From: Chthonomonadia bacterium | Lineage (GTDB): Bacteria > Armatimonadota > HRBIN16 | Length of the DNA stretch: 43,562 nucleotides | NCBI GenBank assembly: GCA_013314755.1 | Contig: JABUFA010000032.1 | Location: 1 to 43,562, forward strand | Reading direction: 5' to 3' | Part shown: positions 1 to 43,562 of the stretch, in pieces | Layout of the letters: every line of letters begins with the position of its first letter | How positions within the stretch are numbered: the first letter of the stretch is position 1 | Notes under the pieces: generated by a model | Told to the model about the DNA's origin: nothing | The model's database searches: none | The model's input: the letters and a program-made list of their open reading frames with translations, nothing else | Made by a program: the position numbers and the translations under genes

Positions 1-142
1 TTTGGCGGTGTGTGGTGTTCAGTGGTGGTAGGGATTTGCGATGATGGGTGGAGGTTTGTGGTTGTTGTGTGTTTTGGCTGTTGCTTTCTTTTTGGTTGCA
101 TTCGCCAACCATCAAAGGAACGCACACGAGTTCTGGGTGCGC
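1..142. other. G/T-rich non-coding stretch upstream of rpmH
   Basis: The first hundred bases of the plus strand are almost entirely G and T, with only a handful of A and C and many GG or GGG runs. I see no convincing gene in it. Because rpmH-rnpA-yidD-yidC-jag usually lies next to dnaA and oriC, this may be the edge of the replication origin or the 5-prime region of a gene running off the left end, but no DnaA box (TTATCCACA-like) was recognised. Confidence 0.35.
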
Positions 143-172
143 TTGCGTGCGGGCAGGCGTTTGTGATATAAT
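143..172 (+). promoter_or_regulatory. Sigma-70 promoter of the rpmH operon
   Basis: A -35 TTGCGT at 143-148 and a perfect -10 TATAAT at 167-172 are separated by 18 bp, and the -10 is extended (TGA directly before it). Transcription would begin near 179, about 20 bases before rpmH. Confidence 0.7.
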
Positions 173-200
173 TCCCTGTTGACGGAGGAAAGCAAGAGGC

Positions 201-368
201 ATGAAACGTACCTATCAACCGAATAATCGTCATCGGCGCAAGGTGCACGGTTTTCGCGCCCGCATGCGCACCAAAGACGGGCGTAACGTGCTGAAGCGGC
301 GCCGTTTGAAAGGTCGTCATCGGCTAACGGTATCGGATACCTGCCGCCATTTCGGACCAGAGCACTAA
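201..368 (+). CDS. rpmH: 50S ribosomal protein L34
   Basis: This short gene encodes 55 residues of the basic ribosomal protein L34, a component of the large subunit. The start [18 protein letters not shown], then [22 protein letters not shown], is the classical L34 signature. Bacterial L34 normally ends around residue 44-46, close to RLTV; here the frame continues for about 11 more residues ([11 protein letters not shown]), so it has a C-terminal extension. The ATG at 201 has GGAGG about 12 bases upstream and an AAGAGG nearer to it. It is first in the operon with rnpA, which starts 15 bases after its stop, and has its own strong promoter at 143-172. Confidence 0.95.
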
Positions 369-383
369 GACGAGGAAAAGCCT

Positions 384-734
384 GTGCTTCCCCGCCATGA
401 GCGTCTTCGCCGGCGCAAGGACTTTCTTGCGTGCTATAACGAGGGCAGGGCGTACGCTCAGGCACATCTTGTCATGTATGTGCGCCCGCAGGCAAGCGGG
501 CGCAGGTTCGGCTTTGTGGTAGGCAAAAAGGTTGGCCAGGCGGTGGTGCGCAACCGGGTGAAACGGCGATTGCGGGCGGCATGTCGGCAGTGTCTGCCCT
601 ACTTGAAGAACGGCTTTGATGCGGTGATTGTCGCCCGGAAAAACGCGAATGAGGCGGACTATCACCAGCTCCTGCAGGAGATGCAGAGCCTGTTTCAAAG
701 TGCACGGGTCTGGCAAGCGAGTGGGGAAGGATGA
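384..734 (+). CDS. rnpA: Ribonuclease P protein component
   Basis: Encodes the 116-residue protein subunit of RNase P, which helps the RNA subunit remove 5-prime leaders from tRNA precursors. The RNR signature RNRVKRRLR lies at residues 56-64, preceded by the [16 protein letters not shown] beta-strand region typical of the family. The start is GTG at 384 with GAGGAAA just upstream (372-380). The protein is close to the usual length. It sits between rpmH and yidD, the standard order, and its stop overlaps the yidD start by four bases, suggesting translational coupling. Confidence 0.95.
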
Positions 735-1000
735 ATGCACCACGCCCGACATGGATGCAAAGGGTTCTGGTCGGTGTTATTCGGCTCTATCAGCGCGTCT
801 CGCGCTTTACCCCGCCTGTGTGCCGTTTCACCCCGACCTGCTCGGAGTACACCGCCCAGGCGATACTGCAGTACGGCGTGCTGGCTGGGCTGTGGTTAGG
901 GTTGCGGCGGGTGCTGCGCTGTCATCCCTTTTCGCCCGGCGGTTACGACCCGGTGCCTCCGCGCCAGCCGAAGAGAAGCCATCAGCACAGGGCAGGCTGA
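731..1000 (+). CDS. yidD: Membrane protein insertion efficiency factor YidD
   Basis: An 89-residue YidD-family protein, a small membrane-associated factor that assists YidC-dependent insertion. The family core is visible as [10 protein letters not shown], then [15 protein letters not shown] and [20 protein letters not shown]. The conserved cysteines in CRFTPTC and RCHPF are present. Its ATG overlaps the rnpA stop (ATGA). The following gene is yidC, so the product and its partner are co-transcribed. Confidence 0.95.
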
Positions 1001-1090
1001 AGGAAAAGTCCGTCGAACTTTTGGCGGCTCAGGGTGTCGTTGAGATACGCAACTCGAAAAACCAGTCATACTCAGGAGAGGTCAGTTCCG

Positions 1091-2374
1091 TTGAGAAAGT
1101 TACCACTTGCACTATTACTTCTGCTGTCGTGGCTCGCGGTGCCAGTGCTGGCACAAACCCCGCAACCATCACCCGATGCGGTGCTCCTGCAAGCGCAACA
1201 ACTGGAGGGGCAGAACAAGTTCACCGAGGCAGAACAGCGGTATCAACAGGCGATTCAGCTGGCGGGCTCCAGCCCGCTTTCCGCCGAGGCGAAGTTGCGT
1301 CTGGCGGCGCTGTACATGCGCCGGATGGAGCGTTATGACGACGCCCTCAAAATCTATGAGGAGCTGGTCAAGCAGTATCGCACAGGTGAAATCGCCGCGG
1401 AAGCCACCCTGCGCATCGGGGAGCTGTATGAACTGCGAATGCCCAAAGCGAAAGATGAAAAAGAGCGCAACAGCTTCGAGCAGAAGGCGGTGGAGGCTTA
1501 CCGCCGGGTGGAGAACAATTTCCGCGGCACCGAAGTAGCGAAAGGCGAGGGCAAACGGCGGCTCGATGCCATCCTTCAGCGTATTGACGCACGTAACCGC
1601 AACCATCCCGCCTATCGGTTCTGGGATATTCTGGTCGCGCTCACGGGCAGACAGCCCTGGCTGAGCTACTGGGTGGCGATTGTGCTGTTCACGCTCATCG
1701 TGATGGCTCTGCTGACCCCGATTCGGCTGGCGTGGTTCCGCTCGATGCGCGAGATGAAGAAGCTGGAACCCGAGGTTAAACGCCTGCGCGAGCGCTACAA
1801 AGGGCAGGAGCTGAACGAAAAGATTATGGAGCTGTACAAACAGCACAAGGTGAACCCCGCTGCCGGCTGTCTGCCCATGCTCATTCAGATGCCCATCCTG
1901 ATTTACCTGTACTACACCATCCGCATGTACGAGTATCAGTTCAGCAAAGGCTTCTTCCTGTGGATTAATCCGTGGATGGCGGAGAAGTTTCCGGGCATCG
2001 TGGGGGCGAACCTCGGTCAGCACGACCTGCCGCTGCTCATCCTTTACGCCATCAGCCTGTACGTCACCCAGCGGCTTACCCCTGTCAGCGACCCGGCGCA
2101 GGCGGAACAGATGAAGATGACTTCGCTGTTCATGACCATCTTCATGTTTTACATGATGTACACCTGGCACTTTCCATCGGCGTTTGTGCTGTACTGGTTC
2201 ATTTCCAATGTGCTGATGACCGCCCAGCAGTTGCGCTACATGAAGCCTGAGGCAGAGCCCGCCGCGCCAGTGGAGGAGGGGACAAAAGCGCCAGAACCGG
2301 TACCCGCTGCGACACCGAGCGGTGGCAACCCGGGCAAGAACCATCACACCCGCAAGCCGCGCCGCAGAAGGTAA
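1091..2374 (+). CDS. yidC: Membrane protein insertase YidC with N-terminal TPR-like domain
   Basis: A YidC/Oxa1-family insertase, about 427 residues from the TTG at 1091. I prefer this start to an upstream GTG at 1034 because GGAGAG lies ten bases before it and the product then begins MRKLPLALLLLLSWLAVPVLA, a clean signal peptide ending in VLA. Residues about 30-165 form helical TPR-like repeats (for example NKFTEAEQRYQQAIQL and YDDALKIYEELVKQY). The Oxa1 core starts near residue 190: a membrane helix followed by LTPIRL with the conserved arginine, a charged cytoplasmic loop with EVKRLRERYKGQELNEKIMEL, then AAGCLPMLIQMPILIYLYY and further helices. The tail is Pro/Ala-rich and ends in basic residues. 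The large beta-sandwich periplasmic domain of proteobacterial YidC is absent. Confidence 0.9.
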   Translation: MRKLPLALLLLLSWLAVPVLAQTPQPSPDAVLLQAQQLEGQNKFTEAEQRYQQAIQLAGSSPLSAEAKLRLAALYMRRMERYDDALKIYEELVKQYRTGEIAAEATLRIGELYELRMPKAKDEKERNSFEQKAVEAYRRVENNFRGTEVAKGEGKRRLDAILQRIDARNRNHPAYRFWDILVALTGRQPWLSYWVAIVLFTLIVMALLTPIRLAWFRSMREMKKLEPEVKRLRERYKGQELNEKIMELYKQHKVNPAAGCLPMLIQMPILIYLYYTIRMYEYQFSKGFFLWINPWMAEKFPGIVGANLGQHDLPLLILYAISLYVTQRLTPVSDPAQAEQMKMTSLFMTIFMFYMMYTWHFPSAFVLYWFISNVLMTAQQLRYMKPEAEPAAPVEEGTKAPEPVPAATPSGGNPGKNHHTRKPRRRR

Positions 2375-2404
2375 AACCGGGAGGGAAAGGAGGAGATGAC
2401 ACCG

Positions 2405-3064
2405 ATGACCGATAACGCACCGTTACAAAGCGTGGAGGCAACAGGGCGCACCATTGAAGAAGCAAAGCAGCGTGCCCTGCAATTACTGAACGCCACCGAA
2501 GAGCAGGTGGAATGGGAGATACTGGACGAAGGCAACCGGGGCATTTTTGGGGTGCTGGGATCCACGCCCGCGCGCGTTCGGGCGGTGCTGAAGGGAGCTG
2601 TCAGACAGGCGCCCTCAGAAGAGTCGGAACGCAAGGCGATGGCGGTGGTCAACGCTGCGCTTCGTGCCAGCGGCCTGGCGGTAAAAGCCATCAAGCGCGA
2701 TAGCTACGACTGCTACGTGGAGCTGGAGCTGGTCGGTAGAGATGCCCAGCGGTTCGCGGGTCCGCAGCTGGACGCCCTGCAGTACATACTCAACATCATC
2801 ATCAATAAACGCTATGATAAGACCGTCCGGGTGCTTCTGGATGTGGGCGACTACCGCAAACAGCGTGCCGAGAAACTGCGGCGCATGGCGCTGGAGGTTG
2901 CCAAACAGGTGAAGGAACGCGGCGAAGAGGCGGTGCTTGACCCGCTGAACGCTATTGAACGCCGTATCATCCATCATACTCTGATGGACGACCCGGATGT
3001 GTACACCTACAGCGAAGGGGAAGAACCGGAAAGGCGCGTGGTTATCTCTCCACGCAAACAGTAA
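2405..3064 (+). CDS. khpB: Jag/KhpB RNA-binding protein (Jag-N, KH, R3H)
   Basis: Encodes a cytoplasmic RNA-binding protein of the Jag/SpoIIIJ-associated family, about 219 residues. Three family domains are visible in order: Jag-N (EATGRTIEEAKQRALQLL up to about residue 60, with WEILDEGNRGIFGVLG), a KH-like domain (DCYVELELVGRDAQRFAGP with LDALQYILNIIINK), and an R3H domain with the R-X3-H signature in ERRIIHHTL. The ATG at 2405 is preferred to that at 2396 because AGGAGG (2389-2394) is ten bases away from the former and only one from the latter. In Firmicutes KhpB pairs with KhpA to bind RNA and affects division; a khpA is present at 38804-39034. Confidence 0.9.
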   Translation: MTDNAPLQSVEATGRTIEEAKQRALQLLNATEEQVEWEILDEGNRGIFGVLGSTPARVRAVLKGAVRQAPSEESERKAMAVVNAALRASGLAVKAIKRDSYDCYVELELVGRDAQRFAGPQLDALQYILNIIINKRYDKTVRVLLDVGDYRKQRAEKLRRMALEVAKQVKERGEEAVLDPLNAIERRIIHHTLMDDPDVYTYSEGEEPERRVVISPRKQ

Positions 3065-3070
3065 CCATCC

Positions 3071-3448
3071 ATGTTGCACATCACTGGGCGAGTGAAAGGC
3101 GTGGGCACCGACATCGTGGCGCTTCAGCGAATCGCTGAGGTGTGCGAGCGACACCCACGCTTTCCCCATCGCATCCTGACCGATGCCGAATACGCCTACT
3201 GCCAGCAGGGCAAAAAAAGCTTCCTTCAGCACCTCGCGGGGCGGTTCGCAGCGAAAGAGGCTATCATCAAGGCGCTGGGGCACAAGGTCCCCTGGCGCGA
3301 TATGGAGATTCTGAACCACCCCTCTGGTCAGCCCTACGTCAACCTGTACGGCGAGGCGGCACAGCGGGCGAACGGCGGAAAGATACACGTCAGCATCGCC
3401 CATGAGCCGACCTTCGCCATCGCCGTTGCTATCTGGGAGGGTGAATGA
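3071..3448 (+). CDS. acpS: Holo-[acyl-carrier-protein] synthase
   Basis: AcpS transfers 4-phosphopantetheine from coenzyme A onto acyl carrier protein. The 125-residue product has the family signature GVGTDIVALQRIAEV with the metal-binding Asp14, and GRFAAKEAIIKALG with Glu63. VSIAHEPTFAIAVAI near the C-terminus is the conserved SHxxxxAxA-like region. The N-terminus is a few residues longer than usual, and the ribosome-binding site before ATG 3071 is poor, so a GTG at 3092 is an alternative start. Its stop overlaps the purN start. Confidence 0.9.
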   Translation: MLHITGRVKGVGTDIVALQRIAEVCERHPRFPHRILTDAEYAYCQQGKKSFLQHLAGRFAAKEAIIKALGHKVPWRDMEILNHPSGQPYVNLYGEAAQRANGGKIHVSIAHEPTFAIAVAIWEGE

Positions 3449-4083
3449 TGCCCATTCGCATTGCCGTTCTGGTCTCGGGGCACTCGCGCGGCTCCAATAT
3501 GCAGGCGATTATCGATGCCTGTCGGCGCGGAGAGATAGATGGGCAGGTGGTACTGGTCATCGGCACGCGAAGCGAAGCGCCTGCCCTGCAACGCGCCCGC
3601 GAGTCGAGGGTGCACACTCGCGTCATCTCGCCACGCAATCTCAGCGAGGAGGAGTATGCCCAGCGGTTACTGCACGCGCTGGAAGAGGCAAAGGTAGACC
3701 TGGTGTGCCTTGCCGGGTATATGCGTCTGCTTCCTGCAGCGGTGGTGCAGGCGTATGCCGGCAGGGTGATGAACATCCATCCCGCACTGCTTCCCCTGTT
3801 CGGCGGCAAGGGCATGTACGGCGAGCGGGTGCATCAGGCGGTGCTGGAAACGGGCATGAAGGTATCGGGCTGCACTGTGCACTTTGTGGATGAACAGTAC
3901 GACACGGGACCTATTATTGTTCAGCGGTGTGTGCCGGTGGAGGAAGAGGACACGTGGGAAACGCTGGCAGCGCGGGTGCTGGTGCAGGAGCATCAGGCGT
4001 ACGTGCAGGCGGTGAAGCTGTTTGCGGAAGGGCGGCTGCGCATCGAAGGTCGCCGCGTGCGCATTCTGCCACCGAAATCGTGA
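3445..4083 (+). CDS. purN: Phosphoribosylglycinamide formyltransferase
   Basis: PurN transfers a formyl group from 10-formyltetrahydrofolate to GAR in purine synthesis. The 212-residue product has the catalytic triad: Asn110 and His112 in MNIHPALLP and Asp153 in DEQYDTGPI. LVCLAGYMRLLP is the family core. The phosphate loop reads SGHSRGSNMQ, two residues longer than the usual SGxGSN, a small departure that should not abolish binding but is unusual. The start overlaps the acpS stop; the two ATG codons at 3445 and 3448 are both possible. Confidence 0.93.
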   Translation: MMPIRIAVLVSGHSRGSNMQAIIDACRRGEIDGQVVLVIGTRSEAPALQRARESRVHTRVISPRNLSEEEYAQRLLHALEEAKVDLVCLAGYMRLLPAAVVQAYAGRVMNIHPALLPLFGGKGMYGERVHQAVLETGMKVSGCTVHFVDEQYDTGPIIVQRCVPVEEEDTWETLAARVLVQEHQAYVQAVKLFAEGRLRIEGRRVRILPPKS

Positions 4084-4096
4084 GGAGGAGACAATC

Positions 4097-4999
4097 ATGC
4101 TGGAAAAACGGGCACTGGGAAACACCGGATTGCAGGTGACGTTCATCGGCTTTGGTGCGCTGGAGATTGGGCGCGATTGGGGGCTGGGTTCTGCTGAACA
4201 GCGGCGCCGCCCTGCTGAAGAGGAGGCAGGCAGAACGCTGAACGCCGTACTGGACATGGGCATCAACCTGATAGATACCGCGCGCGCCTACCACGAAAGC
4301 GAGGCACGAATCGGCAAGTATATCTCGCACCGGCGGGCGGAATATGTGCTGTGCAGTAAGTGCGGCGAACACAGCGATGACCCGCGCACGTACTACGACT
4401 TCTCCTACCGTGCGGTGGCGGATTCCATTGACCTGAGCCTTCGTCTGCTGCGCACCGACGTGATAGATGTGATGCAGATACACTTCGGACCCGACCCGCA
4501 GAAGGTGCTGGACGAGGGCGAAACTCTGCGAGCCATGCGCGAGGCACAGCAGGCAGGCAAAGTGCGTTTTCTGGGGGCGTCGCCGGGCATGGACGTGCTG
4601 GAACGGTGCATCGAGTCGGGCGATTTTCAGGTTCTGCAGATTGGCTACAGCCTGCTGGACCAGAGCGCACATGACCTGATCCACCGAGCGCACGAGAAGG
4701 GCATCGGCGTGCTAATACGCAGTGGGCTGGCGGCGGGATGGCTGACTCCGCGTGCGCTGACCGTGCCGCCGCAGGAACGACCGCCCAGGGTGCGAAAACT
4801 GCTTGACCTGTGCCGAGGCGATGCCGACCTGCTCCATGCGCTGGCACTGCACTTCCTGCACCGGCACCCGGGCATCAGCTCGGTGCTTATCGGCACGCGA
4901 CGGGCGGAGAACCTTCAGTGCAACATTGAACTCCTGCGCCAGCCGGTGGACGAGGACCTCCTGCAGGAGGCAATAGCCATCGGGCGAGGGGCAGGCTAA
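4097..4999 (+). CDS. Aldo/keto reductase family protein
   Basis: A 300-residue NADPH-dependent aldo/keto reductase of unknown substrate. The start ATG 4097 follows GAGGAGG (4082-4088). The catalytic tetrad of the family is visible: Asp60 and Tyr65 in IDTARAYHESE, Lys88 in VLCSKCG and His129 in VMQIHF. GVLIRSGLAAGWL and SSVLIGTRRAENLQ near the C-terminus are the expected cofactor-binding segments. It follows purN by 13 bases, probably in the same operon, and converges with arsR: their stop codons overlap. Confidence 0.88.
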   Translation: MLEKRALGNTGLQVTFIGFGALEIGRDWGLGSAEQRRRPAEEEAGRTLNAVLDMGINLIDTARAYHESEARIGKYISHRRAEYVLCSKCGEHSDDPRTYYDFSYRAVADSIDLSLRLLRTDVIDVMQIHFGPDPQKVLDEGETLRAMREAQQAGKVRFLGASPGMDVLERCIESGDFQVLQIGYSLLDQSAHDLIHRAHEKGIGVLIRSGLAAGWLTPRALTVPPQERPPRVRKLLDLCRGDADLLHALALHFLHRHPGISSVLIGTRRAENLQCNIELLRQPVDEDLLQEAIAIGRGAG

Positions 5000-5394
5000 A
5001 GCACTCGAAGCGTGCGCCGCTTCTGACGCAGATTCTGTGCTGCGCTCATGGTCTCGATGCGATACTCGCGCATGAACGCCGACAGCTTTCGGTCTTCTGC
5101 CAGCTCCGGGCTATCCCGAAGCTCCTCCAACACCTGCCTTACCACCGATTCTGCCAGCTCTGACGGAAAACGTGTGGACAGGCGATAAAAACTGCGCTTG
5201 CCCTGCTGGTCTTCCTCTACCAGCCCTGCCTCTTTCAGGATAGCCAGGTGCTTGCTGACGGTGGACTGGCTGATGTCCAGAATCGCCATCAGCTGGCACA
5301 CGCACAGAGGTGCCTCCTGCACCAGCGCAAGGATTCGCAACCGGTTGGCGTCTGCCAGTGCCCTGAACGTGGCTTCTATGTCCGATAACTTCAT
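4996..5394 (-). CDS. ArsR-family metalloregulator
   Basis: A 132-residue winged-helix repressor of the ArsR/SmtB family. The order is typical: a helix with ATFRALADANRLRIL, the metal-site helix LCVCQLMAIL, the recognition helix SQSTVSKHLAILKEAGLV and the wing RSFYRL. The CxC in LCVCQL is the arsenic/antimony or cadmium-sensing motif of the classical ArsR site. The C-terminal 45 residues form an extra helical tail. I prefer the ATG at 5394 because a GGGGGG run is about ten bases upstream; 5403 is an alternative. It is transcribed divergently from an ArsP-type permease, and palindromes between them are its likely operators. Confidence 0.9.
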   Translation of the reverse strand: MKLSDIEATFRALADANRLRILALVQEAPLCVCQLMAILDISQSTVSKHLAILKEAGLVEEDQQGKRSFYRLSTRFPSELAESVVRQVLEELRDSPELAEDRKLSAFMREYRIETMSAAQNLRQKRRTLRVL

Positions 5395-5442
5395 CAATCG
5401 CATTCCCCCCGAAAATGATACCACTTTTTCACGGCTGACACT

Positions 5443-5476
5443 TTGTTTTAATCAAAATATTTGATATAATTATATC
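5443..5476 (+). promoter_or_regulatory. Divergent promoter/operator between arsR and the permease
   Basis: The plus-strand promoter is TTGTTT (5443-5448), a 16-bp gap and TATAAT (5465-5470) with an extended TGA. Two palindromes overlap it: ATCAAA-ATA-TTTGAT at 5451-5465 and the perfect 14-mer GATATAATTATATC at 5463-5476. The ATCAA-TTGAT form is like known ArsR/SmtB operators. The second palindrome carries TATAAT on both strands, so it could also serve the arsR promoter on the minus strand. Confidence 0.7.
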
Positions 5477-5543
5477 GTTACTTGGAGATATGAGATAAGG
5501 TTCGTGCGGAAAGCGATTCCGGCAAACCGAAGGAGAAGGATAG

Positions 5544-6611
5544 ATGATTGCACAGTGGATTCTGGGTGGGCTGCAGGCTCTGCAGGATTACGTGGTATAT
5601 CACGTGCTGACCTGCCTGATACCTGCCTTTTTGCTGGCGGGAGGTATGGTATCGTTTGTGCCGAAGGAGGCGGTGTTGCGATACCTGGGGATTGCTACCC
5701 ACCGTGTTGTCACCTACATCAGCGCCGCCTTTGCCAGTTTCTTCGTAGCAGCGTGCTCGTGCACGGTGATACCGGTTTCGGCAGGCGTCTACTTTGCCGG
5801 TGCGAGCATCGGCGCGGCGTTTATTATCCTGTGGGTGGCGCCTGCCACCAACATACTGGCGTTGACCTACACCGGGGCTATTCTGGGCGGAGATATGGCA
5901 GTGGTGCGCGTCATCAGCGCGTTCCTGATGGCGCTGGTGGTGGGTACGGTTATGACCATCGCCTTCCGCCGTGAGGAGGCACAGCGATTGGCAGAGGCGC
6001 AGCAGGCAAACCTCGGTATCGGCTCCGACCCGGGAGCGCGGGTGAAGCGGAGCGACGTGGTGCTGTTACTGCTCATCGTGCTGGACCTGCTTGCGCCCAA
6101 CTACCTGATTCGCACCGGTCCCTACTGGCAGAAGGTGGTGGTGTGGGCGATAGGCATGGTAGTCGTCGCCGGTTACGCATGGCGCACCAAGACGCGGGAG
6201 GAGATACGCCACTGGCTGGGTGAGACGTGGTGGTTTGTGCGCATCATCCTGCCTCTGCTTCTGGTGGGCGTGTTCATCGTGGGCGTCATCGGCGCGTTGC
6301 TTCCCGAGTCGCTGGTGCAGCGGCTGGTGGGCGGCAACAGCCTGCGAGCATCGTTCATCGCCACCCTGGTGGGCGCCATCAGCTACTTCGCCACCATGAC
6401 CGAGGCGCCGTTCGTGCATAAACTGATGCAGCTGGGCATGGGCAAAGGTCCTGCCCTGGCGCTGCTGCTGACGGGACCGGGTTTGAGCCTGCCCAACTGG
6501 ATTGCCATTGCACGGGTGTTCGGCGTGCGCAAGTCAGTGGTATACGTGCTGACGCTGGTCGTCCTGGGCACTCTGGTGGGATGGATAGCCGGAAACTTCG
6601 TCTGGAAATAA
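5544..6611 (+). CDS. ArsP/SO_0444-type permease (DUF318 family)
   Basis: A 355-residue polytopic membrane protein with about eight or more hydrophobic helices. The helix containing AACSCTVIPVSAG (Cys71, Cys73) and the later ATMTEAPFVHKLM and LTGPGLSLPNWIAI segments are typical of the ArsP/DUF318 family, whose studied members export trivalent organoarsenicals. The central loop (about residues 140-165) is cytoplasmic and charged. GAAGGAG lies before ATG 5544. An ArsR regulator is divergent and a CPRC thioredoxin-like gene follows 21 bases later; this trio supports a role in metalloid or organometal efflux, though the substrate is not readable from sequence. Confidence 0.85.
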   Translation: MIAQWILGGLQALQDYVVYHVLTCLIPAFLLAGGMVSFVPKEAVLRYLGIATHRVVTYISAAFASFFVAACSCTVIPVSAGVYFAGASIGAAFIILWVAPATNILALTYTGAILGGDMAVVRVISAFLMALVVGTVMTIAFRREEAQRLAEAQQANLGIGSDPGARVKRSDVVLLLLIVLDLLAPNYLIRTGPYWQKVVVWAIGMVVVAGYAWRTKTREEIRHWLGETWWFVRIILPLLLVGVFIVGVIGALLPESLVQRLVGGNSLRASFIATLVGAISYFATMTEAPFVHKLMQLGMGKGPALALLLTGPGLSLPNWIAIARVFGVRKSVVYVLTLVVLGTLVGWIAGNFVWK

Positions 6612-6632
6612 CACGGCAAGGAGGTAGGAGAG

Positions 6633-6896
6633 ATGAAAATTGAGGTTCTGGGTTCGGGTTGTCCCCGCTGTCACACGCTGGAAAAACATGCAAAGGAAGC
6701 GGTGAAGCAGCTGGGCATCAATGCGGAAGTAGAGCACATCACGGACCTCCAGCACTCCATCAAGCGAATGCAGGAGGTTCGGGCGCTGTCTACGCCGGCG
6801 CTGGTTGTGGACGGCAAGCTGGTTCTGCAGGGCAAAGTGCCTGCCGTGCCCGAACTGGTCGGGATGCTGGCATCGCTTGCAAGCCAGGAAGGCTAA
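6633..6896 (+). CDS. Small thioredoxin-like (glutaredoxin-like) redox protein
   Basis: An 87-residue single-domain thioredoxin-fold protein of the type often annotated as thioredoxin family protein TM0996/MTH895. It has a CPRC active site at residues 10-13 just after the first beta strand (MKIEVLGSGC), and STPALVVDGKLVLQGKVP contains the cis-proline. AAGGAGG precedes ATG 6633. It lies directly behind the ArsP-type permease and likely shares its ArsR-controlled promoter; a plausible role is reduction of the metalloid or permease cysteines (inference). Confidence 0.88.
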   Translation: MKIEVLGSGCPRCHTLEKHAKEAVKQLGINAEVEHITDLQHSIKRMQEVRALSTPALVVDGKLVLQGKVPAVPELVGMLASLASQEG

Positions 6897-6953
6897 CGAA
6901 CGCAGGAAAAAGGCACTCTGGGCGTGAATTAAAAGGGCGGAGGATTTGCCGAC

Positions 6954-7196
6954 ATGCCCAGAGTGCGAGTACTGGTAACGCTCAAACCCACCTTGCTGGA
7001 TGCGCAGGGCAGGACGGTGCAGGAAGCCCTGCACGCGCTCGGCTACACCAATGTCAATCAGGTGCGCATCGGCAAGGTGATTGAGCTGGATATTACCGAT
7101 GAGGGACAGCCGGTAGAGGCGCAGGTCAAAGAGATGTGCGACCGTCTGCTGGCGAACCCAGTAACCGAACTGTACGCCATCGAGGTGCTGGAATGA
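6954..7196 (+). CDS. purS: Phosphoribosylformylglycinamidine synthase subunit PurS
   Basis: PurS is the small 80-residue structural subunit of the three-part FGAM synthase, linking PurQ to PurL. The family pattern is clear: [28 protein letters not shown], then [11 protein letters not shown] and [23 protein letters not shown] lies upstream of ATG 6954. Its stop overlaps the purQ start by four bases. purL is not in the window. Confidence 0.95.
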
Positions 7197-7894
7197 AGTT
7201 CGGCGTGGTGGTGTTCCCCGGTTCCAACTGCGACGCCGACGCCTACTACGCTATCCGCGACGTGCTCCAACAGCCGGTGGAGTATATCTGGCATCAGGAG
7301 GAGCACCTGCACGGTGTGGATTGCGTGATTCTGCCCGGCGGCTTCTCGTATGGCGATTATCTGCGCTGTGGAGCCATCGCCCGCTTCTCGCCGGTGATGC
7401 AGGCGGTGGAAGAATTCGCGAGGCAGGGCGGATTGGTGCTCGGCATCTGCAACGGCTTCCAGATATTGTGCGAGGCGCACCTTCTGCCGGGCGCACTGGT
7501 GCGTAACGAGGGACTGCGTTTCATCTGCAAGCATGTGTATCTGCGCGTGGAGAACGAAAACACCCCCTTTACCAACCGCTGCAGGCGAGGGGAGGTACTG
7601 CGTATTCCCATCGCGCATGGCGAGGGGCGCTATGTGTGTGACCGCGAGACCCTGCAGGAACTGCAGGCGAACGAGCAGATTATCTTTCGCTACTGCGACA
7701 GCGCGGGCGCGATAACCCACGAAAGCAACCCCAACGGCTCGGTGGCAAACATCGCAGGTATCGCCAACGAACGGTTCAATGTGCTGGGCATGATGCCCCA
7801 TCCGGAACGCGCCTGCGAAGCGATTTTAGGCTCCGAGGATGGGCTGAAGATATTTCAATCACTCGTACACACCGCGCTGACGGTGGCGCGATAG
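7193..7894 (+). CDS. purQ: Phosphoribosylformylglycinamidine synthase subunit PurQ
   Basis: The glutaminase subunit of FGAM synthase, 233 residues, which releases ammonia from glutamine for the PurL reaction. It is a class I glutamine amidotransferase: nucleophile Cys86 in LGICNGFQ, with His203 and Glu205 in [23 protein letters not shown] is typical of PurQ. The ATG at 7193 overlaps the purS stop (ATGA), which decides the start over an in-frame upstream codon. Confidence 0.95.
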
Positions 7895-7909
7895 AGGAGG
7901 CAGGAGAGG

Positions 7910-8479
7910 ATGGCAAATTTCAAAGAGGGCGACCGGGTACAGATTGTGACACGCGAGCAGACCAACGGCGACATCAAGGAGCGCAGCTACTATCCGTACA
8001 TGGGCGGGCTGAAGGGCACCATCTACCGCCTGTACAGCGATGGGCGCGCCGCGGTGCAGATTGACCTCGACAGCCTGCCCGAATCGATACGCACGCGCCA
8101 CACCGAAGCGCAGGAACGCATGAAAAACCGCTGGATTGAGGGGCTTTCTGAGGAGGCTCGCTCGCGTCTGACGCCCGAGGAGCGTGAGTTCCACCTGAAC
8201 TACGTCCTGCTGGTGCGCGTGGAAGACCTTCAGCCCGAGGGCAAGCGCACCCGCTCGGCATCCGCCGCAAAGGGCGAACCGTCCGCCCCAGCACAGAAGG
8301 CACAAGACACCGCCGCGCCTTCTGCCAAAAAACAAACCACTGGCGCAGAACCTGAAGCAAGGGCACGCTCTGCTGCCGCCGCAGCTGTCGAACCCGAACT
8401 CCCCAAACGCAAAACGCTCAGGGACCTGGAAAAGGCGGAGGAGGAGTTCCTGAAAAGCCGCGCCCGGAAAAGGGGATAG
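7910..8479 (+). CDS. Uncharacterised protein with SH3/KOW-like N-terminus
   Basis: I do not recognise this 189-residue protein. The first 110 residues look folded: an SH3/KOW-like start (FKEGDRVQIVTREQ, then GGLKGTIYRLYSDGRAAVQIDLDSL) and a helical part with a conserved-looking EERE FHLNYVLLVRVEDL segment. Residues about 115-165 are a low-complexity Ala/Pro/Lys linker, and the end is a charged helix rich in Lys, Arg and Glu. No membrane segment or signal peptide. A strong GGAGG/GAGAGG precedes ATG 7910, 15 bases after purQ. It ends three bases before the methyltransferase gene, so it may be co-transcribed with either neighbour. Confidence 0.75.
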   Translation: MANFKEGDRVQIVTREQTNGDIKERSYYPYMGGLKGTIYRLYSDGRAAVQIDLDSLPESIRTRHTEAQERMKNRWIEGLSEEARSRLTPEEREFHLNYVLLVRVEDLQPEGKRTRSASAAKGEPSAPAQKAQDTAAPSAKKQTTGAEPEARARSAAAAAVEPELPKRKTLRDLEKAEEEFLKSRARKRG

Positions 8480-8482
8480 CCG

Positions 8483-9763
8483 ATGCAGGAACCTGTGGTA
8501 TCAGATACTCAGTTGAAACTCTGGAATATCGACACGTGCCAGACGGAGGCTTCCGAAGAGGGCACACAGCCGATACTGTTCCGCAACTCGGTTCCTGAAA
8601 TCAGCTCCACGACCGCAGCCACTTTTGGTATCTACAGGTATCCGGCGAAGTTCATTCCGCAGGTTATCGCCTACGTCATCAAGCAGTATGCAACTCCCGG
8701 CATGACCCTTTTTGACCCCTTCGCTGGCTATGGTACGGTGGGCGTGGTCTCGCGGGTGTACGGGTATGATTATGAGCTATGGGACCTGAATCCGCTGATG
8801 AAGGTCATTCACGATACGGCGACCGCGGAGATTCCCCGTCTAGACGTGGATACAGTCCTACGACAGATGCGTGACAGCACCGAAGTCTTCACCCCCCGCT
8901 GGTCTCATCTGGATTACTGGCACCCTGCGCCGTTTATTCCGCTGCTGCAGCGAGCGTGGGGTTTTGTCCATTCGCAACCTGAAGAGGTGAAAACCCTTCT
9001 CATCATTCCGCTGATGAAGGTCACCCGCTTTTTCTCGCATGACGACGAAAAGGTGCACAAGCTGTATCGCTCCCGCAGGGCGAGGGCAAAGATAGAGGCG
9101 CTGCTTCAGGATGATTGGGAAGCCACTTTCTGGGTAATGCTTCGGCGGGAGGTGTTCAAGCTGGTCGCCGGGCTTCATGAGTATCACCAGATGTCGCCGC
9201 ACAGGGTGAACGCCCATATCCGCGCTGGCATCGACACCCTGCATACCTGTCTGGATCGCGAAGTGGGTATGATGATCACCTCCCCTCCGTATCTGCAGGC
9301 GCAGGAGTATATCCGCTCTACCAAGCTGGAGCTGTTCTGGCTGGGCTATTCGGAAGAGGATATCCGGTGGCTGAGCAGCCGGGAAATCCCCTACAGGCGC
9401 GTGGAACCGATACCGATATACTCCGAACTGTTCCACAAGCACCGTGCCATGATTGAGGAACCGCATCTGCTTGCGCTTTTTGATGCGTACTTCCATGCCA
9501 TCATGGGGTGCTTTACCCGGTTAGCAGAACGCATCACAGACTACCTGTGCATCTTTGTTGGACCAGCTAAAGTGCGCACCGTGCCGATACCAATTGACGA
9601 GATCATCCGAGAGCACTTTCAGCATCTGGGGTGGAGCCATGTGGTGACCTATGTGGACCAAATCGTCTCCCGTGTCATGTTCAGGTCACAGGTCAACCCG
9701 GCTTCAGGCTTGGAGGAGAGCCGCATGAAAACGGAGCATATGCTTGTGCTCAGGAGGTATTGA
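8483..9763 (+). CDS. DNA methyltransferase (probable type II, N4-cytosine or N6-adenine)
   Basis: A 426-residue amino-methyltransferase acting on DNA. Motif X is YRYPAKFIPQ (51-60), the SAM-binding motif I is DPFAGYGT (78-85) and the catalytic motif IV is TSPPY (266-270), followed by KLELFWLGYSEEDI. Motif I comes before motif IV with nearly 180 residues between them, which would hold the target-recognition region; SPPY is common in m4C enzymes but does not settle the base. It lies three bases before a probable restriction endonuclease, making a type II restriction-modification pair. The ATG at 8483 starts shortly after the preceding stop, with only a weak GGGATAG-like ribosome-binding site. 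Confidence 0.85.
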   Translation: MQEPVVSDTQLKLWNIDTCQTEASEEGTQPILFRNSVPEISSTTAATFGIYRYPAKFIPQVIAYVIKQYATPGMTLFDPFAGYGTVGVVSRVYGYDYELWDLNPLMKVIHDTATAEIPRLDVDTVLRQMRDSTEVFTPRWSHLDYWHPAPFIPLLQRAWGFVHSQPEEVKTLLIIPLMKVTRFFSHDDEKVHKLYRSRRARAKIEALLQDDWEATFWVMLRREVFKLVAGLHEYHQMSPHRVNAHIRAGIDTLHTCLDREVGMMITSPPYLQAQEYIRSTKLELFWLGYSEEDIRWLSSREIPYRRVEPIPIYSELFHKHRAMIEEPHLLALFDAYFHAIMGCFTRLAERITDYLCIFVGPAKVRTVPIPIDEIIREHFQHLGWSHVVTYVDQIVSRVMFRSQVNPASGLEESRMKTEHMLVLRRY

Positions 9764-9766
9764 AAA

Positions 9767-10765
9767 ATGGATCAGACACAAGACAGCATTTTCCTGCAGA
9801 AGCAGCATCTGAGCACATCCAGCAGGTTTTACACTACTATCCAGCCCGCTCTTCCTGAAATTGCGCCGCTTTTGGGCGGCTATGCTTCGGCAATTAGCGA
9901 GTCAGACCTAAGTAATCTCCTGTTATCGGCATGTCGCGCCAACGACCTCGGGATTGTTCAGCAAAGTGGGAGGCGGCGCTTCACAACACTCTCTTCTTTG
10001 AAGCAGTGGGTGACTTCAAGATTGCTTCCGTGTACGGTGATGGTGCATCTCGATGACCCCGACGTGCTACGCTTGCTTGTGTTCAGCATCGAGATGACGG
10101 AGCAAATGTTTCTGGGGGGAACAAGAGCGACCATCAGCGCGAAAGGGTTTCGGGAACGGCAAAGACGCTATGAGGAGATCCTCGTTGAGCACTTCATTGG
10201 GCGGTTAGGAGAGGTGCTTCTGAAAAAGTTTCTGGAAACCCATTTTCCCGGCGTTCAGGTCGAGCTCGACTGGAATATATCCCCAGAACGCCATCTGTAT
10301 CGTAGCGATATCGTGAACGCTTCGCATCAAATTAGCATCAAGACCACCACAGCTCTTGCTGGTATATGGGCGGAGGCAGACATCTCTGCGGAATATGGGG
10401 TTATGGTGAAATGTATCGTGCCGCGTGCCACGATTATACAGTTCTTCATCGAAGCTTGTGGCTATAGCCGGTTGATGGACTTCGTTGCCAGTCATATCCC
10501 AGCAAGCGATGCTCGTTTTCACGACCTGATTGCAAACATTCGGCAGCGGATACAGCAGTTTCAGTGTGGACATGCGGTGAGCACTTTCGTCGGTTTCGTA
10601 CTGGGCTATTTCAAAACAAGCAACGACACGCTGCGCGAGATAGGGGAAGAACTGGAATATATGGGGCCCGTACGTGACAAGCGTCACTTCTGTGAGGTGA
10701 AGAATCTTTTGTGGGAGCGGCATGATTGGGAACGTTTCTTGGTAGATAACGGGCTGTGGAAGTAG
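9767..10765 (+). CDS. Probable type II restriction endonuclease
   Basis: A 332-residue protein directly behind the methyltransferase. I do not recognise a specific named family. A PD-(D/E)XK-like core is visible: Glu149 in a helix (GRLGEVLLKKFLETHF), Asp181 in YRSDIVNAS, and the SIK strand at 190-192 (QISIKTTT). The acidic residue normally two before the lysine is a serine here, so the site is atypical or the acid lies elsewhere. Base composition is more AT-rich than neighbouring genes, as often seen for transferred restriction genes. Its position immediately after a DNA methyltransferase is the main support for the function. Confidence 0.7.
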   Translation: MDQTQDSIFLQKQHLSTSSRFYTTIQPALPEIAPLLGGYASAISESDLSNLLLSACRANDLGIVQQSGRRRFTTLSSLKQWVTSRLLPCTVMVHLDDPDVLRLLVFSIEMTEQMFLGGTRATISAKGFRERQRRYEEILVEHFIGRLGEVLLKKFLETHFPGVQVELDWNISPERHLYRSDIVNASHQISIKTTTALAGIWAEADISAEYGVMVKCIVPRATIIQFFIEACGYSRLMDFVASHIPASDARFHDLIANIRQRIQQFQCGHAVSTFVGFVLGYFKTSNDTLREIGEELEYMGPVRDKRHFCEVKNLLWERHDWERFLVDNGLWK

Positions 10766-10797
10766 GACGCTTCGTTCTGGTAGAGATTCCGGCAGTG

Positions 10798-10806
10798 TGA
10801 TATAAT
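10798..10806 (+). promoter_or_regulatory. Extended -10 element upstream of peroxiredoxin
   Basis: TGA followed by TATAAT (10801-10806) is an extended -10. No good -35 was found at 16-18 bp, which is consistent with an extended -10 promoter. Transcription would start near 10813, about 60 bases before the peroxiredoxin ATG. Confidence 0.5.
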
Positions 10807-10872
10807 TTACTCAGAGGCTACCGTACTCGCGCGGGTTCGGTGGCGAATCATTCACTTTACTGGAGGTGTGCC

Positions 10873-11532
10873 ATGTCGGACGAGGTAATGGAAACCAGCA
10901 AGCCGGTGGGACTGCCGCGTTTGAACGAACCTGCCCCGGATTTTGAAGCCGTTACCACGCACGGCGTCATTCGGTTGTCAGATTATCGCGGACGCTGGCT
11001 GATTCTCTTCTCGCATCCTGCGGATTTCACCCCTGTCTGCACCACCGAGTTTATCGCTTTCGCAGAGATTTACCCGGAACTGCAAAAACGGGGTGTGGAC
11101 CTGCTGGGACTGAGCATCGACAGCGTGTACTCCCATATCGCATGGATACGCAACATCAAAGAGAAGACGGGCGTGGAAATCCCGTTCCCCATTATCGCGG
11201 ATCTGAACAAAGAGGTCCCCACGCTTTACGGCATGATCATGCCCGGCGAGAGCAAGACCGAGACTTCGCGCTGTGTGTTCGTGATTGACCCCAACGGGAT
11301 ACTGCGCGCGATGATTTACTACCCGCTGACAACGGGGCGCAACATGCAGGAGATCCTGCGCCTGATTGACGCCCTGCAAACCAGCGATGCCCACAAGGTA
11401 GCCACCCCTGCCAACTGGAAACCGGGCGACAAGGTGATTGTGCCGCCGCCCACCACGGTGGAAATGGCGGAAGAGCGCGTCAAAGCGGGCTACGAGTGCA
11501 TCGACTGGTATCTGTGCAAGAAGGAGCTGTAG
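10873..11532 (+). CDS. Peroxiredoxin (Prx6-type, archaeal-like)
   Basis: A 219-residue thiol peroxidase reducing hydrogen peroxide and organic peroxides. The peroxidatic cysteine is Cys56 in HPADFTPVCTTEF. Two C-terminal cysteines, Cys209 and Cys215 in GYECIDWYLCKKEL, match the layout known from thermophilic archaeal Prx6-type enzymes. NWKPGDKVIVPPP is the conserved dimer-arm region. ATG 10873 follows GGAGGT at 10862-10867; an in-frame start at 10840 has no such site. A small winged-helix gene follows two bases after the stop. Confidence 0.93.
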   Translation: MSDEVMETSKPVGLPRLNEPAPDFEAVTTHGVIRLSDYRGRWLILFSHPADFTPVCTTEFIAFAEIYPELQKRGVDLLGLSIDSVYSHIAWIRNIKEKTGVEIPFPIIADLNKEVPTLYGMIMPGESKTETSRCVFVIDPNGILRAMIYYPLTTGRNMQEILRLIDALQTSDAHKVATPANWKPGDKVIVPPPTTVEMAEERVKAGYECIDWYLCKKEL

Positions 11533-11534
11533 CC

Positions 11535-11750
11535 ATGGCTTGCATCAGCCCAGAAGGCACGCTGACCGAGTCGGCGCGAAAGATGCTGGAGGCGGTACAG
11601 ACCCCTGCGACGCCGGAAGAGGTGGCACAAAGCACAGGGTTACCCCTGTTTCGCGTGCGAAGCGGTCTGCGTGAACTGGTGCAGGCGGGACTGGTTGCCG
11701 AAACAGAGGGGCGATACCAGATAACGGAAGCGGGTCAGCAGAAGATGTAA
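11535..11750 (+). CDS. Small winged-helix-like protein
   Basis: A 71-residue protein with a predicted helix-turn-helix/winged fold: LTESARKMLEAVQ, then TPEEVAQSTGLPLFRVRSGLRELVQAGLV and a wing-like EGRYQITEAGQQKM. It resembles MarR/ArsR-type DNA-binding cores but is too short for a dimerisation domain. The ATG lies two bases after the peroxiredoxin stop, so the genes are co-transcribed, and a terminator follows. A redox or stress regulatory role is inference only. Confidence 0.7.
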   Translation: MACISPEGTLTESARKMLEAVQTPATPEEVAQSTGLPLFRVRSGLRELVQAGLVAETEGRYQITEAGQQKM

Positions 11751-11764
11751 CCTCCCTCAACTCT

Positions 11765-11799
11765 GCCCCTTTCCCAGAATATCGGGAGAGGGGCTTTTG
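11765..11799. terminator. Terminator between the winged-helix gene and the lipoprotein gene
   Basis: GCCCCTTTCCC and GGGAGAGGGGC form an imperfect 11-bp stem (11765-11794), followed by CTTTTGT on the plus strand. The two flanking genes converge here, so it may stop transcription from both sides. Confidence 0.7.
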
Positions 11800-11803
11800 T
11801 GCC

Positions 11804-12505
11804 TTATGAGCGCACCTCAATCTGCCAGTCCACAATATCTAAATCGGGGTCGTTGCCGTTCACCACGTCGCCGGCGGGTTCCATGTTCGTATCGGCGTTG
11901 CGCAGGATGCGGTCGGCGTCGGTCATCAACGTCAGGTAAGTGTTGGGGAACTGGCGCGAGTCGCCCAGCGCGTCCCATAGTTTCAAAGAGGTATCGCTGG
12001 GGTCTTTGGGCGTTCGGTCGGTAGCGATAATGTTGATTTGCACAACCCGGATGTCCGCCGGGTCCTGTCCGTCTAAGGCGATGCTGGCGAAGTCCACAAC
12101 CACCCGCATGCTCTTGCGGTCGGGGCTGATGGATGCCTCTAAGGGCGCACCCAGAGGCTGAAACACCTGCAGACGGTCGGGGTCCAGCACCCGGTACAGC
12201 ACGAAACCGTTGAAGGGCAGGGCGCCGTTGTACTCCACGAAACGCTGGAAAGAGCCTGTCGCAAACCCATTGCCGCCCCACGGGGGAGCAACAGGTGGGA
12301 CGGGACCATTTGCCCCCACAAAATCGCTGTCGTTATCGATTAACATGAAGTAGTGGTAGTCCGGGCGGATTTGACCCGCCACCCGAAACTCAATAACCAA
12401 CCGTTTGCTGGTGGGTAGCCCTGTTTCCGGGAAGCGGGCACAACCGCCGGACGCCAGCAGTAAAGCCAGCACCACCCCATATTGCACGCAACCACGCCAG
12501 TGCAT
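11804..12505 (-). CDS. Lipoprotein of unknown function
   Basis: A 233-residue secreted lipoprotein. From the ATG at 12505 the product begins MHWRGCVQYGVVLALLLA and continues to the lipobox ASGGC, so Cys is near residue 21. GAGAGG lies just before this start; longer in-frame starts upstream would spoil the signal peptide. The mature part is beta-rich and acidic (RLVIEFRVAG, YHYFMLIDNDSDF, FASIALDGQDPADIRVVQINIIATDR). I do not recognise a family. It ends convergently with the small winged-helix gene across the terminator at 11765-11799. Confidence 0.8.
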   Translation of the reverse strand: MHWRGCVQYGVVLALLLASGGCARFPETGLPTSKRLVIEFRVAGQIRPDYHYFMLIDNDSDFVGANGPVPPVAPPWGGNGFATGSFQRFVEYNGALPFNGFVLYRVLDPDRLQVFQPLGAPLEASISPDRKSMRVVVDFASIALDGQDPADIRVVQINIIATDRTPKDPSDTSLKLWDALGDSRQFPNTYLTLMTDADRILRNADTNMEPAGDVVNGNDPDLDIVDWQIEVRS

Positions 12506-12644
12506 CGCTTCCTCTCTGGTCCAAAAAGCGTCACCACCCGATTCACCATACGCCTGTGTTTCGCCTGCCTGTGATTTTTGCGGGATTGTGCCTGCCATCT
12601 TTGTGATTTTTTGTTCAACATGCTGATTTTTTCACGTTATCCGC

Positions 12645-12673
12645 TTGACAAAATAGGCATGGCTTCTTATAAT
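12645..12673 (+). promoter_or_regulatory. Consensus sigma-70 promoter of the prepilin gene
   Basis: TTGACA (12645-12650) and TATAAT (12668-12673) are both perfect consensus hexamers at the optimal 17-bp spacing. This is the strongest promoter in the window and predicts high expression of the prepilin at 12718. Confidence 0.88.
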
Positions 12674-12717
12674 GGAGGTACTTAAGCGAATAATCATCTG
12701 GAAGGAGGCAGTCTCCC

Positions 12718-13485
12718 ATGAAACGCATGGCGTTTACGCTCATCGAGCTGCTCGTAGTTATCGCGATTATCGCGATACTGGCAGCCATTCTGTTCCCGGT
12801 GTTCGCGCGTGCCCGTGAGAAGGCTCGGCAGACCAGCTGCCTCAGCAACATGCGTCAGCTAGGACTGGCGATGCTGCAGTATGCCAATGACTACGACGGC
12901 TACATTTACCACCTGAACGGGCGCGGGTTCAACTTCCCCGGATGCACTGTGTGTAACAACACAGGATGTTCCTCCGGTCCGGTGTATGATCCCGAAATTG
13001 CGGCCGACCCGGACCTTGGACCCCGCAAGTACATCGCCGCCCTGCTGCCGTACATCAAGAACACCGACATTTTCTACTGCCCATCCGATGCGTACAAGAA
13101 ACAGCACATCTGCCGAAGCACTTATGCCGGTGTGGGACCCCAGAACGATAACCAGTATGACCACTACTACACCAGCTATCGTTTCTGGAACACGGCAGGA
13201 TGCATGGGCATCGGCGGCTCCTTCGAACAGCCCGGGCAGGTGCGGATTGACCAGGAGGCATGGTTCCCGCCCATTGGGGAGGGCTGGGGCAGTCCTCAGT
13301 GTTCCAACCCCAACATGAAGCCTCTGCAGCCGGGCCGCATCCAGATGTTCCGCGAGGACGTGCCTCTGCACCTGACGCCGCAGAGTGGGCAGTTCGGTGC
13401 GATTTACGCGGTGAACATCTGCTTCCGCGATGGGCACGCCAAGATGTATTTCCGCGAGCCGAACCGCGTCTATCCTGATGAATAA
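12718..13485 (+). CDS. Prepilin-type protein with C-terminal H-X9-DG-like motif (DUF1559-like)
   Basis: A 255-residue secreted pseudopilin-like protein. The N-terminus [14 protein letters not shown], then a hydrophobic [23 protein letters not shown] helix, is the class III signal cleaved by prepilin peptidase; the residue before the cut is Ala rather than Gly. [22 protein letters not shown] follows the helix, as in the large DUF1559/H-X9-DG family. The C-terminus has [11 protein letters not shown]. It is rich in Cys (CTVC, TGC, SSG, YCPS), suggesting disulphides. GGAGG lies before ATG 12718. It is a single-gene unit with a perfect promoter and a strong terminator, suggesting an abundant surface or secretion-related protein. 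Confidence 0.88.
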
Positions 13486-13499
13486 TTGCGAGTCATTTT

Positions 13500-13530
13500 G
13501 CTCCCTGGGGCACTGCCCCAGGGAGCTTTT
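13500..13530 (+). terminator. Strong rho-independent terminator after the prepilin gene
   Basis: A perfect 12-bp stem (GCTCCCTGGGGC / GCCCCAGGGAGC, 13500-13526) with a 3-base loop is followed by TTTT. Confidence 0.9.
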
Positions 13531-13595
13531 GTCGGCGGGGGAGAGAAGGCGGTCCATCCTGTGTTTTTTGTGTACAAAAACTGAGGTTGAACACT

Positions 13596-14702
13596 ATGCC
13601 ACCGAAAGCACGCACCTACCCACTGGAGGTATCTGAGCCCGAGCACCAGCGCATCAAAGACCCTGTTACCGGCGCGGACCTGCTGTTTATCACCACTCAT
13701 CCGGCACGCGATTTAAACCTCTACTTTCACGAACGCTCTTTCCTCGCCGACGAGTGGATGGTGCTTTTTACTTCCGAGCGCGAGCGCGGGGGACTGATGG
13801 GTTATCTGTTTGCCACTGGCGAGCTGGTGCGCATCCACACGCCAGAGGGCAGGGTCGGTGGGGCGACTGCCGCGAAGTCGCGCAACAGTGTGTTTGTCCT
13901 GCGGGGCAGACAGGTGCTGGAACTGGCGCTAAGGATTCAGACCAGCCAGAATCCGTTCAAAGCCCCTTCGCAGGTGTTCGCAACCGAGCGGGTTATCTGC
14001 ACCCTGCCAGAAGCGCTCAGTCCCGCTACAGCGCTGAACGAGAATGCTAATGGAAGCCTGCTGAGCCTCGGCGTGAACTTCGCAGGGGGCGGTGTGGGCA
14101 TCATCACCATCGACGTGCGAAGAGGCAGGGTGCGCGAGGTCTGCCGGATGGAATCCTTTGGCGGGCATGTGCAGTGGAGCCGCACCTCGCCCTACCTGCT
14201 CAGCTTTGCAGGACGGACGAACCGGTTGATGGTAGTAGACATCCGTAATGGCAAGCCTCGTGCAATCTATCATGAAGCGCCGGGCGAGCTGGTAACGCAC
14301 GAACACTGGTGGGTCAAAGACCAGATTCTTTTCTGCGGCGGACACCGCGACGGCGAATCGCACGTGAAGGTCATCAACCCTTTCACCGGCGAGGTGCGCA
14401 TCATCGGCGCGGGGGCATGGTGGGAAGGGGGAACGCCGGCGCAGTACGCAAAGGTGAACTGGTGGCACCCTGCGGGAGATGAGAACGGCAGGTGGGTCGC
14501 TGCGGACAACTGGCACGGCGACATTGCACTCTTTGACGCCAGAACCACCCGCATGTACCTGCTGACCACAGGACACCGCACCTACGGCGGCGGCGACCAT
14601 CCGCATGTGGGCTGGGACAGGCGAAGCAGACGGGTCGTGTTCACCTCGCATAAGCTGGGCAGTGTGAACGTCTGCGTGGCGACGATACCCGAAGGCTGGT
14701 AA
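13596..14702 (+). CDS. Oligogalacturonate-lyase-like beta-propeller protein
   Basis: A 368-residue cytoplasmic-looking beta-propeller resembling oligogalacturonate lyases (PL22) and TolB-like repeats. Recognisable pieces include TPEGRVGGATA, GGHVQWSRTSPYLLSFAGR, LVTHEHWWVKDQILFCGGHRDG (split for length), AKVNWWHPAGDENGRWVAADNW and HPHVGWDRRSRRVVFTSHK. The histidines in THEHWW, NWWHP and DHPHV are likely metal or substrate ligands by analogy with PL22. No signal peptide. The ATG at 13596 is preferred over TTG 13587 because GAGG at 13583-13586 is nine bases upstream. A pectin-fragment substrate is likely but not proven. Confidence 0.75.
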   Translation: MPPKARTYPLEVSEPEHQRIKDPVTGADLLFITTHPARDLNLYFHERSFLADEWMVLFTSERERGGLMGYLFATGELVRIHTPEGRVGGATAAKSRNSVFVLRGRQVLELALRIQTSQNPFKAPSQVFATERVICTLPEALSPATALNENANGSLLSLGVNFAGGGVGIITIDVRRGRVREVCRMESFGGHVQWSRTSPYLLSFAGRTNRLMVVDIRNGKPRAIYHEAPGELVTHEHWWVKDQILFCGGHRDGESHVKVINPFTGEVRIIGAGAWWEGGTPAQYAKVNWWHPAGDENGRWVAADNWHGDIALFDARTTRMYLLTTGHRTYGGGDHPHVGWDRRSRRVVFTSHKLGSVNVCVATIPEGW

Positions 14703-14712
14703 CTATCCCGAA

Positions 14713-16143
14713 TCAGCCCATCACTTCTGGCGCTGCCCAGTCACTCTGGTTGCCATATCGGTCCACCATACTCACGAAGGCGGTGTTTGCTCCAGCAGGG
14801 AGGGTGTACCCGGTGCTCTGCGGGGGCAGGCACAGCATCTTCCATTCCCCGTTCAGGCGGTAAGCCACCACCCATTGTGCGTCGGGATATCTTGTCCGAA
14901 CCTGCCAGCTGAGCTCCAGCGAGCCATCGTTCAGCCGGGTTGCACGCACATCAGGGGCAGGCGGTTTAGGGCCACTCAGCCACGGTGATGCGGGTACCAG
15001 CGCGGGCTGGGCGTGCAGTTCTCTGATGAGCCGGCAGATACCGCCTCTGTCCTGCATGAACGCTCGTGCGCTGAAGTGGATATTGCCTGCCGCGCCGCGC
15101 TGGGCACGAGTCAGGCGTATCTGCTCGGCAATCTCCCGCGCCTCCCAGGCGGTGTTACTGCCATCTGCTACCTTGCTGGTGAAATTCCCGGCGACGATAT
15201 GCCTGCCCTGCGTGTTCTGCTCCACCCACCAGCGCAGTAACACGGGGAAGCTGAGGTTGGGATGGTCGATTTGAAAATAGAGCTGGGGCACAAAGTAATC
15301 GCACCAGCCTTCCATCAGCCACTTGCGAGAGTCGGCGTACAGCTCCTGGTAGGCGTCGAAGCCGCGCGCCTGCGGTGGGTAGCCCGGTCTCCACAACCCG
15401 AAGGGGCTGATGCCGAATTTCACCCAGCGTTTGGTGCGCTTGATTTCGTGGTAGACCCTCTCCACAAACTGGTCTACGTTACGCCTGCGCCAGTCTGCCC
15501 GGCTCAGCTTGCCTCCCGAGCGCACATAGCGCTGCCAGCTCGGTTCGTCAGGGAAGTCTATCAGGTTGCCCTTCTCGTCGCGTTCCTTGTACGGATAGAA
15601 ATAGTCGTCGATGTGCACTCCGTCCACGTCGTAGTTCTTCACCACTTCGAGCATAACGGAAAGAGAGTGCTTCACTACGTCCGGTTCGCCCGGGTCCAGC
15701 CAGAGGTAGCGCCCGTACTGCTTGACCAGTTCGGGGCGTTGCTTGCTGATATGTTTCGGGTGTATCTCGGATTTCTCCGAAGGATGCCGGGCGCGGTAGG
15801 GGTTGAACCAGGCATGGAGCTCCATCCCGCGTTTGTGGCTTTCTGCCACCGCGAAGGCGAGCGGGTCATAGTAAGGCTCTGGCGGTTTGCCCATGGCGCC
15901 GCTGAGCACTTCGGACCAAGGCTCGATTTTGGAATCATACAACACCGCGCACGCCGGACGCACCTGCAGAACAATCACGTTGAACTTCAGCTCTGCCGCG
16001 CGGTCCAGAATGGCAAGCAGTTCTGCCTTCTGCACGTCGGCAGGTAGCCCGGGTCTGGAGGGCCAATCAATGTTGGCAACGGTAGCCACCCAGATTCCAC
16101 GATATTCGCGTTCTATCGGAGGCGGAGTTTGTGCTCGGCGCAT
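14713..16143 (-). CDS. GHL10-family glycoside hydrolase-like protein
   Basis: A 476-residue protein of the glycosyl-hydrolase-like 10 (DUF187, YngK-type) family. The TIM-barrel features are clear: EYRGIWVATVANIDWPS at the start, AAELKFNVIVLQVRPACAVLYDS, HKRGMELHAWFNPYRA, the acidic VDGVHIDDYFYPY loop with probable catalytic Asp residues, and KFGISPFGLWRPGYP. The last 80 residues look like a fibronectin-III-type domain (PPAPDVRATRLNDGSLELSW). I prefer ATG 16143 with GAGGAG upstream to GTG 16173, since a possible -10 (TATACT, 16178-16183 minus) would place the transcript start at about the GTG. No clear signal peptide. Known relatives act on peptidoglycan or polysaccharide, substrate unknown here. 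Confidence 0.85.
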   Translation of the reverse strand: MRRAQTPPPIEREYRGIWVATVANIDWPSRPGLPADVQKAELLAILDRAAELKFNVIVLQVRPACAVLYDSKIEPWSEVLSGAMGKPPEPYYDPLAFAVAESHKRGMELHAWFNPYRARHPSEKSEIHPKHISKQRPELVKQYGRYLWLDPGEPDVVKHSLSVMLEVVKNYDVDGVHIDDYFYPYKERDEKGNLIDFPDEPSWQRYVRSGGKLSRADWRRRNVDQFVERVYHEIKRTKRWVKFGISPFGLWRPGYPPQARGFDAYQELYADSRKWLMEGWCDYFVPQLYFQIDHPNLSFPVLLRWWVEQNTQGRHIVAGNFTSKVADGSNTAWEAREIAEQIRLTRAQRGAAGNIHFSARAFMQDRGGICRLIRELHAQPALVPASPWLSGPKPPAPDVRATRLNDGSLELSWQVRTRYPDAQWVVAYRLNGEWKMLCLPPQSTGYTLPAGANTAFVSMVDRYGNQSDWAAPEVMG

Positions 16144-16203
16144 TCGCTTCTCCTCGCTGGTTTTTTTCTTCACCAGAAGTATAACACGGTGTCAGGCAGG
16201 ATA

Positions 16204-16482
16204 CTAAAGCGGGTCAGAAACTCCTTCTGCACCCTCGTCAGTATGCCGTGCGATACCGGCGGTTTTACGAGCATGGAAATAGCTCTCCCACAGCTGGTGT
16301 AGCGTTGGCGGCAGGTTCAGCTCCGGCAGGAGCCGCTCGATCTCATCCCAGTCGAGACGAGCGACATCCTCCGCCCGACCGTACATCAGCACCTGGCGGA
16401 TGTACCACCGTCGCTGCCACTCGTCGGACAGGTCAATATGCTCGGTACTCCAGACGATATAGCGGGGCAACCTGTCCATCAT
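16204..16482 (-). CDS. Small conserved hypothetical protein (DUF6922-like)
   Basis: A 92-residue soluble protein resembling the DUF6922 type: LPRYIVWSTEHIDLSDEWQ, then RWYIRQVLMYGRAEDVARLDWDEIERLLPEL, with a helical C-terminus. Members are often found beside nucleotidyltransferase toxins, but no such gene is adjacent here. Two ATG codons in tandem (16482, 16479) could serve. It has a good promoter of its own at 16506-16535. Confidence 0.7.
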   Translation of the reverse strand: MMDRLPRYIVWSTEHIDLSDEWQRRWYIRQVLMYGRAEDVARLDWDEIERLLPELNLPPTLHQLWESYFHARKTAGIARHTDEGAEGVSDPL

Positions 16483-16505
16483 ACCACCTGCCCATCTCCA
16501 TGCTC

Positions 16506-16535
16506 ATTATAAGGGGGCGAGTTGCCCGGCGTCAA
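16506..16535 (-). promoter_or_regulatory. Sigma-70 promoter of the small DUF6922-like gene
   Basis: On the minus strand TTGACG (16535-16530) and TATAAT (16511-16506) are 18 bp apart, just upstream of the gene ending at 16482. Confidence 0.7.
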
Positions 16536-16642
16536 GGCTCTCTGCTGGAGCATGGCTTCAGCACTCCACAGCTGAACAGCAGGAAATTGGTCACCGCAGA
16601 GGCAATTGGACAGATACAGCAACTTTGTGGGAGAAGCAGGTG

Positions 16643-18007
16643 ATGTGGAACGAGAAACGTGCGGTGCTTATTTCTGCCGGGTTATCCTCCTTTTTAACCC
16701 CGTTTATGGGGAGTGCGCTCAACGTGGCTATTCCCGCTATTGGCAGGGAGATGCACGCGACGGCGGTAGTGGTCAGCTGGGTTATTTCCGCCTATCTGCT
16801 CTCTTCGGCGGTGTTCCTTCTGCCCTTTGGGCGGCTCGCCGACATGCTCGGCAGGAAGAGGCTGTTTCTGGCTGGGGTGATGCTGTTTGGCGTCACCTCG
16901 GTATTGTGTGCCGTCAGCCCATCTGCCGGTGCGCTGATCCTGTCGCGCGTTGTGCAGGGCATCGGGGGAGCCATGATTTTCAGCACGGCGGTTTCGCTCA
17001 TCACCTCTGCTCTGCCGCCCGGCGAACGCGGCAGGGCGCTGGGCTACAACACAGCGATGGTGTATACCGGGCTGTCGGTGGGACCGGTTGTCGGGGGACT
17101 GCTGACTCAGCAGGCGAGCTGGCGGATGATATTTGTCGTGGTCGCTGTGCTGGCACTGCTGACGTGGCTGTATGCCCGGCGTATCCGAAGTGAATGGGCT
17201 CCCGCGCAGGGCGAGCGGTTCGACACGACCGGGGCTGTGCTCTACTGCCTGGCGCTGAGCCTGCTGATGAGCGCGGTAACTCTCAGGAGCGCAGGTCTCG
17301 TGCTGGGCGCTGTGGCTGTGGCGCTGGTGGTTGCTTTTGGGGCGGTGGAATCCCGGCAGGAGCATCCTCTCCTGGACCTGCAGATGTTCCGCGAAAGCAC
17401 GGTTTTTACCTTTTCCACCCTCGCCGCGCTGTTGAACTACGGCGCTACCTTTAGCGTCGGCTACCTGCTGTCGCTCTATCTGCAGACGGTGCGCGGTTTC
17501 TCGCCACAGTCCACAGGGCTTCTTCTGCTGATACAGCCGGTGGTGCAGGCGGTATTTTCGCCGCTGGCGGGAGCGTTATCTGACCGGGTGGAGCCGCGGG
17601 TGGTGGCGTCGGCGGGGATGCTGTTAACCGCGCTGTGTCTGCTGGCGTATGCGTTCATGCCCTATCAGATACCGCTGGAATGGCTGGCGGGCTTGCTGGC
17701 GCTGTCGGGGCTGGGGTTTGCGCTGTTTTCCTCGCCCAACGTGAACGCCATCATGAGCGCGGTGCAGAGCCAACGCTATGGAGTGGCTTCCTCGGTGGTC
17801 AGCACGGCGAGAATGCTGGGACAGAGCCTGAGCATGGCGATGATTCTGCTCATCTTCGCGGTGACAATGCACGGTCTGCCCCTATCGCCAGAGCACGGTG
17901 GTCTGCTGTTCAGCAGTATGCGCATCGCGTTTGGAGTGTCTACCGTGCTCTGCCTGCTGGGCGTGTTTGCATCGCTGGCTCGGGGCAGGATGCACTCGCC
18001 TCAGTGA
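16643..18007 (+). CDS. MFS transporter, DHA2-type (EmrB/QacA-like)
   Basis: A 454-residue drug:proton antiporter-like membrane protein with about 14 hydrophobic helices. The typical MFS loop 2-3 motif GRLADMLGRKRLF and motif C region GPVVGGLLTQQASWRMIF are present, along with LNVAIPAIGREM and VSWVISAYLL of DHA2 members. ATG 16643 is chosen over an upstream GTG at 16625; the ribosome-binding site is weak (AGCAGG). It converges with the ABC ATPase gene at 18001, overlapping at the stop codons. Substrate unknown. Confidence 0.88.
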   Translation: MWNEKRAVLISAGLSSFLTPFMGSALNVAIPAIGREMHATAVVVSWVISAYLLSSAVFLLPFGRLADMLGRKRLFLAGVMLFGVTSVLCAVSPSAGALILSRVVQGIGGAMIFSTAVSLITSALPPGERGRALGYNTAMVYTGLSVGPVVGGLLTQQASWRMIFVVVAVLALLTWLYARRIRSEWAPAQGERFDTTGAVLYCLALSLLMSAVTLRSAGLVLGAVAVALVVAFGAVESRQEHPLLDLQMFRESTVFTFSTLAALLNYGATFSVGYLLSLYLQTVRGFSPQSTGLLLLIQPVVQAVFSPLAGALSDRVEPRVVASAGMLLTALCLLAYAFMPYQIPLEWLAGLLALSGLGFALFSSPNVNAIMSAVQSQRYGVASSVVSTARMLGQSLSMAMILLIFAVTMHGLPLSPEHGGLLFSSMRIAFGVSTVLCLLGVFASLARGRMHSPQ

Positions 18008-18813
18008 TGGTGTTCGTGCGCGTGCAGGTGTGAATGAACGGTATCGCCATGCGCGTGCAGGTGCTCGTGGAGCAGTCCTGCCTGGACCAGCGTGTGGGTG
18101 TCGCTCAGAACCTGCTCAACCGGCATATCCGCCAGCAGGGTATGCTCTTCGGAGAGGATGAGCGCTCGGTCGGCAATCTCCGGCAGGAGGTGCAGGTTGT
18201 GCGTGCTGACGATCAGCGTTTTGCCTGCGTCGTGCAGGAGCTTCAGTGTGTTCACCAGCCAGCTCTGCATACGTGGATCCAGTCCCGCGATGGGTTCGTC
18301 CATCAGCAACACTTCGGGATTCATGCTCAGCACGCAGGCGATAGCCACTTTGCGCTTTTCGCCGCCGCTCAGGCGGAACGGGGCGCGCTCCGCCAGATGG
18401 GCAATCCCTAACAGGTTCAGCGTATCCATCACGCGAGCACGCACCTGCTCCTCTGGCAAACCCAGCTGGCGCGGCGCAAAGGCGACCTCCTCCCACACGG
18501 TAGGGTTGAACAGCTGGGCGTCGGCATCCTGGAACACGAACCCCACCCGCTGGCGAAAGTTACGCCCGAATTGAGGGTGTTGCAGGTTACGTTCGGTCAG
18601 TGGTGTACCCGCGAAGCGCACCTCGCCCTGCGTCGGTTCCAGCAAGCCGTCCAGCAGGCGCAGCAGGGTGGATTTTCCACTCCCGTTCACACCCAGCACC
18701 GCCACACGGTCGCCACGCCATATCTGGAAAGAGATGCCGTCCAGCGCCAGCGCACCGTCGGGATAGACGAAGCGAACATCCTGACAGTCGTAAAGCAGTT
18801 CTTTAGCCGACAT
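18001..18813 (-). CDS. cbiO: Cobalt/nickel ECF transporter ATP-binding protein with His-rich tail
   Basis: A 270-residue ABC ATPase energising metal uptake. Walker A is GVNGSGKST (41-49), the Q-loop is VGFVFQDADAQLF, the signature is RLSGGEKRK and Walker B is VLLMDEP, followed by the switch histidine in VSTHN. After residue 248 the protein has a His-rich tail (HEHLHAHGDTVHSHLHAHEHHH region), which probably binds Ni or Co. Its start overlaps the end of the fused CbiM-CbiQ gene, so both are in one operon. Confidence 0.93.
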   Translation of the reverse strand: MSAKELLYDCQDVRFVYPDGALALDGISFQIWRGDRVAVLGVNGSGKSTLLRLLDGLLEPTQGEVRFAGTPLTERNLQHPQFGRNFRQRVGFVFQDADAQLFNPTVWEEVAFAPRQLGLPEEQVRARVMDTLNLLGIAHLAERAPFRLSGGEKRKVAIACVLSMNPEVLLMDEPIAGLDPRMQSWLVNTLKLLHDAGKTLIVSTHNLHLLPEIADRALILSEEHTLLADMPVEQVLSDTHTLVQAGLLHEHLHAHGDTVHSHLHAHEHHH

Positions 18814-20725
18814 GCCATCCTCCCACCCAGTAAGCGCCCGCTATCCATAGCAGAGCAAGCACCAGCCACAGCGAATCGCGCCATTGCCAGCCGCGCGCGT
18901 ATGCCCCCCGCAAGTCGCCGTCAAAACCACGCGAACGCATCGCCTGATACACCTCCTCATGCAGCGCAAGGCTCTTAGCGAACAGCACGGCAGTGCCCGC
19001 ACCGGCGTATCCTCTGGCTTGCTGTGCGCTCAGTGCACCCACCTGGCGACTGCGCCGAGCCACAACCATCTCCGCCAGCGTGTCTATCAGTGTGAACAGG
19101 TAGCGGTAGGTCAGTATCAAACCCGTTGTGAGCCATCGGGGCAGGCGCAGAGTGCGCAGGCTGTGCAGGAGCTGATGCCAGCGGGTGGTCAGGCTCCAGA
19201 GCAGGGTGACATACACCGCCGCGCCGATTCGCAGCAGAAGCATTACCGCCGAGCGAACGCCCGCATCGCTGACCGCCAGCGAATCCCAGCCAAACGGCTC
19301 CCATACCACCTGTCCGGGCGTCACCGCTTGCAGGCTCAACGGAAGTCCTATCGCCAGACCGAACAAGGCGATGGTCAACGTGGCACGCCAAAGGAAGCTA
19401 CGGAGGGGCAGGCGCGACACCACTACCAGAATCAGGCTACCTGCCAGAATCGCCAGCGGCACCGTCCAAGTTCGCGCCAGCGAGACCACCACCAATGCAC
19501 CCAGTGCCGTCAGCGTTTTCGCCAGCGGATGCAGGCTCTGCAGATAGCCCGGCTGACGTGCCCATTCCTCTGCGGCTATCGCGTTTGCCACCGCTTCACG
19601 CAGCTGTAGCAGGGTACGGTCAAGCCATCGTCCGCGCGATGAACCTTCAGCCGCCTGGCTCATCGGCTGGGGCTGTGCGAGCCATCCGGGGAGCGTTTCC
19701 ATCGGTTTGCCTGCCGCAGGTGTTTCCGCCGGGACTGGAGCGGGCTTGCGCACCAGCGCACGCGCGATCAGTGCCGTGAGCGTTGCCCCCACGAAGGCGG
19801 ACAGGATGTATGCTACCACCTCCCAGCCTCTACCTTCGCGACCGGGCAGGGCGTAGTCGGGCAGAATGGGTTTCAATAGCCCCTCACCGAACCGCATGAT
19901 TCCCGCGGGCACGTAGCCTATCAGTCCCTTAAGGGTCTCCTCGTCCCATTCGCCCCACGCGGAGCCGGTGGCAATCAGTCCCAGCGGGGTGAGTAATAAT
20001 ATCACCAGGAATGCCATCCATAGCCGCAACGGCTTGTCCACACGCATCAGATGATGCCTGCTGACCAGCTCGGGGAAGTTGCGCCACAGGTAAGCCAGCG
20101 CGGTCACTGTAATCACCGCCTCCACCGGCGCCGCCACCAGCAGGTGGATATGCACCATCGCGGGAACCGATACGTTCACACCGAAGGGGAAGTACAGCGC
20201 ACGTCCCTGCGCATCATGGGCAATCAGCGGCTGGATGCCCAGCATCGCGCCGGTGCTGGCTGCGGACGCTACTGAGCTTGCGAACGCTCCTGCTCCCGCC
20301 GCCAGCAGAGCACGTCCGTCTCCTATGTCAGCGTTACCTGCCAGCAGGCGGTACACCCCGTAGCCCACAAACGCGCCGACCAGCCCCATGTTGAACGAGT
20401 TCGCGCCCAGCGCCAGCACCCCGCCGTCGCCGAAGAACAGCGCCTGTATCCCCAGTGTCAACGTTACCGCCAGCAGCGCCGCCCACGGACCCAGCAGGAT
20501 AGCCAGCAGAGTTGCCCCCACCGCGTGGGCGGTCGTCCCACCCACGGCAGGCACGTTGAACATCTGGATGGCGAAACAGAAGGCAGCGCCCAGTGACAGC
20601 AGGGGAACCTGGCGGGCGGATAGCGTTCTGGCGGTGCGCCGTGCCGCATAAGCCCACAGGGGAATCATCGCCCCTGCGGTCAAGGTGTGGGTTGCTGGGC
20701 TGAGATAGGCGTCCGGGATATGCAT
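18803..20725 (-). CDS. Fused CbiM-CbiQ nickel/cobalt ECF transporter membrane protein
   Basis: A 640-residue membrane protein joining substrate-binding and transmembrane coupling subunits of an ECF metal importer. Residues 1-220 are CbiM/NikM: the invariant N-terminus MHIPDAYL supplies Met1 and His2 as metal ligands, His67 in GGTTAHAVG is the third ligand position known from NikM, and FFGDGGVLALGANSFNMGLVG is typical. A PDGLE/CbiN-like stretch follows (TPLGLIATGSAWGEWDEETL, to about residue 340). Residues 380-640 are CbiQ/EcfT: HPLAKTLTALGALVV and the coupling-helix regions LLLRIGAAVYVTLLWSLTTR and YRYLFTLIDTLAEM with MRSRGFDGDL. Nickel versus cobalt cannot be decided. Confidence 0.9.
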   Translation of the reverse strand: MHIPDAYLSPATHTLTAGAMIPLWAYAARRTARTLSARQVPLLSLGAAFCFAIQMFNVPAVGGTTAHAVGATLLAILLGPWAALLAVTLTLGIQALFFGDGGVLALGANSFNMGLVGAFVGYGVYRLLAGNADIGDGRALLAAGAGAFASSVASAASTGAMLGIQPLIAHDAQGRALYFPFGVNVSVPAMVHIHLLVAAPVEAVITVTALAYLWRNFPELVSRHHLMRVDKPLRLWMAFLVILLLTPLGLIATGSAWGEWDEETLKGLIGYVPAGIMRFGEGLLKPILPDYALPGREGRGWEVVAYILSAFVGATLTALIARALVRKPAPVPAETPAAGKPMETLPGWLAQPQPMSQAAEGSSRGRWLDRTLLQLREAVANAIAAEEWARQPGYLQSLHPLAKTLTALGALVVVSLARTWTVPLAILAGSLILVVVSRLPLRSFLWRATLTIALFGLAIGLPLSLQAVTPGQVVWEPFGWDSLAVSDAGVRSAVMLLLRIGAAVYVTLLWSLTTRWHQLLHSLRTLRLPRWLTTGLILTYRYLFTLIDTLAEMVVARRSRQVGALSAQQARGYAGAGTAVLFAKSLALHEEVYQAMRSRGFDGDLRGAYARGWQWRDSLWLVLALLWIAGAYWVGGWHVG

Positions 20726-21080
20726 TGGCTGTTATCTCCGCAATCGCGTCGTGTTACGATTTTTTCAAAAGGTATTCATCACCGATTATGGCATATCTCG
20801 CTTCTCGAAAGCAAGCGGACGACCCTGAGAATCCTTGCGACAGATTATAGCCTCCGCAGGAGGCTTCGTGTTGAGTAGCCCGCAACTTCCAGTTGCAGGG
20901 TGGCATCCCTCCCATTTTGATGTCAACCTTGCGATTAGAAATCGCAGGCAACACATGGCGAAACCTGCTGAAGCAGGTTAGCCTCCGCAGGAGACTTCGT
21001 TCTGGGTAGCCCGCAATCCAGTTGCAGGGTGGCCTCCGATTGTTTTGTGATCTATCTGGTCAGGTCTTGAACTCGCAGGG
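20726..21080. repeat. Gene-free spacer with two copies of a hairpin-bearing interspersed repeat
   Basis: No gene seen. Copy 1 (about 20845-20904) and copy 2 (about 20978-21034) share TAGCCTCCGCAGGAG-CTTCGT followed by GTAGCCCGCAA and CCAGTTGCAGGGTGGC. Two short perfect hairpins accompany them: GCGATT-AGA-AATCGC at 20931-20945 and CCTGCT-GA-AGCAGG at 20964-20977. A possible minus-strand promoter for cbiM is TTGCTT (20814-20809), 18 bp, CATAAT (20790-20785). No cobalamin or NiCo riboswitch motif was recognised. Confidence 0.65.
20785..20814 (-). promoter_or_regulatory. Possible promoter of the CbiMQ operon
   Basis: TTGCTT and CATAAT at 18-bp spacing on the minus strand, about 60 bases ahead of the ATG at 20725. 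Each hexamer has mismatches, so this is tentative. Confidence 0.4.
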
Positions 21081-21995
21081 CTACCCCACCGTTTGCGCCA
21101 CCAAATCGGGTAGCACCGCGTCTATTGTCTCATCCGTGTCGCCAACCTGCACCCCTCGCCACAAGTACCAGTGCTCTTCATGCGTCACCGAATCGCCCGG
21201 CTCCAGCGTGACCAGCCCGCCCAGGCTCTCCACCTCCAGCATCCGGCTGTTGGTGAAAAACTCGCAGTTACAGCCGAAGTCGGGATAGTTGGCGTGGGGG
21301 TCGTAAGGGAAGCGTTTCAGGAACACGCGGTCGCCGTTCACGTACGCCGCCCAGCCGAGCGTGTTCAGTGCCCCGAACTTCTGCGGTCGCTGGGCGTTCA
21401 CGTCCTGGCGCAGCTGAATGTATCGCTCGCCCCATCGCCAGCGCGGGTCGCTCATATTCGTATAGCCCCACAGCACCAGCGGACGCACCGGCAGGAGAAA
21501 ATCGGGATGCGGGCGATACGGTTCCTGTGGCACGATAACCCTTCCGCCCGGTGCCATCACCGTCAGCGCCCAGGGTGCCAGGGTCACAGGCCACACATTG
21601 TGGTTCGTGATACGATGGATGACGTGCACGTGGTTACGCTGGGGGTTCAGCCAGATGCGAAGCGACTTCTGGATGCCCGTGCGCTCTTCCACAGGGGCGG
21701 TGACGCGAAGCCCTTCGCCCTCCTGCGCCCACTCCACGGGCAGGTTATCGGGGTGTTTGGTGCGTTCCACCACTTCGGGCGCAATCCACAGCCGGTGCCC
21801 CCCATAAGCCACGTACTCGGTGTCGCCCGTGCGCCCCATCTGTTCGGGGTATTCCACGAACTCGTTGACGCCGCCGATGAAGCCGAAGCGAATGATGCGC
21901 GGTCCCACCTCGGCGGTGATAATCAGCTCCACTTCGTTATTTGCCAGGCGCAGGCACTTCTGCCAGCCGCCGTAGGGAACGATTTCGGGTTTCAT
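21081..21995 (-). CDS. DUF4380-like protein (aldose-epimerase fold)
   Basis: A 304-residue protein resembling DUF4380 and the galactose mutarotase superfamily. The start matches well: LRLANNEVELIITAEVGPRIIRFGFIGG, then YVAYGGHRLWIAPE, SLRIWLNPQRNHVHVIHRITN and WALTVMAPGGRVIVPQEPY (fragments). The C-terminal GGLVTLEPGDSVTHEEHWYL is the usual superfamily end with the acidic/His site. No signal peptide; likely cytoplasmic, acting on or sensing a sugar. A TACGGCGG-like region precedes the start, and ATG 21995 has GGTAGGAG upstream on the minus strand. Confidence 0.75.
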   Translation of the reverse strand: MKPEIVPYGGWQKCLRLANNEVELIITAEVGPRIIRFGFIGGVNEFVEYPEQMGRTGDTEYVAYGGHRLWIAPEVVERTKHPDNLPVEWAQEGEGLRVTAPVEERTGIQKSLRIWLNPQRNHVHVIHRITNHNVWPVTLAPWALTVMAPGGRVIVPQEPYRPHPDFLLPVRPLVLWGYTNMSDPRWRWGERYIQLRQDVNAQRPQKFGALNTLGWAAYVNGDRVFLKRFPYDPHANYPDFGCNCEFFTNSRMLEVESLGGLVTLEPGDSVTHEEHWYLWRGVQVGDTDETIDAVLPDLVAQTVG

Positions 21996-22472
21996 ACTCC
22001 TACCTCACGGGTTTGGGATGGTGTGTCGTTCTTATACGACGGAGGGAAGGGGTTGTCCTTTGCGATATTGAAACCTCTCTCCCAACCTCTCCCCGACGCC
22101 GAACAGCCCCTCCTAACCTCCCCGCAGGCGGGGAGGAACTGCTGTCCCCCTGCTTGCGGGGGAACTACAGGGGGGGCTGACAACTCAAACGGCTCGGCAG
22201 GAGCCTCACCCTCCAGGGCTGAAACCCCTCTCCCAACCTCTCCCCGACGCGGGGAGAGGCGAGGCTCCCCTTCCCTTGCAGGGAAGGGGCTGGGGGTTAG
22301 GTGTTCTCCAGACAGCCCCTCCTAACCTCCCCGCAGGCGGGGAGGAACTGCTGTCCCCCTGCTTGCGGGGGAACTACAGGGGGGCTGACGACCCCTGAAA
22401 CAGCCCAAAAACCCAAAAAAATACTGTGAAACAGCCCCATACCCGATGGAATAACCCCTATGAAATCACTTT
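21996..22472. repeat. Gene-free region of mosaic GC-rich hairpin repeats
   Basis: No gene seen. A near-identical unit occurs twice in direct orientation, 22104-22181 and 22313-22389. It starts CAGCCCCTCCTAACC, has the hairpins CCTCCCCGC-AGGCGGGGAGG and CCCCCTGCTTGCGGGGG, and ends GGGGGCTGAC. Between them (22219-22312) lies a third block with CCTCTCCCC-GACG-CGGGGAGAGG and CCCTTCCC-TTGCA-GGGAAGGG. The same modules appear inverted at 27453-27930 and in part at 37332-37434. They may be non-autonomous mobile repeats or RNA-processing hairpins. Confidence 0.8.
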
Positions 22473-22490
22473 CAGGAGGTGTTTCCGAGA

Positions 22491-22847
22491 ATGTTCAACC
22501 TGATCCGAAAGGCACGCGCCGAGCGAGGCTTCACCCTCGTGGAGATTATGATCGTGGTGCTGATTATCGGCATCCTGCTCGCCATCGCTGTGCCCAACTT
22601 CGTGAACGCGCGTGATAGCAGCCGCGCGAAGGCATGCGTCGCCAACCTGAAGCAGATCCAGGCGGCAAAGGAGCAGTGGGCGATGGATACCAACCAGCCC
22701 CCAACTGCAACTCCTACTCAGGAAGATCTGTCGCCAACCTACATAAAAGTGTGGCCCAGCTGTCCGGCCGGAGGCAACTACGACAACATTGGCAGCTTAA
22801 GCGAGAACCCAACCTGCAGTAGCCAACTACCAGGTCATTCACTGTAA
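22491..22847 (+). CDS. Type IV pilin-like protein (copy 1)
   Basis: A 118-residue major-pilin-like protein with a class III signal RGFTLVEIMIVVLIIGILLA and a following helix (AIAVPNFVNARDSSRAKACVANLKQIQAAKEQWAMD). Glu5 of the mature protein is present. Start ATG 22491 is ten bases after AGGAGGT (22474-22480); a GTG at 22479 overlaps the ribosome-binding site. It is the first gene of the pilin operon, and very like the next gene over the first 30 residues. Confidence 0.88.
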   Translation: MFNLIRKARAERGFTLVEIMIVVLIIGILLAIAVPNFVNARDSSRAKACVANLKQIQAAKEQWAMDTNQPPTATPTQEDLSPTYIKVWPSCPAGGNYDNIGSLSENPTCSSQLPGHSL

Positions 22848-22870
22848 CGTTCTTGACTGTGAGATGTTCC

Positions 22871-22913
22871 GAGCCGATGGGTGTGTTCACCCTGCCGTCC
22901 ATCGGCTCCGCTT
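22871..22913 (+). terminator. Hairpin between the two pilin genes
   Basis: GAGCCGATGG (22871-22880) pairs perfectly with CCATCGGCTC (22899-22908), with an inner GGTG-TGTT-CACC stem. It is followed by CGCTTTAAG, only a short T run, so it is more likely a partial terminator or mRNA-stabilising element that sets pilin ratios than a full stop. Confidence 0.6.
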
Positions 22914-22935
22914 TAAGAATCGGAGGTGATAGCCC

Positions 22936-23304
22936 ATGTCCACCACACACAGCCGAGCCTTTACGCTGGTAGAAATCATGATTGTGGTGCTCATCATCGG
23001 CATCCTGCTGGCGATTGCTGTGCCCAACTACGTGCAGGCGCGCGAGACCAGCCGGCGTAAGTCGTGCGTGGGCACCCTCCTGCGCATAGACATCGCCAAA
23101 CAGCAGTGGGCGATGGACAACAATAAGGAGCCGACCGAAACGCCCACATGGAACGACATCGTGGGACCAACCGGCTACATCAAGGGCAACCCGGCAACGT
23201 TTCCCACCAGCACCTGTCCCTCTGGCGGCACGTACACGATGAATAACGTCAGCACCCCGCCGCAGTGCTCGATGGAAGCGACTGCGGGGCATAAGCTGTG
23301 GTAA
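22936..23304 (+). CDS. Type IV pilin-like protein (copy 2)
   Basis: A 122-residue pilin-like protein. After a short leader MSTTHSRA the mature start is FTLVEIMIVVLIIGILLAI, nearly identical to copy 1, then AVPNYVQARETSRRKSCVGT. The residue before cleavage is Ala. The C-terminal half has four Cys (CVGT, TSTCPSGG, PPQCS) that could form disulphides. GGAGGT lies before ATG 22936. The hairpin at 22871-22908 separates it from copy 1, and its stop lies inside the ribosome-binding site of the next gene. Confidence 0.88.
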   Translation: MSTTHSRAFTLVEIMIVVLIIGILLAIAVPNYVQARETSRRKSCVGTLLRIDIAKQQWAMDNNKEPTETPTWNDIVGPTGYIKGNPATFPTSTCPSGGTYTMNNVSTPPQCSMEATAGHKLW

Positions 23305-23315
23305 GGAGGCACGCC

Positions 23316-23759
23316 ATGCGTGGGCGACGTCGGGCTTTTACGTTGATGGAGGTGGTGCTGTCCATCTTCCTGCTGGCGGTGGTGGCGGTGATTTTCGGCG
23401 CGCTGTTCCCCATCGGTCAGCGGTTGAGCGGCGGCGCGAAGTGGCGAGCGCAGGCACTGATGCTGGCGGAACGGCGCATGGAAGCGGTGAAACTGTTGGG
23501 CTACGGCAACCTGACCTACGATGGGCTTCGCGCCTACGGGTTGATAGATGCCTCTCCCAACACGTCGCCCTTCTCGTTCACCAACACCGATGACGCCAGC
23601 AACGAGAGCCCGGCGAAGATGCTTCCACAGGGCACGGGGCAGATTGTGGTGGAGGATGTGGCATGGGATGTGAAACGGGTGATTGTGCGGGTTGGCTGGC
23701 GCGATGCCAATGGGCGCACGCAGACGGTGGAGCTGCGCACACTGGTCACCAACCTGTAG
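23316..23759 (+). CDS. PilV/GspI-like minor pseudopilin
   Basis: A 147-residue minor pilin-like protein. The signal RRRAFTLMEVVLSIFLLAVVAV is class III (Glu5 kept), followed by QRLSGGAKWRAQALMLAERRMEAVKLLG, the usual minor-pilin amphipathic helix. The C-terminal part is beta-like (VKRVIVRVGWRDANGRTQTVEL). AAGGAGG (23303-23309) sits before ATG 23316, which is why I choose it over an upstream GTG. Role: probable priming or tip component of a type IV pilus or secretion fibre. Confidence 0.82.
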   Translation: MRGRRRAFTLMEVVLSIFLLAVVAVIFGALFPIGQRLSGGAKWRAQALMLAERRMEAVKLLGYGNLTYDGLRAYGLIDASPNTSPFSFTNTDDASNESPAKMLPQGTGQIVVEDVAWDVKRVIVRVGWRDANGRTQTVELRTLVTNL

Positions 23760-23775
23760 GGGAGGAGGTACGGAC

Positions 23776-24273
23776 ATGCTGAGACAGCCACAGAATAAAG
23801 GCATGACGCTGATTGAGCTGCTGGTGGCATCATCAGTAACGGTGATACTGCTGCTGGCGCTGTTGCCGTTGATGAGCAGTTCCGTGCGCGCGTGGCACCG
23901 TACCTCTCACGATGTGGCAACCACGATGGACGTCACGCTTGCTATGCGTCGAATCGCCAGCGAGCTGCGCTACGCCAAGTCCGTACTTATCACTGAAGGT
24001 GGTCAAAAGATACAGTATATCCTGCCCGATAATACCTCTGCCTATTTCAAACTGAGCGGAAACGAGCTCACGTGGTCTTGGGGGCAAGAGCCCCTGCTTC
24101 GAGGAGTGGTTACCAGCGACCCTGAGTATGGTGGAACCTATCCGATATTTCAGCTCGCTTTCGGCGGTGGCACCAGCCGCGCGGTGCTGGTGCGGCTCTG
24201 TGTCCGGGTGAATACACCAGCAGGTATCCGCACGCACCGCGCCCAGCAACTGGTTGTTCTGCGCAACCAGTAG
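23776..24273 (+). CDS. PilW/GspJ-like minor pseudopilin
   Basis: A 165-residue minor pilin-like protein. The signal is NKGMTLIELLVASSVTVILLLALLP, with Gly-Met at the cleavage site and Glu5 present. It continues RAWHRTSHDVATTMDVTLAMRRIASELRYAKSVLI, a long GspJ-like helix, then a small beta region. GGAGGAGG lies just before ATG 23776. Same operon as the pilins. Confidence 0.82.
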   Translation: MLRQPQNKGMTLIELLVASSVTVILLLALLPLMSSSVRAWHRTSHDVATTMDVTLAMRRIASELRYAKSVLITEGGQKIQYILPDNTSAYFKLSGNELTWSWGQEPLLRGVVTSDPEYGGTYPIFQLAFGGGTSRAVLVRLCVRVNTPAGIRTHRAQQLVVLRNQ

Positions 24274-24291
24274 AGAGGAGGGAACGAACCG

Positions 24292-26088
24292 ATGCGAACG
24301 CGCTATCGTAAGTATTATCAACGAGCGACTGCCCTGGTGACCTCCCTGACGGTGCTGTTCCTGTCGTTCGGACTGGGCACCGCGCTTTTGGGATTCAGTA
24401 CCAGCGGTCTGCGCCACGTTGTTCGCGAGGAGCAAGCCCTGCGCTCGATGTACGCTGCCGAGGCGGGGCTGGAATACAAGAAAATGCAGATATGGAAACA
24501 GTTTAAGGTAGAGCAAAAGTTCGACAGCTTCGTGCCGCTGGAGCTGGCGTCGCCGACCAACCCGATGGCAACGGTGGGGGGCGACCTGGGCGACGGTCTG
24601 CGCTACTCCTGCGGTATCGTGGGTCAGCGTATCAACAGCAACTTCAGCCGCGAGCTCACCTTCCGTTCGGTGGGCTGGATAGACCGCGATAACGATGGGC
24701 AGCTGGATGACGGCGAACCCCGCACCGTGCTGGAGCAGACGATGGAGTTCACCTTAGAGCGGTCTGCGGTGTTCGACTACGCCTACTTCGCCAATAACTA
24801 CGGGTGGATGTATGGTTTCGGCGCGAACGACCTGATAGTCAACGGCGACATGCGCGCCAACGGCAACTTTGACTTCAGCGGCGGTGCGCCCACCATCAAC
24901 GGAAGTGTCTACGCCGCGGCGAACAACAAACTCATCCCACCTGCAGCGGGTATTGTAAACATCACGCCCACCCAGTGGACGAACAGCTACTACAACAGCC
25001 TGAACAACCCACGCGCCCGACAGGCGTATGACCCCACCCGACACGGCGCAAAGGGTTCTGAGGAGTATGAACGCTGGCGCGACCTGATTTACGACCAGAC
25101 GGGCAGTATCGTGAACGGCAGAGTATCGGGTGCGGTGGTGGCAGACGCACGCGGTACCAAGACCTACAGCGGGCAGATTCTGGACCCCAACCCGAACAAA
25201 GAACTGCCTCTGCCGGACCTGGACGACATCAATCGCTACATCGCACTGTCGCAAAACTACGTGGACCAGAGGCAAACCTTCGCCGACGGCACGCCCAACC
25301 CCAATTATGGTCAGGAAGCGTACGTAGAAGTTTGGAGCAGTAGATTAAACCAATATGTGCGTATCAGCACGGATGGTGTGGTCAACGGTTCCGCGGTGCT
25401 GATTGGCACGAGCGATAAACCCATCCGCATCCACGGTCCGGTCACCTTCACCGGCGACGTGGTGATTAAGGGATACGTCTCCGGACAGGGCACACTGTAC
25501 GCGGGGCGTAACGTGCACATCGTCGGCAGTGTGCGCTACACTAACCCGCCGGACTTCCGAGGTACGAACCCCACCGCTATTGACCAGCAGAATGAAAAGA
25601 GAGACATACTGGCTCTGGCGGCGCGCGGAAGCGTGATTATGGGCAACGTGAAGAACTTCGGCTACTATCCGCTGTACTACATGAAACCGCCTTTCACCAA
25701 GCCGCGCTACGATGAGTACGGCAACCTGATACCCGCCTTCGATGCCACGCAGACCGATAGCTACGGCAGAAAGCGCTACCAGTCGCTGTACAGTGACGAC
25801 TACATCAGCTCCATCAGCGAGAATATCAACCAGATCGACGCGGTGCTTTTCACCAACTTTGTGGGAGGCGGTAACATCGCGACGGGTGGCGGCGGATGTA
25901 CCATCAACGGCTCCATCATCTGCAAGGACGAGGCGATGGTGCTGTACAGCCTGCCTCTGCGCATAAACTATGATAACCGCATCCGCGACCGCGGACCGGG
26001 CACACAGCCGTTGATCGATATCGACCTGCCCCGCGCCCCCAAAATGATACCCAAGCTGTGGCAGGTGCTTTCAGGAGGTGCAGGATAA
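24292..26088 (+). CDS. PilX-like / DUF4900-like pilus assembly protein
   Basis: A 598-residue protein with an N-terminal membrane helix (RATALVTSLTVLFLSFGLGTALLGF) followed by a PilX-like amphipathic helix (HVVREEQALRSMYAAEAGLEYKKM). The rest is a large beta-rich extracellular domain: INGSVYAAANNKLIPP, DDLNR-type strands and repeated VNG/ING segments such as INGSIICKDEAMVLYS, which resemble bactofilin-like or DUF4900 beta-helical stacks (tentative). GAGGAGGG lies before ATG 24292. The stop overlaps the next gene. Likely a minor pilus component that forms a large tip or adhesin structure. Confidence 0.78.
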   Translation: MRTRYRKYYQRATALVTSLTVLFLSFGLGTALLGFSTSGLRHVVREEQALRSMYAAEAGLEYKKMQIWKQFKVEQKFDSFVPLELASPTNPMATVGGDLGDGLRYSCGIVGQRINSNFSRELTFRSVGWIDRDNDGQLDDGEPRTVLEQTMEFTLERSAVFDYAYFANNYGWMYGFGANDLIVNGDMRANGNFDFSGGAPTINGSVYAAANNKLIPPAAGIVNITPTQWTNSYYNSLNNPRARQAYDPTRHGAKGSEEYERWRDLIYDQTGSIVNGRVSGAVVADARGTKTYSGQILDPNPNKELPLPDLDDINRYIALSQNYVDQRQTFADGTPNPNYGQEAYVEVWSSRLNQYVRISTDGVVNGSAVLIGTSDKPIRIHGPVTFTGDVVIKGYVSGQGTLYAGRNVHIVGSVRYTNPPDFRGTNPTAIDQQNEKRDILALAARGSVIMGNVKNFGYYPLYYMKPPFTKPRYDEYGNLIPAFDATQTDSYGRKRYQSLYSDDYISSISENINQIDAVLFTNFVGGGNIATGGGGCTINGSIICKDEAMVLYSLPLRINYDNRIRDRGPGTQPLIDIDLPRAPKMIPKLWQVLSGGAG

Positions 26089-26537
26089 TGAGAGGGATAC
26101 GAATACTGGTGGCTTGCGCCTGGCTGGCTGTTCTGACACTGCCTGCGCTGTCGATAGGGTTCGACCCGCGCGGCGCTCAGGAAGCGGCAGGACTCAGCCG
26201 CGAGTTCGACGATGCAACACGCCTCCGGCAACTGCAGGAGGCGCCCAAGCTGCCTCCCCCGCCGCTGGTTACCGTGCCCAAGCCTTCGCCTCCGCCCGAA
26301 ATGAAGGCAGACGAAAGCAATGACCCATCCGCTCTGTTACAGGTAAGCCAGCTCTCTGGCGAGCAGGCGAAACAGGTACTACAGCAGGCGGAACGGCAGC
26401 TTCAGCGCGAGAAACAGAGGGGATTCTGGCACACCGCCTGGCGGTTCACCCTGTGGAGCGCGGTTGGCATGGCGATGAGCTGGGCAGTGTGGAACTGGAT
26501 GGTGCGTAGAGCCTCCAGCGGGGTAAAGGTGAAGTAA
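26088..26537 (+). CDS. Small signal-peptide-bearing, proline-rich membrane protein
   Basis: A 149-residue protein at the end of the pilin operon; I recognise no family. It has a signal peptide (MRGIRILVACAWLAVLTLPALS), a proline-rich stretch (LPPPPLVTVPKPSPPPEMK), a helical segment (LSGEQAKQVLQQAERQLQREKQ) and a C-terminal membrane helix (FWHTAWRFTLWSAVGMAMSW, WAVWNWMV). The ATG shares its first base with the PilX-like stop, so translation is coupled. It would have both ends near the membrane with a periplasmic middle. Confidence 0.75.
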   Translation: MRGIRILVACAWLAVLTLPALSIGFDPRGAQEAAGLSREFDDATRLRQLQEAPKLPPPPLVTVPKPSPPPEMKADESNDPSALLQVSQLSGEQAKQVLQQAERQLQREKQRGFWHTAWRFTLWSAVGMAMSWAVWNWMVRRASSGVKVK

Positions 26538-26540
26538 AAA

Positions 26541-26571
26541 AACGGGCGTGCTTCCGATGCACGCCCCAACA
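26541..26571. terminator. Hairpin after the pilin operon
   Basis: GGGCGTGC-TTCCGAT-GCACGCCC is an 8-bp stem. Poly-A precedes it on the plus strand, so U-tract termination is best on the minus strand; on the plus strand it may still block 3-prime exonucleases. Confidence 0.5.
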
Positions 26572-26685
26572 TTCTTAATTGATGCTGCTCGTGGTCCCTC
26601 TTGCTAGTACGGATACATCAGAGCTTAAACGTTTCATTAATATTAGACGCACAAGAACGGTAAAAGGTTCATTTTCGTTGCTGTT

Positions 26686-26714
26686 TTTCACTTTGGGTGA
26701 GAGTAGGGTATACT
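26686..26714 (+). promoter_or_regulatory. Possible promoter of the rhomboid gene
   Basis: TTTCAC (26686-26691) and TATACT (26709-26714) are 17 bp apart, with -10 preceded by GGG. It lies about 37 bases before the chosen TTG start. Confidence 0.45.
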
Positions 26715-26750
26715 GAACTCAGAAAAACACGTGACAGGTGGGCGAATACC

Positions 26751-27452
26751 TTGATACCGCTTGGTGACGAAAACCCAACACGCTCCTTTCCGATAGTGAC
26801 CGTTGCACTGATTGTGATCAACGTGCTGGTCTTCCTGTACGACAAGCTGATTGGCTTCGGCGCACCGGAAGCGTTGATGCACTACGCACTGATACCCTGC
26901 ACCATCTCCGGGCAGTGTTCCTACGAGGTGCCGCCTGTTTCACCGCACTGGCTGACCATTTTCACCTCCATGTTCCTGCACGCGGGCTTCTTGCATCTGG
27001 GCGGAAACATGTTGTACCTGTGGATTTTCGGCAATAACGTGGAGGACGCTCTGGGACATTTTCGGTATCTGATGCTGTATCTGTTCTGGGGGGCGATGGC
27101 GGCTCTGGCGCATGTTGCCATCAGCGCGTATTCCACCATTCCTACTGTCGGGGCGAGCGGCGCGATTGCAGGCGTGATGGGAGCTTACTTTGTGCTGTTC
27201 CCAACCGCTCGTGTTCGCGTGCTGGTGATATTCTTCTTTATCATCGACATCATTGCCGTGCCGGCTTTCATCCTGCTGGGGTTGTGGTTCCTGATGCAGT
27301 TTCAGTTTCAACCCGGCGTGGCAACGATGGCGCACGCTGGCGGGTTTGTCGCGGGAGCGGTAACCATCTATCTGATGGGCAGGGACAGGATTCTGCGCCG
27401 CCTGCGTCGCCCGCGCTACTATTACTACCGCTCTCTGCCCCCCGATTACTGA
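26751..27452 (+). CDS. Rhomboid-family intramembrane serine protease
   Basis: A 233-residue membrane protease with six or seven helices. The catalytic dyad is visible: Ser136 in TVGASGAIAG and His195 in ATMAHAGGF. Asn86 in HLGGNMLYLWIFGNNVED is the conserved oxyanion-helper region. The N-terminus PLGDENPTRSFPIVT is shared by many bacterial rhomboids, which argues for a TTG start at 26751 (AGGTGG 9-10 bases upstream) rather than an ATG further up. Substrate unknown; membrane location. Confidence 0.92.
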   Translation: MIPLGDENPTRSFPIVTVALIVINVLVFLYDKLIGFGAPEALMHYALIPCTISGQCSYEVPPVSPHWLTIFTSMFLHAGFLHLGGNMLYLWIFGNNVEDALGHFRYLMLYLFWGAMAALAHVAISAYSTIPTVGASGAIAGVMGAYFVLFPTARVRVLVIFFFIIDIIAVPAFILLGLWFLMQFQFQPGVATMAHAGGFVAGAVTIYLMGRDRILRRLRRPRYYYYRSLPPDY

Positions 27453-28004
27453 GACCACCCTACCGCTGGAGGGCGAGGATCCTACCGAGCTGTTTCTCCC
27501 CTCGCCTTGTGGGAGAGGGGACAGGGGTGAGGGCTTTCCCGCCTGCGGGGAGGTTAGGAGGGGCTGTCCTGCTTCTCGGAGGGGCAACCACAGGGGGTTG
27601 CCCCTACAAACAGCTTACCAGCCTGCCAAGCCATTTGAGTTGTTAGCCCCCCTATGGTCCCCCCGCAAGCAGGGGGACGCTCGAGTCCCTCCCCGCCTGC
27701 GGGAGGTTAGGTGGGGCTGTCTGAAGAACACCTAACCCCCAGCCCCTTCCCTGCGAGAGAAGGGGGAGATTCGCCTCTCCCCGCGTCGGGGAGAGGTCAG
27801 GAGAGGGGTTTTCAACCCTGGAGGGCGAGGCTCCCGCCAAGCCGTTGTGTGCCCTCTCCTCGTGGGAGAGGGGCAGGGTGAGGGCTTTCGCGGGCAGGTC
27901 AGGAGGGGCTGTCCTGCCTTGGTTGTCTGTCGTACAAGGTATCCGCGACCCTTTTGACGAAATGGGCAACGCATCATCAACAGCAATGGGACGGTAGGTG
28001 AAGC
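27453..28004. repeat. Gene-free region of inverted mosaic GC-rich repeats
   Basis: No gene seen. 27642-27823 contains the reverse complement of the 22219-22389 block, with the same order of modules: CCCCGCAAGCAGGGG, CCCGCCTGCGGG, CCTAACCCCCAGCCCC and CTCTCCCCGCGTCGGGGAGAG. Partial copies lie at 27463-27565 and 27821-27930, including GGAGGGCGAGGCTCCCG next to AGCCGTT, a module also seen at 22187-22216 and 37405-37435. Confidence 0.78.
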
Positions 28005-29957
28005 ATGTTTCATCGCGTGGGCTGGTTACTGGTGGCATTGGGGGCGGTGGTATCCCTGCTGGCGTTTGGGCTGCGCTGGCGTGCCGAGTCGCTGAACAGG
28101 CGCGCGGGCATAGCTCTGGACGGCGAGCAGTTACTTCAAATCAGTGCCGATAGCGGTATAGCTTTTGCCCAAATACTCAAACAGATAAAACAGGCAGGGG
28201 CAACGGCGGTGGCTTTGAACGAACAGACGGTTGCCGACCTGTTTAACTCCGGACAGCTCAGCTGGGAGCTCTATCCGAAGTTCCCTGCGCCCATTGTGCG
28301 AGCGGCGTCGGTACAGGTGGTAGAGCGGCTGCGCCGGGCTTCCGGAGGGATGCAGTCCACGCCTGCACTGTGGCGTACGGTATACACCCCTTCGCGCAAG
28401 AAACTGCTGGACACCCTGCGGGCAAACCCCGGCGTACTCGTGTATGCCTATACGGATACAGGTGGAGCAGTTGGCTTTTCTGTACCGGTTTCAGCTTCTG
28501 TTTTTGAACAGATAACTGTTGGCGTCGATCCCGCCCTGGCGAGGCAGGTTTCTGGAGCAGGGCTATCGGTGGTCGCCAGGGTAGGTAACAGCCCTGCCTG
28601 CACTCCTCGGCGCGTTCAGTACGCGCTGGCAGAGGCAAAACGAGTGGGCGCCAAGGTTATTGTGTTCAGCGGGGACGAGGTACTGGGGTTCCGCGCACTT
28701 CTGCCCCTCACGGCGGAAACCATGCGCCGACATGGGTTGCTGTATGGTTCGGTGGAGTTCGGCAAGCAGAAGGGTGACCAGCAGCTGACGCGCCTGTTAC
28801 TCGACCGTGTGGTGCGCGTGCACAGCGTCACCTCTGCAGAGATGGCAACGCTGGGCGCAGGCGACCTGATAGAACGGTACACTCGTGCCGTGCGCGAGCG
28901 CAATATCCGCCTGTGCTATGTGCGCCTGCCCAGCGGGATGGACGAACAGCCGCTGAAGGGGGCAGGGCGTTTCATTGCGCAGTTACGTCAGTCTCTTCAG
29001 GAGGCAGGTTATCGCGTGGGCGAGCCGCATCCCTTCACCGAGCCAGCCGTGCCCGCGTGGGTATGGCTGATTGCTGGCGGTTCCGCGCTGGTGTCGGGGG
29101 TGCTGGTGCTGGAGAGGCTTTTCGCCCTGCGTCCGTCGGCGTGGCTGGCGCTGGGAGCTTTCGTGGTGGGCATCGCCGTTGTCTACGTGGGCGGCGAAAC
29201 CGGACGCAAACTGTGCGCTCTCGCTGCAGCGATAGCCTTTCCATCGCTGGGATTTCTATTGGCGAATGTGCTCCGGCAGGCGCGTCAGCCCGTGGGGTAT
29301 GCGCTGATGGTGTTTGCGGGGTTAACGCTGTTCAGCCTGGTCGGCGGCTTGCATGTGGTGGCTCTGCTGGCATCTCTACCTTTTATGGTGAAGGCGAACC
29401 AGTTCGCGGGAATCAAAGTAGCGCACCTTCTGCCGGTGCTGATTGTGGGCTTCGGGTATGCGCTGGACACGGTCAACGCTACCTCCTTCGCGGACGCCCG
29501 CCAGCGGATAAGCCAGCGGTGGAAGCAGATTACCGGCCATCCAGTAACGGTGGGACTGGCGGGGGCGGTGCTGGCGGCGCTGGTGTTGCTGGCGCTGGTG
29601 CTGTTGCGCACGGGCAATGAGCCCGGCGTTGGCGTTTCCGACCTCGAGATGAAGATGCGCGTTTTGCTGGAGCGGTATCTGCTGGCGCGTCCACGCACCA
29701 AAGAGTTTCTGGTGGGGCATCCGGCGTTACTGCTCGCGCTGGCGCTTTCGGCGGCGGGTATCGGGCGGGCGGCATGGATACCGCTTCTGCTGGTCGGCGT
29801 TCTGGGGCAGGCGTCGGTGGTCAATACTCTGTGCCATATCCATACCCCTCTGGCGCTCTCTCTGCCGAGGATATTGCTGGGCTGGGTTCTGGGTGCTATA
29901 ATAGGAACGCTGGCATTTGTGGTGATGCGTCAGGGGGCGCGGCTGGTGCGACAATGA
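28005..29957 (+). CDS. DUF5693-family membrane protein
   Basis: A 650-residue protein with one N-terminal membrane helix, an extracellular domain of about 300 residues (IKQAGATAVALNEQTVADL, RRHGLLYGSVEFGKQKG, VRLPSGMDEQPLKGAG fragments), and then about eight C-terminal membrane helices. This layout and the following csaB gene fit the DUF5693 family, which is typically next to csaB in bacteria with pyruvylated wall polymers. Function unknown, probably in envelope polymer assembly. ATG 28005 has GGTAGGTGAAG before it. Its stop overlaps the csaB start (ATGA), so the two are coupled. Confidence 0.82.
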   Translation: MFHRVGWLLVALGAVVSLLAFGLRWRAESLNRRAGIALDGEQLLQISADSGIAFAQILKQIKQAGATAVALNEQTVADLFNSGQLSWELYPKFPAPIVRAASVQVVERLRRASGGMQSTPALWRTVYTPSRKKLLDTLRANPGVLVYAYTDTGGAVGFSVPVSASVFEQITVGVDPALARQVSGAGLSVVARVGNSPACTPRRVQYALAEAKRVGAKVIVFSGDEVLGFRALLPLTAETMRRHGLLYGSVEFGKQKGDQQLTRLLLDRVVRVHSVTSAEMATLGAGDLIERYTRAVRERNIRLCYVRLPSGMDEQPLKGAGRFIAQLRQSLQEAGYRVGEPHPFTEPAVPAWVWLIAGGSALVSGVLVLERLFALRPSAWLALGAFVVGIAVVYVGGETGRKLCALAAAIAFPSLGFLLANVLRQARQPVGYALMVFAGLTLFSLVGGLHVVALLASLPFMVKANQFAGIKVAHLLPVLIVGFGYALDTVNATSFADARQRISQRWKQITGHPVTVGLAGAVLAALVLLALVLLRTGNEPGVGVSDLEMKMRVLLERYLLARPRTKEFLVGHPALLLALALSAAGIGRAAWIPLLLVGVLGQASVVNTLCHIHTPLALSLPRILLGWVLGAIIGTLAFVVMRQGARLVRQ

Positions 29958-31042
29958 GCCGTCAGGGCGCAGTGGTGTGCGGATATTACGGGTTCGCGAA
30001 CGCGGGCGATGAGGCGGTTCTGGCGGGACTGGTGCATGGCTTGCGAAGAGCAGGTTACTCTGAGCACTTAACCGTGCTGAGCGCGAACCCAGCGTACACC
30101 GAGCGCGAGCATGGCGTGCAGGCTATCCTACGCACCAGCCTGCAGGTTATCTGGCGGGCGATGCGTCGCGCCCGATTGTTCGTGCTGGGCGGTGGAAGTT
30201 TACTTCAGGATGTCACCAGCGCGCGTTCTGTCGTCTATTACTTAGGGATGCATGTGCTGGCAAGGCGTGCCGGCTGTCGCATCGCGTGGATCGGGCAGGG
30301 CATTGGTCCGCTTCGGCGCGGCTGGGCACGGCGATGGGTTGCCCGGACGGCTGAAGGTGCGGAGACGATAGTGGTGCGAGACCCTGCGTCCGCCGACCTG
30401 CTGAGGACGATGGGTGTGTCACGAGTGCAGGTGGGAGCAGACCTGTCGTTCCTTCTGCCGGAAGCCGATATAGAGTATGGATGGCAAGTTTTGCAAGGGG
30501 CTGGAGTTTGTAGAGACGATGCACTGATTGCCCTGGCGCCGCGCCGCTGGGCTGGCGCGGGAGCAGACGTGGACGCACTGCTGGCAGACCTGATGCAATA
30601 TGCCCGGCAGGAGTGGGGCGCCCGGGCGTTACTGCTGGCGATGCAGCCGTCACGGGATGATGAAATCGTGCGGAAAATCGCCGCCGAGGTGCCAGAAGCG
30701 ATAGTGCCAGCACAGCCGCTTTCGGTGCGGGACATTCAGAGTGTGCTCGCCTGCTGTCAGGTGGTGATTGGGGTACGCTTGCATGCACTGATGCTGGCGG
30801 CGGCGTCAGGCATACCTGCGCTTGCGCTCAGCTACGATCCCAAAGTGCGCGCATTCTGGGAGCAGGTGGCGCCAGAGTATGTTGTGGAACCACAGGCGAT
30901 GAGCGCACAGACGTTGCGGGAACGTTTGAACAGTATCTGGGAAGAACGGCAGGCGCTGCGCAAGCGGGTGGGCGAGTTTGCAGAAGGTCAACGGCATCTG
31001 GCAGAGCGCAATATCTCGGCACTGTTCGCGCTGGTGAGGTGA
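29954..31042 (+). CDS. csaB: Polysaccharide pyruvyl transferase CsaB
   Basis: A 362-residue glycosyltransferase-like enzyme that adds a pyruvyl ketal to a cell-wall polymer, creating the ligand for SLH domains of S-layer proteins. Typical motifs: VVCGYYGFANAGDEAVLAG at the N-terminus, RLFVLGGGSLLQDVTSARSV, IAWIGQGIGPLRRG and the C-terminal GVRLHALMLAAASGIPALAL. No membrane segments. The ATG overlaps the preceding stop and decides the start. The next gene begins two bases after it. Confidence 0.93.
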   Translation: MSRQGAVVCGYYGFANAGDEAVLAGLVHGLRRAGYSEHLTVLSANPAYTEREHGVQAILRTSLQVIWRAMRRARLFVLGGGSLLQDVTSARSVVYYLGMHVLARRAGCRIAWIGQGIGPLRRGWARRWVARTAEGAETIVVRDPASADLLRTMGVSRVQVGADLSFLLPEADIEYGWQVLQGAGVCRDDALIALAPRRWAGAGADVDALLADLMQYARQEWGARALLLAMQPSRDDEIVRKIAAEVPEAIVPAQPLSVRDIQSVLACCQVVIGVRLHALMLAAASGIPALALSYDPKVRAFWEQVAPEYVVEPQAMSAQTLRERLNSIWEERQALRKRVGEFAEGQRHLAERNISALFALVR

Positions 31043-31043
31043 G

Positions 31044-33968
31044 ATGAATAAACTGATGCGACCGCTCCTGTGGCTGGGGCTTTTCTGGGTATGGGTATCG
31101 GCGGGCTGTATTGCCCAGCCGCTGGAGGAGCCTGTGCCTATCTCGGTGGACGACCTGCGCGATGCACTTCGCCCTTCGCTGTTCAACAAGCGTATCAAGC
31201 CCAGTTCGGTACAGGAGCTGTTGCGCGACCAAAGCCAGCAGGAAGATGCATCCAGTCGCCCCGCCCGCCAGCCCGAACAGCCTGCCAACCGCCCCACGCC
31301 CACACGGGAGGAGCCGCAGCGGTCATCCATCACCGTTCAGCGCAAGCCGGTGCAGGAGTCGCGCCGCCCCAAAGACCCCTTCCGCGCCATTGCCGAAGAG
31401 TTCAACCGCAAGATTCAGCTCAGCGGCAGTAAAAAGATAGGCTTTCATATCACCCGGGTGAGCGGTGACCGCAACGCCTACAGCGATTCCTACTACTTCG
31501 GGCAGGGCGGTAGACCGGTCACCGACTTCACCGAGCTCTCCATCATCGGCACGAAGGTTTTTGACCTGTTCAACTTCAACTGGCGGCTGACCAACACCCC
31601 CTTCGGCACGCCGCAGGACAGGCGTTTCTCTATCAACTATGAGCGCAACGGCACGCGCATTGACCTCGGCGACATCACCGCTGCGCTGGGGGGCAACGAG
31701 CTGGTCTCGTTCAACAAGACCCTGCGCGGGGTGCATGTGAGCACACGCCTCAGCCGTTCCCTGCCACTGAAAATTAGCGGAATCTACAGCCAGACGCGCG
31801 CTACCGCCCGCACCACCGTCATCTACGGCAACGACAGCGGCGGACCCTACTACCTGAACGCCAGCCAGATATTGGACGGCTCGGAGCGGGTGCGCGTGGA
31901 CGGGCGCGAGATGGTGCGTGGACGGGATTATGAAATTGACTACTTCAGCGGATTGCTCAACTTTAAAGAAGGCATCATCATTCCACGCACCTCCACCATT
32001 CTGGTCAGCTTCGAATCCGAAGGCTACAACGAACCCTCCGGCAGGCTGACGGGATGGCGTGTGGAGGCTCCGCTCGGTGCGCTGAACCTGGGAGTGATTG
32101 TCCTGCGTCAGGATACCCGCTCGTCCACCGGTCTGCGCACCAAGACCGAGCGCTTCTACGGCTATGGTAATCCGCTCTCTCCTTACGAACTGCAGTACCC
32201 GGTGGAGCCGGGCAGTGCGGTGATAGCCACTGTAGACGGCGTGCCCCAACAGCAAGGCACGAAGCGCGGCGAAGGCGACTTCTTTGTGGACCCCGATATT
32301 CCCTACCGGGTGTACTTCAACCGCGCCGTTCCGTCCACCAGCATCATCAGCATCACCTACGTGCCGCGCCTGACGGGCAACGCTACCCTGGGGTCGCGCC
32401 GGGTGATGGGCTACGACCTCAACTGGCAGCTGGGCAAACTGGGCAGTATCGGCTTCTATGCAGCGCGGAGCAGTGCCGAACGCGGGGCAAGCACGCAGGA
32501 AGGGCAGGGCAGGATGCTCAACGCCACCCTGAATCTGGGCAGCTTCCGCTGGACCACCCTCTGGCGCGATATTGACCCCGATTTCGTCACCGTCGAGAGC
32601 GTTGGCTTTCGCCGGCAGGAGAAGGGCTACAGCCACAGCATCGAGTATCTGGGCAGTCAGCAGTTCAACGCCCGTCTGACCATTGACCGCATGCAGGTTC
32701 CTGACTATCTTGGTAGTTATCTCAGCGGTTCACAAAGCACCAGCAGAGCTTCCGTGAGCAATACCTCGTTCGATGCCACTCTGAACCTGCCGAAGGCGCC
32801 GCAAATACGGTTCTCCTGGCTGAAGCAGAACAACGCCTCTGGAAACTACGGCTCCAGCCAAAACGACAGCCGTACCCTCAGCATAAGCCATAAGCTGGGC
32901 AGCGTGTCGCTCAGTCTGGACCTGCTCAGCACCCGCGCCAGCAGCGTGAGTACGTTTATCACCGGTGGCAACCCTACCACCAACACCTACAGCAGCTCCA
33001 GCGACACCCTGCGCCTGACCTGGAACTGGAACCAGAGCGAGCGGCTGGCGTTCAACGGCGTGCTGGCACGTGGGCGCACCCGCTCGGCAAGCGGCAGTAA
33101 CAATGCCCAGGATGTCAGCATCGGTGTGCGGTGGCTTCCCTTCAAAACGCTGACGGTCAACTATCAGTATGCGGTGCGCGATTCGGGAACCATCTCCGGC
33201 ACGGGAGGCTTCATCGGAGGCAACCTGGGCGGCGCGTTCGTAGGACCCGGAGGTTATCAGTCGGGCTGGGGCGTCGGCTATGGCGCAGGGGGCAACTACA
33301 GTGGCGGATACTATAACCCCATCACCAGCGGGCTGACTTACTCCAGCATCGGCGTGAAGAACCGTTCGCACAACCTGACACTGAGCTATATGCCCAACGA
33401 TAACCTTTCAGTAGACCTGAACATCATCCAGCAGTTAAGCGCAGGCGATAACCTGACCAACACCGATATGCAGGGGCTGAACTTTGGCGTAAACTACCGC
33501 CTTTCCGAAAAGACCAGTATCGGGCTGAACTACACGCGCCAGAACGTGGACTATGTAGGAGCCACCGACGGTGCCAAGACCGACATCCTCTACTTTAGCC
33601 TGCGCACTGAGCTGACGCGCAAGCTGATATTGAACCTGCAGGCTCAGCGCATGTCGTCCTTCAGCCTGTTCAGCGTGGGCGGCAGCGGGCAGAGGCAGGA
33701 CCAGAAGATGCTGGCGTATTCGGTGCGTCTGGAGTATCCGTTCGCGCCGCGCCAGAGTGCGTTTCTGGAGCACCGCTTCTCCGATGTGCAGGGCTTCTTC
33801 GGTAGTATAGACCGCGACAGTGCGCTGGGCTACGAGTACGAGATTAACCGCTATCTGGCATTTACGCTCAGCATCCGCCTGCAGGAACGCTCGAACCGCG
33901 ACGCACAGTACGCCAGCTACAACTACAAAGCCTTCACCCTCGACGCCGACATCAGCGCACGGTTTTGA
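31044..33968 (+). CDS. Large outer-membrane beta-barrel protein
   Basis: A 974-residue exported protein. It has a signal peptide (WLGLFWVWVSAGCIA), a proline- and charge-rich linker (about residues 50-130) and then a very long series of alternating aromatic/hydrophobic strands ending in ADISARF, the terminal Phe being the usual BAM-recognised barrel signal. Short loops rich in Gly, Ser and Thr (SGTGGFIGGNLGGAFVGPGG) are present. I do not recognise a named family; an N-terminal region of a T2SS- or porin-type is possible. It begins two bases after csaB, in one operon. It implies a diderm envelope. Confidence 0.8.
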   Translation: MNKLMRPLLWLGLFWVWVSAGCIAQPLEEPVPISVDDLRDALRPSLFNKRIKPSSVQELLRDQSQQEDASSRPARQPEQPANRPTPTREEPQRSSITVQRKPVQESRRPKDPFRAIAEEFNRKIQLSGSKKIGFHITRVSGDRNAYSDSYYFGQGGRPVTDFTELSIIGTKVFDLFNFNWRLTNTPFGTPQDRRFSINYERNGTRIDLGDITAALGGNELVSFNKTLRGVHVSTRLSRSLPLKISGIYSQTRATARTTVIYGNDSGGPYYLNASQILDGSERVRVDGREMVRGRDYEIDYFSGLLNFKEGIIIPRTSTILVSFESEGYNEPSGRLTGWRVEAPLGALNLGVIVLRQDTRSSTGLRTKTERFYGYGNPLSPYELQYPVEPGSAVIATVDGVPQQQGTKRGEGDFFVDPDIPYRVYFNRAVPSTSIISITYVPRLTGNATLGSRRVMGYDLNWQLGKLGSIGFYAARSSAERGASTQEGQGRMLNATLNLGSFRWTTLWRDIDPDFVTVESVGFRRQEKGYSHSIEYLGSQQFNARLTIDRMQVPDYLGSYLSGSQSTSRASVSNTSFDATLNLPKAPQIRFSWLKQNNASGNYGSSQNDSRTLSISHKLGSVSLSLDLLSTRASSVSTFITGGNPTTNTYSSSSDTLRLTWNWNQSERLAFNGVLARGRTRSASGSNNAQDVSIGVRWLPFKTLTVNYQYAVRDSGTISGTGGFIGGNLGGAFVGPGGYQSGWGVGYGAGGNYSGGYYNPITSGLTYSSIGVKNRSHNLTLSYMPNDNLSVDLNIIQQLSAGDNLTNTDMQGLNFGVNYRLSEKTSIGLNYTRQNVDYVGATDGAKTDILYFSLRTELTRKLILNLQAQRMSSFSLFSVGGSGQRQDQKMLAYSVRLEYPFAPRQSAFLEHRFSDVQGFFGSIDRDSALGYEYEINRYLAFTLSIRLQERSNRDAQYASYNYKAFTLDADISARF

Positions 33969-34083
33969 ATCTGTTAGCGATTCATAGACTGACAAATTCA
34001 TGCGTGATTATGGCATTTTACATTTTATATTGCAAAAACGCCAACATTGTGGTATAATATGCGCAAGTTGTGTCGTGAGGGAG
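33969..34083 (+). promoter_or_regulatory. AT-rich CRISPR leader with promoter
   Basis: The 115 bases before the first repeat are much richer in A/T than the window. TTGCAA (34030-34035) and TATAAT (34053-34058) are 17 bp apart with an extended TGG, so transcription would begin about 34065 and run through the array in the direction of the repeat 3-prime GAAAC ends. Confidence 0.75.
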
Positions 34084-34626
34084 GTTGCACCCGTCCTTCG
34101 GGACGGGTGAGGATTGAAACGCTTCTGGATGCCAGCACCCGTGATTACCTCCACGGTTGCACCCGTCCTTCGGGACGGGTGAGGATTGAAACATGGCGGG
34201 GCTGGTCCCCGCAGTTGCAGGGCTCCTGGTTGCACCCGTCCTTCGGGACGGGTGAGGATTGAAACTCAAGACGCGCATTAACGGCAACGTGCTCTTCGCG
34301 GTTGCACCCGTCCTTCGGGACGGGTGAGGATTGAAACCCACATGCCCCAGATTGAACAGCCTCATGATTTCTGGTTGCACCCGTCCTTCGGGACGGGTGA
34401 GGATTGAAACACGCAAGACTGGCGGAGGAGGCAGGCTCGGTCTCGTTGCACCCGTCCTTCGGGACGGGTGAGGATTGAAACAACCGCTGGCGATGGAAGA
34501 CGACGCAGAACCTGATAGTTGCACCCGTCCTTCGGGACGGGTGAGGATTGAAACGGCTTCCCCAATACGTGGGAAATTGCTCCGCCCACGTTGCACCCGT
34601 CCTTCGGGACGGGTGAGGATTGAAAC
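34084..34626 (+). CRISPR. CRISPR array, 8 repeats and 7 spacers
   Basis: Eight identical 37-bp repeats begin at 34084, 34156, 34229, 34301, 34374, 34445, 34518 and 34590. Each starts GTTGC, contains the hairpin ACCCGTCC-TTCG-GGACGGGT and ends GGATTGAAAC, a handle typical of class 1 systems (types I and III). Spacers are 35, 36, 35, 36, 34, 36 and 35 bp and look unrelated to one another. All repeats are intact, with no degenerate final repeat. No cas gene is in the window, so the array depends on a cas operon elsewhere. Spacer targets cannot be read without a search. Confidence 0.97.
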
Positions 34627-34640
34627 CGGAACCCGATTCT

Positions 34641-34720
34641 GTAGGGGCACACGGCCGTGTGCCCCTACCAACGTGTGCCCCTACCACCGTGTGCCAACAC
34701 TGCCACGTGCCGCTACCACC
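34641..34720. repeat. 28-nt perfect palindrome and degenerate tandem copies
   Basis: Just 14 bases after the last CRISPR repeat, GTAGGGGCACACGG and its reverse complement CCGTGTGCCCCTAC form a perfect 28-nt palindrome (34641-34668). About three degraded repeats of CGTGTGCCCCTACCA follow up to about 34720. It could terminate the CRISPR transcript or be an interspersed repeat. Confidence 0.7.
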
Positions 34721-34740
34721 ATTTGCCTTGCCGCTCGTTG

Positions 34741-34746
34741 TATAAT
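34741..34746 (+). promoter_or_regulatory. -10 element upstream of the radical SAM gene
   Basis: A perfect TATAAT at 34741-34746 precedes the ATG at 34766; no convincing -35 is seen. The upstream in-frame ATG at 34748 would fall at or before the likely transcript start. Confidence 0.45.
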
Positions 34747-34765
34747 GGATGCCGGGGAGCCAGCC

Positions 34766-35572
34766 ATGCGTTCGTTGACCATTCAGGAGATACGCTGTAA
34801 GCACCTGCTGCACCGAACCAGCGCGTCCTTCGCAGAGGTCACCATCAACCCCTATATCGGATGCGGGTTCGGTTGTTCCTACTGCTACGTGCCCATCCTC
34901 CGGGCGAAGCGTGGACAGCCGGGGGCACAGACCTGGGGACAGTGGGTGCAGGTGAAAATCAACGCGCCGGATGTGGTGCGTCGCGAGATGCTGGATGTTT
35001 CCCGCGATACCCACATCCTGATTGGCAGTGCAACGGACGCCTGGCAGCCGATAGAAAAGCGTTATCGGGTGTCGCGCGGGGTGCTGTATGAACTCAGCTT
35101 CTACCCCAACCGCGTCACCATCCTCACCCGTTCGCCCCTGCTGATTCGCGACATTGACCTGCTGAAGCGGTTCGAACGCCTCTCAGTGCATATCTCCGTG
35201 CCGACAGTGGACGAGAAGGTTCGGCGGGTGTTCGAACCGCATGCGCCGTCAGTGGCGGGACGGATAGAGCTCACACGCAGACTGCTGAAGGCAGGCATCC
35301 GAACCACCTGGGCGTGGTGTCCGTTTCTGCCGGGCGTGGAGAACACTCCCGAACACATCCGGCAGTACGTGCGCGTGGCGGCTCAGGCAGGGGTGACCGA
35401 AATCTGGGTGGGCAGAATCAACTACTGGAGCTCACTGGCGGAGCGCTATCGGTCGCTGCTGAACAGGTATCGCCTGCAGACCGGGTGGGTGCCGCACCTG
35501 CTATTGCGCGAGCAGACCGAGCAGATGGTGCGCGAAGAGTGCGAAAAGGTGGGCATTCTGTGCAGGATATAG
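34766..35572 (+). CDS. Radical SAM protein, spore-photoproduct-lyase-like
   Basis: A 268-residue radical SAM enzyme of the SPL-like/Rv2578c group. The [4Fe-4S] site is C33-X3-C37-X2-C40 in GCGFGCSYCYVP, followed by a TIM-barrel pattern: THILIGSATDAWQPIEKRY, SVHISVPTVDEKVRR and AGIRTTWAWCPFLPGVENT. Not a genuine spore enzyme by context; the group acts on unknown substrates, possibly DNA lesions. Start ATG 34766 is chosen because the -10 at 34741 would not allow the longer reading frame. GGGGAG lies upstream. Confidence 0.8.
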   Translation: MRSLTIQEIRCKHLLHRTSASFAEVTINPYIGCGFGCSYCYVPILRAKRGQPGAQTWGQWVQVKINAPDVVRREMLDVSRDTHILIGSATDAWQPIEKRYRVSRGVLYELSFYPNRVTILTRSPLLIRDIDLLKRFERLSVHISVPTVDEKVRRVFEPHAPSVAGRIELTRRLLKAGIRTTWAWCPFLPGVENTPEHIRQYVRVAAQAGVTEIWVGRINYWSSLAERYRSLLNRYRLQTGWVPHLLLREQTEQMVREECEKVGILCRI

Positions 35573-35577
35573 CATGT

Positions 35578-35602
35578 GCCCCTCTCCAGCGCGGAGAGGG
35601 GC
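35578..35602. terminator. Hairpin between convergent genes
   Basis: GCCCCTCTCC-AGCGC-GGAGAGGGGC, a perfect 10-bp stem lying between the radical SAM and GYD genes. No T-tract follows, so it could instead be a short copy of the GC-rich interspersed repeat. Confidence 0.55.
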
Positions 35603-35622
35603 GGGGGAAACGGGTGCGCCTC

Positions 35623-35883
35623 TTAGAAGCTCTCAGCGGGAACAGCCAGCATCGTATCGGTCACCAGCAGACCGGTTTCTGCCACGGCGCGCAGGAAGCG
35701 GTTGGCGGTCGCCTGGTCCGGCGCAGACCACACGGCAACCAGGTCGTACTGCCCATAGGTAATCACCGCCGCCTTAATCTGGATGCCATGCTGCGAGGCG
35801 AGGCTGTTCAACTGCGACAGCCCACTGCCAAACAGGTCCTTTGCCCGACCGGGCACCGCTTTCGCGAGCGTCACAAACTGCAT
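35623..35883 (-). CDS. GYD-domain protein
   Basis: An 86-residue GYD-type ferredoxin-like-fold protein: MQFVTLAKAVPGRAKDLFGS, IQIKAAVITYGQYDLVAVW and FLRAVAETGLLVTDTMLAVP. The start ATG 35883 follows GGGAGG by about 8 bases on the minus strand; a GTG nine bases earlier overlaps it. Function unknown, cytosolic. Confidence 0.82.
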   Translation of the reverse strand: MQFVTLAKAVPGRAKDLFGSGLSQLNSLASQHGIQIKAAVITYGQYDLVAVWSAPDQATANRFLRAVAETGLLVTDTMLAVPAESF

Positions 35884-35938
35884 GGCGAACACCTCCCTTG
35901 TTGGAGCGTTTGTATCATGCTTCAGGGGCGAACCCCTT

Positions 35939-37249
35939 TTAGCCCGAGCCTGTCAGCACCTGAACCGCCTGCTTCAACGTGCGCTTTGCCAGGTCACTGA
36001 TGCGGTTCTCGGCGAACCCAAACACCGCGCTTGCCAGCCTGTCCTGCAACGGCTCCACCCATTTTGCGGGCAGTGCCTTCGCCCCGAACGCTGCGCCCCA
36101 GATACTGCCCGCCGTCGCGCCGTTGCAGTCGGTATCCATGCCCTGCATCACCGCAATGGTGATGACGTTCTCGAAGTCGGGCCAGCCCCACAGCAGGGCG
36201 TTCAGCACAATGGCATCGTTGTTCACCGTGTGCACCGGATGATACTTGCCATAGTATCGATTCAGCAGGCGGTCAAAAGCCTCCTGCCAGCTTGCACATT
36301 CCTTTCGCCACTGCAGGCAATCGCGGATCATCTCCGCTTCGCGACTGCGGGCAGGGATTTCGGCGGCGCCAGCCCGAATAATCTGCACCACGTCCTGCGT
36401 GGCGAAGGCAGCGGCAATCATCGCCGCGGTGAACATCTCGCCGTAAATGCCGTTCTTCACATGCGACAGCGCTGCGTCCCGGTAGGCGAACTCCGCCGCC
36501 TTTTCGGGCATGCCGGGAGCCACGTAGCCCCAGAAGTCGCCCCGGATACGCGCCCCAATCCACTCGCGATAGGGGTTCAGATATATGGGAACCTGCTCTG
36601 AGGGCAGTTCGTTGACCAGATTGATATACGCCTGCCGTTCGGCGGTGTAGGTCTGATAGGCGGGCAGCAGATGAAGCCAAGCATTGCCTACATCGCGCGT
36701 GCTGAAGTTCGCACCGTGTCTTTCAAAAAGGTACAGCGCCAGCACCGTGTAATCGGTATCGTCGTCGCGCTCGCCGCCGGAGATATGTCCCTTCGTGCAC
36801 CAGGTGTAGGGCTGTGGCACGCCTTCGGGTGGGGTGCGCGTTTCAGCGGGCAGGTAGTCGGTCATCGGATAGGCGTTTGCTCCTTCCAGATACCGCCGGA
36901 TGCGCTCGTGGCTCCAGCCCTCCACCGGCTTGCCCAGCATACATCCTGCCACGCGCCCCAGCCACGCGCCGTACAGCCGGTCCAGCAGGTCTTCCTCGCA
37001 AATCACCATCTTGAAGCGACGCACGCCCTCATCACGCTCGGCGCGGATGCCCGGCAGGTCGCTCGGCTCACGGTAGGGGAAGTCCTCGCGGATGGGCAGT
37101 GCCATCAGCTCATGGTAAAGGCTCCACAGGGCGTCGGCATCGATTGCCTCCTGCCAGCGGTCGAGGTAGCCGGTGGTATCCGCGCCCTCCTCGCCACGCT
37201 GAACGATTTCGTCACGGACAAGGTGTCGCAGGGTCTCCAGTGATGGCAT
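35939..37249 (-). CDS. ADP-ribosylglycohydrolase-family protein
   Basis: A 436-residue protein whose C-terminal 350 residues resemble ADP-ribosylglycohydrolases, which remove ADP-ribose from target proteins. The metal ligands are visible: RDDDTDYTVL (Asp162-Asp164, Asp166) and MDTDCNGATAGSIWGAAFG (Asp372, Asp374). DRLYGAWLGRVAGCMLGKPVE is the family start. The first 80 residues form an extra helical domain (LRHLVRDEIVQRGEEG). The frame extends upstream to 37435 but that part is translation of a GC-rich repeat, so ATG 37249 is preferred. The physiological substrate is unknown. Confidence 0.85.
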   Translation of the reverse strand: MPSLETLRHLVRDEIVQRGEEGADTTGYLDRWQEAIDADALWSLYHELMALPIREDFPYREPSDLPGIRAERDEGVRRFKMVICEEDLLDRLYGAWLGRVAGCMLGKPVEGWSHERIRRYLEGANAYPMTDYLPAETRTPPEGVPQPYTWCTKGHISGGERDDDTDYTVLALYLFERHGANFSTRDVGNAWLHLLPAYQTYTAERQAYINLVNELPSEQVPIYLNPYREWIGARIRGDFWGYVAPGMPEKAAEFAYRDAALSHVKNGIYGEMFTAAMIAAAFATQDVVQIIRAGAAEIPARSREAEMIRDCLQWRKECASWQEAFDRLLNRYYGKYHPVHTVNNDAIVLNALLWGWPDFENVITIAVMQGMDTDCNGATAGSIWGAAFGAKALPAKWVEPLQDRLASAVFGFAENRISDLAKRTLKQAVQVLTGSG

Positions 37250-37331
37250 GGTCTGTGTTCTCTCCGAGCCATTGGGTTGTTGATAAATGCTTCGCGGGAG
37301 GCACACGGTTTTCCTTTCTCCCGGTGAGCCG

Positions 37332-37434
37332 ACCCCTCTCCCGGCGGGGAGAGGTGAATGCCAAAAGAAGCCCTCACCCTGACCCTCTCCCACAAGGAGA
37401 GGGCAAAACGGCTCGCCAGGAGCCTCGCCCTCCA
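37332..37434. repeat. Partial copy of the GC-rich interspersed repeat
   Basis: Contains CCTCTCCCGGCGGGGAGAGG and CCCTCTCC-CACAA-GGAGAGGG hairpins and the AACGGCTCGCCAGGAGCC module, also found at 22187-22216 and 27821-27847. It sits between the ribosylglycohydrolase start and the trmD end and creates a false N-terminal extension in that reading frame. Confidence 0.75.
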
Positions 37435-37435
37435 C

Positions 37436-38170
37436 TTATCCCTCTTCTGCCTCGCGCAGTAGCTTCAAATCCTCCGGCGTCAGCTGCACCTTCTGCCAAA
37501 GGTCGGGGCGGCGTTCTCGCGTGCGCAGGAGGCGTTGCAGGCGTCGCCAGCGGGCAATCTGCGCGTGATGCCCCGACAGCAGAACGTCCGGCACGCGATA
37601 GCCGCGATACTCGGCGGGGCGGGTGTACTGCGGGGGAGCGAGCAATCCGTCCACAAAGCTATCCTGCTGAAGCGACTCGGGGTTGCCCAGCACACCCGGC
37701 ACCAGCCGAGCCACCGCGTCGGCTATCACCAGCGCGGGCAGTTCCCCGCCGGTCAATACGTAATCGCCGATGGACACCTCATCGGTCGCCAGATACTGAC
37801 ACACGCGCTCGTCGATGCCCTCGTAGTGCCCGCAAAGTAGGATCAGATGGGGAACCTGCGCGAACTCCACCGCCATGCGCTGGTTGAACAGCCTGCCCTG
37901 TGGGGTGGTGACCACGATGCGAGCGGGAACCCAGCCAGCCTGTTCTCGAAGCGCTTCTACCGCCTCAAAGAAGGGTTCCGGCTTCATCACCATACCTGCG
38001 CCGCCGCCGAAGGGGGCGTCATCGGTGGTGCGGTGGCGGTCATGGGTAAACTGGCGCAGGTCGACCGTATGGATTTGCAGCACACCTGCCTGCTGCCCGC
38101 GCGCCAGCATACTGCACCGCACCACTGGCTCAACCATCTCGGGGAAGATGGTAACGATGTCGATGCGCAT
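37436..38170 (-). CDS. trmD: tRNA (guanine-N1-)-methyltransferase
   Basis: TrmD methylates G37 of tRNAs to prevent frameshifting. The 244-residue product starts [16 protein letters not shown] and has the knot-forming SAM site [23 protein letters not shown] and [29 protein letters not shown] is the conserved C-terminal part. ATG 38170 lies four bases after the rimM stop, the normal gene order in this operon. The frame continues upstream into rimM territory only as a shadow. Confidence 0.95.
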
Positions 38171-38174
38171 CGGT

Positions 38175-38696
38175 CTATTCGACCTCGGGGAGCAGACCGG
38201 GGATGGGATGGATGACCACCCGACGTGCTGCGAGGTCAATCTCGCGCACGAACTCGGAGACGGCAGGGATGAGGATTTCGCCCACGCGGTAGAGGTCGTT
38301 CGCCGGGTTGAGGATAACCTCTTCAATCTGTCCCAGATACTCTCCCGTGTCGGTGAACACATCCAGCCCGATGAGGTCGTCGATGTAGTAGGTGTCTTCG
38401 GGCAGGGGCATTCGGTCTTCAATCGGAACCTGCAAGTAGCCTCCGCGCAGGCGGTCGGCGGCTTCCACGGTGGTTATCTCCGCGAAGCGCACCAGATAGC
38501 CCCCTTTGAAGGGGCGGGATTCCACCACGCTGAGGGTGATACGCGGCATATCGGGCAGGGAGAGTGAGAGGCGCGCCCCCCTGGCAAACCGCTCAGGGAA
38601 GTCGGTCAGGGAGTACACGCACACCTCTCCCTGCAATCCGTGTGGTTTTGAGATGTAGCCAACGGTACGCCAGCTATCGCGTTCTGCTTTTCTCAT
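38175..38696 (-). CDS. rimM: 16S rRNA processing protein RimM
   Basis: A 173-residue ribosome maturation factor for the 30S subunit. The N-terminal RimM domain is seen in [26 protein letters not shown] and [25 protein letters not shown]; the C-terminal PRC barrel in [25 protein letters not shown] and [14 protein letters not shown]. It lies between khpA and trmD in the standard order. Confidence 0.95.
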
Positions 38697-38803
38697 GGCG
38701 AATCACTCCCCCTTGCCGGGAGCAAGCAGAACTACCTCCCCCCCTGCACAATAAAACCTGCCTGTACCCTTTGCCTGTCGCACCGTGTGGCGTTAACGAG
38801 ACT

Positions 38804-39034
38804 TTACGCAATAATCTCCAGATAGATTTTGCGCTTGTTCTTCATGGCGGCGGCTTTGGCGATGGTGCGCAGGGCGTTGGCAATGCGCCCCTGTTTGCCA
38901 ATCACCTTGCCGACGTCATTGGGTGCGACGTGCACTTCGTAAGTGGTCGCCACCTCACCCGGAACCTCGGTAATGCGAACCTGGTCGGGCTCGTCCACGA
39001 GTTCCTTCACCAGATACTCTACCAGTTCTTTCAC
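38804..39034 (-). CDS. khpA: KH-domain RNA-binding protein KhpA
   Basis: A 76-residue RNA-binding KH protein. The nucleic-acid-binding GxxG loop is in DVGKVIGKQGRIANALRTI, preceded by EVHVAPND. The GTG at 39034, eight bases after AAAGGAG, is preferred to one at 39043, where the ribosome-binding site would have no spacing. In other bacteria KhpA pairs with KhpB/Jag, which is encoded at 2405-3064. Confidence 0.92.
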   Translation of the reverse strand: MKELVEYLVKELVDEPDQVRITEVPGEVATTYEVHVAPNDVGKVIGKQGRIANALRTIAKAAAMKNKRKIYLEIIA

Positions 39035-39090
39035 CTCAGCCACTCCTTTAGCCCTCTCTGTAAATAGAGTTTTTGGTGAGTTAAGCAATT

Positions 39091-39393
39091 TTACGATTCG
39101 GCTGACACGGTAGAGCTTCCTGCTGGCTGTGCCTTGCGCTGTTGCCATGCTTCCAGCACGCCGGCTCGGCGCAGGATGTCCTTTGCCGTGTCGGTCGGTT
39201 GCGCTCCGTGTTCCAGCCAGTACAGTGCCTTCTCCACGTCTACCTGTACGGTAGCGGGATCGGTCAACGGATTGTAGTAACCGATGGTTTCGATGAACCG
39301 TCCATCTCGCGGCGCCGTGCTCGGTGCCACTACGAGACGATAGAACGGGCGTTTCTTCGCCCCCATGCGCTTGAGTCGGATCCTGACCGCCAA
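39091..39393 (-). CDS. rpsP: 30S ribosomal protein S16
   Basis: A 100-residue S16. The N-terminus [20 protein letters not shown] and [20 protein letters not shown], then [18 protein letters not shown], are invariant features. The C-terminal 15 residues ([14 protein letters not shown]) are an unstructured tail. It is between ffh and khpA. Confidence 0.96.
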
Positions 39394-39419
39394 ACCACCA
39401 CCCTCCTTTCCGTTGTGTT

Positions 39420-40760
39420 TTATCCGAAGAAAGGCAGGCGAACCTTGCGTTTGCCTTTGCCTCCTCCGGACTGCAGGGCGTTTAGCTCTCGGATCATGCG
39501 GCGCATCTCCTCGAACTGTGACAGCAGCTCGTTGACCTCGTGCACCGTGGTGCCACTACCCCGCGCAATCCGCCGCTTGCGACTGGCGTTGATGATGTGC
39601 GGGTTCGCACGCTCCTCCGGTGTCATCGACAGGATAATCGCCTCCACATGCTTTAACTCTTTCGGGTCTATCTGAACGTCTTTAAACTGCGCTCCAAACC
39701 CTGGTATCATCTTTAACAGCTGGTCCAGCGGTCCCATCTTCTGCATCTGGCGCATCTGCACCAGAAAGTCGTTCAGGTCAAACTGATTGTGGCGCAGTTT
39801 CTGCTGGAGCTCCTCTACCTGCTTCTGGTCGAAGGTCTGCTGTGCCTTTTCAATCAGCGTCAGCACATCGCCCATCCCCAGGATGCGCCCCGCCATGCGG
39901 TCGGGGTGGAACACGTCCAGCGCGTCGGGCTTCTCGCCGATGCCCACGAACTTGATGGGCTTGCCCACCACCGCCCGGATGGAGATGGCAGCGCCGCCGC
40001 GCGTGTCGCCGTCCAGCTTGGTCAGGATGAAGCCGTCCACTTCCAGCTGGCGGTGAAACTCTTCGGCAACGCGCACCGCGTCCTGCCCGGTCATAGCATC
40101 CAGCACCAGCAGGATTTCGTCGGGATGGGTGGCTTCCTTAACGCGCCGAACCTCCTCCATCATCTCGTTGTCAATGTGCAGTCTTCCCGCCGTGTCCAGG
40201 ATGACCACATCATTGCCCTGCTGGATAGCAGTCTGCAGCGCCTCGTGAGCGATGCGTACCGCGTCCCGGCTCCCATCTATTGCGAAGACCGGTATCTGCA
40301 GGTTCTGCCCCAGCACCTTCAGCTGCTGGACCGCCGCCGGACGATGCACATCCGCCGCCACCAGCATCGGGCGCCTGCCCTGCTTGCGCAGCCACAGCCC
40401 CAGCTTGGCAGCGGTAGTGGTCTTGCCTGACCCCTGCAATCCGCACAGCAGGATGACCGTCGGCGGTTTGGGCGCAAAGCGGATGCCCTCTGCGCCATCA
40501 CCAAGCAGGTTGATCAGCTCCTCGTGCACGATTTTGATGACCTGCTGGGTAGCGGTGAGGCTCTCCAGCACCTCCTGTCCGACGGCACGCTCGCGCACCC
40601 GCGAAATGAAATCCTTAACCACCTTGAAGTGCACATCCGCTTCCAGAAGGGCGATGCGCACTTCGCGCAGGGCTTCGTTGACGTCCTGCTCGGTGACCTT
40701 GCCCTGATTGCTCAGTCGCCGAAAAACCTTCTGCAGTTTTTCCGTCAGGCTCTCAAACAA
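39420..40760 (-). CDS. ffh: Signal recognition particle protein Ffh
   Basis: A 446-residue SRP GTPase that targets membrane proteins to the translocon and YidC. N domain [16 protein letters not shown] domain P-loop [14 protein letters not shown] (from 107), [16 protein letters not shown] and [10 protein letters not shown]; the Met-rich M domain has [36 protein letters not shown]-like region ([14 protein letters not shown]) that binds SRP RNA. The start is TTG 40760 with GGTGGAAG upstream and a consensus promoter at 40792-40820. First gene of the minus-strand operon with rpsP, khpA, rimM and trmD. Confidence 0.95.
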
Positions 40761-40791
40761 TGTCCGCTTCCACCGATTATAAATCCGCTAT

Positions 40792-40820
40792 AGTATACAC
40801 CGACGTGCAAAAGTTGTCAA
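40792..40820 (-). promoter_or_regulatory. Sigma-70 promoter of the ffh operon
   Basis: On the minus strand TTGACA (40820-40815) and TATACT (40797-40792) are exactly 17 bp apart, about 32 bases before the ffh TTG. Confidence 0.85.
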
Positions 40821-40839
40821 ACGATACCCGTACAAAATG

Positions 40840-40928
40840 CAGGGAGCGGTCTCCCACTCCCGCTTTCAGGGGGGAACAGTTATCCCTGTTTCCTCTTCCC
40901 CCGCTGGTGGGGACAAGACCGCTCCCTG
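40840..40928 (-). terminator. 89-nt long hairpin, probable terminator or structured RNA
   Basis: CAGGGAGCGGTCT (40840-40852) pairs perfectly with AGACCGCTCCCTG (40916-40928). Inner stems continue the helix: CCCAC/GTGGG, GGGGG/CCCCC and AACAG/CTGTT around a small loop. Read on the minus strand it is followed by CATTTTGT and lies 11 bases after the stop of the gene at 40939, so termination of that gene is likely. It has no SRP RNA signature. Confidence 0.6.
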
Positions 40929-40938
40929 TGCTAATGCG

Positions 40939-41598
40939 TTACGTGCCGGTGTTGTCGCCGTCGCCGCTGCTCTCCTGTGCCTCCGACTCCTCTGCGCTGC
41001 GCGATCGTCGTCGGAACGGGCGACGCAGCACAATCTGTTTGTAGTCCAGCCCCGCTGCCTGCAGCGCTTTGTCCCATGACTCGAAGCGTCGTCGCGCCGC
41101 GGTGATGAGCGGGATGTCTATCTCTTCTATGTGCTTTGCGTTCAGGGGCACGCCCTGCTCATACAGCTCGCGCACTCGCTTGATGATGGTCTCTTCGTCC
41201 CAGTGGTGATAGCGACGTACCTCCTGGTAGTCGATGCCTGCGGCTTCAATTGCCTTGCGCCACGAGCCGAAATGCTTGGGTTTGGTCGCTGCTGCAGCCA
41301 GCTGCGGGTCCAGATTGGTGCTCACATTGCGCCACGAGAGGTCTTCGCCCTGCTCATACAGCTCCCGGATGCGCTCGATGATGCGCTGGCGGTTCCAGCT
41401 GCGATACTTGCGCACGCTGTCGTAGTCCACGCCCGCCGCTTTCACCGCGTCGCGCCAGCTGCCGTAGTAGCGCATCGCAGCACGCATCAGCGATAGATGG
41501 TGAATAACCACGTTCGAGTAGGAAAGGTCTTCCCCTTGCTCTGCCAGCTGCCGAATCTCCTCGGCAATGCTCTCTTTGGTCCATCTCGTGGATGTCAT
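40939..41598 (-). CDS. Protein with three HNH/homing-endonuclease-associated repeats
   Basis: A 219-residue protein made of three copies of a repeat of about 62 residues (starts near 6, 68 and 133). The consensus is W-T/N/D-xx-I-I-xxI-R-L-Y-EQGEDLS, then A/S-AARRFGSW-KA-I-AAG-DY-V-R-Y. This matches the HNH_repeat domain (homing-endonuclease-associated) found next to HNH nucleases, which is DNA-binding. No nuclease domain is present here. The C-terminal 30 residues are basic, then acidic. I prefer ATG 41598; longer starts up to 41772 are possible. Confidence 0.82.
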   Translation of the reverse strand: MTSTRWTKESIAEEIRQLAEQGEDLSYSNVVIHHLSLMRAAMRYYGSWRDAVKAAGVDYDSVRKYRSWNRQRIIERIRELYEQGEDLSWRNVSTNLDPQLAAAATKPKHFGSWRKAIEAAGIDYQEVRRYHHWDEETIIKRVRELYEQGVPLNAKHIEEIDIPLITAARRRFESWDKALQAAGLDYKQIVLRRPFRRRSRSAEESEAQESSGDGDNTGT

Positions 41599-42006
41599 CC
41601 CAACGATTAACCCCCCATGTTGTGTTTTACTATGGTTTAGCGAACCGAAAAAGAAGCGACGTTTCGGAGGAAACGCCGCCTCGCGACGACCCCCACCGGG
41701 CATCCCGCTGAGGGACGCTCCAGTGGTTACACTTTCACTCATTACAATACAACATCTTGCATCATTTTGCAAGAGGAACGAGGATTTTTTTTCGCTGAAA
41801 ATGCCGGGTGGAAACCGATTGCGCTGTGCAAAATCTTCGCGGAAGTTACGCAGGTGGGAAACCGCTTACCGGGATGCGGGGTAGAGTGACGTGGGATGTC
41901 ACCCTGAATATCATGAGTGCCTCGTTGTGTATGCCACCCTGAGCAGGGTGAATGGTTTCAAAAACGAGATGCTTCGCCGGCACTTGGAACGAACAGGAGG
42001 AGCCTC
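41599..42006. other. Gene-poor region with promoter, operator-like repeat and small hairpins
   Basis: No confident gene is seen. On the minus strand TTGCAA (41772-41767), 17 bp, TATTGT (41749-41744) is a possible promoter of the repeat-protein gene, with the inverted repeat CTTGCA-TCATTT-TGCAAG (41756-41773) overlapping it. Downstream there are hairpins GTGAC-GTGGGAT-GTCAC (41886-41902) and CACCCTG-AG-CAGGGTG (about 41935-41950), resembling the interspersed repeats with CACCCTGA and GAGATGCTTCG common in other genomes. Confidence 0.5.
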
Positions 42007-42069
42007 ATGAATAGTAATCCACCTTTCAAAACCACTACTTTTACCGCAATTTCCCGCACATATCGGTAA
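42007..42069 (+). CDS. Possible 20-residue small peptide
   Basis: ATG 42007 with an excellent AGGAGG (41995-42000) six bases upstream opens a 20-codon frame, MNSNPPFKTTTFTAISRTYR, ended by TAA. The 9-bp inverted repeat CTTTTACCG / CGGTAAAAG (42038-42046, 42064-42072) overlaps its 3-prime end. It could be a leader peptide or a regulatory small protein, or a chance frame; there is no homology evidence. Confidence 0.35.
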   Translation: MNSNPPFKTTTFTAISRTYR

Positions 42070-42080
42070 AAGGCAGGGTT

Positions 42081-42110
42081 TTGGTACGCTTCTTGCATAT
42101 TAAGGATAAT
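42081..42110 (+). promoter_or_regulatory. Possible promoter of the dockerin-like gene
   Basis: TTGGTA (42081-42086) and GATAAT (42105-42110) are 18 bp apart, about 50 bases before ATG 42158. Confidence 0.45.
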
Positions 42111-42157
42111 GAACAGTTTCACCCGGAACACAAGATTTCCGAGAGGAGGAGTATGTC

Positions 42158-43333
42158 ATGCGTGCATTGCGCTGGTTAGCCACTGCTATAGCAGTATTCG
42201 TCGTTTTACAGCCCGTGTGCGCTCAGACGTATAGCGTCGGCGGGTACACGTGGGATGTTGTCAACGGTGTCAGGCGCGTTCTGCCAGTTGACCCGCCGGG
42301 CATAAGCGGGTTTAACTTTTACGACTCGGAGTTTCTGAAGGATACCGACTTCGACCGCACCAAAACCCTGGGGTGGCTGATGAGTGGCACCAGCCCTTCA
42401 GGCAACCCCCGCTTTGTGGAGCTGGGAAACTCCATCACGCGCAAAATCATCCTGGTGGACTGGGAGGGAATGCGTCTGCCCAACGCGCCCGGTGAAGACC
42501 TGGTGGTGTACGAGGTCGGCTCGGTGGGTGCTCCCGAGGGCTTTATGATTGCCGTGCGCAAGAAGGGTTCCACCGAGTTCAGCCCATGGCGCTACGAGTT
42601 CGCCAACACCTTCACCGCAGGCTATCTGGTATTTGCGACCGCGTTTAATCTGGATGATTTCGGGCTGGCAGAGGGCGAAAGCATCGACGCCATCCTGATT
42701 GCCAATCTGATAGAGGCAGACCGAGTAGACAGCCCCAGCGGACAGGGCAATGTCATCCTGGGAGGCGGAAGCGGTTTCGTTCCCGTGCAGGGACCGCTGT
42801 CTGATACTCCTAATCAGCCCTACCAGGTAACTCGGTTCGACGCGGACATTGTGTATGTGGGCGTGCTCCACGACATCCTGCCTCCTGGCTTTTCGATAAG
42901 CGGCACCGTAACGCTCGGCGACTTCGTCGGCGACGTCACGCAGATACCTGTTGACGTGGAACTGCGACAGGGTGGCAGCGTGGTGCGCTCCGAGAGCGTG
43001 AATCTGGACAGCACGGGAGGCTACGTGCTGACCGACGTGGAGCCCGGAGATTACGACATCGCCTTCAAAGCCAGCCACTGGCTGAGGGTGGTCACCCAGG
43101 TGACGGTATCCAGTACGGACGTTTCCGGCGTGGACGTAGTGCTAACCAACGGCGATATCGATGGGGACAACGAAGTGACCCTGTTCGACTTCGGTGCACT
43201 GGTTGCCGCCTTTGGCAGTATGCCGGGTGACAGCAACTGGAACCCCAGCGCCGACCTGGACGGCGACGAGGAGGTCACCCTGTTCGACTTCGGTGTGCTG
43301 GTACGCAACTTCGGTGCTATCGGCGACGAGTAA
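42158..43333 (+). CDS. Secreted protein with dockerin-like C-terminal repeat
   Basis: A 391-residue exported protein. The signal peptide is MRALRWLATAIAVFVVLQPVCA, cleaved before QTYS. The middle is a beta-rich domain, followed by a Cna-B/carboxypeptidase-regulatory-like domain (ISGTVTLGDFVGDVTQIPVDV, GYVLTDVEPGDYDIAFKASH region). The last 60 residues hold two near-identical calcium-binding-like repeats, DIDGDNEVTLFDFGALVAAFG and DLDGDEEVTLFDFGVLVRNFG (cut to 20), typical of dockerin type I. GAGGAGG precedes the ATG. A rho-independent terminator follows. Confidence 0.85.
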   Translation: MRALRWLATAIAVFVVLQPVCAQTYSVGGYTWDVVNGVRRVLPVDPPGISGFNFYDSEFLKDTDFDRTKTLGWLMSGTSPSGNPRFVELGNSITRKIILVDWEGMRLPNAPGEDLVVYEVGSVGAPEGFMIAVRKKGSTEFSPWRYEFANTFTAGYLVFATAFNLDDFGLAEGESIDAILIANLIEADRVDSPSGQGNVILGGGSGFVPVQGPLSDTPNQPYQVTRFDADIVYVGVLHDILPPGFSISGTVTLGDFVGDVTQIPVDVELRQGGSVVRSESVNLDSTGGYVLTDVEPGDYDIAFKASHWLRVVTQVTVSSTDVSGVDVVLTNGDIDGDNEVTLFDFGALVAAFGSMPGDSNWNPSADLDGDEEVTLFDFGVLVRNFGAIGDE

Positions 43334-43349
43334 ATAGGACGACAGTACG

Positions 43350-43390
43350 AGGACATGGGTGCGTGTTGTGCTCATGTCCTTGTGTTTTTT
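43350..43390 (+). terminator. Rho-independent terminator after the dockerin-like gene
   Basis: AGGACATG (43350-43357) and CATGTCCT (43373-43380) form an 8-bp stem, followed by TGTGTTTTTT. Confidence 0.8.
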
Positions 43391-43530
43391 GAGGCTCCCC
43401 CGAAAAACTACTAGATTTCTTGCGTGCAACTCGCGGTGTCTGTTACAGCAAGGGTTGGTTTGAAGGGTAGAAGGCTCGCCAACACGAAAAATATCTCCAG
43501 AACCACTCGGCATCCCACAGGAGGTAAGCC

Positions 43531-43562
43531 ATGCCACAACTGCTCCTGCGTCTACCAGAAGT
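43531..43562 (+). CDS. 5-prime end of a further gene (truncated by the window)
   Basis: ATG 43531 with CAGGAGGT about eight bases upstream opens a frame MPQLLLRLPE that runs off the right end. Too short to assign. Confidence 0.5.
   Translation, partial: MPQLLLRLPE

What the first reader, a model, noticed from the sequence alone, without database searches (positions are those of the whole stretch)
8483..10765. Restriction-modification pair with an atypical nuclease site
A methyltransferase (FxGxG before SPPY, nearly 180 residues between) is followed by a 332-residue protein with Glu149, Asp181 and SIK (190-192). Ser replaces the usual acid before the lysine. I could not place it in a known restriction family; more AT-rich DNA suggests transfer.
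Basis: partly seen in the sequence, partly recalled or inferred. Interest (0 to 1): 0.55.

Follow-up and report, generated by a model that had tools for sequence, protein, structure and literature searches.

The report
Imported DNA-cutting defence gene pair
A bacterium carries an imported pair of genes, one that probably marks its own DNA and one that probably cuts unmarked foreign DNA, and the cutter seems to have moved one of its catalytic acids to a neighbouring strand, a known kind of change in a family without a curated name.

Summary
Window 8483-9763 encodes a 426-aa amino-methyltransferase (FAGYG 80-84, SPPY 267-270), and 9767-10765 a 332-aa protein with E149, D181 and S190-I191-K192. 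Related loci show a Type II restriction-modification unit: 25 distinct loci in several bacterial phyla and Archaeoglobales. In 23 of 25 the methyltransferase lies directly upstream; the other two are nuclease fragments. E149, D181 and K192 are invariant in 20 aligned nucleases, Ser190 in 19 (one Cys). The acid has probably migrated, as in CCGG-family enzymes, but this is not that family: profile comparison gives 0.1% probability, against 98.3% for the positive control. The nearest family is an unnamed PADLOC REase family whose examined relatives sit beside C5-methyltransferases. Transfer is supported: in 7 of 9 congeneric genomes the flanking genes are neighbours with no insert, and the pair has 53% GC against 60%. 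The methyltransferase is 57-58% identical to those of archaeal viruses STSV1/2 and remotely related to partners of CCNGG-cutting enzymes, so a CCNGG-like target is plausible but unproven. A new family with a known kind of active-site shift.

The parts
8483..9763 (+). DNA methyltransferase, 426 aa: motif I FDPFAGYG (77-84), motif IV TSPPY (266-270), 182 residues between FAGYG and SPPY; N4-cytosine type inferred from SPPY
   Evidence: ORF; PF01555 E 1.9e-5, just under its cut-off; PADLOC MTase_II PDLC03322 E 1.1e-25; 57-58% identity to STSV1/STSV2 methyltransferases
9767..10765 (+). Restriction endonuclease, 332 aa, PD-(D/E)XK-like with Ser at the acid position
   Evidence: ORF; PADLOC REase_II PDLC03411 E 4.4e-5; directly behind the methyltransferase in 23 of 25 distinct loci; AlphaFold2 model pLDDT 84.8, pTM 0.83
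10211..10213 (+). Codon of E149, on the helix 135-159 before the core strands
   Evidence: invariant in 20 of 20; helix in model
10307..10309 (+). Codon of D181, predicted metal ligand
   Evidence: invariant in 20 of 20
10334..10342 (+). Codons of S190-I191-K192, core strand 189-194
   Evidence: Ser 19 / Cys 1, Lys 20 of 20; strand in model
10373..10375 (+). Codon of E203, candidate migrated acid on the next strand 201-204
   Evidence: Glu 19, Asp 1 of 20; Asp at the matching GxWxD in 4 of 4 sequences of the related family
10148..10168 (+). Codons of F128-R134 (FRERQRR): conserved basic loop, possible DNA-contacting loop (inference)
   Evidence: F128, R129 and R133 invariant; 120-130 is a low-confidence stretch of the model

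Best explanation
This is a horizontally acquired Type II restriction-modification unit. The first gene methylates an amino group, most likely N4 of cytosine, in a short, probably palindromic site; the second cuts that site when it is unmethylated. The nuclease is a PD-(D/E)XK-like enzyme in which E149, D181 and K192 keep their usual roles, Ser190 stands where the second acid normally is, and E203 on the next strand (GxWxE) supplies the missing carboxylate. Shown: the gene pair, its conservation as a unit, the invariant residues, its place between two genes that are neighbours in most congeners. Inferred: cleavage, the role of E203, methylation type and target (a CCNGG-like site is the best guess).
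For: Methyltransferase directly 5' of the nuclease in 23 of 25 distinct loci; the other two (L005, L029) are nuclease fragments. Pairwise identities of the two proteins track each other over 18 loci (r = 0.93, 0 of 2000 permutations as high). E149, D181, K192 invariant; position 203 acidic in 20 of 20 and Asp at the matching place in 4 of 4 sequences of the related family (profile match probability 94.9%, E 4.2e-8). AlphaFold2 model places K192 in strand 189-194 and E203 in strand 201-204. A weakly matching protein (L082; E 0.006 in its genome, and 2.5e-4 among 1300 ORFs) has a canonical E-V-K exactly under S-I-K. The flanking genes are about 100 bases apart in 7 of 9 other genomes of the genus, and 0 of 9 gave a nuclease hit.
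Against: No activity is known. Foldseek found no solved structure at E 0.001 or better, best E 0.74, and in the VIA-align second look the best nuclease is NaeI at Z 4.1, rmsd 6.9 over 116 residues, below unrelated helical proteins at Z up to 4.9, so the fold is not confirmed by comparison. One of 20 relatives matches a Pfam family of unknown function (DUF6650, E 2.4e-4), not a nuclease family. D181 is beside a one-residue bridge, not in a clear strand. E203 is two residues off the K+13 spacing of the CCGG-family sequences seen here. No carrier-specific avoided motif was found.
Confidence: 0.72

Rival explanations
1. It is a CCGG-family enzyme (PspGI, Ecl18kI, EcoRII relatives) too diverged to see, with the PD...K...D/E active site and a CCWGG or CCNGG target.
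For: A lysine with a later acid matches the published motif; the methyltransferase is related (25%, E 2e-32) to that of a CCGG-family pair in the same genome, and its viral homologue is annotated 'similar to PspGI methylase'.
Against: Profile comparison with two CCGG-family alignments gives 0.1% probability each, whereas those two match each other at 98.3% and one of them finds Ecl18kI, EcoRII and PspGI in the PDB. No R-(D/E)R follows the lysine.
Confidence: 0.12
2. The catalytic acid is E149 or D205 rather than E203; the enzyme uses E149, D181 and K192 with Ser190 as a tolerated loss.
For: E149 is invariant, and a Glu on the corresponding helix matters in PfoI (E113A about 50-fold less active) and is conserved in NgoMIV. 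D205 is at K+13, the CCGG-family spacing seen here.
Against: D205 is Asn or Gly in 2 of 20 aligned nucleases, while 203 is acidic in 20 of 20 and in the 4 related-family sequences.
Confidence: 0.25
3. The nuclease is degenerate or inactive and the locus survives as a methyltransferase.
For: The nuclease is slightly less conserved than the methyltransferase (56% vs 62% mean identity; lower in 147 of 153 pairs); broken or fragmentary nucleases exist elsewhere.
Against: The window nuclease is full length; it and 19 relatives from several phyla keep the same residues.
Confidence: 0.06
4. The second gene is not a nuclease but an accessory DNA-binding or regulatory partner.
For: No Pfam or NCBIfam hit and no confident PDB fold match.
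Against: PADLOC REase_II hits (E up to 1) in 13 of 20 aligned members, the window's included; conserved E...D...xxK in that order; constant pairing with a methyltransferase.
Confidence: 0.06

Closest known systems
PADLOC REase_II family PDLC03411 (member seen: L081, E 8.2e-68; its relatives on three Thermus plasmids, L087-L089, found by tblastn)
   Same: Helix with LGE, later D, S-I/V-K, then GxWxD/E; profile-profile probability 94.9%, E 4.2e-8
   Different: These four are next to a C5-cytosine methyltransferase (L081 by profile; Thermus by annotation) instead of an amino-methyltransferase; similarity is remote. No name or recognition site was found here.
CCGG-family restriction enzymes (PspGI, Ecl18kI, EcoRII, Cfr10I, NgoMIV)
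   Same: Works like them in one respect: Lys kept, acid probably supplied from further on
   Different: No sequence relationship detected; acid at K+11 on a strand rather than K+13; no R-(D/E)R after the lysine
Methyltransferases of Sulfolobus viruses STSV1 and STSV2
   Same: 57-58% identical over 94% of the window methyltransferase; fall among the RM methyltransferases in the tree (93/88 support, under the tree's starred level)
   Different: No annotated nuclease in the 6 kb either side of it in STSV1
Methyltransferases partnered with MvaI/BcnI-type nucleases
   Same: Alignable over 85-92% of the length at 22-24% identity; in 7 of 13 plasmid loci examined (of 39 matching records) an MvaI/BcnI nuclease lies next to the methyltransferase or one small gene away
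   Different: Remote; the window nuclease is not MvaI/BcnI (no PF15515 hit). The other 6 of 13 have HNH, phospholipase-D-like, unnamed or no clear nuclease neighbours
NaeI (1ev7, 1iaw)
   Same: The only restriction enzyme in the structural second look, Z 4.1 and 3.7
   Different: Not above the unrelated rows (Z up to 4.9); rmsd 6.9 and 4.8; no Pfam NaeI hit

Membership tests
Type II restriction-modification system | Separate methyltransferase and nuclease genes next to each other, no ATPase or specificity subunit | tested here: met
   23 of 25 distinct loci have the two genes adjacent; none of the five flanking window ORFs scanned against Pfam is an RM gene
Type II restriction-modification system | Both enzymes act on the same DNA site | not testable with these tools
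   Needs methylome and cleavage assays
PD-(D/E)XK nucleases | Conserved D and K following a conserved helix, K on a core strand | tested here: met
   D181 and K192 in 20 of 20; helix 135-159, then strand 189-194 with K192; D181 is only beside a bridge residue
PD-(D/E)XK nucleases | Acidic residue two before the lysine | tested here: not met
   Ser 19, Cys 1 of 20; absent also in accepted members such as the CCGG family
PD-(D/E)XK nucleases | Fold match to a solved member | tested here: inconclusive
   Foldseek none at E <= 0.001; NaeI Z 4.1, not above unrelated rows
CCGG-family restriction enzymes | Detectable sequence relationship to the family | tested here: not met
   hhalign 0.1% against two family alignments of 7 and 4 sequences; control 98.3%
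CCGG-family restriction enzymes | Permuted active site PD...K...D/E | tested here: inconclusive
   Acid at K+11 in 20 of 20 and at K+13 in 18 of 20; role untested
CCGG-family restriction enzymes | R-(D/E)R recognition motif following the lysine | tested here: not met
   Not present after K192 in A4; present in A8 as RER after K. An RER lies upstream instead, at 129-131 in the window protein
PADLOC PDLC03411 REase | Profile match | tested here: met
   E 4.4e-5 for the window protein, 13 of 20 aligned members at E up to 1; remote compared with L081 (8.2e-68)
PADLOC PDLC03411 REase | C5-cytosine methyltransferase as partner (as in L081 and its three Thermus relatives) | tested here: not met
   Partner is an amino-methyltransferase
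N4-cytosine methyltransferases | FxGxG and (S/T)PPY motifs | tested here: met
   F80 and G82 in 19 of 19, G84 in 18 of 19, SPPY in 19 of 19; rows left out of that alignment: L006, and L009, L017, L028, which are cut or split
N4-cytosine methyltransferases | Methylates N4 of cytosine | not testable with these tools
   SPPY predicts it from general knowledge only

The most novel reading that the evidence does not exclude
A separate restriction-enzyme family, spread among bacteria and Archaeoglobales many of which are thermophiles, with its own permuted active site (E...D...SxK...GxWE, the acid given by the strand next to the lysine strand), whose matching methyltransferase has been captured by archaeal spindle-shaped viruses as protection against it.
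Probability: 0.35. Interest if true: 0.45.

Novelty: new variant of a known kind. Interest (0 to 1): 0.33.

Why it matters
It would add a restriction-enzyme family with no Pfam or NCBIfam model for the window protein and no solved relative found, show the catalytic acid moving independently of the CCGG family, and link an archaeal virus methyltransferase to a nuclease it may evade. Since several hosts are thermophiles (from general knowledge), its members could be heat-stable cutters.

Tried and rejected
Target by site avoidance: all 16 four-base palindromes and 24 degenerate motifs, and the eight lowest six-base palindromes per set, were compared by eye in 243 kb of this genome, 340 kb of a congeneric non-carrier (G183) and stretches of other carriers. 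CCWGG is low in this genome (0.41) but as low in the non-carrier (0.43), and near normal in carrier G207 (0.86). GCWGC is low here (0.33 against 0.68 in G183), in G300 (0.33) and in the Archaeoglobales carriers (0.38), but 0.64 in carrier G207 against 0.57 in the remnant-bearing G206, and 0.90 in G305. I saw no motif that follows the carriers; inconclusive.

CCGG-family membership: rejected by profile comparison with a positive control. Structure search: Foldseek against the PDB gave nothing; most VIA-align rows are helical matches to 219-272, and NaeI is not above them. BFVD gave six uncharacterised phage and Pandoravirus proteins at E <= 0.001; I had no tool to fetch their sequences. The first AlphaFold2 job with 4 sequences was poor (pLDDT 54.9).

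PDB by sequence: window nuclease no match to E 10; profile A4 best E 0.11, unrelated; methyltransferase none to E 1, profile A5 best E 0.16, a cytosine-N4 methyltransferase. Pfam on the 20 aligned nucleases: scattered weak hits, best DUF6650 in 1 of 20 (E 2.4e-4).

NaeI family in 151 genomes of the phylum and PDLC03411 in 6 genomes: no match, and the control genomes did not ring either, so uninformative. Nuclease in plasmids, phages and viral contigs: no match (the last three scan short peptide patterns). Literature searches showed no paper on this family in the listings, combining restriction-modification with Archaeoglobus, Thermocrinis and Armatimonad terms, returned none. Read as passages: PMC6344858, PMC551604. 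REBASE is not among the tools.

Full report
What is there. The window is contig C8 of a 3.95-Mb draft genome. One relative in the same phylum is titled 'uncultured Armatimonadetes bacterium'. Window 8483-9763 and 9767-10765 are two same-strand ORFs 3 bases apart, the first beginning 3 bases after the stop of a 189-aa ORF. The first is a DNA methyltransferase: PF01555 E 1.9e-5, just below the curated cut-off, and PADLOC MTase_II E 1.1e-25 over residues 42-426. The second has no Pfam or NCBIfam match at E up to 1, no PDB sequence match at E up to 10 (profile best 0.11, unrelated) and one weak PADLOC match, REase_II PDLC03411, E 4.4e-5 over residues 70-204.

The pair is a unit. A search of 291 genomes of the phylum gave the nuclease in 5, the window's own included, and a scan of one genome for each of 84,980 species, by two short peptide patterns and so not exhaustive, gave 23 loci. 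After merging duplicates these are 25 distinct loci; by record title or tool kinship they include Armatimonadota, Thermocrinis, Archaeoglobales, Thermodesulfovibrionales, and MAGs labelled KSB1, Bacteroidetes/Chlorobi, Poribacteria, Parcubacteria, Hydrogenedentota, Coatesbacteria and Thermotoga. Most are MAGs, so single contigs may be misassigned. The methyltransferase lies directly upstream in 23 of 25 (cut by a contig end in L009 and L017, split into two frames in L028); the two without it, L005 and L029, have only nuclease fragments. later added fragments in G335 and G504 that are not in this count. Over 18 loci with both proteins aligned the identities track each other, r = 0.93, 0 of 2000 permutations as high.

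The nuclease site. Twenty of the 25 nucleases were aligned; the five broken or fragmentary ones were left out, and one included, L026, ends early at a stop. E149, D181 and K192 are invariant; 190 is Ser in 19 and Cys in 1; 203 is Glu in 19 and Asp in 1; 205 is Asp in 18, Asn in 1, Gly in 1. D168, E109, E136, R133, W201 and K215 are also invariant. The AlphaFold2 model from these 20 sequences has pLDDT 84.8 and pTM 0.83: helix 135-159 with E149, D181 beside a one-residue bridge, strand 189-194 with S190 and K192, strand 201-204 with E203, strand 210-217, helix 220-243. A weakly matching 180-aa protein (L082; E 0.006 in its genome; 2.5e-4 among 1300 ORFs) has a canonical E-V-K aligned with S-I-K, which supports Ser190 sitting where the acid normally is.

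Relation to known families. A clear PDLC03411 member, L081 (E 8.2e-68), was found in a genome of the phylum of Archaeoglobaceae MAG G307, next to a C5-cytosine methyltransferase. Its relatives on three Thermus plasmids (tblastn E 2e-25 or better) adjoin annotated DNA cytosine methyltransferases. The four share the LGE helix, the S-I/V-K strand and GRWLD in place of GIWAE; profile comparison with the window family gives 94.9%, E 4.2e-8. The nuclease core thus occurs with two kinds of methyltransferase. The CCGG family uses the same kind of shift (PD...K...D/E, recognition motif R-(D/E)R; passages of PMC6344858; a 'PD-XXK-E' variant, passages of PMC551604). But comparison with two CCGG-family alignments built from this phylum gives 0.1% each, the two match each other at 98.3%, and one finds Ecl18kI, EcoRII and PspGI in the PDB. 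So it works like that family in one respect and is not a member by sequence. Foldseek finds no solved relative; NaeI at Z 4.1, below unrelated rows, is only a hint. Against a plain nuclease reading, 1 of 20 aligned nucleases hits a Pfam family of unknown function, DUF6650.

The target. The methyltransferase is 57-58% identical to enzymes of Sulfolobus viruses STSV1 and STSV2, the STSV1 one annotated 'similar to PspGI methylase'. In the tree they sit inside a 13-row group with RM methyltransferases, support 93/88, under the tree's starred level. In STSV1 no annotated nuclease lies within 6 kb. Remote relatives (22-24%) on plasmids have an MvaI/BcnI nuclease next to them, or one small gene away, in 7 of 13 loci examined, of 39 matching records; 6 of 13 do not. 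A 25% relative in this same genome is paired with a CCGG-family nuclease. That PspGI, EcoRII and Ecl18kI cut CCWGG or CCNGG is; that MvaI and BcnI cut CCWGG and CCSGG is recalled. A CCNGG-like target is therefore the best guess, about 40%. Site avoidance did not support any motif.

Transfer. GC is 53.4% for the pair; 14 of 443 same-length windows, overlapping ones included, are as low (mean 60.2%, s.d. 2.5). None of the 9 other genomes of the genus gave a nuclease match. In 7 of those 9 the 189-aa gene and the peroxiredoxin gene that flank the pair here lie about 100 bases apart on one contig (G179, G180, G183-G187); in G181 they are on different contigs and in G182 the peroxiredoxin was not found. 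In 6 of these loci tested, DNA similarity of the upstream flank runs to about position 8460, near the end of the 189-aa gene; the downstream flank matched in only 1 of 6, from about 10862 onward, so the downstream edge is not resolved. The trees mix bacterial and archaeal rows, for example a starred methyltransferase group (96/86) of a Bacteroidetes/Chlorobi MAG, two Archaeoglobaceae and a Thermotoga MAG, though 13 of 17 inner branches of the nuclease tree are not starred. Together this fits repeated transfer and an insertion between two conserved neighbours here.

Verdict. It is a Type II pair whose nuclease belongs to a family without a curated Pfam or NCBIfam model, with a probable migrated acid at E203. 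The finding is sound and moderately interesting, not a new kind of system.

Noticed in passing
G000:C66, locus L100:6092-8328 (-): The same genome has a second RM pair: a CCGG-family nuclease (PF09019 E 3.5e-13) with a 446-aa methyltransferase 25% identical to the window's; in the four genus members with a hit it lies beside genes that look like scpA and scpB (named from recall). PF09019 hits in 4 of 10 genomes of the genus and 17 of 291 of the phylum.
   Followed up: partly
L055, L056, L057: Archaeal viruses STSV1/2 and a metagenomic viral contig carry methyltransferases 54-58% identical to the window's; L057 has other methyltransferase-like ORFs around it (by eye). This may be protection against restriction.
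   Followed up: partly
L005 (G206), L029 (G309), L075 and L079 (G335), L074, L078, L080 (G504), L050-L051 (G307): Several genomes hold only fragments of the nuclease (G307 besides an intact copy); no methyltransferase was found in the stretches scanned around L005, L029 and G335; in G504 the fragment is at a contig end, so nothing can be said. The search was by nuclease, so this is biased.
   Followed up: partly
G207: L004 and L006: One genome carries two copies of the pair, one with a premature stop in the nuclease.
   Followed up: no
L087-L089: Thermus plasmids carry a relative of the PDLC03411 nuclease, an annotated cytosine methyltransferase and a third ORF; in L087 the third ORF has an HhH-GPD (endonuclease III-like) domain, perhaps for repair of deaminated methylcytosine.
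   Followed up: partly
BFVD A0A6J5NVM1, A0A6J7WYC6, A0A2U7UBU7 and others: Six uncharacterised phage and Pandoravirus proteins match the nuclease model at E <= 0.001.
   Followed up: no
window 5544-7894: Neighbours upstream include a permease-like ORF, a short thioredoxin-like ORF and purS/purQ-like genes (only purQ checked; the rest read by eye). Most window ORFs were not searched.
   Followed up: no
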